Source of the DNA: Gemmatales bacterium
GTDB taxonomy: Bacteria; Planctomycetota; Planctomycetia; Gemmatales; HRBIN36
NCBI GenBank assembly: GCA_025060195.1
Contig: JANXCQ010000005.1
Location: 52,671-116,670, forward strand
Reading direction: 5' to 3'
Length of the DNA: 64,000 nucleotides
The notes under the pieces are model-generated. The model was not told where the DNA came from. It saw only the letters and a list, made by a program, of their open reading frames with translations, and searched no databases. Both the position numbers and the translations under genes were made by a program. Below are positions 1-64,000 of the stretch, one piece after another. The stretch's first letter is position 1; the number at the start of each line of letters is the position of its first letter.

Positions 1-1984
1 TGGCTTGCCGTTAGAGGAACTGATGCCGTACATGGAACAGTTGGCCCAGGCGGTGGATTTTCTCAACAGTCGGGGCGTGTATCATCGCGACGTCAAGCCG
101 CAGAATGTGTTTTTGTGTGGGGGTCAGGTCAAGCTCGGCGACCTGGGGTTCCTGAAGCTGGCGGGGGGGAGTACGCAGTCGCACACGGGCATCGGCACGA
201 TGGGATATTTACCGCCGGAGGCGTATCCGCAGCCAGGGGGCCGCTCGGGGCAGTTGCACCGCACGATAGATGTATATGGTTTGGCGGCGACGTATGTGCA
301 CTTGCGTACGGGCAGGGCGCCGTTTGGCGAAGCGCCTCACGAGGTGCTGAGCCGACAGTTGCGTGGCGAGCCGTGTACGGAGGGGATGCACGCCGCGGAG
401 GCAGAATGGGTGCGGCAAGCGTTATCGCCCGATCGAGATCGGCGTCCTGCGAGTGCTCAGAAGTTTGTCCAGGGGCTGGTCAACACCCTGACGTTGGCCA
501 TGACGCGAGCGCGGCCTTGGGCCGATTTGCGATTGCCCGACATACGTTCTGTTCGTGTTTACTGGGTACCACGCCAATACATGGCGGGGAAGTTGCCGCC
601 GCTGTCAGAGGAGTTGCAGCGTTTGCAGAATGCGTACTTGGCCGTGGAACGGACGATTCCGCATGTAGAGGATGGCTCACACCCAGACCTGCAAGCGGCA
701 TTAGCAGTGGTGGGCCAAGCGGAAGCGATGGCACAGCAATTTCGCGAGGAACTGGAGAAGCTTCCTTTGCCTGAGGGAGTAACGGTAGAAATACGGGAAA
801 CCTTGTGGGGGGAGTTGGTGAAGAATCCGCAACAACCGCCGAGTTTTTTCCTGCGCTACTGTCCGCAGGCCCAGGTGCAAAGTTGGGCGTTATTGCACTG
901 GGCGGCGCGGTTGCAGCAGGTGGTTCAGGCCCATTTGCAAGCTAAGCAACTGGCAGAGCAATATCAACAGGAGCGGGCCAAACAGGTAGCCATGCTCCGA
1001 CAGCGCCGTGAGGAGGTCTTGCAGCAACTTCGGGAGCTTGAGAAGCGCGACTTGTTGGACATTTGGAAGCGTGAACAAGGGCGGATGCGAGAAGTGCCGA
1101 AAGTATTGCCGGTGGAGTTGTGGTTGCAGTTGGGGCCGAGTTTGGAACAGCGGTACGTCAGCCGCAGCGGTACTGAGTTGCTGACTTGGGCCGAGGAAGT
1201 TTGGCACTTAGCTTTCTTTAGCGAACGTTGGATATTCACGGGCCACGAAGGCCCAATAACCAGCGTGGCGGTAAGTCCCGACGGCAAGTATGTGGTGTCG
1301 GGAAGCGGGGACGCAACGGTGCAGCTGTGGGATTTAGCCAGCGGGCAGGGAGTGCGGCGGTTCACGGGGCACGAAGGGGCAGTCACGAGCGTGGCGGTGA
1401 GTTCCGACGGCAGGTATGTGGTGTCGGGAAGCAATGACGACACGGTGCGGGTGTGGGATTTGTCGGGCGGACAGGAGGTGCGGCGGTTCACGGGGCACAC
1501 AGGTTCGATGATGAGCGTGGCAGTAACTCCCGACGGCAAGTATGGGGTGTCGGGAAGCGACGACAACACGGTGCGGCTGTGGGATTTGGCCAGCGGGCAG
1601 GAAGTGCGGCGGTTCACGGGGCACACGGATATCATTTGGAGTGTGGCAGTGAGTCCCGACGGCAAGTATGTGGTGTCGGGAAGCAATGACAACGCGGTGC
1701 GGGTGTGGGATTTGTCGGGCGGACAGGAGGTGCGGCGGTTCACGGGGCACACAGAGTCTGTGCTAAGCGTGGCGGTGAGTCCCGACGGCAGGTATGTGGT
1801 GTCGGGAAGCGACGACAACACCGTGCGGCTGTGGGATTTGGCCAGCGGGCAGGAAGTGCGGCGGTTCACGGGGCACACGGGTTCGGTTTATAGCGTGGCG
1901 GTGAGTCCCGACGGCAAGTATGTGGTGTCGGGAAGCTTGGACAACACCGTGCGCGTATGGTACATCGGCGACCTGCCGCGGTGA
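1..1984 (+). CDS. Ser/Thr protein kinase with C-terminal WD40 repeats (5' end outside window)
   Basis: The reading frame is open to the window edge, so the N-lobe of the kinase (glycine loop and VAIK lysine) lies upstream and cannot be judged. Counting from a TTG at 5, the visible C-lobe has an intact HRD motif (27-29, HRDVKPQN) and DLG in place of DFG (46-48), then an APE-like PPEA. Residues about 165-400 are a linker, Gln/Glu/Arg-rich and probably coiled coil around 310-350. Residues 412-659 are six WD40 repeats of 42 residues, each with TGH, SPDGKY and a WD dipeptide. Kinase-WD40 fusions are common in Gemmata-type planctomycetes; the role is probably signalling with the propeller as a docking surface (inference). 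No partner gene is adjacent. Confidence 0.93.
   Translation, partial: GLPLEELMPYMEQLAQAVDFLNSRGVYHRDVKPQNVFLCGGQVKLGDLGFLKLAGGSTQSHTGIGTMGYLPPEAYPQPGGRSGQLHRTIDVYGLAATYVHLRTGRAPFGEAPHEVLSRQLRGEPCTEGMHAAEAEWVRQALSPDRDRRPASAQKFVQGLVNTLTLAMTRARPWADLRLPDIRSVRVYWVPRQYMAGKLPPLSEELQRLQNAYLAVERTIPHVEDGSHPDLQAALAVVGQAEAMAQQFREELEKLPLPEGVTVEIRETLWGELVKNPQQPPSFFLRYCPQAQVQSWALLHWAARLQQVVQAHLQAKQLAEQYQQERAKQVAMLRQRREEVLQQLRELEKRDLLDIWKREQGRMREVPKVLPVELWLQLGPSLEQRYVSRSGTELLTWAEEVWHLAFFSERWIFTGHEGPITSVAVSPDGKYVVSGSGDATVQLWDLASGQGVRRFTGHEGAVTSVAVSSDGRYVVSGSNDDTVRVWDLSGGQEVRRFTGHTGSMMSVAVTPDGKYGVSGSDDNTVRLWDLASGQEVRRFTGHTDIIWSVAVSPDGKYVVSGSNDNAVRVWDLSGGQEVRRFTGHTESVLSVAVSPDGRYVVSGSDDNTVRLWDLASGQEVRRFTGHTGSVYSVAVSPDGKYVVSGSLDNTVRVWYIGDLPR
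1235..1981 (+). repeat. Six near-identical 126-bp WD40-coding repeats
   Basis: The 42-codon units are almost identical at the DNA level. They alternate: units 1, 3 and 5 encode DLASGQ, and units 2 and 4 encode DLSGGQ, so the larger period is 252 bp. The identity also creates long false open frames on both strands. Confidence 0.9.
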
Positions 1985-3650
1985 GAGGTGGTTGATAAGT
2001 TGGCGTTCGTCGCGATATTCATGATTTGTTCTCGGCTTGGCCAGAGGCAAAGGCGTAGGCGTTGTGCCCTTCGCTGTATTTAGGCCCAATTCTTGCGGTG
2101 TGAAGCTACAACGTCCCTAACGGTTCCTGGCGTCAGCCAGCTATTTGCCGCGTTTAGTTTCGAGGCAGGTTTGCGGAAGAGCGCAGACTGCAAGAGCCGC
2201 AGCCGCGAATCCTGTTATGCCTATTGATATGCTCTGGGGAATCCCTCATTCCTGCAGGCATCGCTAGGACTGGGCGCCTACGTCCCAGGTCGAGCCGGCG
2301 CGCGGATGTGGCCATCATGGAGTCTTTGCTTATGCTCGACCTCGTGGCCTAACGAGCGATGGAGCTATCCGTGGGTTCGGGGTCGCGTGGGACGACGCTG
2401 GCTGGTAGGAATGTTAAGAGGCATGACGCGGAGGACTGTAAGTTACCGGCAGCGGTTCGCTCTGCGACGGCTAACCTGATACGGTCGGCATATACGGCCC
2501 GCAAAATATCGCTGACTTGAACCGGGCTACCCGGCGACTGACCCGCGCTTTCCGATGATTATTCGGGGTGGCCGCGGTTGTACTCGCACCGGGCTTACTT
2601 TTGTTTCTTGCAAAAGCAGAAAGTTCATTACCCGAGCACAAGGGCAACGGTTGCCGTTCCATGCGTGGTAAAGTTGGTTGCTCAAGTCGCTATAACATCA
2701 TGCAGCCCCTTAGCGGGCTGATATCATTGGTCAGTGGCTTCGAGCGGCAGTTGAGCTAACCGGCTTGGCTTCAAGGAAAGTGGTTCGTTGATTCGTAACC
2801 GACCGTCGTCCCGGCTTTGAGCTATAACGAAGCGCGGCGCGGCAAGCAGTTTGACTAGGTGCGCGTTGCTCTGCATGGTGGGCGATGGAACTCGGTTCTT
2901 GTTGGCGAAACGACTGCAGGGCGTCTTATACCGCTCGTTGCCGCTCCCCGGGGCAGTGGCAGGTAGGTGCTATTTCGCGACAGTAAGCGGAATTTTTAGT
3001 GCGCCTAATTTGCGGCTTACATTATTAGAGTCTATGGAGATAAGCTGTTATTCAGCGATGCGCCAATTATCATGGTCCGCCGGATTCGTGATTATCAGTT
3101 GCGGTGCTCGTGGGAGCATCGCCGCCATAAGACGCGCCACACGCAGCCCGTTACTGATGCATGATCTGCTTGTTGGCCGCTGCAATTATCCCAGGGTAAA
3201 CGAGGGGAAGCGAATGCGTATCGAGACACGGAAAGTAGTTTAGCATTGAAGCCTGTTGACCCAGCAACTGAGCGCGAAGCCCATCGGGAGGACTGACCCG
3301 CTCTCGCAGTTCGAGAAATCCCAGCGGCTATCGCAGGTGCCATGTCGAGATTGCTGTTTCTCGGTGGATCATTTTCTCTATCGATTTTCTCTAGTGGCGG
3401 ATGCCTTGATAACGGCATAGCCGCACAAAATACGATCGCTAGGAATCATCCATTACCCGTTACGTATCGCTAAGTAACCGCGCCACAGCGTCGAGCTGAC
3501 TTGATTGAGTTACTCCATGCCTAACTTCCGGGCCGAACGCGGCTTCTGGTTCGGTGCTAGATTGATCTTGCCTTAGCTCGGCCTGCTTTAGTAAACTCTT
3601 TTTGGATGTGGTACACTGCCTGCCGAGCGGAATAGTTGAGAGGAATGAAT
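1985..3650. other. Long stretch with no supportable gene
   Basis: About 1.6 kb between the kinase gene and the DUF1549 gene. The open frames here are short, begin with rare starts, lack ribosome-binding sites and resemble no family I know. I find no tRNA, hairpin terminator or repeat. It may be decayed sequence or a long regulatory region. Confidence 0.5.
3609..3617 (+). promoter_or_regulatory. Possible extended -10 promoter
   Basis: TGGTACACT fits an extended -10 (TGnTATAAT-like) about 34 bases before the DUF1549 start. No good -35 is visible. A very similar TGGTATACT precedes purQ at 61909. Confidence 0.3.
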
Positions 3651-6035
3651 ATGTGGAAACGGTGGAATGGCACCTGGGTGGGAATGGCTCTCGTTTTGGG
3701 CTTGTTCGTTCAGTGGACAGATAGAGGCCTAATTTCGAGCCAGGCCTCAGAAAAACTGCAATCGCCGCGGAACGCTCCCAGTTTTAACTGGGACGTGCGC
3801 CCTATTCTGTCGAATCGCTGTTTCAAGTGCCATGGTCCCGATTTACAGAAGGGCGACCTTGACCTTCATAATCGCGATAAAGCCCTTCGCGGAGGTAAAT
3901 CAGGTCAACCCGCGATTGTCCCAGGCAAGAGCGATGCCAGTGAACTGATCCGCCGTGTCATCTCGTCCGACAAATCGTACCGCATGCCGCGCGGCGCCGA
4001 TCCGCTGCCTGAACATGAAATCGCCATTTTGCGTGCCTGGATTGATGCCGGGGCGGTTTATGAAGAACACTGGGCGTTCGTGCCGCCGAGACGACCGCCG
4101 CTACCCCCAGTGCGCAATCCTGATTGGGTACGCAATCCCATTGATCAACTCGTGCTCGCGCGGATGGAACAAGTCGGACTATCACCGTCGCCGCCGGCGG
4201 ACAAAGCAGTCCTGGCGCGCCGCGTCGCGCTCGACCTCACGGGGTTGCCTCCAACGCTCGAAGAACTTGACGCTTTCTTGAGCGACCATCGCCCCGATGC
4301 TTATGAACGTTATGTGGAACGTCTCTTGGCCAGTCCGCATTATGGGGAGCATCAGGCGCGTTATTGGCTCGATTTGGCTCGCTACGCTGACACCAACGGC
4401 TACGAGGCTGACTACCGACGTTCTATCTGGCCCTATCGCGATTGGGTCATTGATGCGTTTAACCGCAACCTGCCTTTTGATCAGTTCACCCTTGAGCAGC
4501 TAGCCGGCGACCTGCTACCCAACGCCACGTTGCAACAGCGGATCGCTACGGGTTTTCATCGGAACACTCTTGTCAACACCGAAGGCGGTACAGACGACGA
4601 AGAATTCCGCGTCGCGGCTGTCGTGGATCGTGTCAACACTACTATGACCGTATGGATGGGCCTAACGTTCGGTTGCGCTCAGTGTCATAACCATAAGTAC
4701 GATCCATTTACCACGCGGGAATATTATCAGATGTTTGCTTTCTTCAATAACACCGCTGACGGGGGGCGCAGTAATGATCCGCAGTTGACCTTCTGGCCCG
4801 AACCGGTCGCGCGCGAGCGGGAAGCTATTTTAGGACGTTTATTACCCCAGCTGGCCCAACTCGCGCACCCTTGGCCATTGGTGGCCGCGGCTCGCCTGAA
4901 ACCGGTTCTCCGCGCTACAGAAGCGGACCGCAAGAAACTCGCCTCGCTGCAGCCGGCGGTCACCCTCGTCATGCAGGAGTTACCTCAGCCGCGCGAAACC
5001 CACATCCTGATTCGCGGCGAGTTGCGTAACCGCGGGGAAAAAGTCGAACCTGCCACTCCGGCGAAACTTCATCCATTTCCCGCTGATGCTCCGCGCAATC
5101 GCCTGGGATTGGCGCGCTGGCTCGTAGATCGTCGTAATCCCCTCACGGCGCGCGTCATCATGAATCGCGTCTGGGGCCAGTATTGGGGCCGTCCTCTCGT
5201 CGAAACCAGCAGCGATTTCGGCTATCAGGGCGACCCTCCGATTTATCAGGAGCTGCTCGATTGGCTCGCCGTCGAGTTTATGGACAGTGGCTGGAATCTC
5301 AAGCACATGCACAAGCTCATCGTCACCTCGAACACGTATCGTCAATCGTCGCGCCTGACACCGTTCTTGAAAGAGCGAGATCCCGAAAACCGTTACTTCG
5401 CCCGCGGTCCGCGTTTCCGCATGGATGCTGAGATGCTTCGCGATAACGCACTGGCCATCAGCGGATTGCTGGTGCGTAAGATCGGCGGGCCTAGTGTCTT
5501 TCCCTACCAACCCGAGGGGATTTGGTTCAACCCATATAGCTCCGACCGCTGGGTAATGAGCACGGGGGGCGATCAGTATCGGCGGGGACTTTACACCTTT
5601 TGGCGTCGCACCGCCCACTATCCTAGCTTTGCCATGTTCGACGCGCCCAGTCGCGAGGTCTGCTGCGACAAACGTCCCCGCACCAACACGCCGCTACAAG
5701 CCTTGGTCACGCTCAACGATCCCGCATTCTTCCACGCGGCCATCGCCCTGGGCCTACGCCTCACTACAGAATGTTCCGGGACGCCCCAGGAGCGCGCTAC
5801 CTACGGTTTCCGCCTTTGCGTAGCTCGCCAGCCCAGCCCGGAAGAAATCCAACCGCTCGTGGCACTCTATCACGCCAGCCGCGAAAAATACCAGCGGCAA
5901 CCCGAAGCAGCCCGGAAGTTAGTCGAAGGCCCGGAGATCAAAACCACCCCGCCTGCCGACGTCGTCGAGTGGGCCGCTTGGACAGTCGTCGCCAACGTCC
6001 TGCTCAACCTCGACGAAACGCTGTGTAAACCCTGA
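3651..6035 (+). CDS. Planctomycete cytochrome C / DUF1549 / DUF1553 protein
   Basis: Exported multidomain protein of the planctomycete PSCyt1-PSCyt2-PSD1 type. A signal-like hydrophobic segment ([11 protein letters not shown]) leads into a planctomycete cytochrome C domain with a haem-binding CFKCH at residues 57-61. DUF1549 follows ([24 protein letters not shown]) with a second CxxCH in [13 protein letters not shown], then DUF1553 ([34 protein letters not shown]). I chose ATG 3651 because GAGAGG lies seven bases upstream; the frame is open back to a TTG at 3636. The DUF1501 gene follows 36 bases later, the usual pairing. The biochemical role of the pair is unknown; oxidation or degradation of complex substrates is only a suggestion. 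Confidence 0.93.
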
Positions 6036-6071
6036 TTCCCACCCTGCCAACTTTGCAACGGAGGCCCGACC

Positions 6072-7448
6072 ATGCTCACCTTAGGCCAACAATGGCAGCG
6101 AACGTGCCAGGGGTTAAATCGCCGCGAAGTCCTGCAAATCGGTTTCGCCACTGGCTTAGGCTTGACGTTGGCCGACTGGCTGCGGGTCAAGGCTCACGCG
6201 GCGGACTCGGCAGCGCGGGCACAGTCGGTCATTTTCCTCTGGTTATGGGGCGGCCCGAGCCATTTGGATACTTTCGACCCAAAGCCGAAAGCTCCCTTCG
6301 AGTATCGCGGGCCGTTTGCAGCTATACCCACTACGATCTCCGGAGTGTATTTCAGCGAACTGTTCCCGCAGTTAGCCCAGCGTGCTCGCCGGCTGGCCAT
6401 CATTCGTTCGCTGCACACGCGTTCCAATGACCATGGCGTCGCCGGTACCACCGGACTGACCGGGAGCATGAGCGGCTCGGTAAATCTGGGCGGCCAAGTT
6501 GCCGAGGGGAACCTCCGTCCGGCTCTCGGGGCGGTGGTGGCCCGCGCTACAGGCCGAACCGCAGGACGATTACCTCCCTACTTGATCATCGGCGGACGCC
6601 TGCATCAAGGAAAGAAACCCGTCGTCGGCGAAGGCGGCGGCACTCTTGGTCAACGTTACGACCCGTTCCGCATTGAATACAAGTTTCCCAGCGGCGTGCG
6701 CATCGAGGCCCTGGAGTTAGCACCCGACATTTCCCCCGAACGCTTACAGCATCGCCGACAACTTCTCACCCACCTCGACCAGGCTCGCCGCTGGCTCGAT
6801 ACCTCCTCTTCGGCCGCCTCGCTTGATGCATATCAACGCCAAGCCTTAGACATGCTCCTTTGCCCGAACGCATTGCGCTTGTTTGACCTGAGCCAGGAGC
6901 CACCCGCCCTTCGTCAACGTTACGGCCTGACGCGCTTCGGACAATCCTGCCTCCTGGCACGCCGACTCGTCGAAAAGAATGTTCCTTTCGTGCAGGTGAA
7001 CTGGAGTAACCATGTCGAATCGGAGGAAGATGCAGGCGATGGCGGATGGGACATGCACTATCGCAACTTTGAAATTATGCAAAACCGCCACGCACCCATT
7101 TTAGACCAAGCCCTCAGCGCTCTATTAGACGACTTAGAACAACGCGGCTTATTAGAACGGACTCTCGTGGTTGCGGTGGGCGAATTCGGCCGGACTCCGA
7201 AGATTAATGACAAAGTTGGCCGCGATCACTGGGAACATTGTTACTGTGCCCTGCTGGCCGGAGGCGGAATTCGCCCTGGTGTCGTTTACGGCGAAAGCGA
7301 CGATCGCGGGGAACGCCCCCGCGTCTATCCATGCACTCCCGCAGATTTACACGCCACCATCCTGGCCGCCCTCGGTATCTCGCCGGAACAACTACGCAAT
7401 CTCAACCTGCCCACCGATGGCCGCGTCCTCGAGCCTTTATTAGCCTAA
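6072..7448 (+). CDS. DUF1501 domain protein, Tat-exported
   Basis: 458 residues. The N-terminus carries a Tat-type twin arginine (NRREVLQIG) and a hydrophobic stretch, so export in folded form is likely. The body is DUF1501, a sulfatase/alkaline-phosphatase-like fold: LWLWGGPSHLDTFDPKP near residue 55, SNDHG near 120, an EFGRTPKIND motif near 370 and DHWEHC just after, all probable metal or active-site positions in this family. It lies 36 bases behind the DUF1549/DUF1553 gene and is almost certainly co-transcribed. Start ATG 6072 with GGAGG upstream. The substrate is unknown. Confidence 0.93.
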   Translation: MLTLGQQWQRTCQGLNRREVLQIGFATGLGLTLADWLRVKAHAADSAARAQSVIFLWLWGGPSHLDTFDPKPKAPFEYRGPFAAIPTTISGVYFSELFPQLAQRARRLAIIRSLHTRSNDHGVAGTTGLTGSMSGSVNLGGQVAEGNLRPALGAVVARATGRTAGRLPPYLIIGGRLHQGKKPVVGEGGGTLGQRYDPFRIEYKFPSGVRIEALELAPDISPERLQHRRQLLTHLDQARRWLDTSSSAASLDAYQRQALDMLLCPNALRLFDLSQEPPALRQRYGLTRFGQSCLLARRLVEKNVPFVQVNWSNHVESEEDAGDGGWDMHYRNFEIMQNRHAPILDQALSALLDDLEQRGLLERTLVVAVGEFGRTPKINDKVGRDHWEHCYCALLAGGGIRPGVVYGESDDRGERPRVYPCTPADLHATILAALGISPEQLRNLNLPTDGRVLEPLLA

Positions 7449-7517
7449 TTTTTCTTTCGTATCGGCTAAGTCTCACGCTGATGCCCGTATAGTGCCCCTT
7501 AGACATCGGTTCTAATC

Positions 7518-8387
7518 ATGATGAAAGGTCTAAATATACTCAACTTCTTGGCCTTATGCCTTATCGCATCGGCGCCACCGGGATCGTGGCAACGGCTCAC
7601 CGACGACGGCGACTATAAGTCGCACTTAGCCTGGTCTCCCGACGGTTCGCATATCATTCTTACCCGCATCCACGAGGACAAAATGTCCCTCTGGATGCTC
7701 AACGTTTCCGAGCGCCGAATCACTCGCTTGACCCTTCGTGAGGATGGCCCTGACTTCGACGCCGCCTGGTTCCCTGACGGTAAACGTCTGGTTTACGTTC
7801 ACGACCAACTTCAAGGCACTGACGGTAAACTTCACATCTATACCCTCAACGCGGATGGCACGAAGCCCACTGTGCTCATTCCTAATAAAGCGTTCGAAGA
7901 GTGTCCCCGCGTTTCGCCTGATGGCAAACACCTGCTCTTTGTTAGTACCCGCGACGGTAACCAGGAAATTTATCTAGCGGACATCTCCGGAAAAAACATC
8001 CGCCGACTGACGAATGACGCTGCCCCGGACACGCATCCTAGCTGGTCGCCGGACGGTCAATTTATCGCCTTTGCCAGCGCCCGCAGCGGTAATTGGGACA
8101 TCTGGGTAGTGAAAGCGGATGGCTCCCAACCCCGCCGGCTCACCAATTCACCCGCCCTGGATTGTTGGCCCGTATGGTCCCCCGACGGCCGATGGATCGC
8201 TTTCACCTCCAACCGCGATGGTAATTATGAAATCTATATCATCCGCCCGGATGGTTCCCAGTTACGCAACGTCACTCAATCCCCCGCCTGGGAACATTTC
8301 CCCACCTGGTCCCCAGACAGCCGACGCCTCGCTTTCGTCTCGACTTGTTCGGGCGGATATGATATTTATGTCGTGGATTTAGACTGA
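7518..8387 (+). CDS. TolB-like PD40 beta-propeller protein, exported
   Basis: 289 residues with a short signal-like N-terminus (NILNFLALCLIAS) followed by five to six repeats carrying the WSPDG signature of the TolB/PD40 propeller (for example LAWSPDGSHI, PSWSPDGQF, PVWSPDGRW, PTWSPDSRR). The repeats fill the whole protein, so it is a stand-alone propeller and lacks the N-terminal domain of genuine TolB. It follows the DUF1501 gene by 69 bases on the same strand. Likely role: exported binding scaffold (inference). ATG 7518 and ATG 7521 are both possible starts; no strong ribosome-binding site separates them. Confidence 0.85.
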   Translation: MMKGLNILNFLALCLIASAPPGSWQRLTDDGDYKSHLAWSPDGSHIILTRIHEDKMSLWMLNVSERRITRLTLREDGPDFDAAWFPDGKRLVYVHDQLQGTDGKLHIYTLNADGTKPTVLIPNKAFEECPRVSPDGKHLLFVSTRDGNQEIYLADISGKNIRRLTNDAAPDTHPSWSPDGQFIAFASARSGNWDIWVVKADGSQPRRLTNSPALDCWPVWSPDGRWIAFTSNRDGNYEIYIIRPDGSQLRNVTQSPAWEHFPTWSPDSRRLAFVSTCSGGYDIYVVDLD

Positions 8388-8470
8388 CACTTTCGTCTGG
8401 TTGCGTAACTGTCACCGCACCTAGCAAGCGATACTAAGCAAGAGGAAAGTATTTAATCAAGGCCTCCACT

Positions 8471-10876
8471 ATGACTGAACGCATTGAAAACGTCTCTATC
8501 GTTGTCGAAACCGAGCGACGCTATCTCAACTATGCCCAGTCAGTTATCATGTCGCGGGCACTACCCGATGTGCGCGACGGCCTGAAACCTGTGCAGCGCC
8601 GCATCCTCTATAACATGTTTCACGATTTACATTTATATCACGACGAACGTCCGATTAAGTGCGCCAAAGTCGTCGGAGAAGTGTTAGGAAAATATCATCC
8701 GCACGGCGACATGTCCGTTTACGACGCCTTAGTGCGCATGGCGCAGCCATTCACTTTACGCTACCCCTTGATTCACGGAGAAGGCAACTTTGGCTCCGTA
8801 GATGGGAACGAAGCCGCAGCCTATCGTTACACCGAATGTAAACTCACAGCCATTGCCGAAGAGCTAATGACCGAATTGCGGCAACGCACCGTGGACATGC
8901 GGCCCACGTTCGACGCCGTGGACGAAGAACCCGTCGTCCTGCCAGCACGGTTTCCGAATTTATTAGTCAACGGCACATCGGGCATCGCTGTCGGCATGGC
9001 CACGAATATTCCGCCGCATAACCTCCGCGAAGTGATCGAGGCCGCCATTTATCTCATCGAAAATCCCGACGCCACCGTGAAAGAACTCCTGAAGTTTATC
9101 AAGGGGCCTGATTTCCCACTCGGCGGTAAGGTGCTGGCCAGTCGAAAAACCTTGCAACAAATTTATGAGCAAGGGCAGGGCACGATCAAAGTCCAAGCCG
9201 AATGGAAGCTCGAAAAGGTTGGCCGCCGACAACAAATTGTTATTACATCCATCCCTTATGGCGTAAATAAAGCCGCTTTAGAGGAACATATCGGCCGACT
9301 TATTGCAGAACGTAAGATTCCCCAGCTCCTGAACATCGTAAATGAATCCAGCGCGAAAGAAGGCATCCGCGTTGTGTTAGAACTGCGGAGCGATGCCGAC
9401 CCAGAAATGGTCATGGCATATCTATATAAACACACGGCCCTGCAGGAAAACTTTAGTTATAACATGACATGTTTAGTGCCCGTTCGGCTTACTCAGCATA
9501 ACACAACGGATCAAACCATTACTGCCCTGCGACCGAAACGCCTCGGATTAGTGGAAATTCTTAGCGAATTTCTCAAATTCCGTTTCGAAACCGTCCGCCG
9601 ACGCTTCCAATTTCAACTCGAGCAACTAAGGCAACGCATCCATATCTTGGAGGGATTCCGCAAAATTTTCCAGGACTTGGATCGCGTCATTCGCACAATT
9701 CGTAGCAGTCAAAATCGCGAGGAAGCTGCGACAAAACTGATGCGGCAATTTGGCCTCGATCAGGTCCAAGTCAATGCAATCCTCGAACTGCTCCTCTATA
9801 AGTTAGCCCGCTTAGAAATTCAACGTATCCTGGACGAACTTCAGGAAAAACGCGCCGAAGCGCAACGCCTCGAAGGCATCTTACGCTCCGAACGCAAACT
9901 CTGGGAAGTGGTACGCACCGAGTTAGAGGAAATTGCTCAAAAATACGGGGACAAGCGCCGGACCAAAATTGTTGACGAACAAGAATTGCCCGACTACGAT
10001 CCCGAAGCGTTCATTGTACGGGAAAACACTCATGTTATCGTTACCCGTGACGGCTGGGTAAAGCGGGTGACACGCCTTACTTCTCTCGAAAACACCCGCA
10101 TTCGAGAAGGCGACGAAATTCTCGCGGTCGTACCCGGTAGCACCTTAGATCGAGTGGTCTTCTTTAGCGACGACGGTGTGGCTTATACCTTACCGATTCA
10201 TGAAATTCCTGCTAGTTCCGGGTACGGTGAGCCTATTAGTAAGTTCGTGAAATTAGGTGAAGGCGCTCGCATTATCGCCGCATTGCCCACTGACTCACGA
10301 TTCATTCCTCCCCCGGCACCGCCAACTAATAGCGAGCCGCCTGGCCCTTACTTAGTGATTGTTACGGCGCAAGGACAGGTGCTGCGCCTCCCTTATGGAC
10401 TATATTTAGAAGAATCCACCTCCCGCGGGCGAATTTATGTCCGCCTAAACGAAGGCGACCGCGCCATTTATGTCGGATTAGTCCGCGAAGAACAGTCCCT
10501 GATGTTAGTGGCCTCTGACGGCCACGTACTTCATTTTCCAATCGAGCAAATTCCCATACTAAGCGGCCCTGGAAAAGGCGTCATTGGTATTCGTCTAGAA
10601 GAAGGCGCGCGGTGCTTAGCCGCGATGCTGATCAAGGGGCCCGAGGACCAATTGCGCGTCGTTACTTCCTCGGGACGGGAGATCATCCTCGATGGCAGCC
10701 GAGAACTCAGTTGCCGCGCTGGCAAGGGCACGGAAGTAATCAAGCGTGGCGAGATTGTCCGAGTAATTTTGCCGCCTCCGCAACTCGTTAATTGGGAAGC
10801 TTTAGATAACAGCCAACGCAGCGAAACTCCCCCACAGGCCGATTTATTTAGTAGCGAAAATAAAACTGAGGAATAA
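8471..10876 (+). CDS. gyrA/parC: Type IIA DNA topoisomerase subunit A (GyrA/ParC family)
   Basis: 801 residues; breakage-reunion subunit. The order is winged-helix/tower (1-500, [20 protein letters not shown] at 21-40, catalytic Tyr120 in AAAYRYTE) and then a C-terminal beta-pinwheel with several repeats. I do not find the GyrA box (QRRGGKG) that gyrase needs to wrap DNA; the last blade has only CRAGKG. With the ParE-like partner directly behind, decatenation (topoisomerase IV-like) is more likely than supercoiling, but family assignment in this phylum is uncertain. The position of the quinolone-contact Ser83/Ser80 is Met81 (HGDMSVYD). The gene sits ahead of subunit B, the reverse of the usual gyrB-gyrA order. 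Confidence 0.93.
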
Positions 10877-10882
10877 GTGCCT

Positions 10883-12790
10883 ATGGCAGCCTCCTATACT
10901 GCGAAAGACATCACAGTCTTAGAAGGTTTAGAACCGGTGCGGCGTCGCCCGGCCATGTATATCGGGAGCACGGACAGCCGAGGCCTGCATCATCTGTTGT
11001 GGGAAATCGTTGATAATGCGGTGGACGAATATCTCAATAACTATGCCGATACGATTCAGGTGATCCTGCACAAGAGCGGGGAAGCGGTAACGGTTATAGA
11101 TAACGGCCGCGGTATCCCTGTGGATCCCCATCCGAAATATAAAAAGCCTGCATTAGAACTAATACTGACCACCTTGCATAGTGGGGCTAAGTTTGGGGAT
11201 TCAGGCAGTTATTTTCATTCTGGCGGATTACATGGGGTCGGCTCCTCAGTTGTGAACGCACTTTCCCAGAAACTCGTGGCCACGATACGCCGGGACGGCT
11301 ACGAATGGACACAGACCTTTCGCCGAGGTAAGCCTGTTACGGAGCTGAAGCGCGTTGGACCGGCTCAGGGCCACGGAACTACGATATATTTCGAGCCTGA
11401 CCCGGAGATTTTCCGAAGCACGCGTTTTGATCCAGAAGTGATTCGCGAACACTTAGATGCGATGGGTTATATTCATCGAGGCCTAAAGCTGATTTTTATC
11501 AATGAGATTACCGGCGAAGAATTTAACTTATCTCACCCTGGTGGCATTCCGGATTTTCTCCAGCATCTCATTCGCCAACAGAATAAGCAGCCTGTAGTCG
11601 ATAGTTACTTCCACGTGGCCCGGGAAAACGGCGAACGGATGGAGGTGGCCCTTACCTGGACCGAGAGCACGGATGAAACTGTGCGCAGTTTCGTCAATGG
11701 TATCCGCACGTCGAGCGGTGGCACTCATGAATACGGTTTCCGTCAAGCCTTAGTCCGAGCCATTCGGAACTATATCGAGACCCACGATATCAAGATCAAG
11801 GGCCTCACCATCACTGCCGAGGATATTCGCGAGGGGATTGTAGCCATTATCTCGGTGTTTTGTCGAGAGCCTATGTTCCAGGGACAAACGAAGGAACGAC
11901 TGAACAATCCAGAAATGGTGAGCCAAGTGGAAAGTTTTGTTCGCCCGGCATTAGAAAACTGGTTACACCAGAATAAGCAAACGGCCGATCGGATTCTAGG
12001 TCGGATCATTTTGGCGGCACGAGCGCGGGAAGCTTCTCGCGCGGCGGCGATTGAAATTAAGCGGAAATCAGTAACTCAGCGCCGCCTGAATCTTCCTGGT
12101 AAATTGGCCGACTGCACTTCGACTGACTTAGAGGAATCTGAGCTGTTTATAGTCGAAGGGGATTCTGCTGGGGGTTCAGCGATTGAGGGGCGTAATCGGA
12201 AGACCCAAGCTGTGCTGCCTCTGCGTGGCAAGATACTCAATGCCGAAGGCTTGCCTACCAGCAAGGTGCTCTCGAATCAGGAACTCTCCGACTTAGTCGC
12301 GGCGATAGGTACGGGCATAGGCGACAAGTTTGACATCACTAAGCTCCGCTATGGCAAGATTATTCTGCTTATGGACGCGGATCATGACGGAAATCATATC
12401 ACTACATTGTTATTAGCGTTTTTCTTCCGCCACATGCCGGAACTGATACGTCGGGGCCATGTTTATATCGCTCAGCCACCACTCTACCGTATTAATGTCG
12501 GTAAGGAAACCTACTGGGCACGCGACGATCAACATAAAGATGAAATTTTGAAGAAGTTGCCGAAAAACGCGAAGATTGAAATTCAGCGGTTCAAAGGCTT
12601 GGGAGAAATGCGGCCGAGCGTGTTAGGGGAAACCACGTTGGACCCAAAGAACCGCACCTTGTTGCGGGTTCAGATTGATAACGACTTAGAGGCGGATCAA
12701 GTATTTGTCCGTCTGTTAGGAAAAGATCCGTCCTTGCGCTATGAATTTATCATGAACGCGACGGCCTTAGCCGAGGAATTGGATATTTAG
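10883..12790 (+). CDS. gyrB/parE: Type IIA DNA topoisomerase subunit B (GyrB/ParE family)
   Basis: About 635 residues; the ATPase subunit of the complex with the preceding gene. A GHKL ATPase domain opens the protein (RRRPAMYIGS, EIVDNAVDE, DNGRGIP, GGLHGVG), then a transducer, then TOPRIM (EGDSAGGSA, LMDADHDG) and the C-terminal RFKGLGEM. The insert of proteobacterial GyrB is absent. RRGHVYIAQPPLYRI followed by GKETYWA, and KGLGEMRPS with ETTLDP, read more like ParE than GyrB, whereas GTGIGDKFD looks GyrB-like. ATG 10883 has GAGGA ten bases upstream; an in-frame GTG at 10877 directly abutting the previous stop is the alternative. Translation is probably coupled to subunit A. Confidence 0.93.
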   Translation: MAASYTAKDITVLEGLEPVRRRPAMYIGSTDSRGLHHLLWEIVDNAVDEYLNNYADTIQVILHKSGEAVTVIDNGRGIPVDPHPKYKKPALELILTTLHSGAKFGDSGSYFHSGGLHGVGSSVVNALSQKLVATIRRDGYEWTQTFRRGKPVTELKRVGPAQGHGTTIYFEPDPEIFRSTRFDPEVIREHLDAMGYIHRGLKLIFINEITGEEFNLSHPGGIPDFLQHLIRQQNKQPVVDSYFHVARENGERMEVALTWTESTDETVRSFVNGIRTSSGGTHEYGFRQALVRAIRNYIETHDIKIKGLTITAEDIREGIVAIISVFCREPMFQGQTKERLNNPEMVSQVESFVRPALENWLHQNKQTADRILGRIILAARAREASRAAAIEIKRKSVTQRRLNLPGKLADCTSTDLEESELFIVEGDSAGGSAIEGRNRKTQAVLPLRGKILNAEGLPTSKVLSNQELSDLVAAIGTGIGDKFDITKLRYGKIILLMDADHDGNHITTLLLAFFFRHMPELIRRGHVYIAQPPLYRINVGKETYWARDDQHKDEILKKLPKNAKIEIQRFKGLGEMRPSVLGETTLDPKNRTLLRVQIDNDLEADQVFVRLLGKDPSLRYEFIMNATALAEELDI

Positions 12791-12836
12791 TATCAAGTGG
12801 TCGGGAGATACTCCACAAGTAAATAGGTTGTTACTC

Positions 12837-13487
12837 ATGCAGGAAGCGATGATCGAGTTGGTGCGGCTTAGTAGCCAAGCACCCGGTTATATACAGTATG
12901 GCTTAGCCCTCTTGGGCTTGGCGATTATTTTGGCAGGTTGGCGGGGCTATAGACTGTGGTTCAGCATGCTAATCACGTCGCTGGCAGGGATGTGGGGACT
13001 GGTTTACGGTAATCAATATGGGGTATCTCCCTTGGTAGCGGGGTTATTGGCGGCCCTGGGAGCGGGCTCTGTCTCCTTGGCCATGACCCGTTTGATTATC
13101 TTCGGAGTGGGTGGATGGTTGGCCGGGCAGCTAGCTCGATTGGTGTTCCAGGAGTGGGCTAATCCACTGATTTGTTTCTTTGCCGGTGGCTTGCTTAGTG
13201 TGTTATTATTTAAGAGCGTGGTGCGGCTGGTCACTGGCGGAATCGGAGTATTGCTACTAAGTCTAGGTGCACGCTGGGTGAAAATCGAAGATGATGTGTT
13301 AGTCCTGTCTGAGTGGTGGCGAAAGCTGGGATTGGATAGCGTTGCCTGGGCTTGGTTGCTGGGTACATTCGTTGCCGCTTTCGTACAATGGGTATTCGAC
13401 AAAGGAATTGACTGGTGGCGTGCACGACGCGAAGCTGCGAAAAAGAAAGCTAGCGAAAAGAAAGAGGTTGTCGCTCAAGCGGCTTAA
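12837..13487 (+). CDS. Polytopic membrane protein of unknown function
   Basis: About 216 residues with roughly seven hydrophobic segments rich in Gly, Ala and Leu (YGLALLGLAIILAGW, LVAGLLAALGAGSVSLAM, PLICFFAGGLLSVLLF, GGIGVLLLSLGA, WAWLLGTFVAAFVQWVF) and a Lys-rich cytoplasmic tail. The overall pattern resembles small TMEM198-like proteins, but I cannot assign a family. It begins about 46 bases after the topoisomerase B subunit and may share its transcript. Starts at ATG 12837 or ATG 12849 (AGGAAG just ahead) are both possible; an upstream TTG at 12828 is less likely. Confidence 0.7.
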   Translation: MQEAMIELVRLSSQAPGYIQYGLALLGLAIILAGWRGYRLWFSMLITSLAGMWGLVYGNQYGVSPLVAGLLAALGAGSVSLAMTRLIIFGVGGWLAGQLARLVFQEWANPLICFFAGGLLSVLLFKSVVRLVTGGIGVLLLSLGARWVKIEDDVLVLSEWWRKLGLDSVAWAWLLGTFVAAFVQWVFDKGIDWWRARREAAKKKASEKKEVVAQAA

Positions 13488-13995
13488 TCAACTTTTATTA
13501 ACGTAGTGCGAGCGCGATTGATGGGAGAGTCGGGCCCCAGATCAATCAAATGACTACAGAGTGATGGAAGCGGAAGGTTTATAGGTTGTCTAGACCTTGA
13601 TTCCGCTTGGACTAAAGTAGGAGTCACAGGTCAATGGAAGATGGTTCTTGGTGTGTGCCTGAATTGGATGGTTTCGTGTATCTCAAGCTAAAGTTTACTT
13701 AGTGGTTGAGCGAACTGCAGACTAGATAGATAAATGTAGAATAATCAAGGAAAGGCCAACTGTCCTAGCCACGATAGTGTACCAGAAGTTTAGGGAATTG
13801 GGGCAACGACGGTTTTGACCATTAGACTTAGATACACGATTTGATGGCGTATTTAGCATCAAGGGCGGGCGACTTAGGTAAGTTAGCGGATGAGTTTGTG
13901 CTAGCCGGCTTGCTTGAGAGCGACATAGATTGAAGCTATCCGGGGAGTATTTACTATGCTAACGCTTCTTAGCCACGCAGCATAAGTCGCGCGGA
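13488..13995. other. Convergent intergenic region, no gene seen
   Basis: About 500 bases between two convergent genes. The only structure I noted is an inverted repeat of seven-base arms (GATTGAT and ATCAATC, about 13514-13548) without a following T-run, so it is a weak terminator candidate at best. Confidence 0.5.
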
Positions 13996-15297
13996 TCATG
14001 GTGCCACCGCGTAGCGGATTTGACTAAGTTCGTGGGTCTCGATGCGGCGGCCTTTCTGGTGTAAGGATTCCATCAGGAAGGCGAGCATGCCGGTGGTTAG
14101 TAAGGTCCGTTCCACTGGATAACTCGGTCGGCCTGTCAGGAACATTTTCTCGATATGGTTACACAAGAAACTAAAATGATCGCGTTGAGGTTTGGGCAGG
14201 TAGAACCAGGTGCCGACGGGGCGGTGTCCGCGAGGTTGGATGGCGGCCGCGAATTCCGCTACGTGGCTGTTGGACATGTACACTGCAGCCTGTAGGCCGT
14301 CTGCGTATTCGATGAGAAAAACCGTGGGATTACGGTCAGCTTCTTCGCGTCGGCCATGTCTTCGCGGAATGGCTGCGAGCGCTGTGTCTAATAAATGTAA
14401 GCTTGACTGGCCAGAGCGGATGGCTTCTAAAGCGGCTTTTCCTTGTAAGGCTTGCACGGCGCGAACGCCCGTCTCTCCCCCTTGACGCCGTTCTACCAAA
14501 CATTGCAATGCCTCTAGACCGTGAAAACCGTAGGACTCAATACCGGCATAGCCGACCGATAAGGCCGCTTGTAACGGTGTACCTAAGCGTAATTCGATCG
14601 GCGGACGACGCCAGGTCACGGGCACGCTGGAGCCGGCCATCATGGGAAATTTCAGCGCCCGACTCTGTTCATACATCCATCGGGCGTTTTCCCAGGAGTA
14701 AGAAAGATGTTTGTCGTTGTAAACGGGGACGCTCTTGCCTGTAGCGCGGAACACCTTGACAATTTCCTCGAAGAGTTCGCGTCGCGGATAGAGCGTTTGT
14801 CCCTTTTCGTTGGTGGGATAGTCCCCATGCTCGGCAACGAGAAGCACGCCATCTACGGCCAGGTCTTTGCCGCCCAAAGTCAGGGTCTCTCCGGGGGTCT
14901 TGAAAATTGGTATGCTGTATCGCGCGGCTAAGCCTCGGCCAATGTCGCTATCGGGAAATTGTTCGATGTAGAGACTCACGACGCGGCAATGAGGTTCATG
15001 TATGCGGCCAACGATGGCATACCCTTCAATGAACTTGGTAATGATGTCATCGGCGTGGGAATATTTCCAATAGACCGTGGTAATGGCTGCAATGCGTTTC
15101 GGGGGGCCTTCGCGTGGTACGGAGTCGGTGGGCAACACGATCTTGGGTTCGGGTAGTGCTGGGCTAGGGATGATTGGGCTCTCTGTGGGCTGCGCGGCGA
15201 GTGGGGCGCTTAGGCTGGCCGCGGTCCATCCCAGAAAAGTTCGCCGCGTACACATGTAAGCACGGTTTGTCCCTAGATTGGGCACATGATGCTCCAT
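13996..15297 (-). CDS. Tat-exported conserved protein of unknown function
   Basis: 433 residues from ATG 15297, chosen because GGAGG lies seven bases upstream; the frame is open back to a GTG at 15312. The leader carries twin arginines and a hydrophobic core (TRRTFLGWTAASLSAPLAA), so Tat export is expected. The mature part starts with a Rossmann-like strand (KRIAAITTVYWKYSHADDI) and includes DGVLLVAEHGDYP and VPVYNDKHLSYSW, patterns I associate with a planctomycete family with weak similarity to Gfo/Idh oxidoreductases. No catalytic set can be named. It is the last gene of a minus-strand series beginning with the rhomboid-like gene. Confidence 0.8.
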   Translation of the reverse strand: MEHHVPNLGTNRAYMCTRRTFLGWTAASLSAPLAAQPTESPIIPSPALPEPKIVLPTDSVPREGPPKRIAAITTVYWKYSHADDIITKFIEGYAIVGRIHEPHCRVVSLYIEQFPDSDIGRGLAARYSIPIFKTPGETLTLGGKDLAVDGVLLVAEHGDYPTNEKGQTLYPRRELFEEIVKVFRATGKSVPVYNDKHLSYSWENARWMYEQSRALKFPMMAGSSVPVTWRRPPIELRLGTPLQAALSVGYAGIESYGFHGLEALQCLVERRQGGETGVRAVQALQGKAALEAIRSGQSSLHLLDTALAAIPRRHGRREEADRNPTVFLIEYADGLQAAVYMSNSHVAEFAAAIQPRGHRPVGTWFYLPKPQRDHFSFLCNHIEKMFLTGRPSYPVERTLLTTGMLAFLMESLHQKGRRIETHELSQIRYAVAP

Positions 15298-15326
15298 GGG
15301 CCTGCCTCCCACGAATGACTTGGGGC

Positions 15327-15938
15327 TTAGTTATCCGAGCGAGGGGCCTGCTGTTTAGCGAAAGGTATGGACACTAAGAGGAACGGCACAAGCCCCATGA
15401 TGATTAGAACCAGTGCTAGCGTGAGCAGGTCGGCGCCTAGGCTGAGTGTGTGCCAATACTGAAAATTGCTCTCGGCTTGGGCCATGGCAGCGAGTGCGGC
15501 GTCGCTGAGAATCGGTTCGGGAACCTGGTAGCGAGCGAAACGCCAGCGGTGCACTTGCGGGCCGAGCCACCATTGATTCACGGCTACTAGTCCGAGTGCC
15601 AGGGCCATCAATGCGGCGCGGGTGTAATTCGACCAGTGTTTGTGCCGTAACCAGATTACTGCGGGAATCGCTGCCACTGTCCCACACACCAGTTGAAACA
15701 GGAAGTAACGGCGGAAAACGAGGTCGAGAAATTCTCCTGCGAGCCGAATACCTTCCTTTTCGGATTGCAATCGGAGCCAATTGTCAGGGCGCCTGGCGAA
15801 CTCCTGCATGCCGAGCAGAACAGGCCAGGCAACGCCCACCGCGAAGAACACCATCGCTCCTAACCACACTCCCACGCTCATGATGTGCATCAAGCTGAGG
15901 AGATAGTGTCCTGGCGGTGGCCTGCTGTTAGGATTCAT
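15327..15938 (-). CDS. DUF4149-like membrane protein
   Basis: 203 residues with four transmembrane segments. The first, SVGVWLGAMVFFAVGVAWP, matches the start of the DUF4149 (TMEM205-like) domain, and the last segment ends near residue 190. The start ATG 15938 overlaps the end of plsY by eleven bases and has GAGGTGGAAGG just ahead, so it is translationally coupled to plsY. Function is unknown. Confidence 0.8.
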   Translation of the reverse strand: MNPNSRPPPGHYLLSLMHIMSVGVWLGAMVFFAVGVAWPVLLGMQEFARRPDNWLRLQSEKEGIRLAGEFLDLVFRRYFLFQLVCGTVAAIPAVIWLRHKHWSNYTRAALMALALGLVAVNQWWLGPQVHRWRFARYQVPEPILSDAALAAMAQAESNFQYWHTLSLGADLLTLALVLIIMGLVPFLLVSIPFAKQQAPRSDN

Positions 15939-16752
15939 GACCTTCCACCTCAGGCGAGGCAGCCCCCGGCGCGTCTCCGGAAAAACTTATTTTAGTCGGG
16001 GAATTGCAGTAAGTCGGCAAAGGCGTTTGTTGGCCGAGTTTGGATTCTCGACCTTGCCAGAGCCGAACGATGTTCTCCCGATGTCGAAGGAATACCAGAC
16101 CCGCGCCAATGAGAGCTAAGCTCGTGGCAGCGCGATGCGCTGGTGCGAAACAACTGGGCCAGGTGTAAACCGCCTGCGATACCACTAGTGCGAAAGCCGC
16201 GCATAACGAGCTCAGTGAAACGTATCGAGACAACCAGGCGACGACTCCCCAGGTCAGGGCAGCTACTGCCGTCGGCAGGGGCATCAGCACAGCGACAACG
16301 CCTGCGCCTGTGGCTACTCCCTTACCGCCGCGGAACCGCAGATAAATCGGCCAAAGATGCCCTGCCAGCGCGGCCAAGCCCAAAAGCGCGGCCAGATCAT
16401 AGGCATTGGGGACGTTGGTCAAGCCCCCCTGAAACATTGCCTGCGAAGCCATCGTGCCAGGTAGGAAAATGCCCGCACGCCACATCCACGCTGCGACCGG
16501 CATTGCCCCCTTGGCGCTATCGAGCGCAAATGCCAAAGGAAAATATTTCCATCCCACAACCCGTGCTAAGTTCGTCGCTCCGATGTTACCGCTACCATGT
16601 TGGCGAATGTCCACGCCTGCGAGGAGGTAGCCCAGAATCAGGCTGAATGGGATAGCGCCGACTAAGTAAGCGGCTACTAACCAGATCAACACTTCGCCCC
16701 ATCTAAGTGGAGGGCATAGGTATCCTTCGGCAGAAAGGACTACCATATCCAT
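15928..16752 (-). CDS. plsY: Glycerol-3-phosphate acyltransferase PlsY
   Basis: Inner-membrane acyltransferase that moves the acyl group from acyl-phosphate to the sn-1 position of glycerol-3-phosphate, the first step of phospholipid synthesis. The three PlsY loops are present: AYLVGAIPFSLILGYL followed by GSGNIGATNLARV, LRFRGGKGVATGAG, and FLRHRENIVRL near the end. Several membrane spans lie between. I place the start at ATG 16752, fifteen bases after the rhomboid-like stop, with AAGG nine bases upstream; the frame is open to 16815 but that part overlaps the upstream gene. At about 274 residues it is longer than typical PlsY (about 200) because of a C-terminal extension. Confidence 0.93.
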   Translation of the reverse strand: MDMVVLSAEGYLCPPLRWGEVLIWLVAAYLVGAIPFSLILGYLLAGVDIRQHGSGNIGATNLARVVGWKYFPLAFALDSAKGAMPVAAWMWRAGIFLPGTMASQAMFQGGLTNVPNAYDLAALLGLAALAGHLWPIYLRFRGGKGVATGAGVVAVLMPLPTAVAALTWGVVAWLSRYVSLSSLCAAFALVVSQAVYTWPSCFAPAHRAATSLALIGAGLVFLRHRENIVRLWQGRESKLGQQTPLPTYCNSPTKISFSGDAPGAASPEVEGHES

Positions 16753-16766
16753 GGGCAAGAACCTTG

Positions 16767-17630
16767 TTATCTCCGGCGACGGTAAGCCTCGCTGGCCCGA
16801 TGCAGGATTTCCCACTCTTGAGGCGTGAGGGCGTCGCGGCCGTGACGTGCGAGTTTATCGAGGATGGCGTCGGCCTGAGCCTCGAGATGTTCATCCACGC
16901 ACGGGGCTGCCGCTCGTCGGGAGGATGACGAACGGGTCATGCTCCAGCGTGTCCGCCAATCTGCCAAAGTATCGCGCCCTATGGGAGCGTAATAATAGGC
17001 GACTGCGAAACCCGCCCCCGCCAGGTGTACACAAGCCAAGGTCGGATGCCCCAGGCCGCCCAGTTGTTGTAAGAAGGCTACTAAATCCTTTGCCACGTAA
17101 AGCACGGCGATCAGCCAGAATGGCACGGGCAACACGAAAAACAGTAATACCGTTTGCCTCGGATAATGCAGGGCGCACAGAATCAGAACAAACGTGAGCG
17201 CGGGAGCTGCCCCAAACGCTATCGGGCGGGCGCCCACGTTCCAGAGCCAGTCGGCCATGAGCCACGTTAGGTTACCCGCAACCCCTGCCAAGAGGTAAAG
17301 AAGAACAAACCTCCGTGGACCGTAAATGATTTCCAGTTGCCTGCCGAAGAACCACAAGATTAACGCGTTCCACACCAGGTTCAGCCAGTTGTGAATATCG
17401 TGAATAAACAAGCCGGTAAATATCCGCCATACTTCTCCAGTGGCCACACGGTGCGGATCGAGCATGAACATGTCGGTAAACTTGCCGTGCCAAGCTCGTC
17501 CTGCGGTAACCAATTGCAAGACGAACACACCGGCATGAATCAGGACCAACCAAGGCGTGACCAAGTGCCCGTCCCACCATAACCCGTGGGGGCGCTCGTC
17601 TCGATAATAGTCGCGATCATAAACGCCCAT
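16767..17630 (-). CDS. Rhomboid-family membrane protein, probably inactive
   Basis: 287 residues with six rhomboid-like membrane segments and a soluble C-terminal tail. The L1-loop signature is recognisable (GEVWRIFTGLFIHDIHNWLNLVWN and FGRQLEIIYG), and the histidine of the last helix is present (HLAGAGFAVAYYY). The catalytic serine of the GxSG motif is missing: the region reads FGAAPALT, with Ala142 (codon 17205-17207) in the serine place and Pro143 in place of Gly. It therefore probably acts as a membrane binding protein and not as a protease (inference). It is the first gene of a minus-strand set with plsY. Start ATG 17630 has GGGAG six bases upstream. Confidence 0.88.
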   Translation of the reverse strand: MGVYDRDYYRDERPHGLWWDGHLVTPWLVLIHAGVFVLQLVTAGRAWHGKFTDMFMLDPHRVATGEVWRIFTGLFIHDIHNWLNLVWNALILWFFGRQLEIIYGPRRFVLLYLLAGVAGNLTWLMADWLWNVGARPIAFGAAPALTFVLILCALHYPRQTVLLFFVLPVPFWLIAVLYVAKDLVAFLQQLGGLGHPTLACVHLAGAGFAVAYYYAPIGRDTLADWRTRWSMTRSSSSRRAAAPCVDEHLEAQADAILDKLARHGRDALTPQEWEILHRASEAYRRRR

Positions 17631-18119
17631 GTTCCGCTCCCGTTCTGCTATAGCACACTTTGCTGCTGGCTAACAATATGCTACACTACGCCCGCTTTTT
17701 ATCCTAGCTGCGTTATGCTGCGGGACCGCTTCCCTGGGAGTTTAGGTCCGCTTGGAAGCTCATTCCACTCCAGTCGTTGGAAAAAAGAGCGTGGCTCAGT
17801 CTCTCCGGGCGTTAGCATGATTGAGATAAACGATGGAAAAACCTCTGAGCACAGCCTCCCGCCTGGGACCGTGTATTGATGTTCTCGGGAAGCGTTAGTT
17901 TAGTGGTCAGTTAACAACTGACTTGGCTAATCCGGGTTCGCCGCTTCGTAACTTGGCCTGAGCATTAGCCCCTGCGGAAGCGACCATGAAAGGTAAGCCT
18001 CAACGAGCATAAGTGTCCTCTAGGCGAAGCGTGGGAAGGGAGAGATGAGGACAAATTGTGTGCTGTCTTCAAGCCGATTACAGACACCATATGCAGTTAT
18101 TCAGTGGATCAGGTTTCGG
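17631..18119. other. Intergenic region with one palindrome
   Basis: Nearly 490 bases between the methyltransferase stop and the rhomboid-like start. It holds the promoter candidate above and one clean inverted repeat, GTCAGTTAACAACTGAC at 17906-17922 (seven-base arms, three-base spacer), perhaps an operator. No gene is supported, and no restriction endonuclease is visible. Confidence 0.4.
17647..17676 (-). promoter_or_regulatory. Possible sigma70 promoter for the rhomboid-like/plsY genes
   Basis: On the minus strand, TTGTTA and TATAGC are separated by 18 bases, about 17 bases before the start codon of the rhomboid-like gene. Each box matches four of six consensus positions. Confidence 0.35.
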
Positions 18120-19007
18120 TCAGGCAGCTTGGCGCAGAGTTGGAAAGCGAAACATGGAACCGGCCACATATTGTGGTTGGATTTCGATGCTGATCCATCG
18201 GCGACCAAGTAATTCGGCCGCATAGCCAGTAACATTGCTGCCGGCAAACGGATCGAGAACCATTTGGCCGGGTTCGGTCAGCAGGCGAATGAAGAATTGG
18301 GGCAACTCTAAGGGGAAGCGGGCTGGATGAATGGGAAGATTAGCCTGTCGGCAGGCTTGTAAGTAAGCGTCGCGCGAACGGGTATTGGGCACGATGAGAA
18401 TGTTCGGGGGAATGGCTCCTCCATTATCCCGGCGAAAGTGGCGCGATATGGCATGCTGGGAGGGTCGCAATTTGGGTTGATAGCCCGTGCGTAAGAGTCG
18501 CTGCATGGATTCGCTATAAGGTCGCAGCACCTGACGATTATTGGCCTGGGGGTAAGGAGATTTGCTGAACCACCAGATGAAATGGACGGCATCCTTCAAA
18601 CGGCTCCGCCGCACTGTCACCCACTCGGCTGGGGTGGGTAAGCGCGAGGGATTGTACCAATAGCAATCCTGGGCCAAGTAAAAGCGTTCGGCGAGACGTA
18701 ACACCAGGCGATAGGGTAGTAAAGAGCGAGTGGGCTGACCGCGATTCCAAGCGCCGCTCATTTCTAGAACAAAGCTCCCCTCGGGCCGCAATATGCGCCA
18801 AATTTCCTCCGCAAAGGGCATGAACCAGGTCAAATAATCCTCCGGGTCGGCATTGCCATAAGCTTTTCGACGTCGTAAGGGAAACGGCGGCGAAGTAAGC
18901 ACGAGCGAAACCGAGTCGTCAGGAATCTGCTTCATTAACTCCAGGCAATCGCCGACATACGCTGCGCCAAGTTCCGTTTGATATGCAGGCGTGTATCCAG
19001 GCAGCAC
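18120..19007 (-). CDS. DNA (cytosine-N4) methyltransferase, M.PvuII-like
   Basis: 295 residues. Order of motifs is the beta class: catalytic TSPPF at 38-42 comes first, and the AdoMet-binding DPFAGSNVTG is near the C-terminus. TSPPF is typical of N4-cytosine enzymes. The protein follows M.PvuII (as I remember its sequence) over most of its length: TSPPFPLRRRKAYGN, DCYWYNPSRLP, RVKDAV-like RLKDAVHFIWWFSK, HPARFPLELPQFFIR and EIQPQYVAGS. CAGCTG methylation is therefore a reasonable guess. No endonuclease or controller gene is adjacent, so it looks orphan. The start is GTG 19007 with GGAGG seven bases ahead. Confidence 0.92.
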   Translation of the reverse strand: MLPGYTPAYQTELGAAYVGDCLELMKQIPDDSVSLVLTSPPFPLRRRKAYGNADPEDYLTWFMPFAEEIWRILRPEGSFVLEMSGAWNRGQPTRSLLPYRLVLRLAERFYLAQDCYWYNPSRLPTPAEWVTVRRSRLKDAVHFIWWFSKSPYPQANNRQVLRPYSESMQRLLRTGYQPKLRPSQHAISRHFRRDNGGAIPPNILIVPNTRSRDAYLQACRQANLPIHPARFPLELPQFFIRLLTEPGQMVLDPFAGSNVTGYAAELLGRRWISIEIQPQYVAGSMFRFPTLRQAA

Positions 19008-19879
19008 CTCTGAGCCTCCTGCTCAAAGGTATCCCGAGAAATGGACTTCAAATCGTGCTAGCCGGTTACCACATGGAGTGGCGCCTTCTTTTGCGCAGTT
19101 GCCCTTGGCATGCCTAAATTGTGCCTCGGCGGCAAGGCCAGTTCGCGAATACAAGTTTTTTGTGCCGCATCACAAGGCGAATCCCCAGCCCGGTTGGCTA
19201 GCTCAATCATTGACAACCTCGATTCGTCGCTGGGTGGCCTGTTCCATGCCATCGCCTCGCTTCCTCAGGTCATGTTGATGGATTATCCGCCCTGTTGCCG
19301 CTGGTCGAAATTTCTCCAACCGAGAAATCGGTCTCTAGGCTCCACGCCAATCACAATGTGCCACTTTGGGTGCTTGCCGTTTGAATAACAAAAAGTTCCA
19401 TCTCTCATCACGCGAAATCTTCTGCAGGCGAATCCTCGTTATGTGGTGCTAACATCCGAGAAAGCGACGCCGTCGGGTTTTTGTTGAGACCCCAGATACA
19501 ATGTGCGCGAACCAAGTGTTCGACCTGGAAATCCAGCCAATGTTGCACTTCAGCTAACCCTACCGCAAGCGACCGATGCCAACGGAACGTATGATCCCGA
19601 AAGACGGCAAGGCCGAGCGTTGTTTCGATAAACAGCCTGGGTGAATCTCGATTGTAGCTTCAACATCATAACACACTGAGGCCAACTGGTGGATGATTTG
19701 TTGAGCCAGTTGCTCACAGCGCTTGTCCTAGGGGCTGGAGGACCATTGCGTGGACGCAAGAAAAAACGGTGCGTAAGATGGAAAGGTGAAGAGCTGCATA
19801 AGGCGGGCCCGCTTCGAGCGGCTGGTACTGTCAGCTGGGCAAGGTCGCGTGAACCGAGACTATCCAGGCCACCCAGCCT
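19008..19879. other. Intergenic region, no gene seen
   Basis: About 870 bases between the methyltransferase start and tRNA-Leu. Open frames are short, without ribosome-binding sites or recognisable families. I find no restriction endonuclease-like protein here. Confidence 0.5.
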
Positions 19880-19965
19880 GCGGGAGTGGCGGAATTGGCA
19901 GACGCGCCAGGTTGAGGGCCTGGTGGGAATGAAATCCCGTGTGGGTTCGACTCCCACCTCCCGCA
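19880..19965 (+). tRNA. tRNA-Leu (anticodon GAG)
   Basis: An 86-base type II tRNA. The acceptor stem pairs GCGGGAG with CTCCCGC and is followed by A73. The anticodon stem CCAGG/CCTGG holds the loop TTGAGGG with GAG at 19914-19916, reading CUC and CUU. A long variable arm (TGGGAATGAAATCCCG) and a T-loop GTTCGACTC follow. The 3' CCA is not encoded. Confidence 0.96.
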
Positions 19966-20305
19966 TTGGAACGAATTTCCCTCGCCCACGTTATGGAAGG
20001 CATGCACGTCGCAGTTGCGACTTCGCTCGCTCCAATTCGATGCGCTTTTCCGATGAGTAAAATTGCTTCCACTTGCAGCGGTTCAAGAGTGTCGTAAGCG
20101 ATGAGGGGGAGTGTAAACTTTATCGCCTGCGGCAGATGTGCGCGGGCGACGGCCAGGCGTAGAAGCGAGCTCGTTCGCCCACCATACGGGCCAAGTGGGC
20201 GTGCACCTCCAGTCGAGAGGCGTCAAGGGAACGTTTTTGAATGGGTCGCCTGGGTGGGCTTGCGCGAAGATTGGAACGAATGCTGGGAGTAGGTCTTGCT
20301 CCTCC
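19966..20305. other. Intergenic region, no gene seen
   Basis: About 340 bases between tRNA-Leu and the end of the next minus-strand gene. No structure or gene is recognisable. Confidence 0.45.
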
Positions 20306-20989
20306 TTAATTACCAGGAGCGACGGTACGGCCCTGAAGCACGAATTCGCCAGGCTCGATGCGTAGCGCGGTAAAGTGGAAGGTCGGCGCGCGGCGCGAAG
20401 CTTGGAAGCGGATCACTGCCACGGGCAGTCCTTCATAGCGGTACCAGGTCACCTCAACCGTGCGTCGGCGCAGTAGATTGGCAAGTAGTTCTTGCACGTA
20501 GCGCACGGGCACAGGCACGGCCCCGATCCGAACCCGGCGAACCTGGAGCATAACAGCATTCGGCTCTGGCAGGCTGATCCACAGCCTCAGTTCCAGGGTA
20601 ACTATAGTGGACCAAGGGGCATGCCCGTAGCGGAAGCCTATGCGGATGAGATCTTGTTCGAGAGCCACGCGCGGCTCCTGCACCCCTTCCGGCAGTTCGC
20701 GGTGAAGTTGGGCTTCGACGAATCCTTCTGCTAAGTAGCTATTGATCTGGTCTTGACGCAAACGTAACTGCCAAGGTTGGTCGGGTTCCGGGTCGCTGAG
20801 CATGCTCACAAGGGAACTGATCTGACGGTAGAACTCGGCGGAGCATTGACTTCGTTGGGGACTGGGGGGCACGTGGCCGCGGCGATAATAACCAGGCTCG
20901 TGGCGTAATAAGACGACAAGCCCGGTGAGTAGGGCCGCTACGAGTGCCAAGCCAAGTAGGCCGCACAACCAACGACGCCAATTGGTCAC
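20306..20989 (-). CDS. Membrane-anchored protein of unknown function
   Basis: 227 residues. An N-terminal membrane anchor (LCGLLGLALVAALLTGLVVLL) is followed by a soluble domain of mixed alpha/beta character with many charged residues. I recognise no catalytic motif or family. The start GTG 20989 has GAGG seven bases upstream. It diverges from the antiporter transcription unit. A conserved planctomycete hypothetical protein is the best description. Confidence 0.65.
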   Translation of the reverse strand: MTNWRRWLCGLLGLALVAALLTGLVVLLRHEPGYYRRGHVPPSPQRSQCSAEFYRQISSLVSMLSDPEPDQPWQLRLRQDQINSYLAEGFVEAQLHRELPEGVQEPRVALEQDLIRIGFRYGHAPWSTIVTLELRLWISLPEPNAVMLQVRRVRIGAVPVPVRYVQELLANLLRRRTVEVTWYRYEGLPVAVIRFQASRRAPTFHFTALRIEPGEFVLQGRTVAPGN

Positions 20990-21158
20990 CTTTTGACCTC
21001 AAGTTGGATGCTTCAAGGTCCGCGATGGGATCAGGGCGATAGGAATCGAGGTGCTGATTCTCGACCCTGGTGCGACGATAGCTGCAGCGACCAGTCTGGT
21101 CAAGAGCACGCTCGGGTAGTGTTCTTCATACTTGTATGCCCAGGTGGCAAGCTAACCG

Positions 21159-21187
21159 TTGACTCGGGGGACTGAGCTAAGTAAAAT
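21159..21187 (+). promoter_or_regulatory. Sigma70-type promoter of the antiporter leader
   Basis: TTGACT (21159-21164) and TAAAAT (21182-21187) are 17 bases apart; each box matches five of six consensus bases. Transcription would start near 21194, giving a leader of about 185 bases that carries the riboswitch. Confidence 0.75.
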
Positions 21188-21207
21188 TGCGTAGTGTATG
21201 AGAAGCC

Positions 21208-21257
21208 AGGGGATGGAGTCCCCCTCATAACCGCCCCACTCGGGGCTGATGACTCCT
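21208..21257 (+). ncRNA. Fluoride riboswitch aptamer (crcB motif)
   Basis: The fold matches the crcB fluoride aptamer. P1 pairs AGGGG (21208-21212) with CCCCT (21221-21225). The hairpin loop GGAGT (21215-21219) pairs with ACTCC (21252-21256) to form the pseudoknot. The second stem pairs GCCCC (21233-21237) with GGGGC (21242-21246), and the conserved CTGATG follows at 21246-21251, as in the Thermotoga and Pseudomonas examples. The GAUG and AACCGCC elements are also present. Fluoride binding should stabilise this fold and favour read-through. Confidence 0.88.
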
Positions 21258-21324
21258 GCCGCGATGCTGTACGGCAGGAGTCGCGTGGTGAAAAAGGTTG
21301 GCCCTGCCGTACGGCAGGGTTTTT
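21252..21324 (+). terminator. Riboswitch expression platform with intrinsic terminator
   Basis: Three exclusive pairings use one repeated word. Anti-aptamer hairpin: ACTCCTGCCG (21252-21261) with CGGCAGGAGT (21272-21281). Antiterminator: GTACGGCAGG (21269-21278) with CCTGCCGTAC (21303-21312). Terminator: CCCTGCC (21302-21308) with GGCAGGG (21313-21319), then five Ts to 21324. If the aptamer holds ACTCC, the strand at 21269-21278 is free to block the terminator, so fluoride should switch the gene on. Confidence 0.85.
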
Positions 21325-21378
21325 CGTTGGTGGCTGGTCGGTGTCGCGGACGACCCACCACGCTGAGGAGGACTCGGG

Positions 21379-22611
21379 ATGCAAGAGATATTTCGCTTAG
21401 CCACGCTTTGGCTCGCTCTGGCTGTCGTTTCCACCGCGCTCGCCAGTCATCTGGGCGTCTCCGGGGCCTTGGTGGAAATCTGTGTCGGGACTGTGGCCGC
21501 TTACGTCGCCGAGTGGTATTTCGGTCAGGACGCGTTAGGAGCCAACCAGGAGTGGTTGCGTTTTGTTGCATCCGCAGGGGCGGTCGTTCTGACTTTTCTG
21601 GCGGGTGCGGAACTCGAGCCCAGTTCGCTCAAAGAGAAACTCGCTGAGGTCAGTGTCATTGGCTTGATAGGTTTTCTTGCGCCTTTTCTCGGTTGCGCCG
21701 CATTGGCTTATTGGCTCCTGGGCTGGGACACACGAGCCAGCTGGTTGGCTGGCATTGCCATGTCCACGACTTCCATGGCCGTGGTCTATGCCAGCATGTT
21801 GGACACGGGGCTGAACAAGACCGACTATGGCAAGGGCATCCTGGGCGCTTGCTTTATCAACGATCTGGCCACGGTCATCGCCCTGGGTCTGATTTTCGCG
21901 CCGTTTACCTATCGCACGCTTATTTTCGTCGCGGTGAGCCTGGCGGCCTTTCTTGTGTTACCCGCAGTAACGAGGCGGCTCATAACGCTTTATGCGTATC
22001 GCACCGCAGCCATCCGCACGAAATGGGTATTATTCGTTTTGTTTGGTCTGGGGTCCTTGGCGTTGTGGGCGGAGAGTGAGGCGGTGCTGCCGGCTTATGT
22101 CGTTGGCATGGTCTTGGCGCGGACATTAGGCAGCGATCATTTCTACATCCGTCGGCTCCGCACTTTGACGATCGGATTTCTGACACCGTTTTATTTTCTC
22201 CGCGCTGGCTCCTTTGTTTCCATTCCTTCTCTGATCGCGGCGCCCATGGTGTTTGTCTTGTTGTTGGGCGGTAAGGTGGTGTCGAAGATTTTTGCGCTCT
22301 ATCCCGTCATTCGTCTTTTCCGCGATCATCATAAGGAATGCTGGTATTACACGCTGCTAATGTCCACGGGCCTGACGTTTGGCACCATCTCGGCACTGTA
22401 CGGTTTGACCCACGGAATCGTCACGCCCGAACAATACTCGTACTTGGTCGCGGCGGTGATGGGCAGTGCGGTGGTGCCTGCCCTGATCGCTAATATCTGG
22501 TTCGTGCCAAGCCACCTGCTTGGGCGTGTGCCTCCTGCCGGCGAGGAGGAACTGATCGGGGCCGAGCTGCCTAGTGCCGACAATTCCTCAGAAACGACTG
22601 CAACGGGGTAG
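21379..22611 (+). CDS. Cation:proton antiporter (CPA/Na+/H+ exchanger family)
   Basis: 410 residues with about eleven to twelve membrane segments of the Na+/H+ exchanger fold. STTSMAVVYASMLDTGLNKTDYGKG and GACFINDLATVIALGL carry the ND pair expected in the ion-binding crossover helices. There is no C-terminal TrkA domain, only a short acidic tail. The start ATG 21379 has GAGGAGG eight bases upstream. The gene is governed by the fluoride riboswitch in its leader, so it probably helps cells cope with fluoride or the accompanying acid load (inference). Antiporters of this type are known members of fluoride riboswitch regulons. Confidence 0.92.
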   Translation: MQEIFRLATLWLALAVVSTALASHLGVSGALVEICVGTVAAYVAEWYFGQDALGANQEWLRFVASAGAVVLTFLAGAELEPSSLKEKLAEVSVIGLIGFLAPFLGCAALAYWLLGWDTRASWLAGIAMSTTSMAVVYASMLDTGLNKTDYGKGILGACFINDLATVIALGLIFAPFTYRTLIFVAVSLAAFLVLPAVTRRLITLYAYRTAAIRTKWVLFVLFGLGSLALWAESEAVLPAYVVGMVLARTLGSDHFYIRRLRTLTIGFLTPFYFLRAGSFVSIPSLIAAPMVFVLLLGGKVVSKIFALYPVIRLFRDHHKECWYYTLLMSTGLTFGTISALYGLTHGIVTPEQYSYLVAAVMGSAVVPALIANIWFVPSHLLGRVPPAGEEELIGAELPSADNSSETTATG

Positions 22612-22683
22612 AAAGCAGGTAACCGCAAGGAGAGCGTCAGCCCTGGGCAGCCTCAGCGGCGGGATGACTGAACCATGACAGCG

Positions 22684-23664
22684 CTATCCCATGGCTAACT
22701 CTTGAATCGCCGCGCGAAGCTCTTGGAGATAACGAGGGATGGCTTTCATGGGTTCTTCCGCAGCCTCATATTCGAGCACGACATAACCGCGATAGTTGAC
22801 GCTCCGCAAGATGTTGAGGATTTTCTTGAAGTCGGCCGGCTCAGGGGGTAGCCGTTTGCCATTTTGCGTGCGGAAAATTTCCGTCTTCACCTGGCACACA
22901 ATAGCGTAAGGGGCGATTTGCAGCAGTTCCGCATACGGATTTTCGCCGTGGAAGTTGCCGGTGTCGAGATTGACGCCGAAGTAATCATGATTAATGGCTT
23001 GGATGAGAGCGAGCATCTGCTGGGGCGTGCTGGTGATGCCACCGTGATTCTCCAGCGCCAGATAGATACCGTACCGAGCGGCGTGGTCGCAACATTCCTG
23101 AATAGCTTCCACGCATCGGCGTCGTGCTTTTTCCTCGGTATCCCCTTTGGGTACGCTGCCCGCGAAGATGCGAATCGTCTTAGCGCCCAGGAGCGAATAA
23201 CGTTCGATCCATGCTTTGACGTCGGCGATCTGTTGCTTCAGGGCCTGCGGGTCGGCGACGCAGAAGTTGTTCCCCACAGCGCCTCCGCTGATGTCGAGTC
23301 CCAGTCGCGTGCAGCGGGCTTTCAGGCGGGCGAGAAAGTTGGGCGTGGTGTCTTTGAAGTAATAGGCCGTCGGCTCAATGGCATCGAAGCCCCAGGAAGC
23401 GGCTAAGTCGGCGAAGTCTTCCAAAGTGATCGCGGGTTGACGTTTGCCGTGAAAGTGATCTCGGAGACTATATCCAGCCAGGCTCAGACGTACTTGGGGT
23501 TTACCCGTACGTTTGATCGGTTCGATGGCGCTAAGAGGGCTTTTTTGGTGAACGGCCATCGTACCTAACAACAAGCCCCCTGCTGCGGTCATAAATTCTC
23601 TGCGCGTGTACCCGAGTTTGCTAAGCGGTCGGTGAGGCAACGATGAATTTTCCTGGAGTGTCAT
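22684..23664 (-). CDS. Tat-exported sugar phosphate isomerase/epimerase-like TIM-barrel protein
   Basis: 326 residues from ATG 23664, which has AAAGGAGG just upstream; the frame is open to 23739 but that part lacks a site. A twin-arginine leader (YTRREFMTAAGGLLLGTMAV) is followed by an AP-endonuclease-2/xylose-isomerase-like barrel. Metal ligands expected in the family are visible: Glu in YLALENHGG, Asp and His in GVNLDTGNFHGENP, and Glu in VVLEYE. Planctomycetes have many such exported paralogues with unknown sugar substrates; inositol-type or sugar epimerisation is a guess. An inverted repeat lies about 70 bases upstream of the start. Confidence 0.9.
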   Translation of the reverse strand: MTLQENSSLPHRPLSKLGYTRREFMTAAGGLLLGTMAVHQKSPLSAIEPIKRTGKPQVRLSLAGYSLRDHFHGKRQPAITLEDFADLAASWGFDAIEPTAYYFKDTTPNFLARLKARCTRLGLDISGGAVGNNFCVADPQALKQQIADVKAWIERYSLLGAKTIRIFAGSVPKGDTEEKARRRCVEAIQECCDHAARYGIYLALENHGGITSTPQQMLALIQAINHDYFGVNLDTGNFHGENPYAELLQIAPYAIVCQVKTEIFRTQNGKRLPPEPADFKKILNILRSVNYRGYVVLEYEAAEEPMKAIPRYLQELRAAIQELAMG

Positions 23665-23730
23665 AGCGCCCTCCTTTCGTACATGTGGGATCGTTTTTTT
23701 ACAATAGCACAACCATCTCGCTGCGGCACC

Positions 23731-23743
23731 GTGATTCAATCAC
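23731..23743. promoter_or_regulatory. Inverted repeat upstream of the isomerase-like gene
   Basis: GTGATTCAATCAC has perfect six-base arms around one base and lies about 67 bases before the start at 23664. It may be a regulator site; no clear promoter is next to it. Confidence 0.25.
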
Positions 23744-23830
23744 GAGCACCTAGGATTACTCTCCCGCGCTAAGGGGATTCATCATGGCGAGGGGTAAACC
23801 ATACCCTGCAAGAGGATACTTAGGGCGAGC

Positions 23831-24292
23831 ATGACGGCTGGTCTGTTTACTGACTGGAGCTGGTCAGCGTCGAACCTTTGGTGGGACTTAGCCATTGGTT
23901 TCGTGGTGTTTGTGGTTTCCTTCGTCGTTAGTCTGGCCTTAGCGACCTGGGTCATCGTCCATTTGCCGACCGATTACTTTCGCGACTCGGTAACCCGAAA
24001 TAATTCGGGAAATCAACGTTGGCACACGCTGTTAGTAGTTGGCTTAGCACGCAACGTGCTCGGACTGATCCTCGTCGCGGTGGGGATCTTCCTTTCCCTG
24101 CCGGGCATTCCAGGGCAAGGCTTCCTGACGATCGTGCTGGGACTCATGCTCATGCAGTTCCCCGGCAAGCGCTACCTGGAAAAACGCCTCCTCGGTCAGC
24201 CTCGAGTCTTGGAATTGCTCAACCGTATTCGACAGCGTTACCAGCGACCGCCCCTGTTACCGCCTGAAGAAAGTCCCCATCCGAAAACCTAG
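23831..24292 (+). CDS. Small membrane protein, PGPGW-like
   Basis: 153 residues. A first membrane segment (WWDLAIGFVVFVVSFVVSLALATWVIV) is followed by a helical pair around LGLILVAVGIFLSLPGIPGQGFLTIVLGLMLMQFPG, where the LPGIPGQG turn resembles the PGPGW transmembrane family. The C-terminal part is basic and Pro-rich. Function is unknown. The start ATG 23831 follows a weak AGGGCGAGC. Confidence 0.7.
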   Translation: MTAGLFTDWSWSASNLWWDLAIGFVVFVVSFVVSLALATWVIVHLPTDYFRDSVTRNNSGNQRWHTLLVVGLARNVLGLILVAVGIFLSLPGIPGQGFLTIVLGLMLMQFPGKRYLEKRLLGQPRVLELLNRIRQRYQRPPLLPPEESPHPKT

Positions 24293-24447
24293 CCCTGCTC
24301 CGGCAGCCTGGTGAAGCAATGCGTTGGTTTCATAAGCTATGATCGTTCTGACGCTTGTGACGACGCTTCTGTTCGCTCTGACTTGCTAAGGAACTCGTCG
24401 GTTTCGTAAGCTATGAGCGTGTTGGCTCAAATGCAGGAAATGCGACC

Positions 24448-25404
24448 ATGACACGTAGCGAGGAATTAGGCAATTCGGAGCATAAAACGGCTCTTCAGCG
24501 GATCGAGACGTTACCGCTCATCCCGCCTCGACCTGCCGATAGTCACAAAGGCACCTTTGGCCGCGTGCTGATCGTCGCTGGTAGCCGGGGCATGAGCGGA
24601 GCGGCAGTGCTCTGCGGGTTGGGCGCACTGCGCGGCGGCGCGGGTCTAGTGCAGGTAGCGACGCCCCGCGAAATCCAACCGATCGTCGCAGGAGCTAACC
24701 CCTGTTACCTCACCGCAGCTTTGCCGCAGGATGAACATGGGCGGATCAGCTACCAAGCGCTGGAGATGATCTGGGAATTAGCCCGCAGCGCTACGGTGGT
24801 GGCGCTCGGCCCTGGGCTGGGTCAAAGCTGTGGCCTGCAACACTTGGTTGCACGCCTGGTCAGCGAACTGCCTCGTCCTTTGGTAGTGGACGCCGATGGG
24901 CTGAATAATCTCGCCCAAGCAGGCGTCGAAGCCCTGGCTCCAGCGCCAGCACCGCGGATTATTACGCCGCATCCTGGTGAGTTTGCGCGTCTCGTGGGGG
25001 CAACCACGGCGCAGGTGCAGATTCAGCGTGAGCAATTCGCGGCAGAATTTGCCCGCCGTCATCGCGTGATCGTCGTGCTCAAAGGGCACGGCACCGTGGT
25101 AACCGACGGCGAGCGGCTCTATCGCAATACGACAGGCAATCCGGGCTTAGCCAGCGGCGGTACGGGCGACGTGCTGACGGGACTGCTCGCCGCGTTGCTG
25201 GCCCAGCGGCTCGAACCATTCACCGCCGCCCAACTGGCCGTCTTCCTGCATGGTCGCGCCGGCGACTTAGCCCGCGAGGCCAAAGGCGAAATTGGCCTGA
25301 TAGCTAGCGACTTACCCGAATTTCTCCCGCTTGCCATCCGCCAAATTACGGCGCGACCGGTGCCCACGGAGACTCCGCGTCGTGAATCCTGCCCGACACC
25401 ATGA
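24448..25404 (+). CDS. nnrD: ADP-dependent NAD(P)H-hydrate dehydratase
   Basis: 318 residues of the YjeF C-terminal, ribokinase-like fold. The enzyme dehydrates S-NAD(P)HX back to NAD(P)H using ADP or ATP, repairing damaged cofactor in the cytoplasm. Visible motifs are GTFGRVLIVAGSRGMSGAA, ALGPGLG, VVDADGLNNL, ITPHPGEFARL, VLKGHGTVV and the nucleotide-site GNPGLASGGTGDVLTG. The N-terminal epimerase domain (NnrE) found in fused versions is absent and would have to be encoded elsewhere. AGGAAA lies nine bases before ATG 24448. Confidence 0.95.
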   Translation: MTRSEELGNSEHKTALQRIETLPLIPPRPADSHKGTFGRVLIVAGSRGMSGAAVLCGLGALRGGAGLVQVATPREIQPIVAGANPCYLTAALPQDEHGRISYQALEMIWELARSATVVALGPGLGQSCGLQHLVARLVSELPRPLVVDADGLNNLAQAGVEALAPAPAPRIITPHPGEFARLVGATTAQVQIQREQFAAEFARRHRVIVVLKGHGTVVTDGERLYRNTTGNPGLASGGTGDVLTGLLAALLAQRLEPFTAAQLAVFLHGRAGDLAREAKGEIGLIASDLPEFLPLAIRQITARPVPTETPRRESCPTP

Positions 25405-25541
25405 GCGCTCCGTTTAGATAAAGTCGCGCTTCTGGACGTTTCTCATCGGTTTCTAAGACGACCATGCTATGATGGTAGTCGGAACCTGAACGGGGGCTTG
25501 GTGTTGTTAACCACGGAAGAGGTCAGTTGGGGGCAATCGCG

Positions 25542-27146
25542 ATGCTAGGAAAACGCTGGGGCAGGCGAGTGAAAAGTATCGCAGCCTTATGGGCCGTGTT
25601 GGCGGTGGTCGGCTGGGTTGTAGCGCAGGTGAATCAATCATCCACGCCGTCGGCCAAAGTGTCCGTGCAGGCATTGCCCACCGAACAAGTGGTGCAACAA
25701 GTTGATGCCATTATCCTGAAGCATCTAGCAGCCCAAAACATTCGCCCGGCAGGGTTATCAAGCGACGAAGAATTTTTGCGTCGCGCCTACCTTGACATCA
25801 CGGGCAAAATCCCCACGGCCGAGCAAGCCGCTGCCTTTCTCGACAGCCGCGAAGCGAACAAGCGGGCACAACTGATCGAGCAATTACTCGCCAGTCCCGA
25901 TTATGGTCGTCATTTCGCCGACGAATGGGTACGTTTGCTTGTGCCGCGCGACTCCCAGAACCGACTGCTGCGTACCCAACCGCTTTTCGATTGGCTAACC
26001 GAGCAATTCAACCAGAATCGTCCTTGGAGCGAAATTGTCACCGCATTGCTTACCGCCACAGGCACGCAACAGGAAAATCCCGCCGTTACCTACTTCCTTG
26101 CGAACCAGGGCCTCGACCAGATTACCAATTCGGTGTGTAAACTGTTCCTCGGCAACCAACTGCAATGTGCGCAGTGCCATAATCACCCCTTTACCAACTG
26201 GAAACAGAATGATTACTGGGCCTTCGCCGCGTTCTTCGCCAAAGTGCAAAGAGATAACACGCTAGCCGCGGCCAAGCAAGGGACTAGTCCTGGCGTGCGC
26301 GAGCTTCCCCGCATCGCGTTGCGCCGCAATCTCCCCGAATCATACAAAGCGCTGCCGCCGAAATTCCTCGGCGGGGCTCAACCGCAACTGCGCGCCTCTG
26401 AGCCGCTGCGACCTGTCTTAGCCAAATGGTTGACGGCGCCCGACAATCCCTACTTCGCCAAGGCCACGGTCAATCGCTGGTGGGCGAAATTCTTCGGCCG
26501 CGGCCTGGTCAACCCCGTGGACGACATGCACGAAGACAATCCGCCGGTTTACCCAGAATTACTCGACTTACTGGCGCAACAGTTCGTCGCTCACCAATTT
26601 GACCTGAAATGGCTGGTGCGCACGATTACCAACACGCAGGCATATCAGCGGAGCAGCAAACCCGTCGGGGAGCAGCCCGCCGATCCGACTCTTTTTGCCC
26701 AAATGCCCGTCAAACCGATGACCCCGGCGCAGTTATTCGACGCCCTGGCCCAGGTCGTCGGGTTCAATCGCAACTTAGCTGCGCGGAAGCCTGCCATCGG
26801 CCCGAAGCCCGGCTTCAACGTCCGCGAAGCGTTTATCATCGCCTTCAGCGGCGATGAAGGGGCCGACCCCCTTGATTACCAGGCGGGTATTCCCCATGCG
26901 TTGCGCCTGATGAACTCGCCTATGACCAACGCCGATGGCATTGTTCTCCAGGATGCGCTGCGTCGCGGGGAATCTCCCGAAGAGACGCTCGATTGGCTGT
27001 TTCTGGGCGTGCTGTCGCGCCGACCCAGCGCTCAGGAACGCGAACGTTTCCTGAATTACGTCGCCCAGCGCCAATATAGCCGAGCCGCCTGGAGCGATGT
27101 CTTCTGGGCGCTGATTAATTCCAGCGAATTTGTCCTCACGCGGTAA
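25542..27146 (+). CDS. DUF1549 / DUF1553 protein without an N-terminal cytochrome domain
   Basis: About 534 residues. A signal-like segment (SIAALWAVLAVVGWVVAQ) leads directly into DUF1549 (DEEFLRRAYLDITGKIPT, ASPDYGRHFADEWVRL) with one CxxCH in QCAQCHNHPFTNW, then DUF1553 (ATVNRWWAKFFGRGLVNPVDD, NTQAYQRSS, MNSPMTNADG). The PSCyt1 domain of the paralogue at 3651 is missing. I prefer ATG 25542, eight bases after GGGGG; an in-frame TTG at 25527 is the alternative. It pairs with the DUF1501 gene that follows. The role of the pair is unknown. Confidence 0.92.
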   Translation: MLGKRWGRRVKSIAALWAVLAVVGWVVAQVNQSSTPSAKVSVQALPTEQVVQQVDAIILKHLAAQNIRPAGLSSDEEFLRRAYLDITGKIPTAEQAAAFLDSREANKRAQLIEQLLASPDYGRHFADEWVRLLVPRDSQNRLLRTQPLFDWLTEQFNQNRPWSEIVTALLTATGTQQENPAVTYFLANQGLDQITNSVCKLFLGNQLQCAQCHNHPFTNWKQNDYWAFAAFFAKVQRDNTLAAAKQGTSPGVRELPRIALRRNLPESYKALPPKFLGGAQPQLRASEPLRPVLAKWLTAPDNPYFAKATVNRWWAKFFGRGLVNPVDDMHEDNPPVYPELLDLLAQQFVAHQFDLKWLVRTITNTQAYQRSSKPVGEQPADPTLFAQMPVKPMTPAQLFDALAQVVGFNRNLAARKPAIGPKPGFNVREAFIIAFSGDEGADPLDYQAGIPHALRLMNSPMTNADGIVLQDALRRGESPEETLDWLFLGVLSRRPSAQERERFLNYVAQRQYSRAAWSDVFWALINSSEFVLTR

Positions 27147-27278
27147 CCGACGCTGCCGGGCGGTGGGGCGGACCTCGCGTTCCCCCGCCGCCTGCTGCTT
27201 CAGCGACGATTCTTACGACGCTATAGTGCGTCCCAACCGGTGTGCTGACGGGTTGGGCTTATCCAGGGAGGCCAAGTC

Positions 27279-28547
27279 ATGCGGGATTTTGCACCGCTCA
27301 GCCGACGCGAGTTCTGCCAACTCACCGCCGCGGGCATCACTGGTTTATCCCTCTCCGGTTGGCTCGACATCTTGGCGTTACGGGCTGCGCAAGGGCAACT
27401 GAAACATAAAGCGTGCATCCTGCTCTGGATGGATGGCGGACCCTCGCATAAAGACACTTTCGACCTGAAGCCCGGCACACGCTATGCCGGTGAGTTTAAA
27501 CCGATCTCCACCTCGGTGCCGGGGATTCAAATCAGCGAGCATTTCCCCAAGTTAGCCAAGCTCATGCAGCACGTGGCTATCCTGCGGGGCATGAACACAG
27601 GCGTGTCCGACCATAACCGTGCCCGCTACTACATGCATACCGGCTATCGCGAAGGCCAAGGCGGGGTGATTCATCCGAGCCTCGGTTCGATCGTTTCGCA
27701 CGAACTGGGACGGCCCGAATTCCCGCTGCCGAACTTCGTCGCCATCTCCGCCCGCGTACTTGGCGCCGGTTACCTGGGCCCACGGCATGAGCCGCTGGTG
27801 GTGCTTGACCCAAACCGCGGCGTCGAGAATCTGCGGGCTTCCGTTGCCGACGACCGCTTCAATGACCGTATTAGCTTGCTCGAAGAACTGGAGCAAGGTT
27901 TCTACCGCACCTATCGTACCCCCGCGGCTCAGGCGCATCACACCATGTACGCCCGTGCCGTCGAACTGATGCGCTCCAAGGAAGCCAAGGCCTTCGACCT
28001 CAGTCAGGAACCCGCCAGCGTGCGGCAACGGTATGGCGGCACGCGCTTCGGCGACGGTTGCTTACTGGCCCGTCGGCTCATCGAAGTCGGCGTCAAGTTC
28101 GTCGAAGTCGGCCTGGGCGGCTGGGACACGCATCAGAACAACTTCCCCCGCGTGCGAGAACTCTCCGCCCAGGTGGACTCCGCACTCAGTGCACTCATTG
28201 AAGACCTGCACCAACGCGGACTGCTCGACAGTACGCTCATCATCTGGATGGGCGAATTCGGCCGCACGCCTCATATCAACAATCGCGGCCCGCAACCGGG
28301 TCGCGATCACTGGTCGCGTGCCTGGAGTACCTTGCTCATCGGCGGCGGCATTAAAGGCGGTCAGGTCATCGGCAAGACCGACGCCGAGGGCGCCACTGTG
28401 GTGGAGCGGCCCATTTCCGCTCTCGACTTCCTGGCCACGGTGTGCACCATTCTCGGCATTGACTACACGAAACAATACACCACGCCCCGGGGCCGACCCA
28501 TTCGCATCGTCGACCGCGGCGCTAACCCGATTAAGGAACTCTTGTGA
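27279..28547 (+). CDS. DUF1501 domain protein, Tat-exported (second copy)
   Basis: 422 residues with a twin-arginine leader (SRREFCQLTAAGITGLSLSG). DUF1501 motifs are LLWMDGGPSHKDTFDLKPGT near residue 48, VSDHNRARYY near 109, GWDTHQNNF near 288, and GEFGRTPHINN with GRDHWSRAW near 325-345. It follows its DUF1549/DUF1553 partner after about 130 bases and has GGGAGG before ATG 27279. It is a paralogue of the protein at 6072. Sulfatase-like fold is known for the family; the substrate is not. Confidence 0.93.
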   Translation: MRDFAPLSRREFCQLTAAGITGLSLSGWLDILALRAAQGQLKHKACILLWMDGGPSHKDTFDLKPGTRYAGEFKPISTSVPGIQISEHFPKLAKLMQHVAILRGMNTGVSDHNRARYYMHTGYREGQGGVIHPSLGSIVSHELGRPEFPLPNFVAISARVLGAGYLGPRHEPLVVLDPNRGVENLRASVADDRFNDRISLLEELEQGFYRTYRTPAAQAHHTMYARAVELMRSKEAKAFDLSQEPASVRQRYGGTRFGDGCLLARRLIEVGVKFVEVGLGGWDTHQNNFPRVRELSAQVDSALSALIEDLHQRGLLDSTLIIWMGEFGRTPHINNRGPQPGRDHWSRAWSTLLIGGGIKGGQVIGKTDAEGATVVERPISALDFLATVCTILGIDYTKQYTTPRGRPIRIVDRGANPIKELL

Positions 28548-28759
28548 ACAAACCTAGGGATTGTGCTCCCCTTGCCATAGGCTCAGCCTCTGGGCAGCCA
28601 ACAGTTCCTCGCCTGCTCTTCAGCAAAGTTTCCCGCTTGCTCACCACCTCTCCATAGGCCGACAGATGGCATACCGGCCTTTCTTCAGCGTTTGCATATC
28701 TCAAAGTTCCCAACGTCCCGGGCAATGGTAGGCCCATTTCTAGGCATTGGTGAACCAAT

Positions 28760-29926
28760 TCACTTTCCTTGCTCGGTCGCCCCATTAGTTTCGTCGGCCA
28801 TGCCCAAATGTTGAGCAAGTTCCTCAAATAACTTAGCAGTGTTTGACTCGCTGGAGTTCGCGCGATAAATATGTCCAGCAGGGTTGCCCTCACATACATT
28901 GCTGGAGAGCATTGGCGTCGCCTTACTGCCTAGGATAATACCGTATTGACCATTTCTGACACAGTAGTTTTTCTCAGCTGTGCCCGCAGCTTCATCAAAG
29001 AAAGCTATCCCTGATTCCCCATTAGCGTGGCAGGTGTTCTCTTTTAGGGCTGGCTGCGCTTGGTGGTCTAATTCGATTCCATGATAACCATTGCCGCGAC
29101 AGACGTTCTTTAGTGCCGTACCGCGACTATTATCCCAATAAATGATGCCAGCTATCTGGTTACGCTCGCAGGTGTTGCCTTCGAGCACGGGCCGGGCTTT
29201 ACCTCCTACTGCTATGGCAGCACCGTTACCCCGACATATGTTGTTCCGCGCCGTGCCCCCGGCGTTCTCAAAGTACGCGATGCCAGTAGCCTTGTTAACC
29301 TCGCAGGTGTTGCCTTCGAGCACGGGCTGCGCTTGGCCTTGAACGGCAAGACCGTGGTAACCGTTGCCCCGGCAGGTGTTATTTCGTACTGTGCCCCCGG
29401 CGTTCTCCAAGTACGCGATGCCACTTTGCTGATTACCCTCGCAGGTGTTGCCTTCGAGCACGGGCTGCGCATGCTCGGAAACCTCTATCCCATGTAATTG
29501 ATTGGCCGTGGCCAGACATCGGCGGACTGTGCCGCGGACGACGCCGTGCAGCCAAAGTCCCACCCCGCCAAACTTTTTCTCATCGCTCCATACCCCGCCT
29601 TTGAAAATACAATCCTCTATCTCGATAGTCCCCGAACCGGCCTCGAACACGTTGGCGGGTTGACCCCCTAAGTGAATCACGCTCACCTTGCCCAGTCGAA
29701 ACTGACCTCCCCCCTCATAGGCTAACACCACCCCCTTCGCATCAGAGGTAATAATAGTCGCGTGCGCGTCCGTGCCTTCGATGGTCAGAGACTTGCCAAT
29801 CCGCAGCGGTTGCGCTAAGCGATATGTTCCCGGTTGCAGTTGGATCACTCCACCCTCAGGAACACGGTTGACCGCGTCTTCCAGCGAATGTCCAGAGTTC
29901 AAGACCAAATCGAGTTTTCTCGACAT
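28760..29926 (-). CDS. Right-handed beta-helix repeat protein (module 1)
   Basis: 388 residues from ATG 29926, sixteen bases after the kinase stop; GTGGG is a weak ribosome-binding site, and the frame is open back to 30031 inside the kinase gene. An N-terminal cap (PEGGVIQLQPGTYRLAQPL) is followed by about ten NosD/pectate-lyase-like turns of 23 residues. Turns alternate between NTCEGN-type and NNTCRGN-type, so each carries a Cys in the same place. There is no signal peptide. The paralogue at 31613 has the same design, and both follow a kinase domain. The gene could be the C-terminal half of a split kinase/beta-helix protein. Role probably as a binding scaffold (inference). Confidence 0.82.
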   Translation of the reverse strand: MSRKLDLVLNSGHSLEDAVNRVPEGGVIQLQPGTYRLAQPLRIGKSLTIEGTDAHATIITSDAKGVVLAYEGGGQFRLGKVSVIHLGGQPANVFEAGSGTIEIEDCIFKGGVWSDEKKFGGVGLWLHGVVRGTVRRCLATANQLHGIEVSEHAQPVLEGNTCEGNQQSGIAYLENAGGTVRNNTCRGNGYHGLAVQGQAQPVLEGNTCEVNKATGIAYFENAGGTARNNICRGNGAAIAVGGKARPVLEGNTCERNQIAGIIYWDNSRGTALKNVCRGNGYHGIELDHQAQPALKENTCHANGESGIAFFDEAAGTAEKNYCVRNGQYGIILGSKATPMLSSNVCEGNPAGHIYRANSSESNTAKLFEELAQHLGMADETNGATEQGK

Positions 29927-29942
29927 AGGCAAACCCACGATC

Positions 29943-30839
29943 TCATAAGACCCAGCAAGGCTTTTGCCCCTGGTCAAGCCCACGCCCCCAGGCGCGGGCC
30001 CCCTGGTCGAAGTAGTGCTGCGGGTCGGCACGTAAGGCCCATTTCGCCCAGGCCGCCTCCTTCCCGTCCAGTCCTTGCAAATCCCACTCGCCCCGCCGCT
30101 GCCGCTCGATCACCCCAATCGGCGTAACCTTGCTCGCGCCCACGCCAAACGGATGCCGACCCGTCAACAGGTACACGTACATCACCGCCAACGCGTACAA
30201 GTCGCAGGTCGGATGATGCCTCCCATCCCACGCCTCGGGCGGCGCGTAACCGATTGTTCCCGCGATGGTCGTGGTTAGACGCGTCTGCGTTGCCGACGCA
30301 AACCGCGTCAAGCCAAAGTCCGCTACCTTCACCTCCCCCTGAAACAGCAAACAGTTCTCCGGCTTGATGTCCCGATGATACAGCCCACGGCTATTCAGAA
30401 AATCAATCGCCTCGGCCAGATGCCACAGGTAACGGATAAGCTTGTTACGCGGAATGCCTGCCTGATTACGCTGGCGATACACCTCCAGCAGGCGGGCCAG
30501 GTCGCGCACCGGTTCGTCGGCCAACTCCCACACCGTTACCAGATGCCCCAGCCGAACTTTGTAGTCAATCAAACTCACCAAACGAGGATGCGTGATCAGT
30601 TGCAAGTTGGCCAATTCCTGAAGGATTTGCTGCTCCTTGCCCGCGGAGGGGTCGCTGACCGGGTCGAAACTGATGCGCACGGCACGCAAAAAGTTGCCCA
30701 CGCGCGCTCGATAGACCTCGCCAAAGCCGCCTCGCCCCAGACGCTCCTCAAACTGCCAGCCTTCCTGTTCTAACACTTGGATAACCGCGGCAACTCCCAA
30801 TCCGCGTGGCCGAGAATTCTGACCGGCTGCTCCACTCAT
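29943..30839 (-). CDS. Ser/Thr protein kinase-like protein (module 1)
   Basis: 298 residues; a cytoplasmic kinase domain with almost nothing else. The glycine loop is GRGGFGEVY (35-43), the beta-3 lysine of VAIK is replaced by Arg55 (RAVRIS), HRD is intact (155-157, HRDIKPEN) and DFG is intact (VADFGL). PPEAWDGRHHPTCDLYALAVM is the usual APE to helix F region. The frame ends shortly after the C-lobe (GARAWGRGLDQ), and the beta-helix begins in another frame. Loss of the ATP-anchoring lysine suggests weak or no catalysis, although some kinases use alternative lysines. It has its own promoter candidate at 30876-30905. Confidence 0.88.
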   Translation of the reverse strand: MSGAAGQNSRPRGLGVAAVIQVLEQEGWQFEERLGRGGFGEVYRARVGNFLRAVRISFDPVSDPSAGKEQQILQELANLQLITHPRLVSLIDYKVRLGHLVTVWELADEPVRDLARLLEVYRQRNQAGIPRNKLIRYLWHLAEAIDFLNSRGLYHRDIKPENCLLFQGEVKVADFGLTRFASATQTRLTTTIAGTIGYAPPEAWDGRHHPTCDLYALAVMYVYLLTGRHPFGVGASKVTPIGVIERQRRGEWDLQGLDGKEAAWAKWALRADPQHYFDQGARAWGRGLDQGQKPCWVL

Positions 30840-30875
30840 CGCCCTTACCCCTGAGACTGCTATTGACCTGCTTGT

Positions 30876-30905
30876 ATACTATCGCGGCAACAAATCTGCT
30901 GTCCA
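30876..30905 (-). promoter_or_regulatory. Possible sigma70 promoter for kinase module 1
   Basis: On the minus strand TGGACA (five of six matches) and TAGTAT (four of six) are 18 bases apart, ending about 37 bases before the kinase start at 30839. Confidence 0.4.
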
Positions 30906-31015
30906 CTCTCAGTTTCGTTGTGAGTTTTGCAACGAAGTTACAGCCTAACTGGCACACGCCGGAAACCGCCGTACCTTGCCATCAAGGTTGCCTCAGGTTT
31001 CAGCATCTGACCCCG

Positions 31016-31567
31016 CTAACCATACTCAGACAAGGAACTGGGAAAGTCCCAGAAACCCTGAGCCGCCTCGCCGACATCCACATCGGCGCTCACGTCGGGA
31101 GCCTCAAACTCAGCCACACCTCCAAAATCCCCTCCGAAGTCTTCTTCCATCGGTTCTGCCTCCAACTCATCGCCTCCATACTCATAGTCGCTCTCCGCTT
31201 CGTAGTCCCCTTCAGGTTCAGGCTCGTAAGCATCTGACTGGTCTGCATAGCCTTCCTCAGGCATCCCATGAGCGACGGCGGGATACGCGGCAGGCACATC
31301 ATACGCCTGGCCGTAGTTGTAATCGGCGCCCCCAGTTGGAGCCTCGCCGAGGCTGTGGGTGCCTTCCAGTTGTTGTTCATCCCTGTTGTTCCTGCGTTCG
31401 AGCAATTCGTTGATTTTCCGCAGCAGCTTATTGATCTTGCCCAGCGTGCGGCCGTAATCGTCATCAGGCTGCCCACCTCCATGGCCAGAGGCGACATTGC
31501 CGCCTGGCTGAGGATTTACAGGAGTTTGATTCTGCGGTCGGGATTGTGCCTGCGCTAAAGGACTCAT
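31016..31567 (-). CDS. Acidic low-complexity protein of unknown function
   Basis: 183 residues. A Gln/Pro-rich start leads into a short amphipathic coil (LGKINKLLRKINELLERRNN, near 42-61), and the last 100 residues are rich in Glu, Asp, Gly and Tyr with almost no basic residues. There is no signal peptide or membrane segment. It lies between the two kinase/beta-helix modules, 45 bases after the end of module 2 and on the same strand, so it is likely part of that transcript. I recognise no family; a disordered partner or substrate of the kinases is only a suggestion. Confidence 0.6.
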   Translation of the reverse strand: MSPLAQAQSRPQNQTPVNPQPGGNVASGHGGGQPDDDYGRTLGKINKLLRKINELLERRNNRDEQQLEGTHSLGEAPTGGADYNYGQAYDVPAAYPAVAHGMPEEGYADQSDAYEPEPEGDYEAESDYEYGGDELEAEPMEEDFGGDFGGVAEFEAPDVSADVDVGEAAQGFWDFPSSLSEYG

Positions 31568-31612
31568 GGCTTGAGGGATTGGAATAACAGGCGCGGAATT
31601 GCTCGGAGAACC

Positions 31613-32888
31613 TCAGTACATGTTGCCTACGAGTGGTTGTGCTTGGTAGGCTATGCCATGTGGCACAACTTGTTGCCAAGCTGGGTGCCCGGCCCCCTGC
31701 CAACGAACGCCACTGAAACTACTGCCACTCCCGAATTCGCTCGTATTCTCGCCGGAAAGCGGGGAAACGAAACTCTTGGTCTCTACGGTATTGCCTTCGA
31801 GCAGGGGGCGTCTGCGACTATAAAGACCAATGCCTGGTTGGCGATTACCACGACAAACGTTGTAACGAGCCGTGCCACCAGCGTTGTCGAAGTAGGCGAT
31901 GCCGTGAGACTGATTGTCTTCGCAGATATTGCGCTCCAGTGCGGGCTGGGCGAATCCGAGCACGCCGATGCCCTGATAAACATTGCCTCGGCAGACATTC
32001 TTACGCGCTGTGCCTCCCGCGCTATCGCAATATAAAATCTCAGATCGCTGGTTCCCTTCGCAGTTATTGCTTTCGAGTATTGGCTGCGCGTGGTCGCTCA
32101 CCTGGATGCCATGAAAACCATTGTCGCGACAGGTGTTATTGTGAGCCTTGCCTCCAGCGCTCCCCAGAAAGAGGATGCCATCGTACCGATTGTTTTCGCA
32201 CGTGTTACCTTGCAGCTCAGCTTGAGCCTGATCGTACACTCCGATGCCATGATAGCCGTTGCCGCGACAAACGTTGTTTTTGGCTTTGCCGATCGCGTGA
32301 TTGAAAAACACGATGCCGCATTGTCCATTCCGCTCGCAGATGTTGCCTTCGAGTACAACTTGGGCGCGATCCCACACCCCGATGCCGTGCAAATCATTGA
32401 CCAGACAGCGACAGTTCCTCACTAGCCCCTTTGCATCGCCGTGTAAGCGCAGGCCGTAGCCCCCCAAACTTTTTTCGTCGCTGCGCACTCCGCCTCGGAA
32501 AAGACACTGGACTATCTCTACGATACCAGAACCCGCTTGGAATACATCCGCGGGACGGTTGCCTGCATGAACGATAGCAACCTGGGCAAGACGGAAGCGG
32601 CCTTTTCCTTGATAGGCCAATACGAACCCTTCCGCATCCGATGCGATGAGGGTCTTCTCAGGAGCCGTTCCCTTGATGGTCAGGGGCTTGCGAATCTCTA
32701 ACGGTTGAGTCAACCGATAGGTCCCAGGTTGCAATAGAATTACCGCGTGCTCGGCAGCGTTTTCTACCGCCGCGGCTAGAGAGTGGTTTGGCGTCAGGAC
32801 AATCTCGGTTTTTTCTGCCTTCGGTTCGATGGATGCAGAACGTTGTTTAGGCTGGGAGTGCGCCTGATAAATACCCCGAACCCAGGTC
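31613..32888 (-). CDS. Right-handed beta-helix region (module 2), frame-shifted from its kinase
   Basis: This open frame is the beta-helix half of module 2. It extends back to 33124 inside the kinase gene, but that upstream part is out-of-frame kinase sequence. From about 32888 it reads TTWVRGIYQ, a cap (ILLQPGTYRLTQPLEI), about ten 23-residue turns with a Cys in nearly every turn (GNICERN, NNVCRGN, GNTCENN) and a Ser/Gly/Gln-rich tail. I see no ATG, GTG or TTG with a ribosome-binding site near the junction. Aligning with module 1 shows one base missing about 32886-32892; restoring it fuses kinase and beta-helix in one protein. Either a frameshift mutation, a sequencing error or recoding explains this. 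Confidence 0.7.
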
Positions 32889-33729
32889 GTGCCCCTTGGT
32901 TGAAACGCGCCTGCGGATCGGGGTGCAAGGCCGATTTCACCCACTCGGCTTCGTTTTCGCTTAGTCCTTGCAAGTCCCACTCGCCTCGCCGCTGCCGCTC
33001 GATGACCGCAATCGGCGTAACCTTGCTCGTGCCCACGCCAAACGGATGCCGACCCGTCAATAGGTACACATACATCACCGCCAAGGCGTACAAGTCGCAG
33101 GTCGGGTGATGCTTCCCTTCCCACACCTCCGGCGGTGCGTAACCGATCAGACCCGCAGTCAGCGTGCGTGGGGACTTTTGGGACAACGAGGCCAACTGTA
33201 GCATCCCAAAGTCGCCCAACTTCACATCGCCTTGGAAGAGCAAACAGTTATGCGGTTTGACATTGCGATGGTACAGTCCCTGCCCGTTCAAGAAGTCAAG
33301 CACTTCTGCTAAGTGCCACACGTAACGGACCACCTTCTCGCGCGGAAGACCTGTATGATTGCGCTGACGGTAGGCCTGGAGCAAGCGACTCAAATCGCGA
33401 ATCGGCTCATCGGCCAATTGCCAAACAGTTACCACATGCCCCAAAAGCAGTTGATAGTCCATCAGACTGGCTAAGCGCGGATGAACGATGGTTCTTAACT
33501 TGGCTGACAACTCGCGGATTTTTTGTTCCTTCTGGTCTGATGGGTCAGCGATGGGTTCGACGTTAATGCGCACGGCAAACGTAGTTTGGCCAAAACGGGC
33601 CCGATATACCTCGCCGAAGCTTCCTCGTCCCAACTTCGCTTCCAACTGCCATCCTTGCCCCTGAAGCACCTCGATAACCGCTGATATTCCCCGCTCTTGC
33701 CAACCTAACGTCGCGTCGGACTGGGCCAT
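32794..33729 (-). CDS. Pseudokinase-like Ser/Thr kinase domain (module 2)
   Basis: 311 residues as read. The glycine loop GRGSFGEVY is present (34-42), but the VAIK lysine is Arg54 (FAVRIN) and the HRD catalytic aspartate is Asn156 (HRNVKPHN, codon 33262-33264); DFG is kept (LGDFGM). Loss of both residues predicts little or no phosphotransfer. The kinase domain ends near ARFNQGAR; the remaining forty or so residues (from PGFGVFIRR) are the out-of-frame reading of the beta-helix linker, so the natural product is probably a longer fusion. It is a paralogue of the kinase at 29943, which keeps HRD. Confidence 0.85.
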   Translation of the reverse strand: MAQSDATLGWQERGISAVIEVLQGQGWQLEAKLGRGSFGEVYRARFGQTTFAVRINVEPIADPSDQKEQKIRELSAKLRTIVHPRLASLMDYQLLLGHVVTVWQLADEPIRDLSRLLQAYRQRNHTGLPREKVVRYVWHLAEVLDFLNGQGLYHRNVKPHNCLLFQGDVKLGDFGMLQLASLSQKSPRTLTAGLIGYAPPEVWEGKHHPTCDLYALAVMYVYLLTGRHPFGVGTSKVTPIAVIERQRRGEWDLQGLSENEAEWVKSALHPDPQARFNQGARPGFGVFIRRTPSLNNVLHPSNRRQKKPRLS

Positions 33730-33764
33730 GATTAATTACCTTCGCGGTACGCGTGCTAAACTTC

Positions 33765-33793
33765 ATCCTAACGGTGGATTGACCTACCGTCAA
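33765..33793 (-). promoter_or_regulatory. Sigma70-type promoter of kinase module 2
   Basis: On the minus strand TTGACG (five of six) and TAGGAT (four of six) are exactly 17 bases apart, 36 bases before the start at 33729. The -35 box is the left arm of the inverted repeat TTGACGGTAGGTCAA, a possible operator. Confidence 0.55.
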
Positions 33794-33890
33794 ACAAAAA
33801 AGTTTCCCACGGAGCGGCCCCATGACACGCTTGCTCATGCGCGTTGCAAGCTAAGTCTGGTCCTGGTGGCACGCTCCCCTCGGCTCAAAA

Positions 33891-35267
33891 TCAACGCGGT
33901 GGGAAGCTAACGGATTGGACAATGGCCAGGTCGCGGCCACCGAGCTTATCGGCTAAACTCGGTTCGACGGTAAACACGAATACCACCTGCCGACCATCCT
34001 TATGAGCCACCACATACCAAGTCAGCACAACGGGCAACCCCTCGCTTTTGCCTTGCACGGTGTGACGATAGATCCAACGGCCATCCTGAGCCGGCAGCTC
34101 ACCGCTTTCGATCTCCTTTTCCAGCTGGAATTGTGGCGTTTGGCGAGCGAATTGGCGAATTTGCTCGGTAGACAGATGCTGCCCAGGCTGCGCCTCGGGC
34201 CAAAACGTAACGTTCATCTGCGCTACCAACTCGCCACGGTCAAGCAAACGGAAAACCGCGAAGCGTTCATCTTGTGATATACGATGCCAGGCACGGTCAT
34301 ACAAAAACTCACACACGTTCTTAGGGGCACGGTAGCTGAGCAATAGGAAAGGCGCAGTCGGCTCCGCGGGGAGGTTCTGAAGCACGGCTGGGGTGAGATG
34401 TTCGCACTGACCGTCGAAATGTCGTTCCGCGCGGATGTCAGCTTGCAAGGTGAGCGCAGAGGTAACCGGGCCTGCTTGTCGCTGCTGCGTCTGTTGCCAG
34501 TGCAGGCGGAGCCAACGCTCGAAGTTCAAGTCGAATTCGCAGGTGGCGCGAATGTGGTTGTTCGTTTCGCTGCCGTCCACAATCCCTGCGACTTGGCCTT
34601 CAATGCTGACAAAGGCATGACCATCTCGCACCGCGGTCAGTTTGCCTTGCACTTGGGATTCCGTAACCCCGTCGAGTCCGCACATGGCCTGAACTACCGG
34701 GATGGGCACCGTCCAGGTGTCACCCACTGCTACCAGTTGCTCGGGCAGAAGATTGGGCACCATAAGGAGGTCGAGATGTCCTTGCGTGAGATCAAGTTCC
34801 TCGCGAGTCAAAGGCCCATTGGGAGAGAAGACCACGGTTTGGTCGGGACCGCGCCATGCTACTACCAAGCGCCGCTCCGGGCGAAGCTGACGCTTTTCGA
34901 GGGGGGAGCCGGGGGCGCTAGCAGACATGACGCCTTGGACTTGGCGGTGCCAGTCCGCTCGTTCGTAATAACGGGCCACGCGGATCGGTAACCCGGGACG
35001 GATTCCGTGCAGAACGGGTTTATCAGCCTGCGAAGGATGCACCTCGGCCAGGGCCAGGATGCTCTCCCAAACGCGATGCTCGGCCGTGACCACAATCTTC
35101 GATTTGCTGCTTTTTGGTTCGACTTGCACCCGAGTCTGTAGTTCCGCTCGCCATTGCTGACCGATGCGGGCCCGTTCCCGTAAAGCGTACCTAATACTGT
35201 CGGCCCAGGTGATTGCTAAACCGCTTAGCAGCACTACAGCTAAAAACGCACTCAATCGGCCGCTCAT
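33891..35267 (-). CDS. Membrane-anchored exported protein of unknown function
   Basis: 458 residues from ATG 35267, preceded by GAGGAG; the frame is open to 35321 without a better site. An N-terminal anchor or uncleaved signal (LSAFLAVVLLSGLAITWA) is followed by a large beta-rich region. No family or catalytic motif is apparent. Segments such as VAVGDTWTVPIPV and CEFDLNFERWLRLHW resemble planctomycete exported proteins of the same size, and the C-terminal part (WYVVAHKDGRQVVFVFTVEP) looks like a lipocalin or LpqN-like beta-sheet domain, which is a loose impression. It lies upstream of the kinase/beta-helix set on the same strand. Confidence 0.7.
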   Translation of the reverse strand: MSGRLSAFLAVVLLSGLAITWADSIRYALRERARIGQQWRAELQTRVQVEPKSSKSKIVVTAEHRVWESILALAEVHPSQADKPVLHGIRPGLPIRVARYYERADWHRQVQGVMSASAPGSPLEKRQLRPERRLVVAWRGPDQTVVFSPNGPLTREELDLTQGHLDLLMVPNLLPEQLVAVGDTWTVPIPVVQAMCGLDGVTESQVQGKLTAVRDGHAFVSIEGQVAGIVDGSETNNHIRATCEFDLNFERWLRLHWQQTQQRQAGPVTSALTLQADIRAERHFDGQCEHLTPAVLQNLPAEPTAPFLLLSYRAPKNVCEFLYDRAWHRISQDERFAVFRLLDRGELVAQMNVTFWPEAQPGQHLSTEQIRQFARQTPQFQLEKEIESGELPAQDGRWIYRHTVQGKSEGLPVVLTWYVVAHKDGRQVVFVFTVEPSLADKLGGRDLAIVQSVSFPPR

Positions 35268-35518
35268 GGCTCTCCTCGCTGCTTCTCGGGCATCCTTGAA
35301 TGGGTCTCTCAGGCCGGCCAAGCTGAGTCCTTTGCTGTCTTAGCTGCAAAATTTCCCCAATATCAGGAAACCAAGTAGGCTCCCCAAGTGGTCGGTCGCA
35401 TGCAACGGAGGCATACCCAAGGCCTGGCGAGCGTCAACATCATTTATCGAACTCGGGAGTTTGCCGATACCTTTCGTAAAATGCCATTGGCAGCCCGACA
35501 CATGATCAGGAGACAGGC

Positions 35519-36652
35519 ATGGGTTGGTCACTGCGGATTGGACGCCTCTTTGGCATTGATGTCTACGCGCACTTCACCTTCCTTTTGTTCCTGATCTGGA
35601 TTGGCGTGTCGTATTACCTGGTGTATCAGGATTGGCTCAAAGCCGCGATGGGCATGCTGATGATTGTGATGTTGTTCACGATCGTAGTGATGCACGAATT
35701 GGGCCACGCCTTGACGGCCCGGCGTTTTGGCATTCGCACGCGGCACATCACGCTGTTACCCATCGGCGGAGTGGCGTGGTTAGAACGTATCCCGGAGAAA
35801 CCATGGCAGGAACTGGCCATTGCCATTGCGGGACCGGCTGTCAATATCGTGTTGGCTGGGATCCTCTATGCTGTTTTTACCTCATTCTTGGGAACTCCCG
35901 AAGCGTTGCTCAACTTGTCCGCTGAGATCACGGAGCAAGTAGCGGCCAGCACCGCCGAGCAAATGGTGCGTACGCTGTTTTGGGTAAACGTGATGCTGGT
36001 GGCGTTCAACTTGCTCCCCGCATTTCCCATGGACGGAGGACGGGTACTGCGAGCGCTTCTGGCCATGCACATGGAATACGCCCAAGCCACCAACATCGCC
36101 GCGAGCATCGGCCAGTTGATGGCTATCCTCTTCGGATTCCTGGGTTTAGTATTCAACCCAATGTTGCTGTTCATCGCACTCTTTGTCTGGATCGGCGCCC
36201 AACAGGAAGCGGCGTTTGCCCAGCAGAAGGCGGCACTGTGGGGCATTCCCGTGCGCGATACCATGATCACCAATTTCACCGCATTATCGCCGCAGCACAC
36301 TTTGGCCGAAGCAGCGCACCTGATTCTTCAGGGTTATCAGATTGATTTCCCCGTGGTGGAAGATGGCCGGTTAGTCGGGGTGCTTCCTGGTAAAGACATT
36401 ATCGCCGGCTTAGCGCAACTGGGACCGCAGGCTCTGGTGCGCGAGGTGATGCGCCAGGACTGCCTGACGGCCAATCCCTACGAAATGGTCGAAACCGTTT
36501 TGCTGCGGATGGACCAGAATCATTGTCCCGTCGTGCCCGTTATCGTTAATGGCCAGATCATCGGTGTGCTGACCCGCGACAACATTGCCGAATATATTCT
36601 CATTCGCCGCGCACTCGAGGAAGCGCGCCGACGCCTTCAGGGCTATCTTTAA
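35519..36652 (+). CDS. Site-2 protease family M50 metalloprotease with two CBS domains
   Basis: 377 residues; an intramembrane zinc protease. HELGH at 59-63 supplies the two His ligands and catalytic Glu, and the third ligand Asp172 is in LPAFPMDGGRVLRAL. Four to six membrane segments surround them. Residues about 235-360 are two CBS repeats (QIDFPVVEDGRLVGVL and HCPVVPVIVNGQIIGVL), which usually sense adenine nucleotides and control activity. The arrangement is like SpoIVFB/Rip3 with CBS tail. The substrate is unknown, often an anti-sigma factor or membrane regulator. The start ATG 35519 follows a CAGGAGACAGGC site. The candidate selenoprotein follows 28 bases later. Confidence 0.95.
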   Translation: MGWSLRIGRLFGIDVYAHFTFLLFLIWIGVSYYLVYQDWLKAAMGMLMIVMLFTIVVMHELGHALTARRFGIRTRHITLLPIGGVAWLERIPEKPWQELAIAIAGPAVNIVLAGILYAVFTSFLGTPEALLNLSAEITEQVAASTAEQMVRTLFWVNVMLVAFNLLPAFPMDGGRVLRALLAMHMEYAQATNIAASIGQLMAILFGFLGLVFNPMLLFIALFVWIGAQQEAAFAQQKAALWGIPVRDTMITNFTALSPQHTLAEAAHLILQGYQIDFPVVEDGRLVGVLPGKDIIAGLAQLGPQALVREVMRQDCLTANPYEMVETVLLRMDQNHCPVVPVIVNGQIIGVLTRDNIAEYILIRRALEEARRRLQGYL

Positions 36653-36680
36653 TCGCAAACCAGAAGTGGGAGATTCTACC

Positions 36681-37232
36681 ATGCTGACAAAAAATCCCTT
36701 CTGCCTGGCAGGAGTGCTGGTTGCTTTGTGGGCCAATACCACCATAACCCTGGCCCAGGAGAAGCGTGCTGCACCCGAGGCCGTGCAATGCGGTAAGATC
36801 ACCAAGCTTTCCCGCATCGGGGACATTTACATCGGGGGCCAACCTACAAAAGAGGACTTTGCCGAGTTGAAAAAGCTCGGAATCAAAACGATCCTTAACT
36901 TGCGCCAGGCCGGGGAGACCGCACTTGACGAGCAAGCGTTGGCCGCGGAGCAAGGCATTCGCTATGTCCACTTGCCTTTCCAGAAGCCGGACGAACTGAC
37001 CGATGCCGTTTTCGACCGGGTGCGCCAACTTTTACGCGACAATCAAAGTCGGCCCATTTTTGTGCACTGAGGGTCGGCCAATCGTGCGGCAGCGGTCTGG
37101 CTGCCTTATCGCGTTCTCGATGAAGGCGTGTCCTACGACCAGGCGGTGAAAGAGGCCCGTGAGATGGGCCTCCGCTCTGCAGAATTGGAGCAGCGCGCCC
37201 GCGACTATATCGCCCGCCAGCTTAAAAAGTAA
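36681..37232 (+). CDS. Candidate selenoprotein: exported DSP-type tyrosine phosphatase-like (DUF442) with Sec at the catalytic position
   Basis: 183 codons if TGA at 37068-37070 (codon 130) is read as selenocysteine; otherwise it stops at 129 residues. A signal peptide (LAGVLVALWANTTITLAQ) starts at ATG 36681, with GGGAG eight bases ahead. The body follows the DUF442/beta-lactamase-hydrolase-like phosphatase fold: KLSRIGDIYIGGQPTKEDF, GIKTILNLR, YVHLPFQKP. Then comes PIFVH-TGA-GSANRAAAVW, which matches the family signature HCxxxNR with the nucleophilic Cys replaced by TGA. The frame stays open for 53 further family-like codons to TAA 37230-37232. A SECIS-like hairpin follows the TGA. It is probably cotranscribed with the M50 protease. 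A TGC-to-TGA nonsense change is the alternative. Confidence 0.8.
37083..37113 (+). promoter_or_regulatory. Bacterial SECIS-like hairpin behind the in-frame UGA
   Basis: GGCAGC (37088-37093) pairs with GCUGCC (37100-37105) around the six-base loop GGUCUG (37094-37099). A lower stem pairs CGUG (37083-37086) with CGCG (37110-37113). The loop begins 23 bases after the UGA. The GGUCU loop is the same as in E. coli fdhF, and spacing is within the range known for bacterial SECIS elements. Confidence 0.75.
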
Positions 37233-37434
37233 CGCCGCAGTCTCGCAAACATTCGTACCCAGCGACCGTGTAATGCGCCCCATTCCTGTTCACTTCATGC
37301 CCGCGCTTCCGTGGGTTCGTGCGTCGAAAGCCACGGCCCGTTTTGCTCCCTCCGACATCTGTTGCTAATCTATTTTCGATGAACGGTTTCTAATGTAACG
37401 CCACTACTCGTCGTGATATTGTCTGGCGCCAAGT

Positions 37435-39264
37435 ATGAGCCGAACTTGCATGCTGGCACTGTGGCTGGGTGGGTGGACCTGGGTATGCTGGGTAACCGCA
37501 GCGCAGGAACCTGCTCTGACCGGTCTGGTTACCGGAGAACTGCGCCGTAGCGAAAAGCCTGATGACTACTGGGATGGCGACCTACGACGACGCCCCGAAC
37601 TGAACTGGGTCTTGCTCCGTTTGTTCGACCAGCGCGGACGTATCGTTGCGCAGGAGAGAACCTATCCCGACGGCACGTTTCAGTTTCGGGGCCTGCCCGC
37701 CGGCGATTACGAATTGGAAGCATGCCGACCTGGATACCTATCGCAGCGGCAAAAAGTAAAAATTCCAGGCTCGGCGCGCTTCGAGTTACTCCGTGATCCG
37801 GATTATGACCTCCTGGTTCTGCCGCGGACATTACGAGCCTGTTTCGCCTTGCCGGGAAACGAGTTAGACGTGTTGTGTCGGGGAAGCGACCAGGCGCAAG
37901 GCTGGGAAGTATCTTTATCCAACGACTACATCACGCGGCGTTGCGAGATTCTCGAGGCGCGGCGAGACGGCCAACTATTCTGCGATCAGAAATGGGAAGC
38001 GGGTTGGCACCTGCGTGTGCGCATCCCCAAGGATTTGCCTCCGGACGACATGTACCATCTTACGGTGCAGGTTCACGACGCGGGCCGATTACGTCGCGCC
38101 ATGCAATACAAGGCCGTCAAATTACTGCGCGATTGGCCCACCGCCTTCTGGATTCTCGGCTTCCAGGATTTCCATTTGGATCACAAGACGTTCGAGCTGG
38201 ATGGTACTACTTCCGCGACGAATGAATCATTGGGCCGCGGACTGTTCTGGCAGGCGGGGGCGTATTTGAACGCGGCCTGGATCAGCATCAATGACGACAT
38301 CGGTCTGATCGAATATCCGAAAGAGGGAAACGGACACGCTCAGCTCTGGCATCTCATAGTGCGTTACGGGAACACGCCGAGCTACTTCACCTTCGGTGGC
38401 CCCCACGATTATGAGGGGCCAGAAATGCGGCGGCATCGGTATCATTTCGGCCCCCGCTGTTACCGCATAACCTTCGGCCCACAGACGCGGATTCTAGGCG
38501 TCATGGACTATTGTCCCAACCCGCAGAATTGTTTCACCGAGGACATCCGCACTTGGCTGCGGCGCGAAGTCCAGCAGGTGCACCAGGACGCCGCTGTGCG
38601 GCTGGTATTTTTGCAGGCCAACGTATCGGGGCACTTAGCGCAACGCGGGGAATTCCTCATCCCGCCCGAACAATGGCCTCCTCTCCGCAATGGTTGGCAG
38701 TTGGCCGAACATTTCTCCTACGATGGCCAGGGAGCCGACCGACTCGGCGCTAAATCCTGGAGCAGAATTGAACCGCCGGTTTATCGGCTTGACTATGAAC
38801 GCCTATTTCTGACGGGGCAATTCTTCTGGATCGGCCGCGTAAGTCAGTCCAATGTCCACGGTTGGGATGGACTCCTACGCACCCCTGTGGACTTAGCCCA
38901 CGTGGTCCAACCCCAGGGAACCACACGGGGACAATTGACCGGCTATCGGGGCGTCATGCTCCCCTTTGCCCAGGTGCGCCAGCCCAACGAACGCGAAGCG
39001 GTGATCGAAATGCGGCTCAGTTGGTTCAGTCCCAAAGAGGCACGATGCACGGTCACGGATGACTTCCCGCGTGTTTTACCAGCCTGGTCGGACGGACGCC
39101 TGCGGCTCGTGCTCCCTCGAGATGAATACTCCGTCGAGAACGCTGAAATCCTGCACCAAGCGACTAGCGATAACGGCCACTGGACTTTGCTCTACTTACG
39201 TTTGCCCACCTGCACGCAACAGCAACCACACCAAACTGCCCGCATTCGGCCTCGACAACCGTAA
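37435..39264 (+). CDS. Exported protein with a carboxypeptidase-regulatory-like domain
   Basis: 609 residues. A signal peptide (MLALWLGGWTWVCWVTAAQ) is followed by an Ig-like carboxypeptidase-regulatory domain near 25-115 (GRIVAQERTYPDGTFQFRGLPAGDYELEACRPGY read as the typical DGTF.F.GLP.G.Y pattern). The remaining 480 residues are beta-rich with many Trp and Tyr and include repeated His/Asp motifs (FQDFHLDHKTFELDG), but no family can be named with confidence. GTATGAGCCG precedes the start ATG 37435 without a strong site. It converges with the next gene, 48 bases away. Confidence 0.72.
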   Translation: MSRTCMLALWLGGWTWVCWVTAAQEPALTGLVTGELRRSEKPDDYWDGDLRRRPELNWVLLRLFDQRGRIVAQERTYPDGTFQFRGLPAGDYELEACRPGYLSQRQKVKIPGSARFELLRDPDYDLLVLPRTLRACFALPGNELDVLCRGSDQAQGWEVSLSNDYITRRCEILEARRDGQLFCDQKWEAGWHLRVRIPKDLPPDDMYHLTVQVHDAGRLRRAMQYKAVKLLRDWPTAFWILGFQDFHLDHKTFELDGTTSATNESLGRGLFWQAGAYLNAAWISINDDIGLIEYPKEGNGHAQLWHLIVRYGNTPSYFTFGGPHDYEGPEMRRHRYHFGPRCYRITFGPQTRILGVMDYCPNPQNCFTEDIRTWLRREVQQVHQDAAVRLVFLQANVSGHLAQRGEFLIPPEQWPPLRNGWQLAEHFSYDGQGADRLGAKSWSRIEPPVYRLDYERLFLTGQFFWIGRVSQSNVHGWDGLLRTPVDLAHVVQPQGTTRGQLTGYRGVMLPFAQVRQPNEREAVIEMRLSWFSPKEARCTVTDDFPRVLPAWSDGRLRLVLPRDEYSVENAEILHQATSDNGHWTLLYLRLPTCTQQQPHQTARIRPRQP

Positions 39265-39312
39265 ACTGGAACGAAGCTCTTCGCGCTCCGGGGCATTCGT
39301 TGCTTACTCGGA

Positions 39313-40644
39313 CTACCTGGTGCTTGTCAGTGTGCTGATGTCCCAAACGTGCACGAAGCCGTCCTTCCTGCCCAAAAGGTACTTGCCGTCGGGAGTTACC
39401 CGAAGATCGTCGATCCGTGGAAATGGGTGATCGGTTCGGATGCGACCAAGCTCTATCCCCGACTCCACCTCGAAAATGGTAAGACCGAAGTAACGGAAAT
39501 TGCTCAAAATAAGATAGCGAGCATCGGCAGTCAGGCACGCCGCGATCGGTTTCGGCCGCTCCGGACGAGCTTTGCCCGGCGGACGAATCAGGTCCAGTAA
39601 TTCGGCACTCACGCGACTCGACCGCGTATCGTCCACCCAACCGACCAGGTCGCCGCGCTGCGTAGCGCGAACTTCCCAGCGATAACCATGCAGTTTATCC
39701 ACCGCAGCGATAAATCGGCCGTCGGGACTCAGCGCCATGACCGTCAAGCCACGCGGTACCGCCCACCGTGTGTGACGTTGACCTGTCCTGTAGCACGACA
39801 ATACCACCTGATGCCGATCGTCGAGCGTTACGGCCAAGTCGCTGTCGCGAACGAAGCCGAGCCAATGGTTTCCCGATAGTTGGGCCACTTCCTTGCCCGT
39901 GGCGAGGTGGTACACCGATAACGGTGCGGTCTCATAGTAAGGTTGTCTAGGAATCACGTGTGCCTGGTCCGGAGTTATGACGAGACCATAGCCGGCCTCC
40001 CGCAGCAGTTCACCGCGCGGAAACATACTGCGCACCGCATTGGTCTGCCAATCCCGCACAAAGACGTTGGCCTCATCGGGCGCCGTAACCGTACCCCGGA
40101 GACTGGCCAGGACTAACCACTGATCATGCTGGGCGAAGCTCACGTGGATAATAGGACTGCGAAAGTCGCGATACCGGCGCTGGGGTTTGCGAAGCCGCAG
40201 CTGCCAAACGCATACTGTACCGCACTCATGACCGGTGGCCAGATACTGACCGTCGCTACTAAGGGCCATCGCAGTGATGCGGCGCGCAGCTACGTTCCAG
40301 GTCAACTGAGGCTTGCCGTCTCGCCAACTGCTCATACGGAAGTCGCTGCTTTCATGCGACCACAACACATGTTCGCTATCAGGCAGGAATTGGTATAACA
40401 CCGGTCGGAAAAGGTGGTTTCGGTCTCCGAGGATCGTCTGCGGCTTATCTAATTCCAGATAACGCAGATGATAAACGACCCTCGGCTCCGCCATGTGCCA
40501 TTGGAGCAATAAACTCGCTACCATCGGCAACACAGCCATGCCACCGAACCAAAATGGCTGCCAATAAACTACTAACGGTTTTTCGTTTCGAGAGGCGAAC
40601 TCGAGTACAGCTTGTTTAACCTGGCTGCCAATCAAATCAAGCAA
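39313..40644 (-). CDS. Membrane-anchored WD40-like propeller protein
   Basis: 443 residues. One membrane segment (PFWFGGMAVLPMVASLLLQW, near 30-49) is followed by degenerate WD40/YVTN-type repeats: ITAMALSSDGQYLATGHECGTVCVWQ, LTVMALSPDGRFIAAVD and LRVTPDGKYLLGRKDGFVHVWD. The repeats are far more divergent than those at 1235-1981. The start is unclear; TTG 40644 follows AGGA closely and no better codon lies before the membrane segment. It begins 24 bases after the DUF1559 gene and may share its transcript. Confidence 0.72.
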   Translation of the reverse strand: MLDLIGSQVKQAVLEFASRNEKPLVVYWQPFWFGGMAVLPMVASLLLQWHMAEPRVVYHLRYLELDKPQTILGDRNHLFRPVLYQFLPDSEHVLWSHESSDFRMSSWRDGKPQLTWNVAARRITAMALSSDGQYLATGHECGTVCVWQLRLRKPQRRYRDFRSPIIHVSFAQHDQWLVLASLRGTVTAPDEANVFVRDWQTNAVRSMFPRGELLREAGYGLVITPDQAHVIPRQPYYETAPLSVYHLATGKEVAQLSGNHWLGFVRDSDLAVTLDDRHQVVLSCYRTGQRHTRWAVPRGLTVMALSPDGRFIAAVDKLHGYRWEVRATQRGDLVGWVDDTRSSRVSAELLDLIRPPGKARPERPKPIAACLTADARYLILSNFRYFGLTIFEVESGIELGRIRTDHPFPRIDDLRVTPDGKYLLGRKDGFVHVWDISTLTSTR

Positions 40645-40668
40645 TTCCTGCGATCCGTTGCGCCACGA

Positions 40669-41544
40669 TCATTCCAGCTGGCGCAAATCCACATTCTCCC
40701 CACCATTCCGTGTACAAGCAGCGCGTAGGACATTCAGGTCTACGGTATATCGTATCCGACGCAGCGACTGGTCGGCGCTGACCGCATTGAACGTACCAAG
40801 ATGACCTGAGCCGAAAGTATAGCTGGGTGTCGTTCCGGTATAGGTATCTTGGAAAGGTTGCGTCTGCGGCCAACGTAAGGTATCGAAGCCTTGAGTAGTT
40901 TGACCATTAGGTGCTCTCGGACCGGGGGGCCAACCAAAGGCGTAGCCCCAGTAATCGCCATGCAAGTCTCTCGCAGCTTCCATGGCTTTTCGGTCTATGC
41001 TTTTTTCCGCAAGCAATAAAGTGGTGGCGCGTCCGTCCGGGATGTCGTTCGTAATCGACACGCGGCGGCAAATTTGCTGACCGGGCGGCTGATTTTGAAA
41101 CCAGGGCACCAAGCAACCGTTACACACGTTTTTGTCGGTAATGGTAATACTAGCGAAGATATTGCCGACACCCACATAGTCGGTTTGTTGTGTCCCATTA
41201 CCAAACACACCCACTCGGCGACGGGACGGGCAATACAAAATTTGCAAATTTTTGTCTAGTTCCTCAGTGATCTGCCTGCCCCACCCATCGTTTGTGGGTG
41301 TGCTCTGATTCGGAGGAGTGGGAGACCCTCCTGTTGGCAGGATCATACCCCGTTGGCTGGCATGGGTATAAAACGCTAAGGCCAGTTGCTGCAGGTTACT
41401 GGCGCAACGAGCGCGGTTGGCAGATTCACGGACACGTTGAATAGCGGGGAATAAAAGTGCCATGAGCGTGCCTATGATCGCAACTGCTACAAGTACTTCG
41501 ACGAGCGTGAAGCCAATGCGACCTGAAGCTTGACCGGAGCGCAT
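40669..41544 (-). CDS. DUF1559 prepilin-like protein
   Basis: 291 residues of the planctomycete DUF1559 family. The type IV pilin-like leader is short and ends in G, followed by FTLVEVLVAVAIIGTLMALLFPAIQRVRESANRARC in which Glu5 of the mature protein is present; prepilin peptidase cleavage is expected before Phe. The C-terminal region is the DUF1559 beta domain with DGRATTLLLAEK and a final FGSGHLGTFNAVSADQSLR variant of the SxHxGG motif. Gemmata-type genomes carry many copies. The role is unknown; a pseudopilin or surface protein is likely. GGGGA precedes ATG 41544. Confidence 0.93.
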   Translation of the reverse strand: MRSGQASGRIGFTLVEVLVAVAIIGTLMALLFPAIQRVRESANRARCASNLQQLALAFYTHASQRGMILPTGGSPTPPNQSTPTNDGWGRQITEELDKNLQILYCPSRRRVGVFGNGTQQTDYVGVGNIFASITITDKNVCNGCLVPWFQNQPPGQQICRRVSITNDIPDGRATTLLLAEKSIDRKAMEAARDLHGDYWGYAFGWPPGPRAPNGQTTQGFDTLRWPQTQPFQDTYTGTTPSYTFGSGHLGTFNAVSADQSLRRIRYTVDLNVLRAACTRNGGENVDLRQLE

Positions 41545-41746
41545 AAGTAAGTCCCCTTTTGTCTTTTGTTTAGACGATGTAAGATGATTACCCTCTTGGC
41601 AACTCTACCTTATTCTTATGGTACCAATTCGATTTTGCGTTCGTCAAGATAATACCATATCCAATCGCGATAGTTCGTTTCATGGCCAACTATCTTTTGG
41701 AGCATCTCCGACACTTAGTTGAGAGCAGCGCGAGGGCGCGGGCGTT

Positions 41747-42766
41747 TTAGGGGACGAAAATCGGCGTACCAGTGTCTTCGGGGAGCAAAATGGCGCGAAT
41801 CGCCGGATGGTTGGCGCAGAAGTCGCGGACTTTATCGGTACCCAGGACGAAGAAGGCGGTGGCCAGGGCGTCGGCTTCGGCTGCGGTTGGGGCCAGGGCC
41901 GTGGCGCTGAGCAAGCCAGACGCTGGCCAACCAGTCCGCGGATCGAGAATGTGGCCGAGCTTACGACCCGCCCATTCGAGATGACGGAACGTCGCCGCCG
42001 AGGTGCCGAGCGCTTGGTCGCGCAGAGGCACCGTGGCCAGCGTCTGCAACGGATTGGTCGGATGACGCACCGCCACGCACCATCCTTGGGGAAAATCGGG
42101 AGGATGCCCAATGCCCAGAACGGAGCTGCGGCCCCCTTGGAGCAAGCCACTCAAACCGCGTTGCCGTAAGATTTCTGCTGCTCGATCCAGGGCGTATCCT
42201 TTGCCAATACTGCCAAAGTTGAGCGCCACCCCGCGACGTAGAAACCGCACACTTCGTTGCGTCTCGTCCAGGACGAGCCAACGACACCCACTTTGTTCCA
42301 AGGACCGTTGGCGTTCGCCCGGCTCCGGAATGCGCGGTGGGCCACGGAAAAAGCCCCAACATTCGATGAGCCGATGCATCGCGCAATCGAACGCGCCTTC
42401 TGTCTCATGGTATAACCGTAACGATAATTGCAACAAGCGAAAAAGCTCTTCGTCCACGATGACCGCTTCGTCGTAGGCGCGACGGTTGAGCCAACTGACT
42501 TCGCTCTCTTCCCGATACACGCTCAACTGCGCTTCCACTGCCTCGATGCAGGCGAATACTTCCTCGGCAATGTTCAATGCATCGGGGGTACCAAACGGAA
42601 GCACCAGTTCGAACGTGGTAGCCATGGCCGGATGCTGAAACCGTAACCATGCTAATTCGCGCGGCGGAACGGGTGCTGCTTCGGGTACTAGTTCGCTGAC
42701 CCAACCCACTACCTGCCCCGCGCTCTGCGCTAAGTTTCGAACGCTCAGAAACTCACGCCGATCCAT
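41747..42766 (-). CDS. apbE: FAD:protein FMN transferase (ApbE)
   Basis: 339 residues. ApbE transfers FMN from FAD to Thr or Ser in target flavoproteins such as NqrB/NqrC and RnfD/RnfG, outside the cytoplasmic membrane. A short twin-arginine start (DRREFLSV) could mark Tat export. Family motifs visible are FQHPAMATTFELVLPF, AVEAQLSVYREESEVSWLN, ALNFGSIGKGYALDRA (FAD/Mg site), GHILDPRTGWPA and the C-terminal EADALATAFFVLG. No target flavoprotein gene is in the window. Confidence 0.95.
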   Translation of the reverse strand: MDRREFLSVRNLAQSAGQVVGWVSELVPEAAPVPPRELAWLRFQHPAMATTFELVLPFGTPDALNIAEEVFACIEAVEAQLSVYREESEVSWLNRRAYDEAVIVDEELFRLLQLSLRLYHETEGAFDCAMHRLIECWGFFRGPPRIPEPGERQRSLEQSGCRWLVLDETQRSVRFLRRGVALNFGSIGKGYALDRAAEILRQRGLSGLLQGGRSSVLGIGHPPDFPQGWCVAVRHPTNPLQTLATVPLRDQALGTSAATFRHLEWAGRKLGHILDPRTGWPASGLLSATALAPTAAEADALATAFFVLGTDKVRDFCANHPAIRAILLPEDTGTPIFVP

Positions 42767-42867
42767 TTCGACGCACCACGAAGGCGATAGGCGCTCGCCA
42801 TTCAGTTCGGGTTACTTTTTGCTACGACCGTTGGCGCTGGGGCTGGCCGCTGGACGAGCCTGCGATT

Positions 42868-44097
42868 TTACGCCTCTGCGAGGACTTCCCGAAGGACCGG
42901 TTCGAGAGCCCGCGTACTGCGTTCGACCGCTAGGACGACCGTACGTTCTTCCAGGCCATCGGGCGAAATGGCGACTGCGGGGATAATTTGCCGACCGTTA
43001 GGGAGGGCGAAACGCACGGTAAAGGTACCATCGGGCCGAAGCGCGACCGGTTCGCCTTGTAAGGTAACTTTCGCTCCTGGTTCGGTGGCGCCATACACAA
43101 TCAGTTCAGCTTCGACCTGGAACCAGAATCCGCGCTGTCCGCGACGCCGCGCCAAGGCTTCGGAAGCCATACTCGCCAACATCGGTGAGGCCAGCGGCCG
43201 ACGTAAGCGTTCGAGAATTTGCCGTCGCACCTCTTCGCTGCTGGTGCCTGGCTGAAATCCGGCGGACATCGCCAGAATGCGTTCATAGTTTTCCGGCAAG
43301 TCGGCCCACGCCTCGTCGATACGGTCGCTTATCCCGGCTCGCGGCGTGGTTACCACGTTGGAACGCAACACGGTGTAGAACTGGCCTGAGGAGGTCAGAT
43401 AGCCCAAGTCCACGCGGAAACTGCGGGGCGGGTCGCTTACTTCGATGTACCAGTTCCGCGCTTGGTCGTTGATGAAGATGTCGCGCACTATAGTCTCGCT
43501 GATACCCGTGCCGTCGCCCGCAGTGACGTCGAGTAAGCGTAGCGTGGGTTTGGATGTATGCCAATCCGCGCCTAACGCTGCAGCGGCTCGCTCAACGGTC
43601 GCCGGTGTTAATTCCCAGTAGGCATGGAGCCAGAACGGGTCGCGAACCAGTAACACCAGGCGATCGACGCCATACAGACTGGGCAGCTCGCCTGTTAGAT
43701 GGGTCGTGAACTCACGGGTTGGTATGCCCACGTCGTATTTGCTGCTTTCGACCTCTTGCTCAGGTGTGGAAATGCGAACCTCCTCCCTACGGGCAACCGA
43801 GGGAACTCGGGTGAAGCTGGGGCGCGTCGTCTCGGTTGAACTGGCATCTTGGGTAACACGAGCCACGGGTTGGCTTCGCTTCCGGGTTTCTAGTCGTGCT
43901 GGCCTCGAAGTCGCTGAAACCCTTTGCTTTCGCGTCGCTGCGCGCACCCCACCGGCCGGAGAAATGCTTTCGGCGTGTAAGAGCGCAGCGATTAGCTCCT
44001 CTTTCGTCATGCGAGAATAGCCTCGCACATGCTGTTGTTTGGCCAACTGCTGTAGTTGGCGCCGGGTCAACTGTTCTAACTTTTGTCGCGACGACAT
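42868..44097 (-). CDS. DUF4912 protein with N-terminal Rho-N/SAP-like domain
   Basis: 409 residues. The start (SRQKLEQLTRRQLQQLAKQQHVRGYSRMTKEELIAAL) is a Rho N-terminal/SAP-type helical domain likely to touch nucleic acid. A basic and Ser/Thr-rich linker follows, then DUF4912 (DRLVLLVRDPFWLHAYWELT and FRVDLGYLTSSGQFYTVLRS). The C-terminal part, about 315-400, is a small Ig-like segment (GATEPGAKVTLQGEPVALRPDGTFTVRFALPNG). Function is unknown. It lies downstream of the flagellar genes on the same strand, 340 bases away, with an inverted repeat in between. Confidence 0.9.
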   Translation of the reverse strand: MSSRQKLEQLTRRQLQQLAKQQHVRGYSRMTKEELIAALLHAESISPAGGVRAATRKQRVSATSRPARLETRKRSQPVARVTQDASSTETTRPSFTRVPSVARREEVRISTPEQEVESSKYDVGIPTREFTTHLTGELPSLYGVDRLVLLVRDPFWLHAYWELTPATVERAAAALGADWHTSKPTLRLLDVTAGDGTGISETIVRDIFINDQARNWYIEVSDPPRSFRVDLGYLTSSGQFYTVLRSNVVTTPRAGISDRIDEAWADLPENYERILAMSAGFQPGTSSEEVRRQILERLRRPLASPMLASMASEALARRRGQRGFWFQVEAELIVYGATEPGAKVTLQGEPVALRPDGTFTVRFALPNGRQIIPAVAISPDGLEERTVVLAVERSTRALEPVLREVLAEA

Positions 44098-44441
44098 GGG
44101 TGCTCGTCTCCTTTAGCAGCGGTTCCCATGATTACTTCCGATTGAGCCTCTATTGCCAGCCTTGTAATTTATGAATTACGTGTGAACGGGGATTTGGCGG
44201 TTCGGGAATCACCCCCGTAGTCAGTCAAGCAAACAACTTGATTCCTTGTACGGGGTGCCCCGGTCCAGCACTGCGTTGGGGAGTGTTGCATTTTTCTTCA
44301 TCCTTAGATACGTCAAACACGAATCGCAAAAATTGTACCGAAATCAAAGACGAGCGTCAATAAACTGCCTTGCGAAAATTCGATGAAGACGCGCACGAGC
44401 CGTAAGCAGGCAGTAAGTAATAATTTTGCGCGAGTCGCTAG
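44098..44441. other. Intergenic region with an AT-rich inverted repeat
   Basis: About 340 bases between the DUF4912 start and the fliN stop. It contains GTAATTTATGAATTAC at 44164-44179 (six-base arms, four-base spacer), which may be an operator for the DUF4912 gene. No gene or convincing terminator is seen. Confidence 0.4.
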
Positions 44442-44774
44442 CTAGCAAAGTTCGGAGAGTGCGGGCTGAATAAGCTCAACAATACGAACGGCAAAGCGGT
44501 CTTCCACGACGACGATTTCCCCTCGAGCAATAAGTACGCCATTGACCCGTAGATCCACGGGCTGACTGACCTCGCGGTCGAGGGCAATGACCGAACCTGG
44601 GCCGAGGCGGAGAATTTCTCGCAACGGTAAGCGTGTGCGTCCGAGTTCCGCGGTAACAGAAACTGACAACTGATGCAGACGCTCCAAAGGTACGGAAGTT
44701 TCATTCTGGGAATGAGGAGGAAGTTCGGCAAACTCAGCCGCGTGAGCCACGATTTCGGTTCCTTGAGCAGACAT
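44442..44774 (-). CDS. fliN: Flagellar motor switch protein FliN
   Basis: 110 residues from ATG 44774, two bases after the fliM-like stop. It consists of a short leader and one SpoA domain (SVTAELGRTRLPLREILRLGPGSVIALDREVSQPVDLRVNGVLIARGEIVVVEDRFAVRIVELI), the part that forms the C-ring base with FliM. It is the last gene of the flagellar operon in this window. Confidence 0.95.
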   Translation of the reverse strand: MSAQGTEIVAHAAEFAELPPHSQNETSVPLERLHQLSVSVTAELGRTRLPLREILRLGPGSVIALDREVSQPVDLRVNGVLIARGEIVVVEDRFAVRIVELIQPALSELC

Positions 44775-44776
44775 AG

Positions 44777-45625
44777 TCAGGACTCCCAAAAGGCGGTTAT
44801 TTGGACAGCGCGCTTTCGGCCGAGCCGACCCGGCCAGGCCCGATAGCGCACCTCGCCCTCCACGAGCACAGCTAAAGGCTCGTCGAGACGTTGGTTCAGT
44901 AACAATACATCTCCGGCGCGTAGTTGTTGCAGTTGCCGCAGGGGCAGAAGGGTCTCACCGAGCCGAACGGTGATGTGTAACGGAATACCCTGTGCAAGGG
45001 CTTCCGCCGAGGGCGTCTCCGTCGCTGGTGCCGCGGGAGCAAAAAATTCGCGGATGAGTGCCTCGGTCAAGAGCCAGACCACAATTGTCTTTGCCCCGGC
45101 CCATTCAGCTTGTGCCTCGGCGCGGAGCACCGTGAGCTGCTGCTTGAGGGCCGGAGAAAACTGGGGAACAGGTTCCAACGGTCCGCGTTGCCAAGATGGT
45201 GACTTACTGCCCTGCCAGCAAGCTTGCATCCCGGTAAGCCATTCGCGGTCAAGTACATGTTCCCAGAGAGAAGTCTCAATCGCGGTAAGCGGGCGGTCAG
45301 TGGGTAAGCTGTCGGTAGATTCGCCAAGTAGGGCCAGCGTCAGCACTAAGGCCAAGGGGCGTGGGATGCCTAACAGGGAGGAGGCGTGGTCCGACCAGTG
45401 GATGGAGTAATACAGCAACTGGTCGGGTAAATCATCAAAAGCCTGGGCCACGTAACAACGGCGTACCTTGCCGGGACGGAATTGAAGCGCCAAGCCCAAC
45501 CGTCGCCGCCCTACTTCAGTCCAATGTTGAGTCAGTGCACTGAGCCAACGCGCAACTGCGCGGCGAACCTCGCTGGGCTCAGGTTGGGGATGGCGCCAGT
45601 CGAACGGTTGTACCGTTCCGGTCAT
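44777..45625 (-). CDS. fliM: FliM-like flagellar motor switch protein lacking the CheY-binding peptide
   Basis: 282 residues, shorter than usual FliM (about 330). The C-terminal SpoA domain is clear (ITVRLGETLLPLRQLQQLRAGDVLLLNQRLDEPLAVLVEGEVRYRAWPGRLGRKRAVQI). The middle domain keeps SLLGIPRPLALVLTLALLG and LTAIETSLWEHVL. The N-terminal EIDALL-type motif that binds phosphorylated CheY is absent; the protein starts MTGTVQPFDW. The gene overlaps fliL by four bases and precedes fliN, which fixes its identity by position as well as sequence. Motor reversal may be controlled another way (inference). Confidence 0.88.
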   Translation of the reverse strand: MTGTVQPFDWRHPQPEPSEVRRAVARWLSALTQHWTEVGRRRLGLALQFRPGKVRRCYVAQAFDDLPDQLLYYSIHWSDHASSLLGIPRPLALVLTLALLGESTDSLPTDRPLTAIETSLWEHVLDREWLTGMQACWQGSKSPSWQRGPLEPVPQFSPALKQQLTVLRAEAQAEWAGAKTIVVWLLTEALIREFFAPAAPATETPSAEALAQGIPLHITVRLGETLLPLRQLQQLRAGDVLLLNQRLDEPLAVLVEGEVRYRAWPGRLGRKRAVQITAFWES

Positions 45626-46131
45626 TGTACGGTAAACTCTTCGAAATGCACCTGGCGAATCACCTCGCGACCGTCGGGATAAAGCATTTCGTTGAAATGG
45701 TCGCGAATTTCACGACGAATCCGATTGATCCCCACGGTGCCACGCACCTCGTCCAAGGTGCGGTCGGCTAAATAGGAGATGAGCCAGCTTTTCAGCGGGG
45801 CCTTGCGTTTGTTCAAGAGTTCCTGAATGTCCTTTTCCTCACTCTCTTCGACTTCCAGGACAATTTTGAGCCGAAGGTATCGCGTTAAGCGTTCCTCATG
45901 GAGGTTGACGACGACATCGCCGAAAGAAACGAAAGCAGTCTTCTCCACGGACTCTTTCGGCGGTGGTCGCGGAGTAGCGTGAGCGTCTCTTTTGGAACTG
46001 GCCCAAGCCGAGAAGAGCCACGGTAAGGCGAACCCCGCAGCTATCGAAGCTAAGGCGAGTATCCCAAGGATGACCCATCGCAGTCGGCCGCCGGATTGGG
46101 CGGTGGCTTCGGTCGAAGCAGTTTCGGCCAT
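45622..46131 (-). CDS. fliL: Flagellar basal body-associated protein FliL
   Basis: 169 residues: one membrane segment (WVILGILALASIAAGFALPWLF) and a periplasmic FliL domain with FGDVVVNLHEERLTRYLRLKIVLEV and the conserved C-terminal pattern VRGTVGINRIRREIRDHFNEML. It supports stator assembly around the motor. It overlaps fliM by four bases. Confidence 0.93.
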   Translation of the reverse strand: MAETASTEATAQSGGRLRWVILGILALASIAAGFALPWLFSAWASSKRDAHATPRPPPKESVEKTAFVSFGDVVVNLHEERLTRYLRLKIVLEVEESEEKDIQELLNKRKAPLKSWLISYLADRTLDEVRGTVGINRIRREIRDHFNEMLYPDGREVIRQVHFEEFTVQ

Positions 46132-46268
46132 GGTGCAGTCCCAGCGGGTGGACCAAGCGACACCGATTCCCTCAAAGCTCGCATCGGCTCAGGTAAGAAG
46201 TTATCTTGACCACATGAGATGAACTTCTCGAGCTTCGACGGTTATCTGCCCCGCAGACACAGCAAACT

Positions 46269-47048
46269 TTAGCTTCTTGACGTAGAGCCAGGTTTACTGG
46301 CAGGGCGTTTCAGGAGTTTGATCCGCTCGATGATTTGCGTGGCCAAGTCAGGGGGCATCTGCTCGAGAATTTTGGCCGCGCGGGTTTCCTTGACTAAGCT
46401 GAACAACTTTACCGCGGTGTCCAGGTTCCCGGTATTGGCCATGTGCTCGAACAGCTTCGCCGCACTTTCAGGAGCCATATTAGCGATGCGTTCGGCCAGG
46501 CTTTCCAGGTTCTTTCGCTCGGTGTCTTCAAACAGACGGAGCGAGCTTTCATAGTCCTTGATACGCTCAGTTACTTCTTCCTGGTGGCGATGCAATTCTT
46601 GCTGTTTTTGTTCGAGTTGCTGGAACTGGGCTTCCAGGAGGCGCATCTCTTCGTGTATTTGTTTGCGTAAGGCGTCCAGGGCTGCCCTTTCGGCGCGGAT
46701 GTCGTTGAAGACGAGTTCGAGGTTCTTTTGCCGCTGCGTTAACATTTCTTCTTGCCGACGCAGTTCCTCACGGCGTTTTTCTAACGTGGCCATAAGTTGG
46801 ATCGCAGCTTCGACCTGCTGAGGATGGGCCAAGCGAACCGCGACGCGCTCAGGGCCTTCGTCCAATTTTTCTTCAGAGGCCGCATTGGACAGGGACATAT
46901 TCGTAGGCCCCCCATGCTCTCCGGCTGAAGGAGTGGTGTGGCCATCGTGCAGACCGGGGCTGGACTGCCGCTGCCACCACCAGGAAACGCCCGCTGACAG
47001 GCTGAATAACACGGCAGGTACCAGGACATAGAGTAAAAGACGTTTCAT
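46269..47048 (-). CDS. MotE-like flagellar coiled-coil protein
   Basis: 259 residues. An N-terminal membrane segment (LLYVLVPAVLFSLSAGVSWWW) is followed by a long coiled coil (about 75-170, rich in Glu, Gln and Arg) and a C-terminal helical domain like the MgtE N-terminal repeat (KLFEHMANTGNLDTAVKLFSLVKETRAAKILEQMPPDLATQIIERI). This architecture is that of MotE, a periplasmic stator chaperone, and it sits in the same place after fliJ. Start overlaps the fliJ stop by four bases. Confidence 0.85.
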   Translation of the reverse strand: MKRLLLYVLVPAVLFSLSAGVSWWWQRQSSPGLHDGHTTPSAGEHGGPTNMSLSNAASEEKLDEGPERVAVRLAHPQQVEAAIQLMATLEKRREELRRQEEMLTQRQKNLELVFNDIRAERAALDALRKQIHEEMRLLEAQFQQLEQKQQELHRHQEEVTERIKDYESSLRLFEDTERKNLESLAERIANMAPESAAKLFEHMANTGNLDTAVKLFSLVKETRAAKILEQMPPDLATQIIERIKLLKRPASKPGSTSRS

Positions 47049-47602
47049 GCTTCCGCCTCCTCAATCGCCCGAAGCGGTTGCATCAAGTTCGGGAAAAAAG
47101 ACAGGGCAGAGTCTTTGCTATACCATCCTCGCAAGGCCATCTCGTCGAGGAGACGTTGATGGTAATCTCGCAGTTCACGTCGGAACTTCAACCAGGCTTG
47201 ACGGCGTAGAAGCTTGATTATCTCGGTTTGTTGGGCTAGACCCCGACGGTGTTGGTTCCGTTGCTCCCAGACCTGGCGCCGCTCGGCCTCATGACGCCGG
47301 GCTAATTGCTCAACCTGGTGCAACACGCGTAAATGCTCGGCGAGCAGAAACCAGTACGCGTCCGGGACAAGGCCCTCCTGAGATGGCACATGGGAAACAT
47401 TATGTTCTTTGCTGTTTGCGCACGAGGTCCAGCGCAAAAAAGCCGCCTCACTGAGTTCTTGTCCGTGTCGCTGTAATGCCTGCACTTGTTGCGCAGCTTC
47501 CCACCATTGGTGAAGCGCCTGGGCTTGTTCGACCTCGGCCTGGCGCAGTCGTAGCTCATGCCAGCGAAGAAGGAACTCTAGAGGAAAGTGGAAGCGTCTC
47601 AT
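47045..47602 (-). CDS. fliJ: Flagellar export protein FliJ
   Basis: 185 residues, almost entirely coiled coil, beginning with the typical FHFPLEFLLRWHELRLRQAE. FliJ forms the central stalk of the FliI ATPase ring and carries export chaperones. Gene position directly behind fliI supports the call. It is somewhat longer than the usual 147 residues. Confidence 0.88.
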   Translation of the reverse strand: MRRFHFPLEFLLRWHELRLRQAEVEQAQALHQWWEAAQQVQALQRHGQELSEAAFLRWTSCANSKEHNVSHVPSQEGLVPDAYWFLLAEHLRVLHQVEQLARRHEAERRQVWEQRNQHRRGLAQQTEIIKLLRRQAWLKFRRELRDYHQRLLDEMALRGWYSKDSALSFFPNLMQPLRAIEEAEA

Positions 47603-47641
47603 GGCTCAGTCCCCAAGCCTGTCCGTCGTGGGCATAGGTGC

Positions 47642-48973
47642 TCAGGCGGCGCTGGTCGCCCAGGCAGCGGCTAATCGTTCCAAGGCGGCGCGCGTGTCTG
47701 AGAAACTTATCCGCTCTCCACGGTTTTGCCGTAGGAATTGCAGGAGCGCGGGTTGTAGATCTAAGGCGCGATCAATTTGGGGTTGGCTGCCGCGGACGTA
47801 GGCACCGATGCGCACCAAATCTTCCACTTCAGCGAGCGTGGCCAATAGGGACCGTACTTGCTGGGCTGCCCGGGCATGATTAGCGTCAACCACCTCGTGA
47901 GCGATACGGCTAACGCTGCGAAGCACATTGACAGCGGGATAGTGTCCTTTCTCGGCCAGTTGCCGCTCTAGCACGATATGCCCATCGAGAAGCGCGCGGC
48001 AGGCATCAGCAATCGGTTCGTCCAAGTCGTCTCCTTCAACCAAGATGGTCATCAGGGCGGTAATACTGCCGGACTCAGCGGGGCCCAAGCGTTCCAGAGT
48101 CGAGGCAAGCAGTTGGAAGACAGAGGGCGTATAGCCACGGCTACTCGGCGGTTCTCCCAGCGCCAAACCGAGCTCGCGCTGCGCCATGGCCAATCGTGTC
48201 AGGCTGTCGAGCAACAAGAGCACCTGCTTTCCTGATTGGCGAAACTCTTCGGCAATGGTACAGGCCAACCAACAAGCATGCAGCCGCATCAGGGGCATTT
48301 CGTCGCTGGTGGCCACTACGACAACGCTGCGAGCTAAGCCCGTGCCTAAGTGGTCTTCGAGGAAGGAGCGAACTTCACGTCCCCGCTCCCCGATGAGCGC
48401 AAGCACGACAACTTCAGCTTCTGCACCGCGGGCGATTTCACCGAGCAACGTGCTTTTGCCGACTCCACTGCCTGCAAAGATGCCCACGCGTTGGCCCTGG
48501 CCGAGCGTAAGCAGGCCGTCAATCACTCGTTGGCCCGTGATGAAAGGCTGGCGGATCCGCGTGCGGGTTAATGGAGAGACGCGGGCCGTCGCGCGCACAG
48601 GGATGTTGCGACCTGTGGGCGGCGGCTTGCCGTCCACGGGTCGGCCTAAACCGTCGAGCACACGCCCGAGTAAACTTGGCCCAAACGGCACGGTAACTTT
48701 TTTTCCTGTGTGTTGTGCTAACGTTCCTGGTCCTAGAGCACTAACCGGTTCGAAAGGGGCCAGGATTGCCGTGGCGTCGCGAAAACCGATGACCTGCGCC
48801 GCCACGCGTGGACCGTGGCTCGGATAAATCCAACACAAGTCGCCCACCGCGGCCGGCAGCCGACAGGTCATGATGGTCCCCTGAACACTACGGAGCCGAC
48901 CACACCAAGTCGGTTGCCAAGCTTGGCCCAAAGCGGCGCGAAGTTCAAGTAGGAATGTGCTATTCCACCGCAT
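47642..48973 (-). CDS. fliI: Flagellum-specific ATPase FliI
   Basis: 443 residues; hexameric F1-beta-like ATPase of the flagellar type III export gate. Walker A is AGSGVGKST at 167-175, Walker B is in QVLLLLDSLTRLAMAQRELGLALGEPP, and GRVLDGLGRPVDG marks the N-terminal boundary. The C-terminal part has GSQPQIDRALDLQP. Its start overlaps the fliH end by fourteen bases. Confidence 0.96.
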   Translation of the reverse strand: MRWNSTFLLELRAALGQAWQPTWCGRLRSVQGTIMTCRLPAAVGDLCWIYPSHGPRVAAQVIGFRDATAILAPFEPVSALGPGTLAQHTGKKVTVPFGPSLLGRVLDGLGRPVDGKPPPTGRNIPVRATARVSPLTRTRIRQPFITGQRVIDGLLTLGQGQRVGIFAGSGVGKSTLLGEIARGAEAEVVVLALIGERGREVRSFLEDHLGTGLARSVVVVATSDEMPLMRLHACWLACTIAEEFRQSGKQVLLLLDSLTRLAMAQRELGLALGEPPSSRGYTPSVFQLLASTLERLGPAESGSITALMTILVEGDDLDEPIADACRALLDGHIVLERQLAEKGHYPAVNVLRSVSRIAHEVVDANHARAAQQVRSLLATLAEVEDLVRIGAYVRGSQPQIDRALDLQPALLQFLRQNRGERISFSDTRAALERLAAAWATSAA

Positions 48974-49553
48974 AGCTGTCCACCCTGGACAGAACGGTTT
49001 GCATTACCGCAGCCAAACGTTCATGCCAACGCCACCAGAGCACCAAATCCTCCCATTCGATGCGATACTCCCCCGGTCGCAATTGTGGATCCGCAACAAG
49101 TTTCCATGTGGGCAGAGCAGCGCGTAAATTCGCCGCGGCCTCGCTTTGCCACCACTGCCAATCCTCAGGCGAAAGCGCGAGGGTGATGGGATGATCAACT
49201 TTCAATGTGGCCGTCCACTCCTCCAATCTTTTTTGCCAAACCTGCAGAGGCACTGGCATCCCATTTCCGAGAGTCTCTTGAAAGATGACTAAGGCCAACT
49301 CAGCGGCTAATCGCGGTAATGCTTGGCGTAGGCCCTGCACCTGATGTTGAAGATGTTGCACGGCGTTTAGTATGGCGTGTTGCCAATGGAGCGCTTGTTG
49401 TTTATCGTGTTCACAGTTCGATTCGTTCACCACAGGCGACTCTCGGGCCGATGGGACTACCGTGGTTGCTGGGACGTTGTCAGCTAAACAGACCCCGGAC
49501 AACCGCCGCGGCAAGCGGATCACGTATTCAGATAAGCCAATGTTTGGATGCAT
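48960..49553 (-). CDS. fliH: Flagellar assembly protein FliH-like
   Basis: About 197 residues from ATG 49553; the frame is open to 49604, which would overlap fliG by 26 bases. The sequence is poorly conserved, as usual for FliH: a helical region (HLQHQVQGLRQALPRLAAELALVIFQETLG) and a C-terminal V-ATPase E-like domain ending with LRPGEYRIEWEDLVLWW, where the QxGDVRIE-type motif is degenerate. Position between fliG and fliI gives the identity. FliH regulates the FliI ATPase. Confidence 0.83.
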   Translation of the reverse strand: MHPNIGLSEYVIRLPRRLSGVCLADNVPATTVVPSARESPVVNESNCEHDKQQALHWQHAILNAVQHLQHQVQGLRQALPRLAAELALVIFQETLGNGMPVPLQVWQKRLEEWTATLKVDHPITLALSPEDWQWWQSEAAANLRAALPTWKLVADPQLRPGEYRIEWEDLVLWWRWHERLAAVMQTVLSRVDSYAVE

Positions 49554-49578
49554 GGCGCGTTGGTCGGAGTTGATTATG

Positions 49579-50586
49579 TCATTCCTCTTCGTAGGCCAAT
49601 TCACCCGCTAAATCTAAGCGTTGCAGGACCTCGATAAGTTGCCGCTGTGCTTGTCGGATCTGAGTCTGACCGACGCTCCCTAAGAACTCCATCTCTTCCT
49701 GCAGAGCTTCACGTGCCCGTCGAGACAGGTTGCGGGTAATCTTTTCCCGCACTTCCTGGGAAGCGCCTTTGACAGCTAAGGCTAAGGTTCGGGAGTCAAC
49801 TTCAGCTAACACCTTCTGCACGGAGCGATCCTGGAGACGTAAGATATCCTCGAGCCGATATAACAGCTCCTTGATTCGCTGGGCCAACGCGGCATCGGAA
49901 CGTTCCAAAGCCTCGAAGATTTCCTTCCGATCCTGGCGATCCAACTGCCGCAACAATTTCGCTGTGCGCTCCACCTGTTGGTCGCTCAGGGCCAATTCGG
50001 GATTCTCTGTCAGACGTGCCACTTTGCTCAACACGGCGAGCTGAAGCGTTCGCATCACGTCGGGGCTGGGCGGTTGTAATTGGGCTAAACGCAAAGATGC
50101 CTCGCGACGGCTTTCTGGAGGTAAACGGCGGAGCACCTCAGCCGCCTCGGCAGGACGCAGTTGCTGCAAGACTAACGCAATCGTTCGGGGCTGTTCGTCT
50201 GCCAAGGCCGCCGACAATAAGGCCGATGGTATTTCGCGCAAGACAGGCAGCGGTTCCTCTTGACCTTGCAGGGCAGCCAGCAAGCGCGCCCGCAGCTGAG
50301 CTAGGTTCTCCGTGCTGGCAGGCTCCGTCGCTGGCACACTCGGAGTGGGAGCCGTCGGTTGGCTCGACGAAGGTGCGGAACTTGCTGACGTCTCTACTTG
50401 GCGGAGCAATTCATCCAGTTCCTGCCAAGCGCGCTGTTGCCAGTGGAGCAATTGGGGCGAGTGGGACAGTTCTTGCATAGCCTGCCGCAAGGTTTGGGCT
50501 TGTTCCTCGGGCAAGCGGCGCAGCACAGCTTCTGCAGATGGCCCTAGACTGACGAGCAAAGCTGCGGCTTTGGCACGTCCGTCCAT
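49579..50586 (-). CDS. fliG: Flagellar motor switch protein FliG
   Basis: About 335 residues from ATG 50586 (GTG 50601 is an alternative). A normal N-terminal domain (AKAAALLVSLGPSAEAVLRRLPEEQA) is joined to the middle domain by an unusual Ala/Ser/Pro/Thr linker (about 75-95). The middle domain keeps a variant of EHPQTIA (DEQPRTIALVL), and the C-terminal torque helix region reads LEDILRLQDRSVQKVLAEVDSRTLALAVKG with charged positions retained. Forms the upper C-ring and contacts the MotA stator. Confidence 0.94.
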   Translation of the reverse strand: MDGRAKAAALLVSLGPSAEAVLRRLPEEQAQTLRQAMQELSHSPQLLHWQQRAWQELDELLRQVETSASSAPSSSQPTAPTPSVPATEPASTENLAQLRARLLAALQGQEEPLPVLREIPSALLSAALADEQPRTIALVLQQLRPAEAAEVLRRLPPESRREASLRLAQLQPPSPDVMRTLQLAVLSKVARLTENPELALSDQQVERTAKLLRQLDRQDRKEIFEALERSDAALAQRIKELLYRLEDILRLQDRSVQKVLAEVDSRTLALAVKGASQEVREKITRNLSRRAREALQEEMEFLGSVGQTQIRQAQRQLIEVLQRLDLAGELAYEEE

Positions 50587-50635
50587 TGAGATGGTCACCA
50601 CTGTCGGGCTACTTCCAATTTAGCTTACATCAGGA

Positions 50636-52180
50636 TCACGCCGCGGCTCGCAAGGGTGGCCGTGCGGCCTGGGCAGGAGTTGCTGCGGAGGCCGGCGCCT
50701 CCCGTTGGACTAAGTTGCCCTCCTGTTCTAACCACTGGGCAATAATGCGGGCCAGCATCTCAGGTTGCTGCTTGGCCAATTCCACAACACCCGGGGCGGC
50801 GGGTGTGGCTGTCCCTGCCGAAGGCTTCCAGCTCCGAAGTACGAGCCAACCGAACGCTAACCCCGCCAGGGCCACTAAAGCCAGGGATATAGACTTCGCT
50901 AAAGCGAGGTAACGCTCCCAAGCCTGGGCGCTGAGATATTCCTGCTCCAGGGTGCTCGGCGCGGGCAGTTGCAATTGGACCTCGGTTACCCGAATCTCAT
51001 CACGCCCCGGTTTGAATCCCACCGCCTGTTTGACCAGTTCCTGCACTTCGCTCACCGTCAAAGGCTTGCCCGTGCGCGGCCCAGACAAATCTACCATGAC
51101 CGCCACCGTGAGCCGCTCAATCTGGCCTGCCGAGTGCACACGGGTGATCTCCGTTCGGGCGGGCGGGTAGTATTCGGTGGTTTCCGTTTCTCGTTGTTCG
51201 GAAGACGTGTTCGCCCCTGCGGGCATCGTGCGTTGGAGATTGCTTGTCGTGCCTGCAGGGCCCCGCGCTAGACCCATCGTGCCTGTAGTCTTCTCGTTGA
51301 CGATTTCAGAGCGGCGGATGGGTTTTTGCTCGAGGTTATACGATTCCGATTTTTCCGTGAGCGTCTGATGATTGAACTCCACGGCGACTCGAACGATGGC
51401 TTTTCCCGGGCCGAGCACAGCGGTGAGCATCTTTTCCGCCTCGGCAGCCAAGTAAGCTTCATAGTCACGTTTGCGGTCGAGTAAATGTCCCGACAGACCG
51501 CCCTCGGTGGCGGGCTCCGTGAGGAGCCGGCCCTGGCTATCCACGATGGTTACGTTTTCGGGAGCCAACCCTTCCACACTTCGACTGACCAACGCAACAA
51601 TGGCTGAGGCTGTGCTACGTGGCAGCGTCATCCCCGGCTTCAAACGAAGCATCACGCTCGCAGTGACAGGTTTTCGTTCACGAACAAACGGACTTGGTTC
51701 AGGCCGAGTAATGTGCACCCGGGCATAGGCCACCGGTTCCAATTGCATGATTGTCCGCGCCAGTTCAGTTTGTAGGGCCCGCGTGAAATTAACTTGCTGC
51801 AGAAACGGAGTCAGTCCAAAAGGCGTGCCCTGGTCAAAAAGGTCATCAAAAGTTTTCCCGCCGCGCGCGGGCAACCCGGCGCGTGCTAAATCCACCAAGG
51901 CTTGCTGATGATACTGCACGGGAACGAGAATCGTCGTACCCTGGTTTTCCAGACGGTAGGGAATGTTCTGCGCCTGCAAACGCGCAGTAATTGCCCCGCT
52001 ATCTTCCAAGGCCAAGCCGCTATAAAGTACGCGATACTCCGGTTGCAGCGCCCAGTAAATCAAGCCGAGCAGGGCGCTTATGAGAGCCAGCACGGCGCCG
52101 AGAAAGAAGGCCCGTCGAGGCCAGCTCAGGCCCTGCCACAGTCGGCTGATTTGTTCGCGGAGCTGCAACCACCAGTTCAT
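50636..52180 (-). CDS. fliF: Flagellar M-ring protein FliF
   Basis: 514 residues. Two membrane helices bracket the periplasmic ring-building domains: AFFLGAVLALISALLGLIYWAL near 26-47 and YLALAKSISLALVALAGLAFGWLVL near 436-460. YRVLYSGLALEDSGAITARLQAQNIPY and ARVHITRPEPSPFVRERKPVTASVMLRLKPG are typical YscJ/FliF motifs. A long Thr/Pro-rich loop precedes the second helix, and the C-terminal tail binds FliG. Confidence 0.96.
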   Translation of the reverse strand: MNWWLQLREQISRLWQGLSWPRRAFFLGAVLALISALLGLIYWALQPEYRVLYSGLALEDSGAITARLQAQNIPYRLENQGTTILVPVQYHQQALVDLARAGLPARGGKTFDDLFDQGTPFGLTPFLQQVNFTRALQTELARTIMQLEPVAYARVHITRPEPSPFVRERKPVTASVMLRLKPGMTLPRSTASAIVALVSRSVEGLAPENVTIVDSQGRLLTEPATEGGLSGHLLDRKRDYEAYLAAEAEKMLTAVLGPGKAIVRVAVEFNHQTLTEKSESYNLEQKPIRRSEIVNEKTTGTMGLARGPAGTTSNLQRTMPAGANTSSEQRETETTEYYPPARTEITRVHSAGQIERLTVAVMVDLSGPRTGKPLTVSEVQELVKQAVGFKPGRDEIRVTEVQLQLPAPSTLEQEYLSAQAWERYLALAKSISLALVALAGLAFGWLVLRSWKPSAGTATPAAPGVVELAKQQPEMLARIIAQWLEQEGNLVQREAPASAATPAQAARPPLRAAA

Positions 52181-52214
52181 AAGCGGCGTCGAAAGCTGGG
52201 CACCAAGCTATCTG

Positions 52215-52517
52215 CTAAATTGGCATCCGCGCGATTTCTTGGTAGGCTTCCGTCAGCCGATTGCGAATCTCCAGAAGTAAGCGGAAGGTCAAATCGGCCT
52301 GGGCGACGCTAAGCAGCACGTCGTGTAAACTCTCCGCTTGTCCTAAGGCCAGCTGATGCACAGCCTGATTTGCCTGGGCCGCGCTGACTTGAACTTGCTG
52401 CAACAGCTCGTGCACCGCCCGGCTAAATGGGAAGGTGCCCGAGCCGGGCGCTTTGGTGGGCGAGGACGCGCCGGGTAAAAGTGCCGGAGCTATTTCGCGG
52501 ATCGGCGTGATGGACAT
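52215..52517 (-). CDS. fliE: Flagellar hook-basal body complex protein FliE
   Basis: 100 residues. The C-terminal half has the FliE pattern: FSRAVHELLQQVQVSAAQANQAVHQLALGQAESLHDVLLSVAQADLTFRLLLEIRNRLTEAYQEIARM, broken only by the start region. FliE links the MS-ring to the proximal rod. Confidence 0.94.
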   Translation of the reverse strand: MSITPIREIAPALLPGASSPTKAPGSGTFPFSRAVHELLQQVQVSAAQANQAVHQLALGQAESLHDVLLSVAQADLTFRLLLEIRNRLTEAYQEIARMPI

Positions 52518-52540
52518 GATGCCTCAGTTATGTGTCCGCA

Positions 52541-52966
52541 TCAACCACGCAGGAGCACGAATGCTTGTTCCATCATTTGGCGAAAGGTTTGCAGCACCTT
52601 GAGATTGGCCTCATAGGCTCGACTAGCTGTTAGTAGGTTCACCATTTCCAGTGGCAAAGACACGTTCGGATACAGCACATATCCGTCTGCATCTGCGTCG
52701 GGATGGCCTGGTTGATAAACGCGTGGGAATTCCGACGGGTCGTCTGCGATGGCAGCGATCCGTACTCCTTCCAACTGGGGCTGTCGAAGGTGATGACGCA
52801 ATAAGGCCTCGAAAACGACCTCTTTGCGACGGTACGGTCCACCCTCTAACGAGCGCGTCGAAAACGCATTAGCCAAGTTATTAGCAATCACTTCCATACG
52901 CCGTTGCTCAGCACTCAGGCCACGAGCACTGATCCGCGTAATAGGGAAAAGATTTTCGAAAATCAT
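52541..52966 (-). CDS. flgC: Flagellar basal-body rod protein FlgC
   Basis: 141 residues with the rod-protein N-terminal signature (ISARGLSAEQRRMEVIANNLANAFST) and a C-terminal helix (YPNVSLPLEMVNLLTASRAYEANLKVLQTFRQMMEQAFVL). The ANA variant of the usual ANxxT turn is kept. FlgC forms part of the proximal rod with FlgB and FlgF. Confidence 0.95.
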   Translation of the reverse strand: MIFENLFPITRISARGLSAEQRRMEVIANNLANAFSTRSLEGGPYRRKEVVFEALLRHHLRQPQLEGVRIAAIADDPSEFPRVYQPGHPDADADGYVLYPNVSLPLEMVNLLTASRAYEANLKVLQTFRQMMEQAFVLLRG

Positions 52967-52999
52967 TACTCAGACCCTCTTAGGCGCACCCAGGAGACC

Positions 53000-53371
53000 C
53001 TAACGACCAGTAATCGCACTGCGCAATTGGCCCAAGCGGAGCGCCAAAATCTGCACATAAGTCTGATAGAGCAAACTGTTCTTCATCAGCAAACCCAGCT
53101 CTTGTGCAATATCAACCGTGTTCCCATCGGCGCGGGGCGGATTCGTCGCATCTCCAACGATCCAAGGACGAACTGCAACTGGCCCTGGGTCATGCTTCGA
53201 TGATTCGCGGCGTAACTGCTCCGCCAATTCTTCCTCGAACCGAACAACCAACCGCTGATAGCCCGGGGTATTGACGTTAGCCACGTTCTGCGCGATTACC
53301 TTGTGGCGTAGCGAACATGCCTCGAGCAAGCGGCAGAGCAGTTCCCCTTGCGGTATTCCGCCCAGTGCCAT
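53000..53371 (-). CDS. flgB: Flagellar basal-body rod protein FlgB
   Basis: 123 residues. The N-terminal motif RHKVIAQNVANVNTPGYQRLVVRFEEEL is the rod-protein signature, and NTVDIAQELGLLMKNSLLYQTYVQIL is the C-terminal one. It is the first gene of the minus-strand flagellar operon; I found no convincing sigma28 or sigma54 promoter in the 346 bases before it. Confidence 0.94.
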   Translation of the reverse strand: MALGGIPQGELLCRLLEACSLRHKVIAQNVANVNTPGYQRLVVRFEEELAEQLRRESSKHDPGPVAVRPWIVGDATNPPRADGNTVDIAQELGLLMKNSLLYQTYVQILALRLGQLRSAITGR

Positions 53372-53718
53372 GTTCCACTCCTCGCGCCGTGTCCGACAGC
53401 TCTGCAGGCAAGTATCGGAACTGCGGATTTGCCAGCTTTAGCGAATCTACCGACTCTAGCGATACAAGGTAAGCAAATCGGCTCTCGCATTAGGCACTTA
53501 TCCCACACCTGTGTTTCCTAACCATCTCGTTTACTTGCCACACAACGCTTGAACTAATGGGCTCTGCCTCTGAATGTCGCAATAAGGACTATAAAGCATC
53601 GCACCCGGCCCAACTCGGCTTGCAATTTCCGCACATCGCCACTAACTTATCGGCCCAACGATCAAGGCGACCCTCGACACCCAGGCCGCTTACCCTTTTT
53701 CCTAGCAAGGAAGCCACG
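53372..53718. other. Divergent intergenic region between flgB and the peptidase gene
   Basis: About 346 bases that must contain promoters for both directions. A CTAAAG...CCGATA pair on the minus strand recalls sigma28, but its spacing is two bases too long. Nothing firmer is visible. Confidence 0.4.
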
Positions 53719-55275
53719 ATGCGCAGGAAGCGCTTTTTGCTCTCAGCTCTACTGCCCATCAGCATGATTGTTGGCCTCGTGGCAGGAGAAGAAGCGCCAA
53801 GCTCGCTGTTGGTGCAACAAGCGTTACGGGAAGCACAAGTTCACTTGCAACGAGGTGAACCTGGCAGCGCTGTGCGCGTCCTGGAACGCCAACTGTCCCA
53901 AATTAACGGCAACGCGACGTACCTGGACCTGCTCGCTGTAGCCTACGAGCAATACCTGGCCGAGCTACAGCGTCTTGGACGCTCCGACCTGATGCCCACT
54001 TACTTAGAGCGTCTCGCCATCCTCCAGCCAGCCCGCGCCGCATGGTTGCGGCAAACGTGGGGCATTCCCGAAGCACCTAAGTCGCCTGCACGTCCTATTA
54101 TCCGCGGTCGTCTGGATGAAGAGATAACACCAGCCATCGATCCCTCGACCGATTGGAACCAACTCGGCGACGAAGCCTTCGCCCAGGGACGTTACCAACA
54201 CGCCCGCATGTGCTATTGGCGGGCTGCCGAAAGCCAACAAACTCCCTCCAAACTGCGACTACAACGTTGGGCCTATTGTTCTTGGTGGGAGATATCCCAC
54301 CTAATGCAAGCCTCAGAATCGTCGTCCTGCGATTGGGCGGTTCTCCTCGAGGAGGGGCGCGCGGCTCAGCAACGCAGCCCGGACTGGCCCTTCGTTCACC
54401 GACTTATGAGCGAACTCCAGCGCCGCCAAGCTGATCCTGGCTATCGCGTGCACCATCGGCCTGAGCCGCTAGACAGCTGGTATCTTGCCGAATCCGCTCA
54501 CTTTCGCATCTACCACTGCAACGCGCAATTAGCCGAGGCAGTGCTGCGTTGTGCCGAGCACGTCCACGCGCTCAACGCTTGGTTTTGGTTCGGGGAGCTG
54601 ACTGTTCCTTCATGGGAGCGGCCTTGCGAAATCTATCTCCACCCTGACGGAACCAGTTTTAGCAGAGCTACGGGAGTGTCGCCGAGCGTGCCTGGTTTTT
54701 CGACCCTGGTTTACGACACCGCGGATGCACGCCGGGTGTTACGGCGACGCATGGATATACGCGCAGACGTTCCAGATCTACTGACCCGATTGGTACCGCA
54801 CGAAACTACTCACGTAAGCCTCGCTGGTCGCTTTGGGCCGCGTCCCTTACCTTACTGGGCCGACGAAGCCCTTGCTTTATTAGCCGAACCCGATGACCGC
54901 CGCCAATTCTTTCGAGAAAAAGTCTTATCGGCTCCTCGGGAACACTTAATTCCCCTGGAGAAGCTTCTTACTATAGACTCGGTCTCACCCGACTTAGATC
55001 GGCACATGTTTTACGGCCAAAGCTTGCTTTTGGCCGAATGGTTATTAGCCCAGCGCGGCAAATTCACGTTTGTCAGGCTTCTGCAGGATGCCTCACGCTA
55101 CGGTTTCCAACCCGCCCTCCAACGTTACTATGGACTTAGCTCATTGCACGACTTAGCGATAGCGTTTCGTTCTTCTAATAACAACCACTCGGTTAGTTTC
55201 CCAAAGCTTCCAATTGCACATTACCGTGATTTCCATCCGCAACAGTTGCCACTTAGTAGCCACTGGAACCGCTGA
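53719..55275 (+). CDS. Exported TPR protein with a peptidase-MA-like zinc protease domain
   Basis: 518 residues from ATG 53719, chosen for the AAGGAAG just upstream and the signal peptide that follows (FLLSALLPISMIVGLVAG); the longer frame to 53557 lacks both. Residues about 30-200 are TPR-like. The C-terminal domain has HETTH with the first His at 361 and LPYWADEALALLAEP about 20 residues later, where the Glu would be the third zinc ligand, as in gluzincins of the peptidase MA family. Probably an exported metalloprotease of unknown target. Confidence 0.85.
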   Translation: MRRKRFLLSALLPISMIVGLVAGEEAPSSLLVQQALREAQVHLQRGEPGSAVRVLERQLSQINGNATYLDLLAVAYEQYLAELQRLGRSDLMPTYLERLAILQPARAAWLRQTWGIPEAPKSPARPIIRGRLDEEITPAIDPSTDWNQLGDEAFAQGRYQHARMCYWRAAESQQTPSKLRLQRWAYCSWWEISHLMQASESSSCDWAVLLEEGRAAQQRSPDWPFVHRLMSELQRRQADPGYRVHHRPEPLDSWYLAESAHFRIYHCNAQLAEAVLRCAEHVHALNAWFWFGELTVPSWERPCEIYLHPDGTSFSRATGVSPSVPGFSTLVYDTADARRVLRRRMDIRADVPDLLTRLVPHETTHVSLAGRFGPRPLPYWADEALALLAEPDDRRQFFREKVLSAPREHLIPLEKLLTIDSVSPDLDRHMFYGQSLLLAEWLLAQRGKFTFVRLLQDASRYGFQPALQRYYGLSSLHDLAIAFRSSNNNHSVSFPKLPIAHYRDFHPQQLPLSSHWNR

Positions 55276-55428
55276 TAAACTCAAGATCGTCTGACCGAAT
55301 CACGCGCTGTCCCCCACCACTCGGTGGCAGCACCACGGAATTAGGTACTCTACTATAGCGACTGCAGCCATGGAAAAGTGCCTGATAACATCCCCAAAAC
55401 TCATAGGAATTTAGTGAGGGGAGATGAT

Positions 55429-56703
55429 ATGCAGTTGTGCATTTTCGAAGATAGCATAGTTGATAAACTAGAGCCAATTTGCCTGACCCGTCCACTGGTG
55501 CAAAACTACCTAGGGGCGAGTACTATCTTAGCGAAAATCCTGCAGCGATTGCGACCTGGTCTTTGGGGGCTCTGGGTACGCCCTTATTTGACCGCATTAA
55601 CTCAAGAACTATTTCCCGACGTTCCTGTTAATGACCTGGATTGGCTTCATCATGAGGCGACTATGTTCGTCAATGCGCGCTGGTTGCCTCCACTAGAGTT
55701 TTCCATTCCCCATGAACCTCACGTGGGGATCAAAGACGGTCAAATTGCCTATATCCGCCTTAGCCCCGACTATCGTCCCCAACTAAACAACGACTGGTTC
55801 GACCAAATACATCTTTGGGCCAACAGCTTACCCCGGCTAAATGTCCCAGGCTTCATGATCTCTCACCCATGGGACCTGATAGCAGTCAATGAGACCATCC
55901 TATGTGAGGACGCCACGGTCTGGTTATCTCAGTCAGCTAAGAAACTTAGTGCCCAGAACGTGCACATCTTCGGGAATCCGGACAGTCTTTATATAGATGC
56001 CACAGCCACTATAGAAGCGCCCGTGGTATTCAGCACCCAACATGGACCTATCATTATTGACCAACACACACACATTCATGCTTTCAGCCGCATCGAGGGT
56101 CCATGTTATATCGGCCCCAATTGTGTTATTTTCGGTGCCCGCATCCGACGCGGTACCACCATCGGTCCGGGCTGTCGCATGGGAGGTGAAGTCGAAGCAA
56201 GTATTTTTCAAGGTTGGTCGAACAAATACCATGACGGTTTCGTAGGCCACTCGTGGATCGGTGAATGGGTCAATCTTGCCGCCGGAGTCCAGATAAGCGA
56301 TTTACGTCATGATTATAAGGCGGTGCCCGTGCTGCATCGAAGCCAACGGTTAGATAGCGGTTTACTAAAATTAGGGGCATTTATTGGCGACCATACGAAA
56401 GTTGGTTTGGGAGTATTAGTCAATACGGGTTCTATATTCGGGATATTCTGCAATGTGCTCCCAGGACCGTCCTACGCGCCAAATTACATCCCCTCATTCT
56501 GTAAATATGTTCGTGGCGAACTTCGCCCCCAACGAGACTTGGACGAATGCTTAGAACTCGCAGCTCGAGTCATGGCCCGACGCCACCAAGAGCTGAGCTG
56601 TTATCTAGCTGATATTTACCGTCATGTTTATGTACGCACTGAACCGGACCGCATTGCTTATTCGGGAACTAGCCACCAGAGGGCCTGGCGGAACGCCGCC
56701 TGA
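55429..56703 (+). CDS. GlmU-like sugar nucleotidyltransferase/acyltransferase
   Basis: 424 residues from ATG 55429, with GGGGAG upstream. The N-terminal half (LCIFEDSIVDKLEPICLTRPLVQNYLG) matches the family of alternative GlmU proteins known in Bacteroidetes (the TIGR03991 type), lacking the standard GxGTRM pyrophosphorylase loop. The C-terminal half is a left-handed beta-helix with hexapeptide repeats (IEAPVVFS, GPCYIGPNCVIFGARIRRGTTIGPGC and LGAFIGDHTKVGLGVLVNTGS). It may make or acylate a sugar nucleotide for the envelope (inference). Confidence 0.87.
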   Translation: MQLCIFEDSIVDKLEPICLTRPLVQNYLGASTILAKILQRLRPGLWGLWVRPYLTALTQELFPDVPVNDLDWLHHEATMFVNARWLPPLEFSIPHEPHVGIKDGQIAYIRLSPDYRPQLNNDWFDQIHLWANSLPRLNVPGFMISHPWDLIAVNETILCEDATVWLSQSAKKLSAQNVHIFGNPDSLYIDATATIEAPVVFSTQHGPIIIDQHTHIHAFSRIEGPCYIGPNCVIFGARIRRGTTIGPGCRMGGEVEASIFQGWSNKYHDGFVGHSWIGEWVNLAAGVQISDLRHDYKAVPVLHRSQRLDSGLLKLGAFIGDHTKVGLGVLVNTGSIFGIFCNVLPGPSYAPNYIPSFCKYVRGELRPQRDLDECLELAARVMARRHQELSCYLADIYRHVYVRTEPDRIAYSGTSHQRAWRNAA

Positions 56704-56959
56704 ATTTGGCAATTCAACAACTTGGTAAATATCTTCATTAGTTTGCTGCTCGAACATGGTTTTCAGTCCATACTTCGACTAAGCAATCTTCAGACATGAA
56801 CACTAATATCGGCCATACAATTATTATTTGCATGACATGCTTGACGGACGTCGTTTTCCCAATAGATGGAAATAAGACCTTGATTGACTGACCGAGGACA
56901 CACTTGCACACTCGGCGGCGGTAAGAATTTTCCAAAATGAATAAATGATGAGGTGATTC

Positions 56960-57838
56960 ATGAAATTGGCCTTAGATTCATACTGTTACCACCGTTACTT
57001 CGGGGAATATTATGAGGGCTTACAGGAAGATATAGGCGAGAGACGGACGGTTTGGGATGTGTTAGCACGGGCCAAACGGCTGGGCTGTACGGGCATTTCG
57101 CTAGAGGCCTGTTACTTGCCTGCCGATGAGCCCGATTTTCGCGAGGCGTTGCGAGAAGCGCTGCAACGAAAAGGATTAGAACTCGTTTGGGCTTGGGGAC
57201 ATCCCAATGGTCTGAAGTCCGGGGCCGATCGCGAAGCGGAGCGAGACTTAGTGCGGCATATGGATTATGCCCGGGAGTTAGGGGCGAAAGTGATGCGAAT
57301 CGTGGGTGGCAGTTGGCGGACTAAGCCGCCTGGCTGGTCGAAACATCGAAAACAGCTCCTGACCGCTTTACGCCGTGTTTTACCCCATGCCGAACGTTTA
57401 GGTATCATACTCGCGCTAGAAAATCATTTGGATCTGACCGCCGATCAGATGGTGGAGCTACTTCGAGCTATAGATTCTCCCCATTTAGGCGTGTGTTTAG
57501 ACACTGCCAATAACCTGCGAATTTATGAGTATCCTGTCGAGGTCGCCGAAAAGCTGGCCCCGTGGGTGCGCGCCACCCATATCAAAGATGTTACCGCCTA
57601 TAAAGGTGATCCAAGAACCTTTGGTTTCTGGCCGAGCGTACCACTCGGGGAAGGAGCGGTCGAAATTCCCAAAATACTTCAAATACTCCATGACGCGGGT
57701 TATCAAGGTCTGTTAGCCATTGAAATTGATTTTTTGCACCCACGTTACAAATCGGAGGATCGGGCGGTGGCTCAGAGTGTCCGCTACTTGAAAGAAGAGC
57801 TGGCGCGCCTGAAGCATTCAAAGCCGACAAAGGAATGA
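56960..57838 (+). CDS. Sugar phosphate isomerase/epimerase-like TIM-barrel protein
   Basis: 292 residues without a signal, so cytoplasmic. AP-endonuclease-2-like barrel: GCTGISLEACYLP, ILALENHLDLTADQMVELL (metal Glu), HLGVCLDTANNL (metal Asp) and ATHIKDVTAY (His), then LLAIEIDFLHP (Glu). It is related to but distinct from the exported copy at 22684. GAGGTG lies before ATG 56960. The substrate is not known. Confidence 0.9.
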   Translation: MKLALDSYCYHRYFGEYYEGLQEDIGERRTVWDVLARAKRLGCTGISLEACYLPADEPDFREALREALQRKGLELVWAWGHPNGLKSGADREAERDLVRHMDYARELGAKVMRIVGGSWRTKPPGWSKHRKQLLTALRRVLPHAERLGIILALENHLDLTADQMVELLRAIDSPHLGVCLDTANNLRIYEYPVEVAEKLAPWVRATHIKDVTAYKGDPRTFGFWPSVPLGEGAVEIPKILQILHDAGYQGLLAIEIDFLHPRYKSEDRAVAQSVRYLKEELARLKHSKPTKE

Positions 57839-57954
57839 GTTTTTACGCTGGTTTGAAAGAATAAGCAATAAATTCTCGGGAGTTTAGCAAATGAACACAA
57901 TATGGCGCTAGCTATGAGAGGAGAAAGCTTTGTTAGGATCTGCTTTGCCAGGAT

Positions 57955-60336
57955 CTATTGATTAAGGCGATTGGCAGGCTCCATATCAACTGTTGGGGTG
58001 TTAGTACACTTCCCAGAGACACGTGTTGTTTCTACGGCGCTTTTTGTCCATGTTGAGAAAAATTGGTTTTTCACGTTGTACCAGGTTAGAAACCCTGCCG
58101 GGACTAAGATAGGGCGTACCACGAACGTCTCAAGCAATACTCCGATACTTAATGCTAGACCGAGTTGAAATAATGTAATAAGTTCGCTTAGCATCATGGT
58201 GGCGAATGCGCCAGCCATGATAATGCCGCACATACTGATGGTGCTACCCGTGCAGGCCAATGCTTGTTGCACCCCTATATAAAGGCCTAATCGCCGCTGC
58301 TCCTCGCGCACCCGACTCATAAGAAATATATTATAGTCCTCGCCGACGGCCACGAGGATAACGAACAGAAAGTAAGGCACCTTCCAATCGGTAACGCCTA
58401 TAGCGGTGCCCAGCCACCATGGGCCGATAATGCTGACTATGCCGAGCGTCACAAAATAGCTAAATAAGACTGTTGCTAATAAATAGGAGGCCCAGCCGAA
58501 ACTTCCCACCACGGCAGTGAGGATGATCAGGATACTTAGCAGGACCAAAGTATTAATCCGCCAGCGGTCGGACTCATGTACCTTAGATAAGTCGTGAATA
58601 AACAAAGTAATGCCATGCATAGCTGCACTTCGGAACACCCCTTGAGGTTCGATAAAGGATTCCACAGTTTGTCGAATTTGTTGCAGGGTAGCGACACTGG
58701 CTTTGGAAAACGGTTCGGTCTCGAACACTACTTCCAACCGACTGACGCACTTATCTGAAAGGCGTCTAACGTAGTAAGAACTGGCGAGTTGGCTGGTCAA
58801 CCAGTTGACAGTATCTAACCAAGGAGTCCAACTGGAAGAGGCACTCTTATCAGGGCGAGTCGCGTTGAGCTTACCCAGGGGCCTCACCAGACTCCGAACA
58901 TCTTGGATGTTATCGAGTTGACTAAGGCGCTGAGAAATCGCAAGGAGATGCTCGCGAAGTTTGTGGTCGCTGACATCGGGAGGTGCCACTAACAATATTG
59001 TTAGTGGACCGAGCTCGCCCGCGGGAAAATGTTGCCGAATAATATCTAATCCGCGACGACTGGGCGCATACGGTTGTACCTCCGCACAAACGTCCATAAC
59101 CGCCTCAGTTACAGCGCCGTACCAAGCCAGGGGCAACATAAGGAGGAAGCTTCCCAATAGCACATAATGAGGATAAGCTCCCACCCACTGGCTAACGCGA
59201 AGCCAAAATCGATTCGCAGGAACATGGGGTTTGACACAATCTGAGGACAGTGGTGCTAAGGCAGTTCGCTGCCAGCGCTGAATTTCTAATAAGCAAGCTG
59301 GTGCCAAAGTCAGGGCTGCTGCCAGGGCCACTCCCAGACTGATGGCCACAAACGGACCTACTGTGCTCACACGAGCAAACTCGGCAAAGCCCATCATGGC
59401 CAAGCCGACCATAACAACTCCTGCGCTAGCAAGAAGTGCGAGGCATACGCGGCGGAGAGCTACCCCCATGGCTTGTTCAGCGGAACGGGTGTATATCTCT
59501 TCGCGAAACCGACTGATGAGGAACAAACAATAGTCGGTGCCTGCGCCAAATAAGACGACCACGACGAAGATACGGGCCATGTTTACTAACGGCGTGCCTA
59601 GAAGAACGCAGAGGATTTCTAATAACCTGAGCGAGACCCAAACCGCAACGCTAATACTCACCAACGGAACTAAGGCAATCCAGGGATTGCTATACGCGAG
59701 AAATAATAAAGCTAGTATCAAAATGACAGTGGCCCAGGTAGTGATATCTAAGCTGTGGTAGATCGCCACGTTCAGATCACGCCCGAAACCAGCCGTGCCT
59801 GTGATCGCTAATTCGATGGGAACCGTGCGGTGCTGTAGGACGTGATGTTGTTCGAGCAATCGTCTTGCAATCGTTTCAATTTCGTGAACGGTTTCAGTCG
59901 TTAGGTCATGGATAAACGGCTTGTCGAGGTGGACGATGGCCAGCGCGCATTGACTATCGGCACTGAGCAATCGTGGGCCGAGAAAGGGATGGAGCCAGGT
60001 GAGAAACCTTCCTAGCCCCAACTCAGGTCGGCTCCGCTTCAATTGCTCTAAGCATTCTTCTAAATTCTGTGCCAGCTGGCGCTCGGATGCTTGAAAGGGA
60101 GCTTGGCTATGAAAAACTAATACGACGGAACTTTCCGAGGCGATGTCGGGAAAGGCCTCGCGAAGTAGCCGATAGCCTTGCACCGTGGGAGTGTGTTCCG
60201 GCAGGAAATCGCCAGTATCTGGTGGCAAATACGGGTGGAGATACCATGCTAAAACCGTAAGCAATCCCCCAAGTAGCAACCACGCGAGGAGTACGATGCG
60301 CGGATGCAGAACTATCCCATGGAGGAGGTATTTCAT
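57955..60336 (-). CDS. MMPL/RND-family transporter
   Basis: 793 residues with twelve membrane segments in two blocks of RND topology. The first helix and a large periplasmic loop (VQGYRLLREAFPDIASESSVVLVFHS) are followed by helices 2-6, a second loop, and helices 8-12. The GTDYCLFLISRFREE and GEDYNIFLMSRVREE repeats are the duplicated MMPL signature with the Asp and Tyr residues used in proton transfer. It is probably a lipid or hydrophobic-compound exporter (MmpL or HpnN-like), although hopanoid genes are not seen nearby. Confidence 0.92.
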   Translation of the reverse strand: MKYLLHGIVLHPRIVLLAWLLLGGLLTVLAWYLHPYLPPDTGDFLPEHTPTVQGYRLLREAFPDIASESSVVLVFHSQAPFQASERQLAQNLEECLEQLKRSRPELGLGRFLTWLHPFLGPRLLSADSQCALAIVHLDKPFIHDLTTETVHEIETIARRLLEQHHVLQHRTVPIELAITGTAGFGRDLNVAIYHSLDITTWATVILILALLFLAYSNPWIALVPLVSISVAVWVSLRLLEILCVLLGTPLVNMARIFVVVVLFGAGTDYCLFLISRFREEIYTRSAEQAMGVALRRVCLALLASAGVVMVGLAMMGFAEFARVSTVGPFVAISLGVALAAALTLAPACLLEIQRWQRTALAPLSSDCVKPHVPANRFWLRVSQWVGAYPHYVLLGSFLLMLPLAWYGAVTEAVMDVCAEVQPYAPSRRGLDIIRQHFPAGELGPLTILLVAPPDVSDHKLREHLLAISQRLSQLDNIQDVRSLVRPLGKLNATRPDKSASSSWTPWLDTVNWLTSQLASSYYVRRLSDKCVSRLEVVFETEPFSKASVATLQQIRQTVESFIEPQGVFRSAAMHGITLFIHDLSKVHESDRWRINTLVLLSILIILTAVVGSFGWASYLLATVLFSYFVTLGIVSIIGPWWLGTAIGVTDWKVPYFLFVILVAVGEDYNIFLMSRVREEQRRLGLYIGVQQALACTGSTISMCGIIMAGAFATMMLSELITLFQLGLALSIGVLLETFVVRPILVPAGFLTWYNVKNQFFSTWTKSAVETTRVSGKCTNTPTVDMEPANRLNQ

Positions 60337-60486
60337 TTTCCTCAGACGAAGCGGGGCAGTAAAATCCGCCTAATGGACGTTTCGCGATACGTCCAAAAGG
60401 CGAGCGTTTAGTAGCATCCCGTTCTTACCCGAAACTCTCCAGGACGTAAAGACCGAATCGAACGCTTATGCGTATCGACTCAAGCT

Positions 60487-61761
60487 TTAGGCTGGGACGC
60501 TAAGATTATCTCGGGCTAACGGTTTTTCGGTGCGCAAACAACGGTGGATTTGGCGTACGGCTTGCCGTAATCTTTGCTCGTTTTCTACTAAAGCGAAGCG
60601 TACAAAGCCCTCCCCCGCCTCACCAAAGCCCCGGCCCGGACTGACTGCTACCCCGGCTTCATCCAGGAGTTTCATGGCAAAACTCATCGAATCCAGGTGG
60701 TGCCAAGCAGGCGGGTATTTAGCCCAGACAAACATGCCCGCTCTGGGTTTTTCTACTTCCCATCCGCCGCGACGTAAGCCTTCGACCAAAATGTCTCGGC
60801 GTTGCTCATAGGTCATGGCTTGACGGCGCACCGCCTCGTCGCACTCCCGCAAGGCCACGATTGCCGCGATCTGAATGGCTTGAAATATACCGTAATCGTA
60901 GTATCCCTTAATCGTCGCGAGCGCTCGAATCATTTCGGAATTGCCCGCACAGAACCCCACCCGCCAGCCTGGCATATTGTAGCCCTTGCTCATGGTTGTC
61001 GTTTCCACGCCTACCTCTTTTGCTCCGGGTACGGAAAGAAAACTAGGCGGCTCATAACCTTCGAAACCAATATCGCCGTAAGCAAAATCATGAATCACCA
61101 TAAACTCGTAGCGCCGCGCTAATCGCACGACATCTACGAAGAAGTCCCGCTCCACCGTGGTACCCGTGGGATTATGGGGGAAGTTCAGTACTAATGCCTT
61201 CGGTCTTGGGTAGAGTTGCTGTGCTACGGTGGCTACCTGCGACAAGAATTGGTCAGGCGGCGTGCATTGCAGACTGATGACATTGCCCGAGGCCAAGTAA
61301 ACTGCGTAAACGTGGATGGGAAAGGAAGGAGCGGGCACGATCGCAGTGTCGCCCGGACCGATGAGAGCCAAGCACATGTGGCTGAACGCTTCTTTCGAGC
61401 CTATGCAGGCAATGACCTCGGTTTCTGGATCCAGGCGCACTCCATACCTGCGCTCGTAACGGCGGGCGACCTCGCGTCTCAAGTTGTAAAGGCCTACGCT
61501 CACGGAGTAACGATGGTTCCGCGGGTCGTGGGCCGCTTCGCATAATTTCTCAACGATGACTGGGTCGGGTACGTCCGTGGGATTTCCCATGCCCAAGTCA
61601 ATAATATCTCGTCCCTCCCGCCGCCTTTGATGCTTCAAGGCATTAATCTTGGCAAACAAATAAGGAGGCAATCGTTGGACCCGATCAGCTACACGCACCA
61701 CAAAAGGTCGCGCTTCTCCACCGTTTGGGGTTGCTCGCGTCTCGTCGTTCATTCTTGGCAT
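60487..61761 (-). CDS. alaC: Alanine transaminase, class I aminotransferase (AlaC-like)
   Basis: 424 residues; PLP-dependent fold type I enzyme that makes alanine from pyruvate and glutamate. The PLP lysine is Lys259 ([20 protein letters not shown]), and NFPHNPTG (193-200) and HDFAYGDI (224-231) are the other cofactor contacts. Segments such as [21 protein letters not shown] and FVWAKYPP follow E. coli AlaC closely (from memory), but LL-diaminopimelate aminotransferases are close relatives. It diverges from purQ. Confidence 0.9.
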
Positions 61762-61908
61762 CTCAGAGTTCGCAGGAATTCGGCTCCGAGGGAATTCGGC
61801 ACTCAGCCTAAGCTGTCATAAGCAGAGCAGCACGGAGTTCGCTTATGGCCAAACCAAATAATCATTCCGGGAACGTGAGCGATTTACAATAATATCACCC
61901 ACCGCGCT

Positions 61909-61917
61909 TGGTATACT
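61909..61917 (+). promoter_or_regulatory. Possible extended -10 promoter of purQ
   Basis: TGGTATACT (extended -10, TATACT matching five of six) lies 42 bases before ATG 61960. No -35 at the usual distance. It resembles the element at 3609. Confidence 0.4.
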
Positions 61918-61959
61918 GTCCCCGGAATTTGCACAGCATTTTAGCCTGAAAAAAGCTCT

Positions 61960-62790
61960 ATGGCTGCGGTACGTGTACTAATCCTTCGTGCTCCTGGTAC
62001 CAATTGTGACGAAGAGACCCAATTTGCTTTCGAGTTGGCCGGCGCTCACGCTTGCCGCGTTCATATCAATCGGCTCAGGGAAAATCCTCGTCAACTTCGC
62101 GACTATCAGGTTCTAGTTATCCCCGGGGGTTTCAGTTATGGCGATGACGTGGCAGCGGGCAAAATCCTGGCCAATCAGTTACGGTACTACCTGGGCGACG
62201 AGCTGCAGCGTTTCCGCGACGATGATAAACTCATCCTGGGTATTTGCAACGGCTTTCAAGCTCTGCTCAAAGCGGGCCTCATAGTTCCTCCCGCACGCAA
62301 GCCCAAACACGCGGTCTGCCTCAACCCCGACTTCCTAGGGGCTAAGGAAGATGCGGTTGAGGTTATCCCTGCAACGTTGGCTGTCAATGCACACGGCCGG
62401 TTCGAGGACCGCTGGGTTTTTCTCGCCACTCAGCCAGGACGTTGCCCTTTTCTGGCCGGATATGACCGTTGGCAGGTGCCAGTCGCCCACGGCGAGGGGC
62501 GCTTCCTGTGTTCCGATGAAGCGACCTGGCAAGCGCTTGAGCGACAAGGCCAAATCGTGCTTCGTTACGTGGACGCGGAGGGGCGGCTAGCTGGTTATCC
62601 GTTCAACCCGAATGGTTCCCAAGGCAACGTCGCAGGCGTATGCGATGTCACTGGCCGCGTCTTGGGACTCATGCCTCATCCAGAACGTCACATACTGCCG
62701 ACTCAGCATCCGCACTGGACGCGACGCGGGCTGGCTTCCGAAGGCGATGGCCTACGGTTGTTCCGCAACGCGGTTTACTACTTTCAGTGA
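61960..62790 (+). CDS. purQ: Phosphoribosylformylglycinamidine synthase subunit PurQ
   Basis: 276 residues; the glutaminase subunit that supplies ammonia to PurL in the fourth step of purine synthesis. Class I amidotransferase with nucleophile Cys96 (GICNGFQAL), oxyanion region IPGGFSYGDD (54-63) and catalytic His/Glu in LMPHPERH. APGTNCDEETQFAFELAGA is the PurQ start. purL and purS are not in the window. Confidence 0.96.
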   Translation: MAAVRVLILRAPGTNCDEETQFAFELAGAHACRVHINRLRENPRQLRDYQVLVIPGGFSYGDDVAAGKILANQLRYYLGDELQRFRDDDKLILGICNGFQALLKAGLIVPPARKPKHAVCLNPDFLGAKEDAVEVIPATLAVNAHGRFEDRWVFLATQPGRCPFLAGYDRWQVPVAHGEGRFLCSDEATWQALERQGQIVLRYVDAEGRLAGYPFNPNGSQGNVAGVCDVTGRVLGLMPHPERHILPTQHPHWTRRGLASEGDGLRLFRNAVYYFQ

Positions 62791-62809
62791 TTCGCTCTGG
62801 CCTGCGAGT

Positions 62810-63496
62810 CTATTTACTGCAGTTGCCTCCGCTTGGTACTGGAGCGGGTTGGTGATCAGGGCATTCGACCCGTAACTCCATGAGCTGAAGCGGCTTATCC
62901 ATCAAAGCACAATGATGCGGGGCGGCAGGGTTTGCGTGAACATTACGCCGAAAATAAACGCAGGTCGTGCACATCCGGGCCACGCTAATCAGTCCAGCTC
63001 GTTGCAGCCGGGCGATTACCTCCAGCAATGTAGCTAATAATCTTTCTTTACTACGTGTGTCCAGTTCCGCAATCTCTGCCTCAATGGCCTGAGTCCAAAG
63101 GGCTAGTTGGGCCGCGCGACGGCGACCACGCCTTGTCAAACGGACATAGACCACGCGACGATCCTGAGCGTCCCGGTACCGCCTGACCAGACCTTTCCGC
63201 TGCAAGCTGCTCGCGCTAGCACTGAGAGTTGCCGCTCCCAATCCGAAGCGCGACGCCAGGTCTTTGATATTCACTCGTTCGTTGCCACGATGAAGCAAGT
63301 AAACCAAGATTTGGGCCTGGGTTGCGCTCAAGCCCCTCCGCCAACTTGCTTCCCACAAGGCTCGTTGAAGGGCCTGGGCCAGGCGCTCCAGCGCTGCGAC
63401 AATCTTCGCCTCGAGCTCGCTGGGTTCGGAAGTCAAGATGCTTTCGCCATCAAGGTGTCCTAATAATCGCCCTCTTGGACATAAGGCTGACACCAC
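62810..63496 (-). CDS. MarR-family regulator with a Cys-rich C-terminal tail
   Basis: 228 residues. The winged helix-turn-helix domain is clear: LSATQAQILVYLLHR, VNIKDLASRFGLGAATLSASASSLQRKGLVRRYRDAQDRRVVYVRLTRRG. Behind it a tail of about 50 residues has CTTCVYF, HHCAL and VECPDH, four Cys and several His that could hold zinc, an Fe-S cluster or haem. It overlaps the protoglobin end by 37 bases. The start GTG 63496 or a later TTG is possible. It might respond to oxygen or nitric oxide with the globin (inference). Confidence 0.88.
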   Translation of the reverse strand: MVSALCPRGRLLGHLDGESILTSEPSELEAKIVAALERLAQALQRALWEASWRRGLSATQAQILVYLLHRGNERVNIKDLASRFGLGAATLSASASSLQRKGLVRRYRDAQDRRVVYVRLTRRGRRRAAQLALWTQAIEAEIAELDTRSKERLLATLLEVIARLQRAGLISVARMCTTCVYFRRNVHANPAAPHHCALMDKPLQLMELRVECPDHQPAPVPSGGNCSK

Positions 63497-64000
63497 AGCG
63501 CCACCTGTAAGGCGACGGACTTAAACCAGGCGTGATACATTTTATCCACCTCTTGCTCACTATGGCCCTTCTTACGTAGGAAATCCCGAATGGTTATCGT
63601 AATCGGCACGATGAGCGCTATCAGGAATCTTAGGGGCACATGGGTCGAGGCCGCGGCCACACCGTCGGTTTGATTTTTCTTGCTCCGATGGTGTCGCAGC
63701 CCGATCTCGTACTGGTAATCCAACCAGGCTTGGTCATAAGGGCGACGACACGTATCCAAGATCCATTGACCGAAGCGCTTTCGAACGTTCCCTAAGTATT
63801 CGGAAATGGGCTGACCGTTGGCATCGAGAAAGTGCCGCACCAAGAATGGGTGCGCTGCTACGAAACCATACCACAAGTCCAAGATCTGCTCCACTTGATC
63901 GGCCAGCACATCCCCTGCCATCCGCAAATACTTTTCATCCTCTTCGGTGAACATCACCGCTTGTTTCAGTTCAGCAAGCTCCGCTAAGGTCAGGGGCGAT
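63460..64000 (-). CDS. Protoglobin (5' end outside window)
   Basis: The frame is open to the window end, so the N-terminus lies beyond 64000; visible residues begin SPLTLAELAELKQAVMFTEEDEKYLRMAGDVL, which is typical of protoglobins. The globin fold follows (LDLWYGFVAAHPFLVRHFLD, DYQYEIGLRHHRSKK with the likely proximal His, and VPLRFLIALIVPITITIRDFL). The protein ends at 63460 with no output domain, so it is a stand-alone haem protein. It binds O2, CO or NO; the job is sensing or scavenging (inference). The MarR gene follows with a 37-base overlap. Confidence 0.9.
   Translation of the reverse strand, partial: SPLTLAELAELKQAVMFTEEDEKYLRMAGDVLADQVEQILDLWYGFVAAHPFLVRHFLDANGQPISEYLGNVRKRFGQWILDTCRRPYDQAWLDYQYEIGLRHHRSKKNQTDGVAAASTHVPLRFLIALIVPITITIRDFLRKKGHSEQEVDKMYHAWFKSVALQVALWCQPYVQEGDY

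What the first reader, a model, noticed from the sequence alone, without database searches (positions are those of the whole stretch)
36681..37232. Candidate selenoprotein: UGA in place of the catalytic cysteine of a DSP/DUF442-type phosphatase
Seen: an exported phosphatase-like frame reads PIFVH-TGA-GSANRAAAVW and stays open for 53 codons after TGA to TAA at 37230. Established: this family has a catalytic HC(x)5R-type signature, and the TGA lies precisely at the Cys. A hairpin with six G/C-rich pairs and a GGUCUG apical loop starts 17 bases after the UGA, fitting known bacterial SECIS geometry. Inference: selenocysteine is the nucleophile (HU-GSANR). I know of no described selenoprotein of this phosphatase type.
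Basis: partly seen in the sequence, partly recalled or inferred. Interest (0 to 1): 0.95.

Follow-up and report, generated by a model that had tools for sequence, protein, structure and literature searches.

The report
Selenocysteine-bearing tyrosine-phosphatase-fold enzyme
A Gemmatales bacterium's gene for a predicted exported tyrosine-phosphatase-fold enzyme has a UGA stop codon exactly where 81 of 81 related proteins have the catalytic cysteine; because the genome carries the genes of the selenocysteine machinery and a fitting predicted RNA hairpin follows the UGA, the enzyme is likely a selenoprotein of a kind absent from the current inventory, although a plain nonsense mutation is not excluded.

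Summary
In detail: frame 36681-37232 has one in-frame TGA (37068-37070) at the catalytic Cys of a C(X)5R, PTP-fold protein, then 53 open codons to TAA; the hairpin GGCAGC[GGUCUG]GCUGCC starts 17 nt after the UGA. The genome has tRNA-Sec, selA, selB and selD, and selD itself has an in-frame TGA. The hairpin meets published bacterial SECIS criteria, which 54 of 1682 TGA codons in the window do. No family of this type is in a 2026 inventory of 119 prokaryotic selenoprotein families/subfamilies. Against: TGA is in one genome only; the other homologues are Cys; the sister species (94% DNA identity) has TGT with the identical hairpin; 14 of 44 Cys homologues meet the loose hairpin criteria, and one has the same GGUCUG loop at the same spacing just short of the energy limit, because the loop arises from conserved Ala-Val-Trp codons; a competing fold is more stable. 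Best reading: a recent Cys/Sec exchange (0.56). Main rival: a nonsense change or assembly error. Reads and 75Se labelling would decide.

The parts
36681..37232 (+). Candidate selenoprotein gene: 183 residues with codon 130 read as Sec; PTP/DSP-fold enzyme
   Evidence: PTP-NADK PF22741 45.8 bits over cut-off 27; AlphaFold2 pLDDT 91.9; Foldseek: TpbA first
36681..36755 (+). Predicted N-terminal signal peptide (hydrophobic helix, ends near ...TLAQ)
   Evidence: read from the sequence; helix 7-24 at low confidence; no signal-peptide program was run
37068..37070 (+). In-frame TGA at the catalytic Cys of the C(X)5R loop, likely Sec codon
   Evidence: Cys at this column in 81 of 81 other homologous proteins
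37088..37105 (+). Candidate SECIS hairpin GGCAGC-GGUCUG-GCUGCC
   Evidence: criteria from PMC13188914
37071..37232 (+). 53 codons after the UGA plus TAA; 0 amino-acid differences to the sister species, 7 third-position differences
35519..36652 (+). Upstream neighbour: M50 peptidase (site-2-protease-like) gene with CBS domains, 28 bp before the candidate, same strand

Best explanation
The gene likely encodes a selenoprotein: an enzyme of the tyrosine-phosphatase fold, predicted to be exported, in which UGA codon 130 would be read as selenocysteine at the place of the catalytic cysteine. Shown: the UGA position, the sel gene set including a selD with its own in-frame UGA, and a downstream stretch that can form the hairpin. 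Inferred: SelB with Sec-tRNA binds the hairpin at 37088-37105 as the ribosome reaches the UGA and inserts Sec; without it, a 129-residue fragment lacking the nucleophile is made. Sec130 then sits in the P-loop (HU-GSANR) as the nucleophile and forms a covalent selenium intermediate. I commit to thiol or sulfur-transfer type chemistry rather than plain phosphate-ester hydrolysis as the more likely reason for Sec, because Cys37 is the only other Cys of the presumed mature protein and could close a selenenylsulfide with Sec130; this last step is untested. The sister species carries Cys (TGT) on the same hairpin, so the pair would show a very recent Cys/Sec exchange, in one direction or the other.
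For: Position: TGA exactly at the catalytic Cys; 81 of 81 other aligned homologues have Cys130 and Arg135; 1 of 64 single-step nonsense changes. Machinery: tRNA-Sec 74.4 bits, anticodon TCA, selA 569.5 and selB 393.4 bits side by side, selD 382.7 bits with in-frame TGA. tRNA-Sec above 70 bits and TGA-selD also in the sister and in three of five other genomes of the family. Hairpin: meets the loop, stem, spacing, G and energy criteria of PMC13188914; the 28-nt hairpin stretch alone folds better than shuffles (z -2.34, 6 of 200 as good); loop GGU is shared with the five selD hairpins of the family, AGGUGCU or AGGUACU; a GGU loop within the criteria follows 5 of 1682 TGA codons. Reading continues: 0 of 53 residues differ from the sister after the UGA, 13 of 129 before it.
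Against: Only one genome has TGA: none in any other homologue place found among 102 order, 392 phylum, 397 class and 397 second-class genomes (the draws overlap). The sister has TGT with the same hairpin and 89 identical bases after the codon; that identity is not special, as flanking genes differ at only 9-12% of fourfold sites and have identical runs up to 184 bases. The loose hairpin criteria are met by 14 of 44 Cys homologues, and the Cys homologue L042 has the same GGUCUG loop at the same 23-nt spacing at -7.3 kcal/mol, just short of the -7.5 limit: the loop comes from conserved Ala-Val-Trp codons. Under the same scoring only 3 of 5 selD hairpins reach -7.5, so the score is a poor judge either way. 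The 48-nt stretch from the UGA prefers another fold, -18.9 against -15.8 kcal/mol with the SECIS stem enforced, and is no better than shuffles (z -1.03). The PTP reaction needs no redox step. selD is the only other likely Sec gene found; the formate dehydrogenase hit over cut-off has no in-frame stop.
Confidence: 0.56

Rival explanations
1. A recent nonsense mutation (or an allele of this population) knocked out the gene; the hairpin is a by-product of GC-rich codons for AAAVWLP.
For: TGA in this genome only; the sister has TGT on identical downstream DNA; hairpins arise in Cys homologues too (14 of 44, loose criteria; L042 with the same GGUCUG loop) and in 10.3% of synonymous resamplings. The gene is rare in the order: 2 of 102 genomes match at E<=1e-20.
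Against: It must hit 1 of 64 nonsense changes, the one at the nucleophile, in a genome with the Sec machinery and with a GGU-loop hairpin at a fitting distance (1.9% to 7.6% by resampling, depending on the energy limit). The 53 codons after the TGA show no amino-acid change, though a very recent mutation would also leave them intact.
Confidence: 0.31
2. Assembly or base-call error in the contig: the true codon is TGT or TGC.
For: One-base difference from the sister; the codon is the last difference of a divergent tract before 89 identical bases, where mixed strains could mislead an assembler. The sister's own contig name gives a coverage of only 4.76, so an error on that side is possible too.
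Against: The two neighbouring genes are intact and alignable to the sister. The truncated 129-residue protein P0003 is listed on 2 contigs, but whether these are independent is unknown.
Confidence: 0.09
3. The UGA is passed at low level by a near-cognate tRNA or ends a deliberately short form; no selenium is involved.
For: The rest of the frame is intact.
Against: A product without Cys or Sec at 130 lacks the nucleophile; the genome holds a tRNA-Sec with anticodon TCA.
Confidence: 0.04

Closest known systems
TpbA, protein tyrosine phosphatase of Pseudomonas aeruginosa (PDB 4r0s, 4r0t)
   Same: Same fold, first in the Foldseek list (E 1.1e-8) and in the profile search (E 1.1e-22); its HC...NR loop aligns with HU-GSANR; also has an N-terminal leader
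   Different: Catalytic Cys, not Sec; 22-23% identity in the fold alignment
DUF442 / TIGR01244 sulfur transferase domain of Blh
   Same: PTP fold; weak profile match over residues 48-168; the Blh DUF442 domain transfers sulfane sulfur in vitro (PMC5823870, passages seen)
   Different: Below the NCBIfam cut-offs (44.5 against 85.85 bits); no dioxygenase domain; no Sec in the passages seen
Selenophosphate synthetase SelD of the same genome
   Same: In-frame TGA at the active site, hairpin with a GGU loop downstream
   Different: A long-known selenoprotein family; TGA also in four of the six other family genomes searched; loop 31-33 nt from the UGA instead of 23
Rhodanese-like selenoproteins forms 1-5 and arsenate reductase selenoproteins (PMC13188914, Table 1)
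   Same: Sec at a reactive-Cys site in sulfur or oxyanion chemistry (reading of the names)
   Different: Listed under other domains (for instance PF00581, TIGR00014, NF041106), not the PTP families matched here

Membership tests
Bacterial selenoprotein | In-frame UGA at a site where homologues have Cys | tested here: met
   (81 of 81 Cys)
Bacterial selenoprotein | Genome encodes selA, selB, selC, selD | tested here: met
Bacterial selenoprotein | SECIS hairpin: loop 3-9 nt, stem 4-16 bp, G in first two loop positions, 16-37 nt from UGA, energy <= -7.5 kcal/mol | tested here: met
   loop 6, stem 6, G first, 23 nt, -11.3 (criteria); weakly discriminating: 14 of 44 Cys homologues pass too and a competing fold is more stable
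Bacterial selenoprotein | UGA and hairpin conserved in more than one lineage | tested here: not met
   TGA only in the window's genome; so the gene is reported as a candidate, not filed as an established selenoprotein
Bacterial selenoprotein | Sec present in the protein (75Se or mass spectrometry) | not testable with these tools
   experiment needed
PTP / dual-specificity phosphatase superfamily | Fold with strand, P-loop C(X)5R, helix | tested here: met
   residue 130 follows strand 126-129 and precedes helix 134-147; Foldseek E 1.1e-8 to TpbA; PF22741, PF22785, PF22784, PF03162, PF04273 and PF13350 over cut-off, PF00782 DSPc below it; the Cys form was the query
PTP / dual-specificity phosphatase superfamily | Phosphatase activity | not testable with these tools
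   no assay
TIGR01244 / Blh sulfur transferase | Score over the curated cut-off | tested here: not met
   44.5 of 85.85 bits and 45.5 of 625 bits

The most novel reading that the evidence does not exclude
The first selenoprotein of the tyrosine-phosphatase fold, with selenocysteine as the P-loop nucleophile, seen within one genus at the moment of Cys/Sec exchange: the sister species holds Cys on the same SECIS-like hairpin.
Probability: 0.48. Interest if true: 0.85.

Novelty: new variant of a known kind. Interest (0 to 1): 0.6.

Why it matters
If true, Sec would extend to the nucleophile of the C(X)5R phosphatase fold, which Table 1 of PMC13188914 (119 prokaryotic families/subfamilies) does not list, and would raise the question whether this exported branch does redox or sulfur chemistry. 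The sister pair (TGA against TGT on the same hairpin) would be a natural test of how a selenoprotein is born or lost, since the hairpin would exist apart from the UGA.

Tried and rejected
Rejected as support: the 89-base identity after the codon between the two species. It looked like SECIS constraint, but one search shows the flanking genes are about as similar (16 of 182 and 36 of 294 fourfold sites differ; identical runs up to 184 bases); what stands out is the divergent tract before the codon (23 of 56 fourfold sites).

Rejected as support: hairpin stability alone. The 48-nt and 58-nt folds are no better than shuffles (z -1.03 and -0.61) and prefer another structure. The hairpin is part of the minimum-energy fold when the first 8, 12 or 15 nt from the U of the UGA are left out, about the stretch that a ribosome covers (recalled). 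In 6 window genes, 18 of 2535 sense-codon positions are followed by a hairpin of -11.3 or better and 9 by one with GGU in the loop; in the family's own Cys genes 2 of 30 reach -11.3 and 0 of 30 have GGU at -8 (narrower pattern), with L042 at -7.3 as the nearest.

Tried for a second Sec lineage: the C-terminal 53 residues in the protein database gave nothing; four genome scans gave no other TGA. The protein database cannot show Sec forms directly, since gene callers cut at UGA; the only cut form in it was the window's own P0003. Rfam at gathering scores gave only a fluoride riboswitch and a tRNA in the window. Which species took in the divergent tract could not be told: window and sister are about equally close to outgroups. 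C37 is kept in 8 of 8 nearest orthologues but in 39 of 81 overall, so the Cys37-Sec130 pair is only a suggestion. PADLOC: no match. Literature listings: searches (10 papers; 6; 3; 0; 10 listed of 503; 10; 0; 1) showed no title about a Sec phosphatase; PMC10298544, a selenoprotein review that holds 'tyrosine phosphatase' 7 times, was not opened.

Full report
What is there. The frame 36681-37232 (+) encodes 183 residues if its one in-frame TGA, 37068-37070, is read as a residue. Read with Cys there, the protein matches six PTP-type Pfam families over their cut-offs, best PTP-NADK PF22741 at 45.8 bits; DSPc is below its cut-off. An AlphaFold2 model from 28 aligned homologues has mean pLDDT 91.9, with low confidence in about the first 28 residues. 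Residue 130 follows strand 126-129 and precedes helix 134-147, the place of the P-loop; the nearest solved folds are TpbA and the DUF442 protein 3gxh, and the profile alignment sets this site on the HC of TpbA. In an alignment of the 81 other homologues found (the query and its own truncated copy P0003 left out), Cys130 and Arg135 are present in 81 of 81. So the TGA replaces the nucleophile.

The machinery. The window's genome (3.94 Mb, 93.4% complete) holds tRNA-Sec (74.4 bits; ARAGORN anticodon tca), selA (569.5 bits) and selB (393.4 bits) side by side on contig C60, and selD (382.7 bits) with one in-frame TGA that falls in ...ASCAG-UGA-AGKLP. Of six other genomes of the family, the sister G098 and G096, G097, G099 have tRNA-Sec above 70 bits and a TGA-selD. 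G100 and G101 have best tRNA-Sec hits of 53.2 bits, over the Rfam cut-off of 47 but in the range of tRNA-Ser (a 48.9-bit hit of the window's genome is tRNA-Ser), and no selD over cut-off. The formate dehydrogenase hit over cut-off in the window's genome has no in-frame stop. selD is the only other likely Sec gene found; the search for others was not exhaustive.

The hairpin. GGCAGC-GGUCUG-GCUGCC starts 17 nt and its loop 23 nt after the UGA (-11.3 kcal/mol). A 2026 review gives the bacterial model as loop 3-9 nt, stem 4-16 bp, G in the first two loop positions, 16-37 nt spacing, energy up to -7.5 (PMC13188914, passage and legend seen). All are met. Controls: 54 of 1682 TGA codons in the window's six frames meet them, 5 of 1682 with GGU at the loop start. 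Synonymous resampling with codon usage of six window genes: 10.3% reach -11.3 with G early in the loop, 1.9% with GGU; 7.6% have GGU at -8. In Cys homologues other than the sister whose motif matched the script's pattern (44 distinct sequences; fetched loci that did not match were not counted), 14 pass the loose criteria, 7 with G[GU], 0 with GGU. The near miss matters: L042 has the same GGUCUG loop at the same 23-nt spacing with a 5-bp stem at -7.3, since the loop is read from the codons of the conserved Ala-Val-Trp. The GGU choice was made after seeing this loop, but the selD hairpins of five genomes share it; of those five, three reach -7.5 under the same perfect-stem scoring (-8.5, -8.9, -10.4) and two do not (-4.7, -3.7). 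The full stretch from the UGA has a better competing fold (-18.9 against -15.8 kcal/mol for 48 nt; -20.4 against -18.2 for 58 nt).

The relatives. One close relative is held: Gemmatales MAG SKYG129 (L018; the same gene place as L026 in G098, same genus), 93% identical in protein and 94% over 701 aligned bases, with TGT at the codon and the same hairpin. Beyond it, listed homologues are at 76% identity and less and have Cys. In whole genomes read through stops, matches were found in 2 of 102 (order, E<=1e-20), 35 of 392 (phylum, 1e-18), 44 of 397 (class, 1e-20) and 27 of 397 (class of G443, 1e-18) genomes; the only place with a stop inside is the window's own (the draws overlap). The gene is rare in its order, and Sec, if real, is confined to one known species.

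The neighbourhood of the change. Between the two species fourfold sites differ at 16 of 182 in the upstream M50 gene, 36 of 294 in the downstream gene, 23 of 56 in the candidate before the TGA and 3 of 31 after it; amino-acid differences are 13 of 129 before and 0 of 53 after. The raised divergence starts near 36791 and the codon is its last difference before 89 identical bases. One species may have taken in a tract by recombination that ended near the codon (inference); outgroup distances do not say which.

How it would work. SelB and Sec-tRNA would read the UGA at the hairpin; the product would be exported by its N-terminal hydrophobic segment and use Sec130 as nucleophile. Phosphatase or sulfur transferase is open: TIGR01244 and Blh profiles match weakly and under cut-off, and the DUF442 domain of Blh transfers sulfur although it shares the PTP fold (PMC5823870, passages). 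Cys37 is the only other Cys after the presumed leader and is kept in the eight nearest orthologues (39 of 81 overall), which suggests but does not show a selenenylsulfide pair.

Novelty. Table 1 of PMC13188914, read (119 families/subfamilies), lists no PTP, DSP, DUF442 or PF22741-type family, and a word search found no 'phosphatase' in its main text. Searches showed no title on a Sec phosphatase; most subscription papers and preprints are not in that library. An earlier survey reports Cys-to-Sec replacement as the general trend, with few Sec-to-Cys changes (PMC1794560, passages), so a Sec form within a Cys family is plausible.

Verdict. The facts fit a candidate selenoprotein of a new family, caught next to a Cys sister. 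They do not exclude a nonsense change or an error in one assembly. Confidence 0.56 for selenocysteine.

Noticed in passing
21200-21265 (+): Fluoride riboswitch (Rfam RF01734, 55.5 bits, gathering score 34).
   Followed up: no
36791-37070: Tract of raised divergence to the sister species (23 of 56 fourfold sites in the gene before the TGA against 9-12% in flanking genes), ending at the TGA codon; possible recombination tract.
   Followed up: partly
3636-7445 (+): Two long frames in the same phase separated by a TGA at 6033 (799 and 470 open codons); the sequences look like two adjacent ordinary genes of planctomycete DUF1553/DUF1501 type (names recalled), not a recoding site; no hairpin within the SECIS criteria.
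   Followed up: partly
L027 and L067-L070: selD of five genomes of this family has an in-frame TGA and a downstream hairpin whose loop holds AGGUGCU or AGGUACU, a yardstick for the SECIS of this clade.
   Followed up: partly
G591:C17:4075-4645: Homologue split in two pieces (query residues 32-125 and 87-181), possibly a frameshift in that genome.
   Followed up: no
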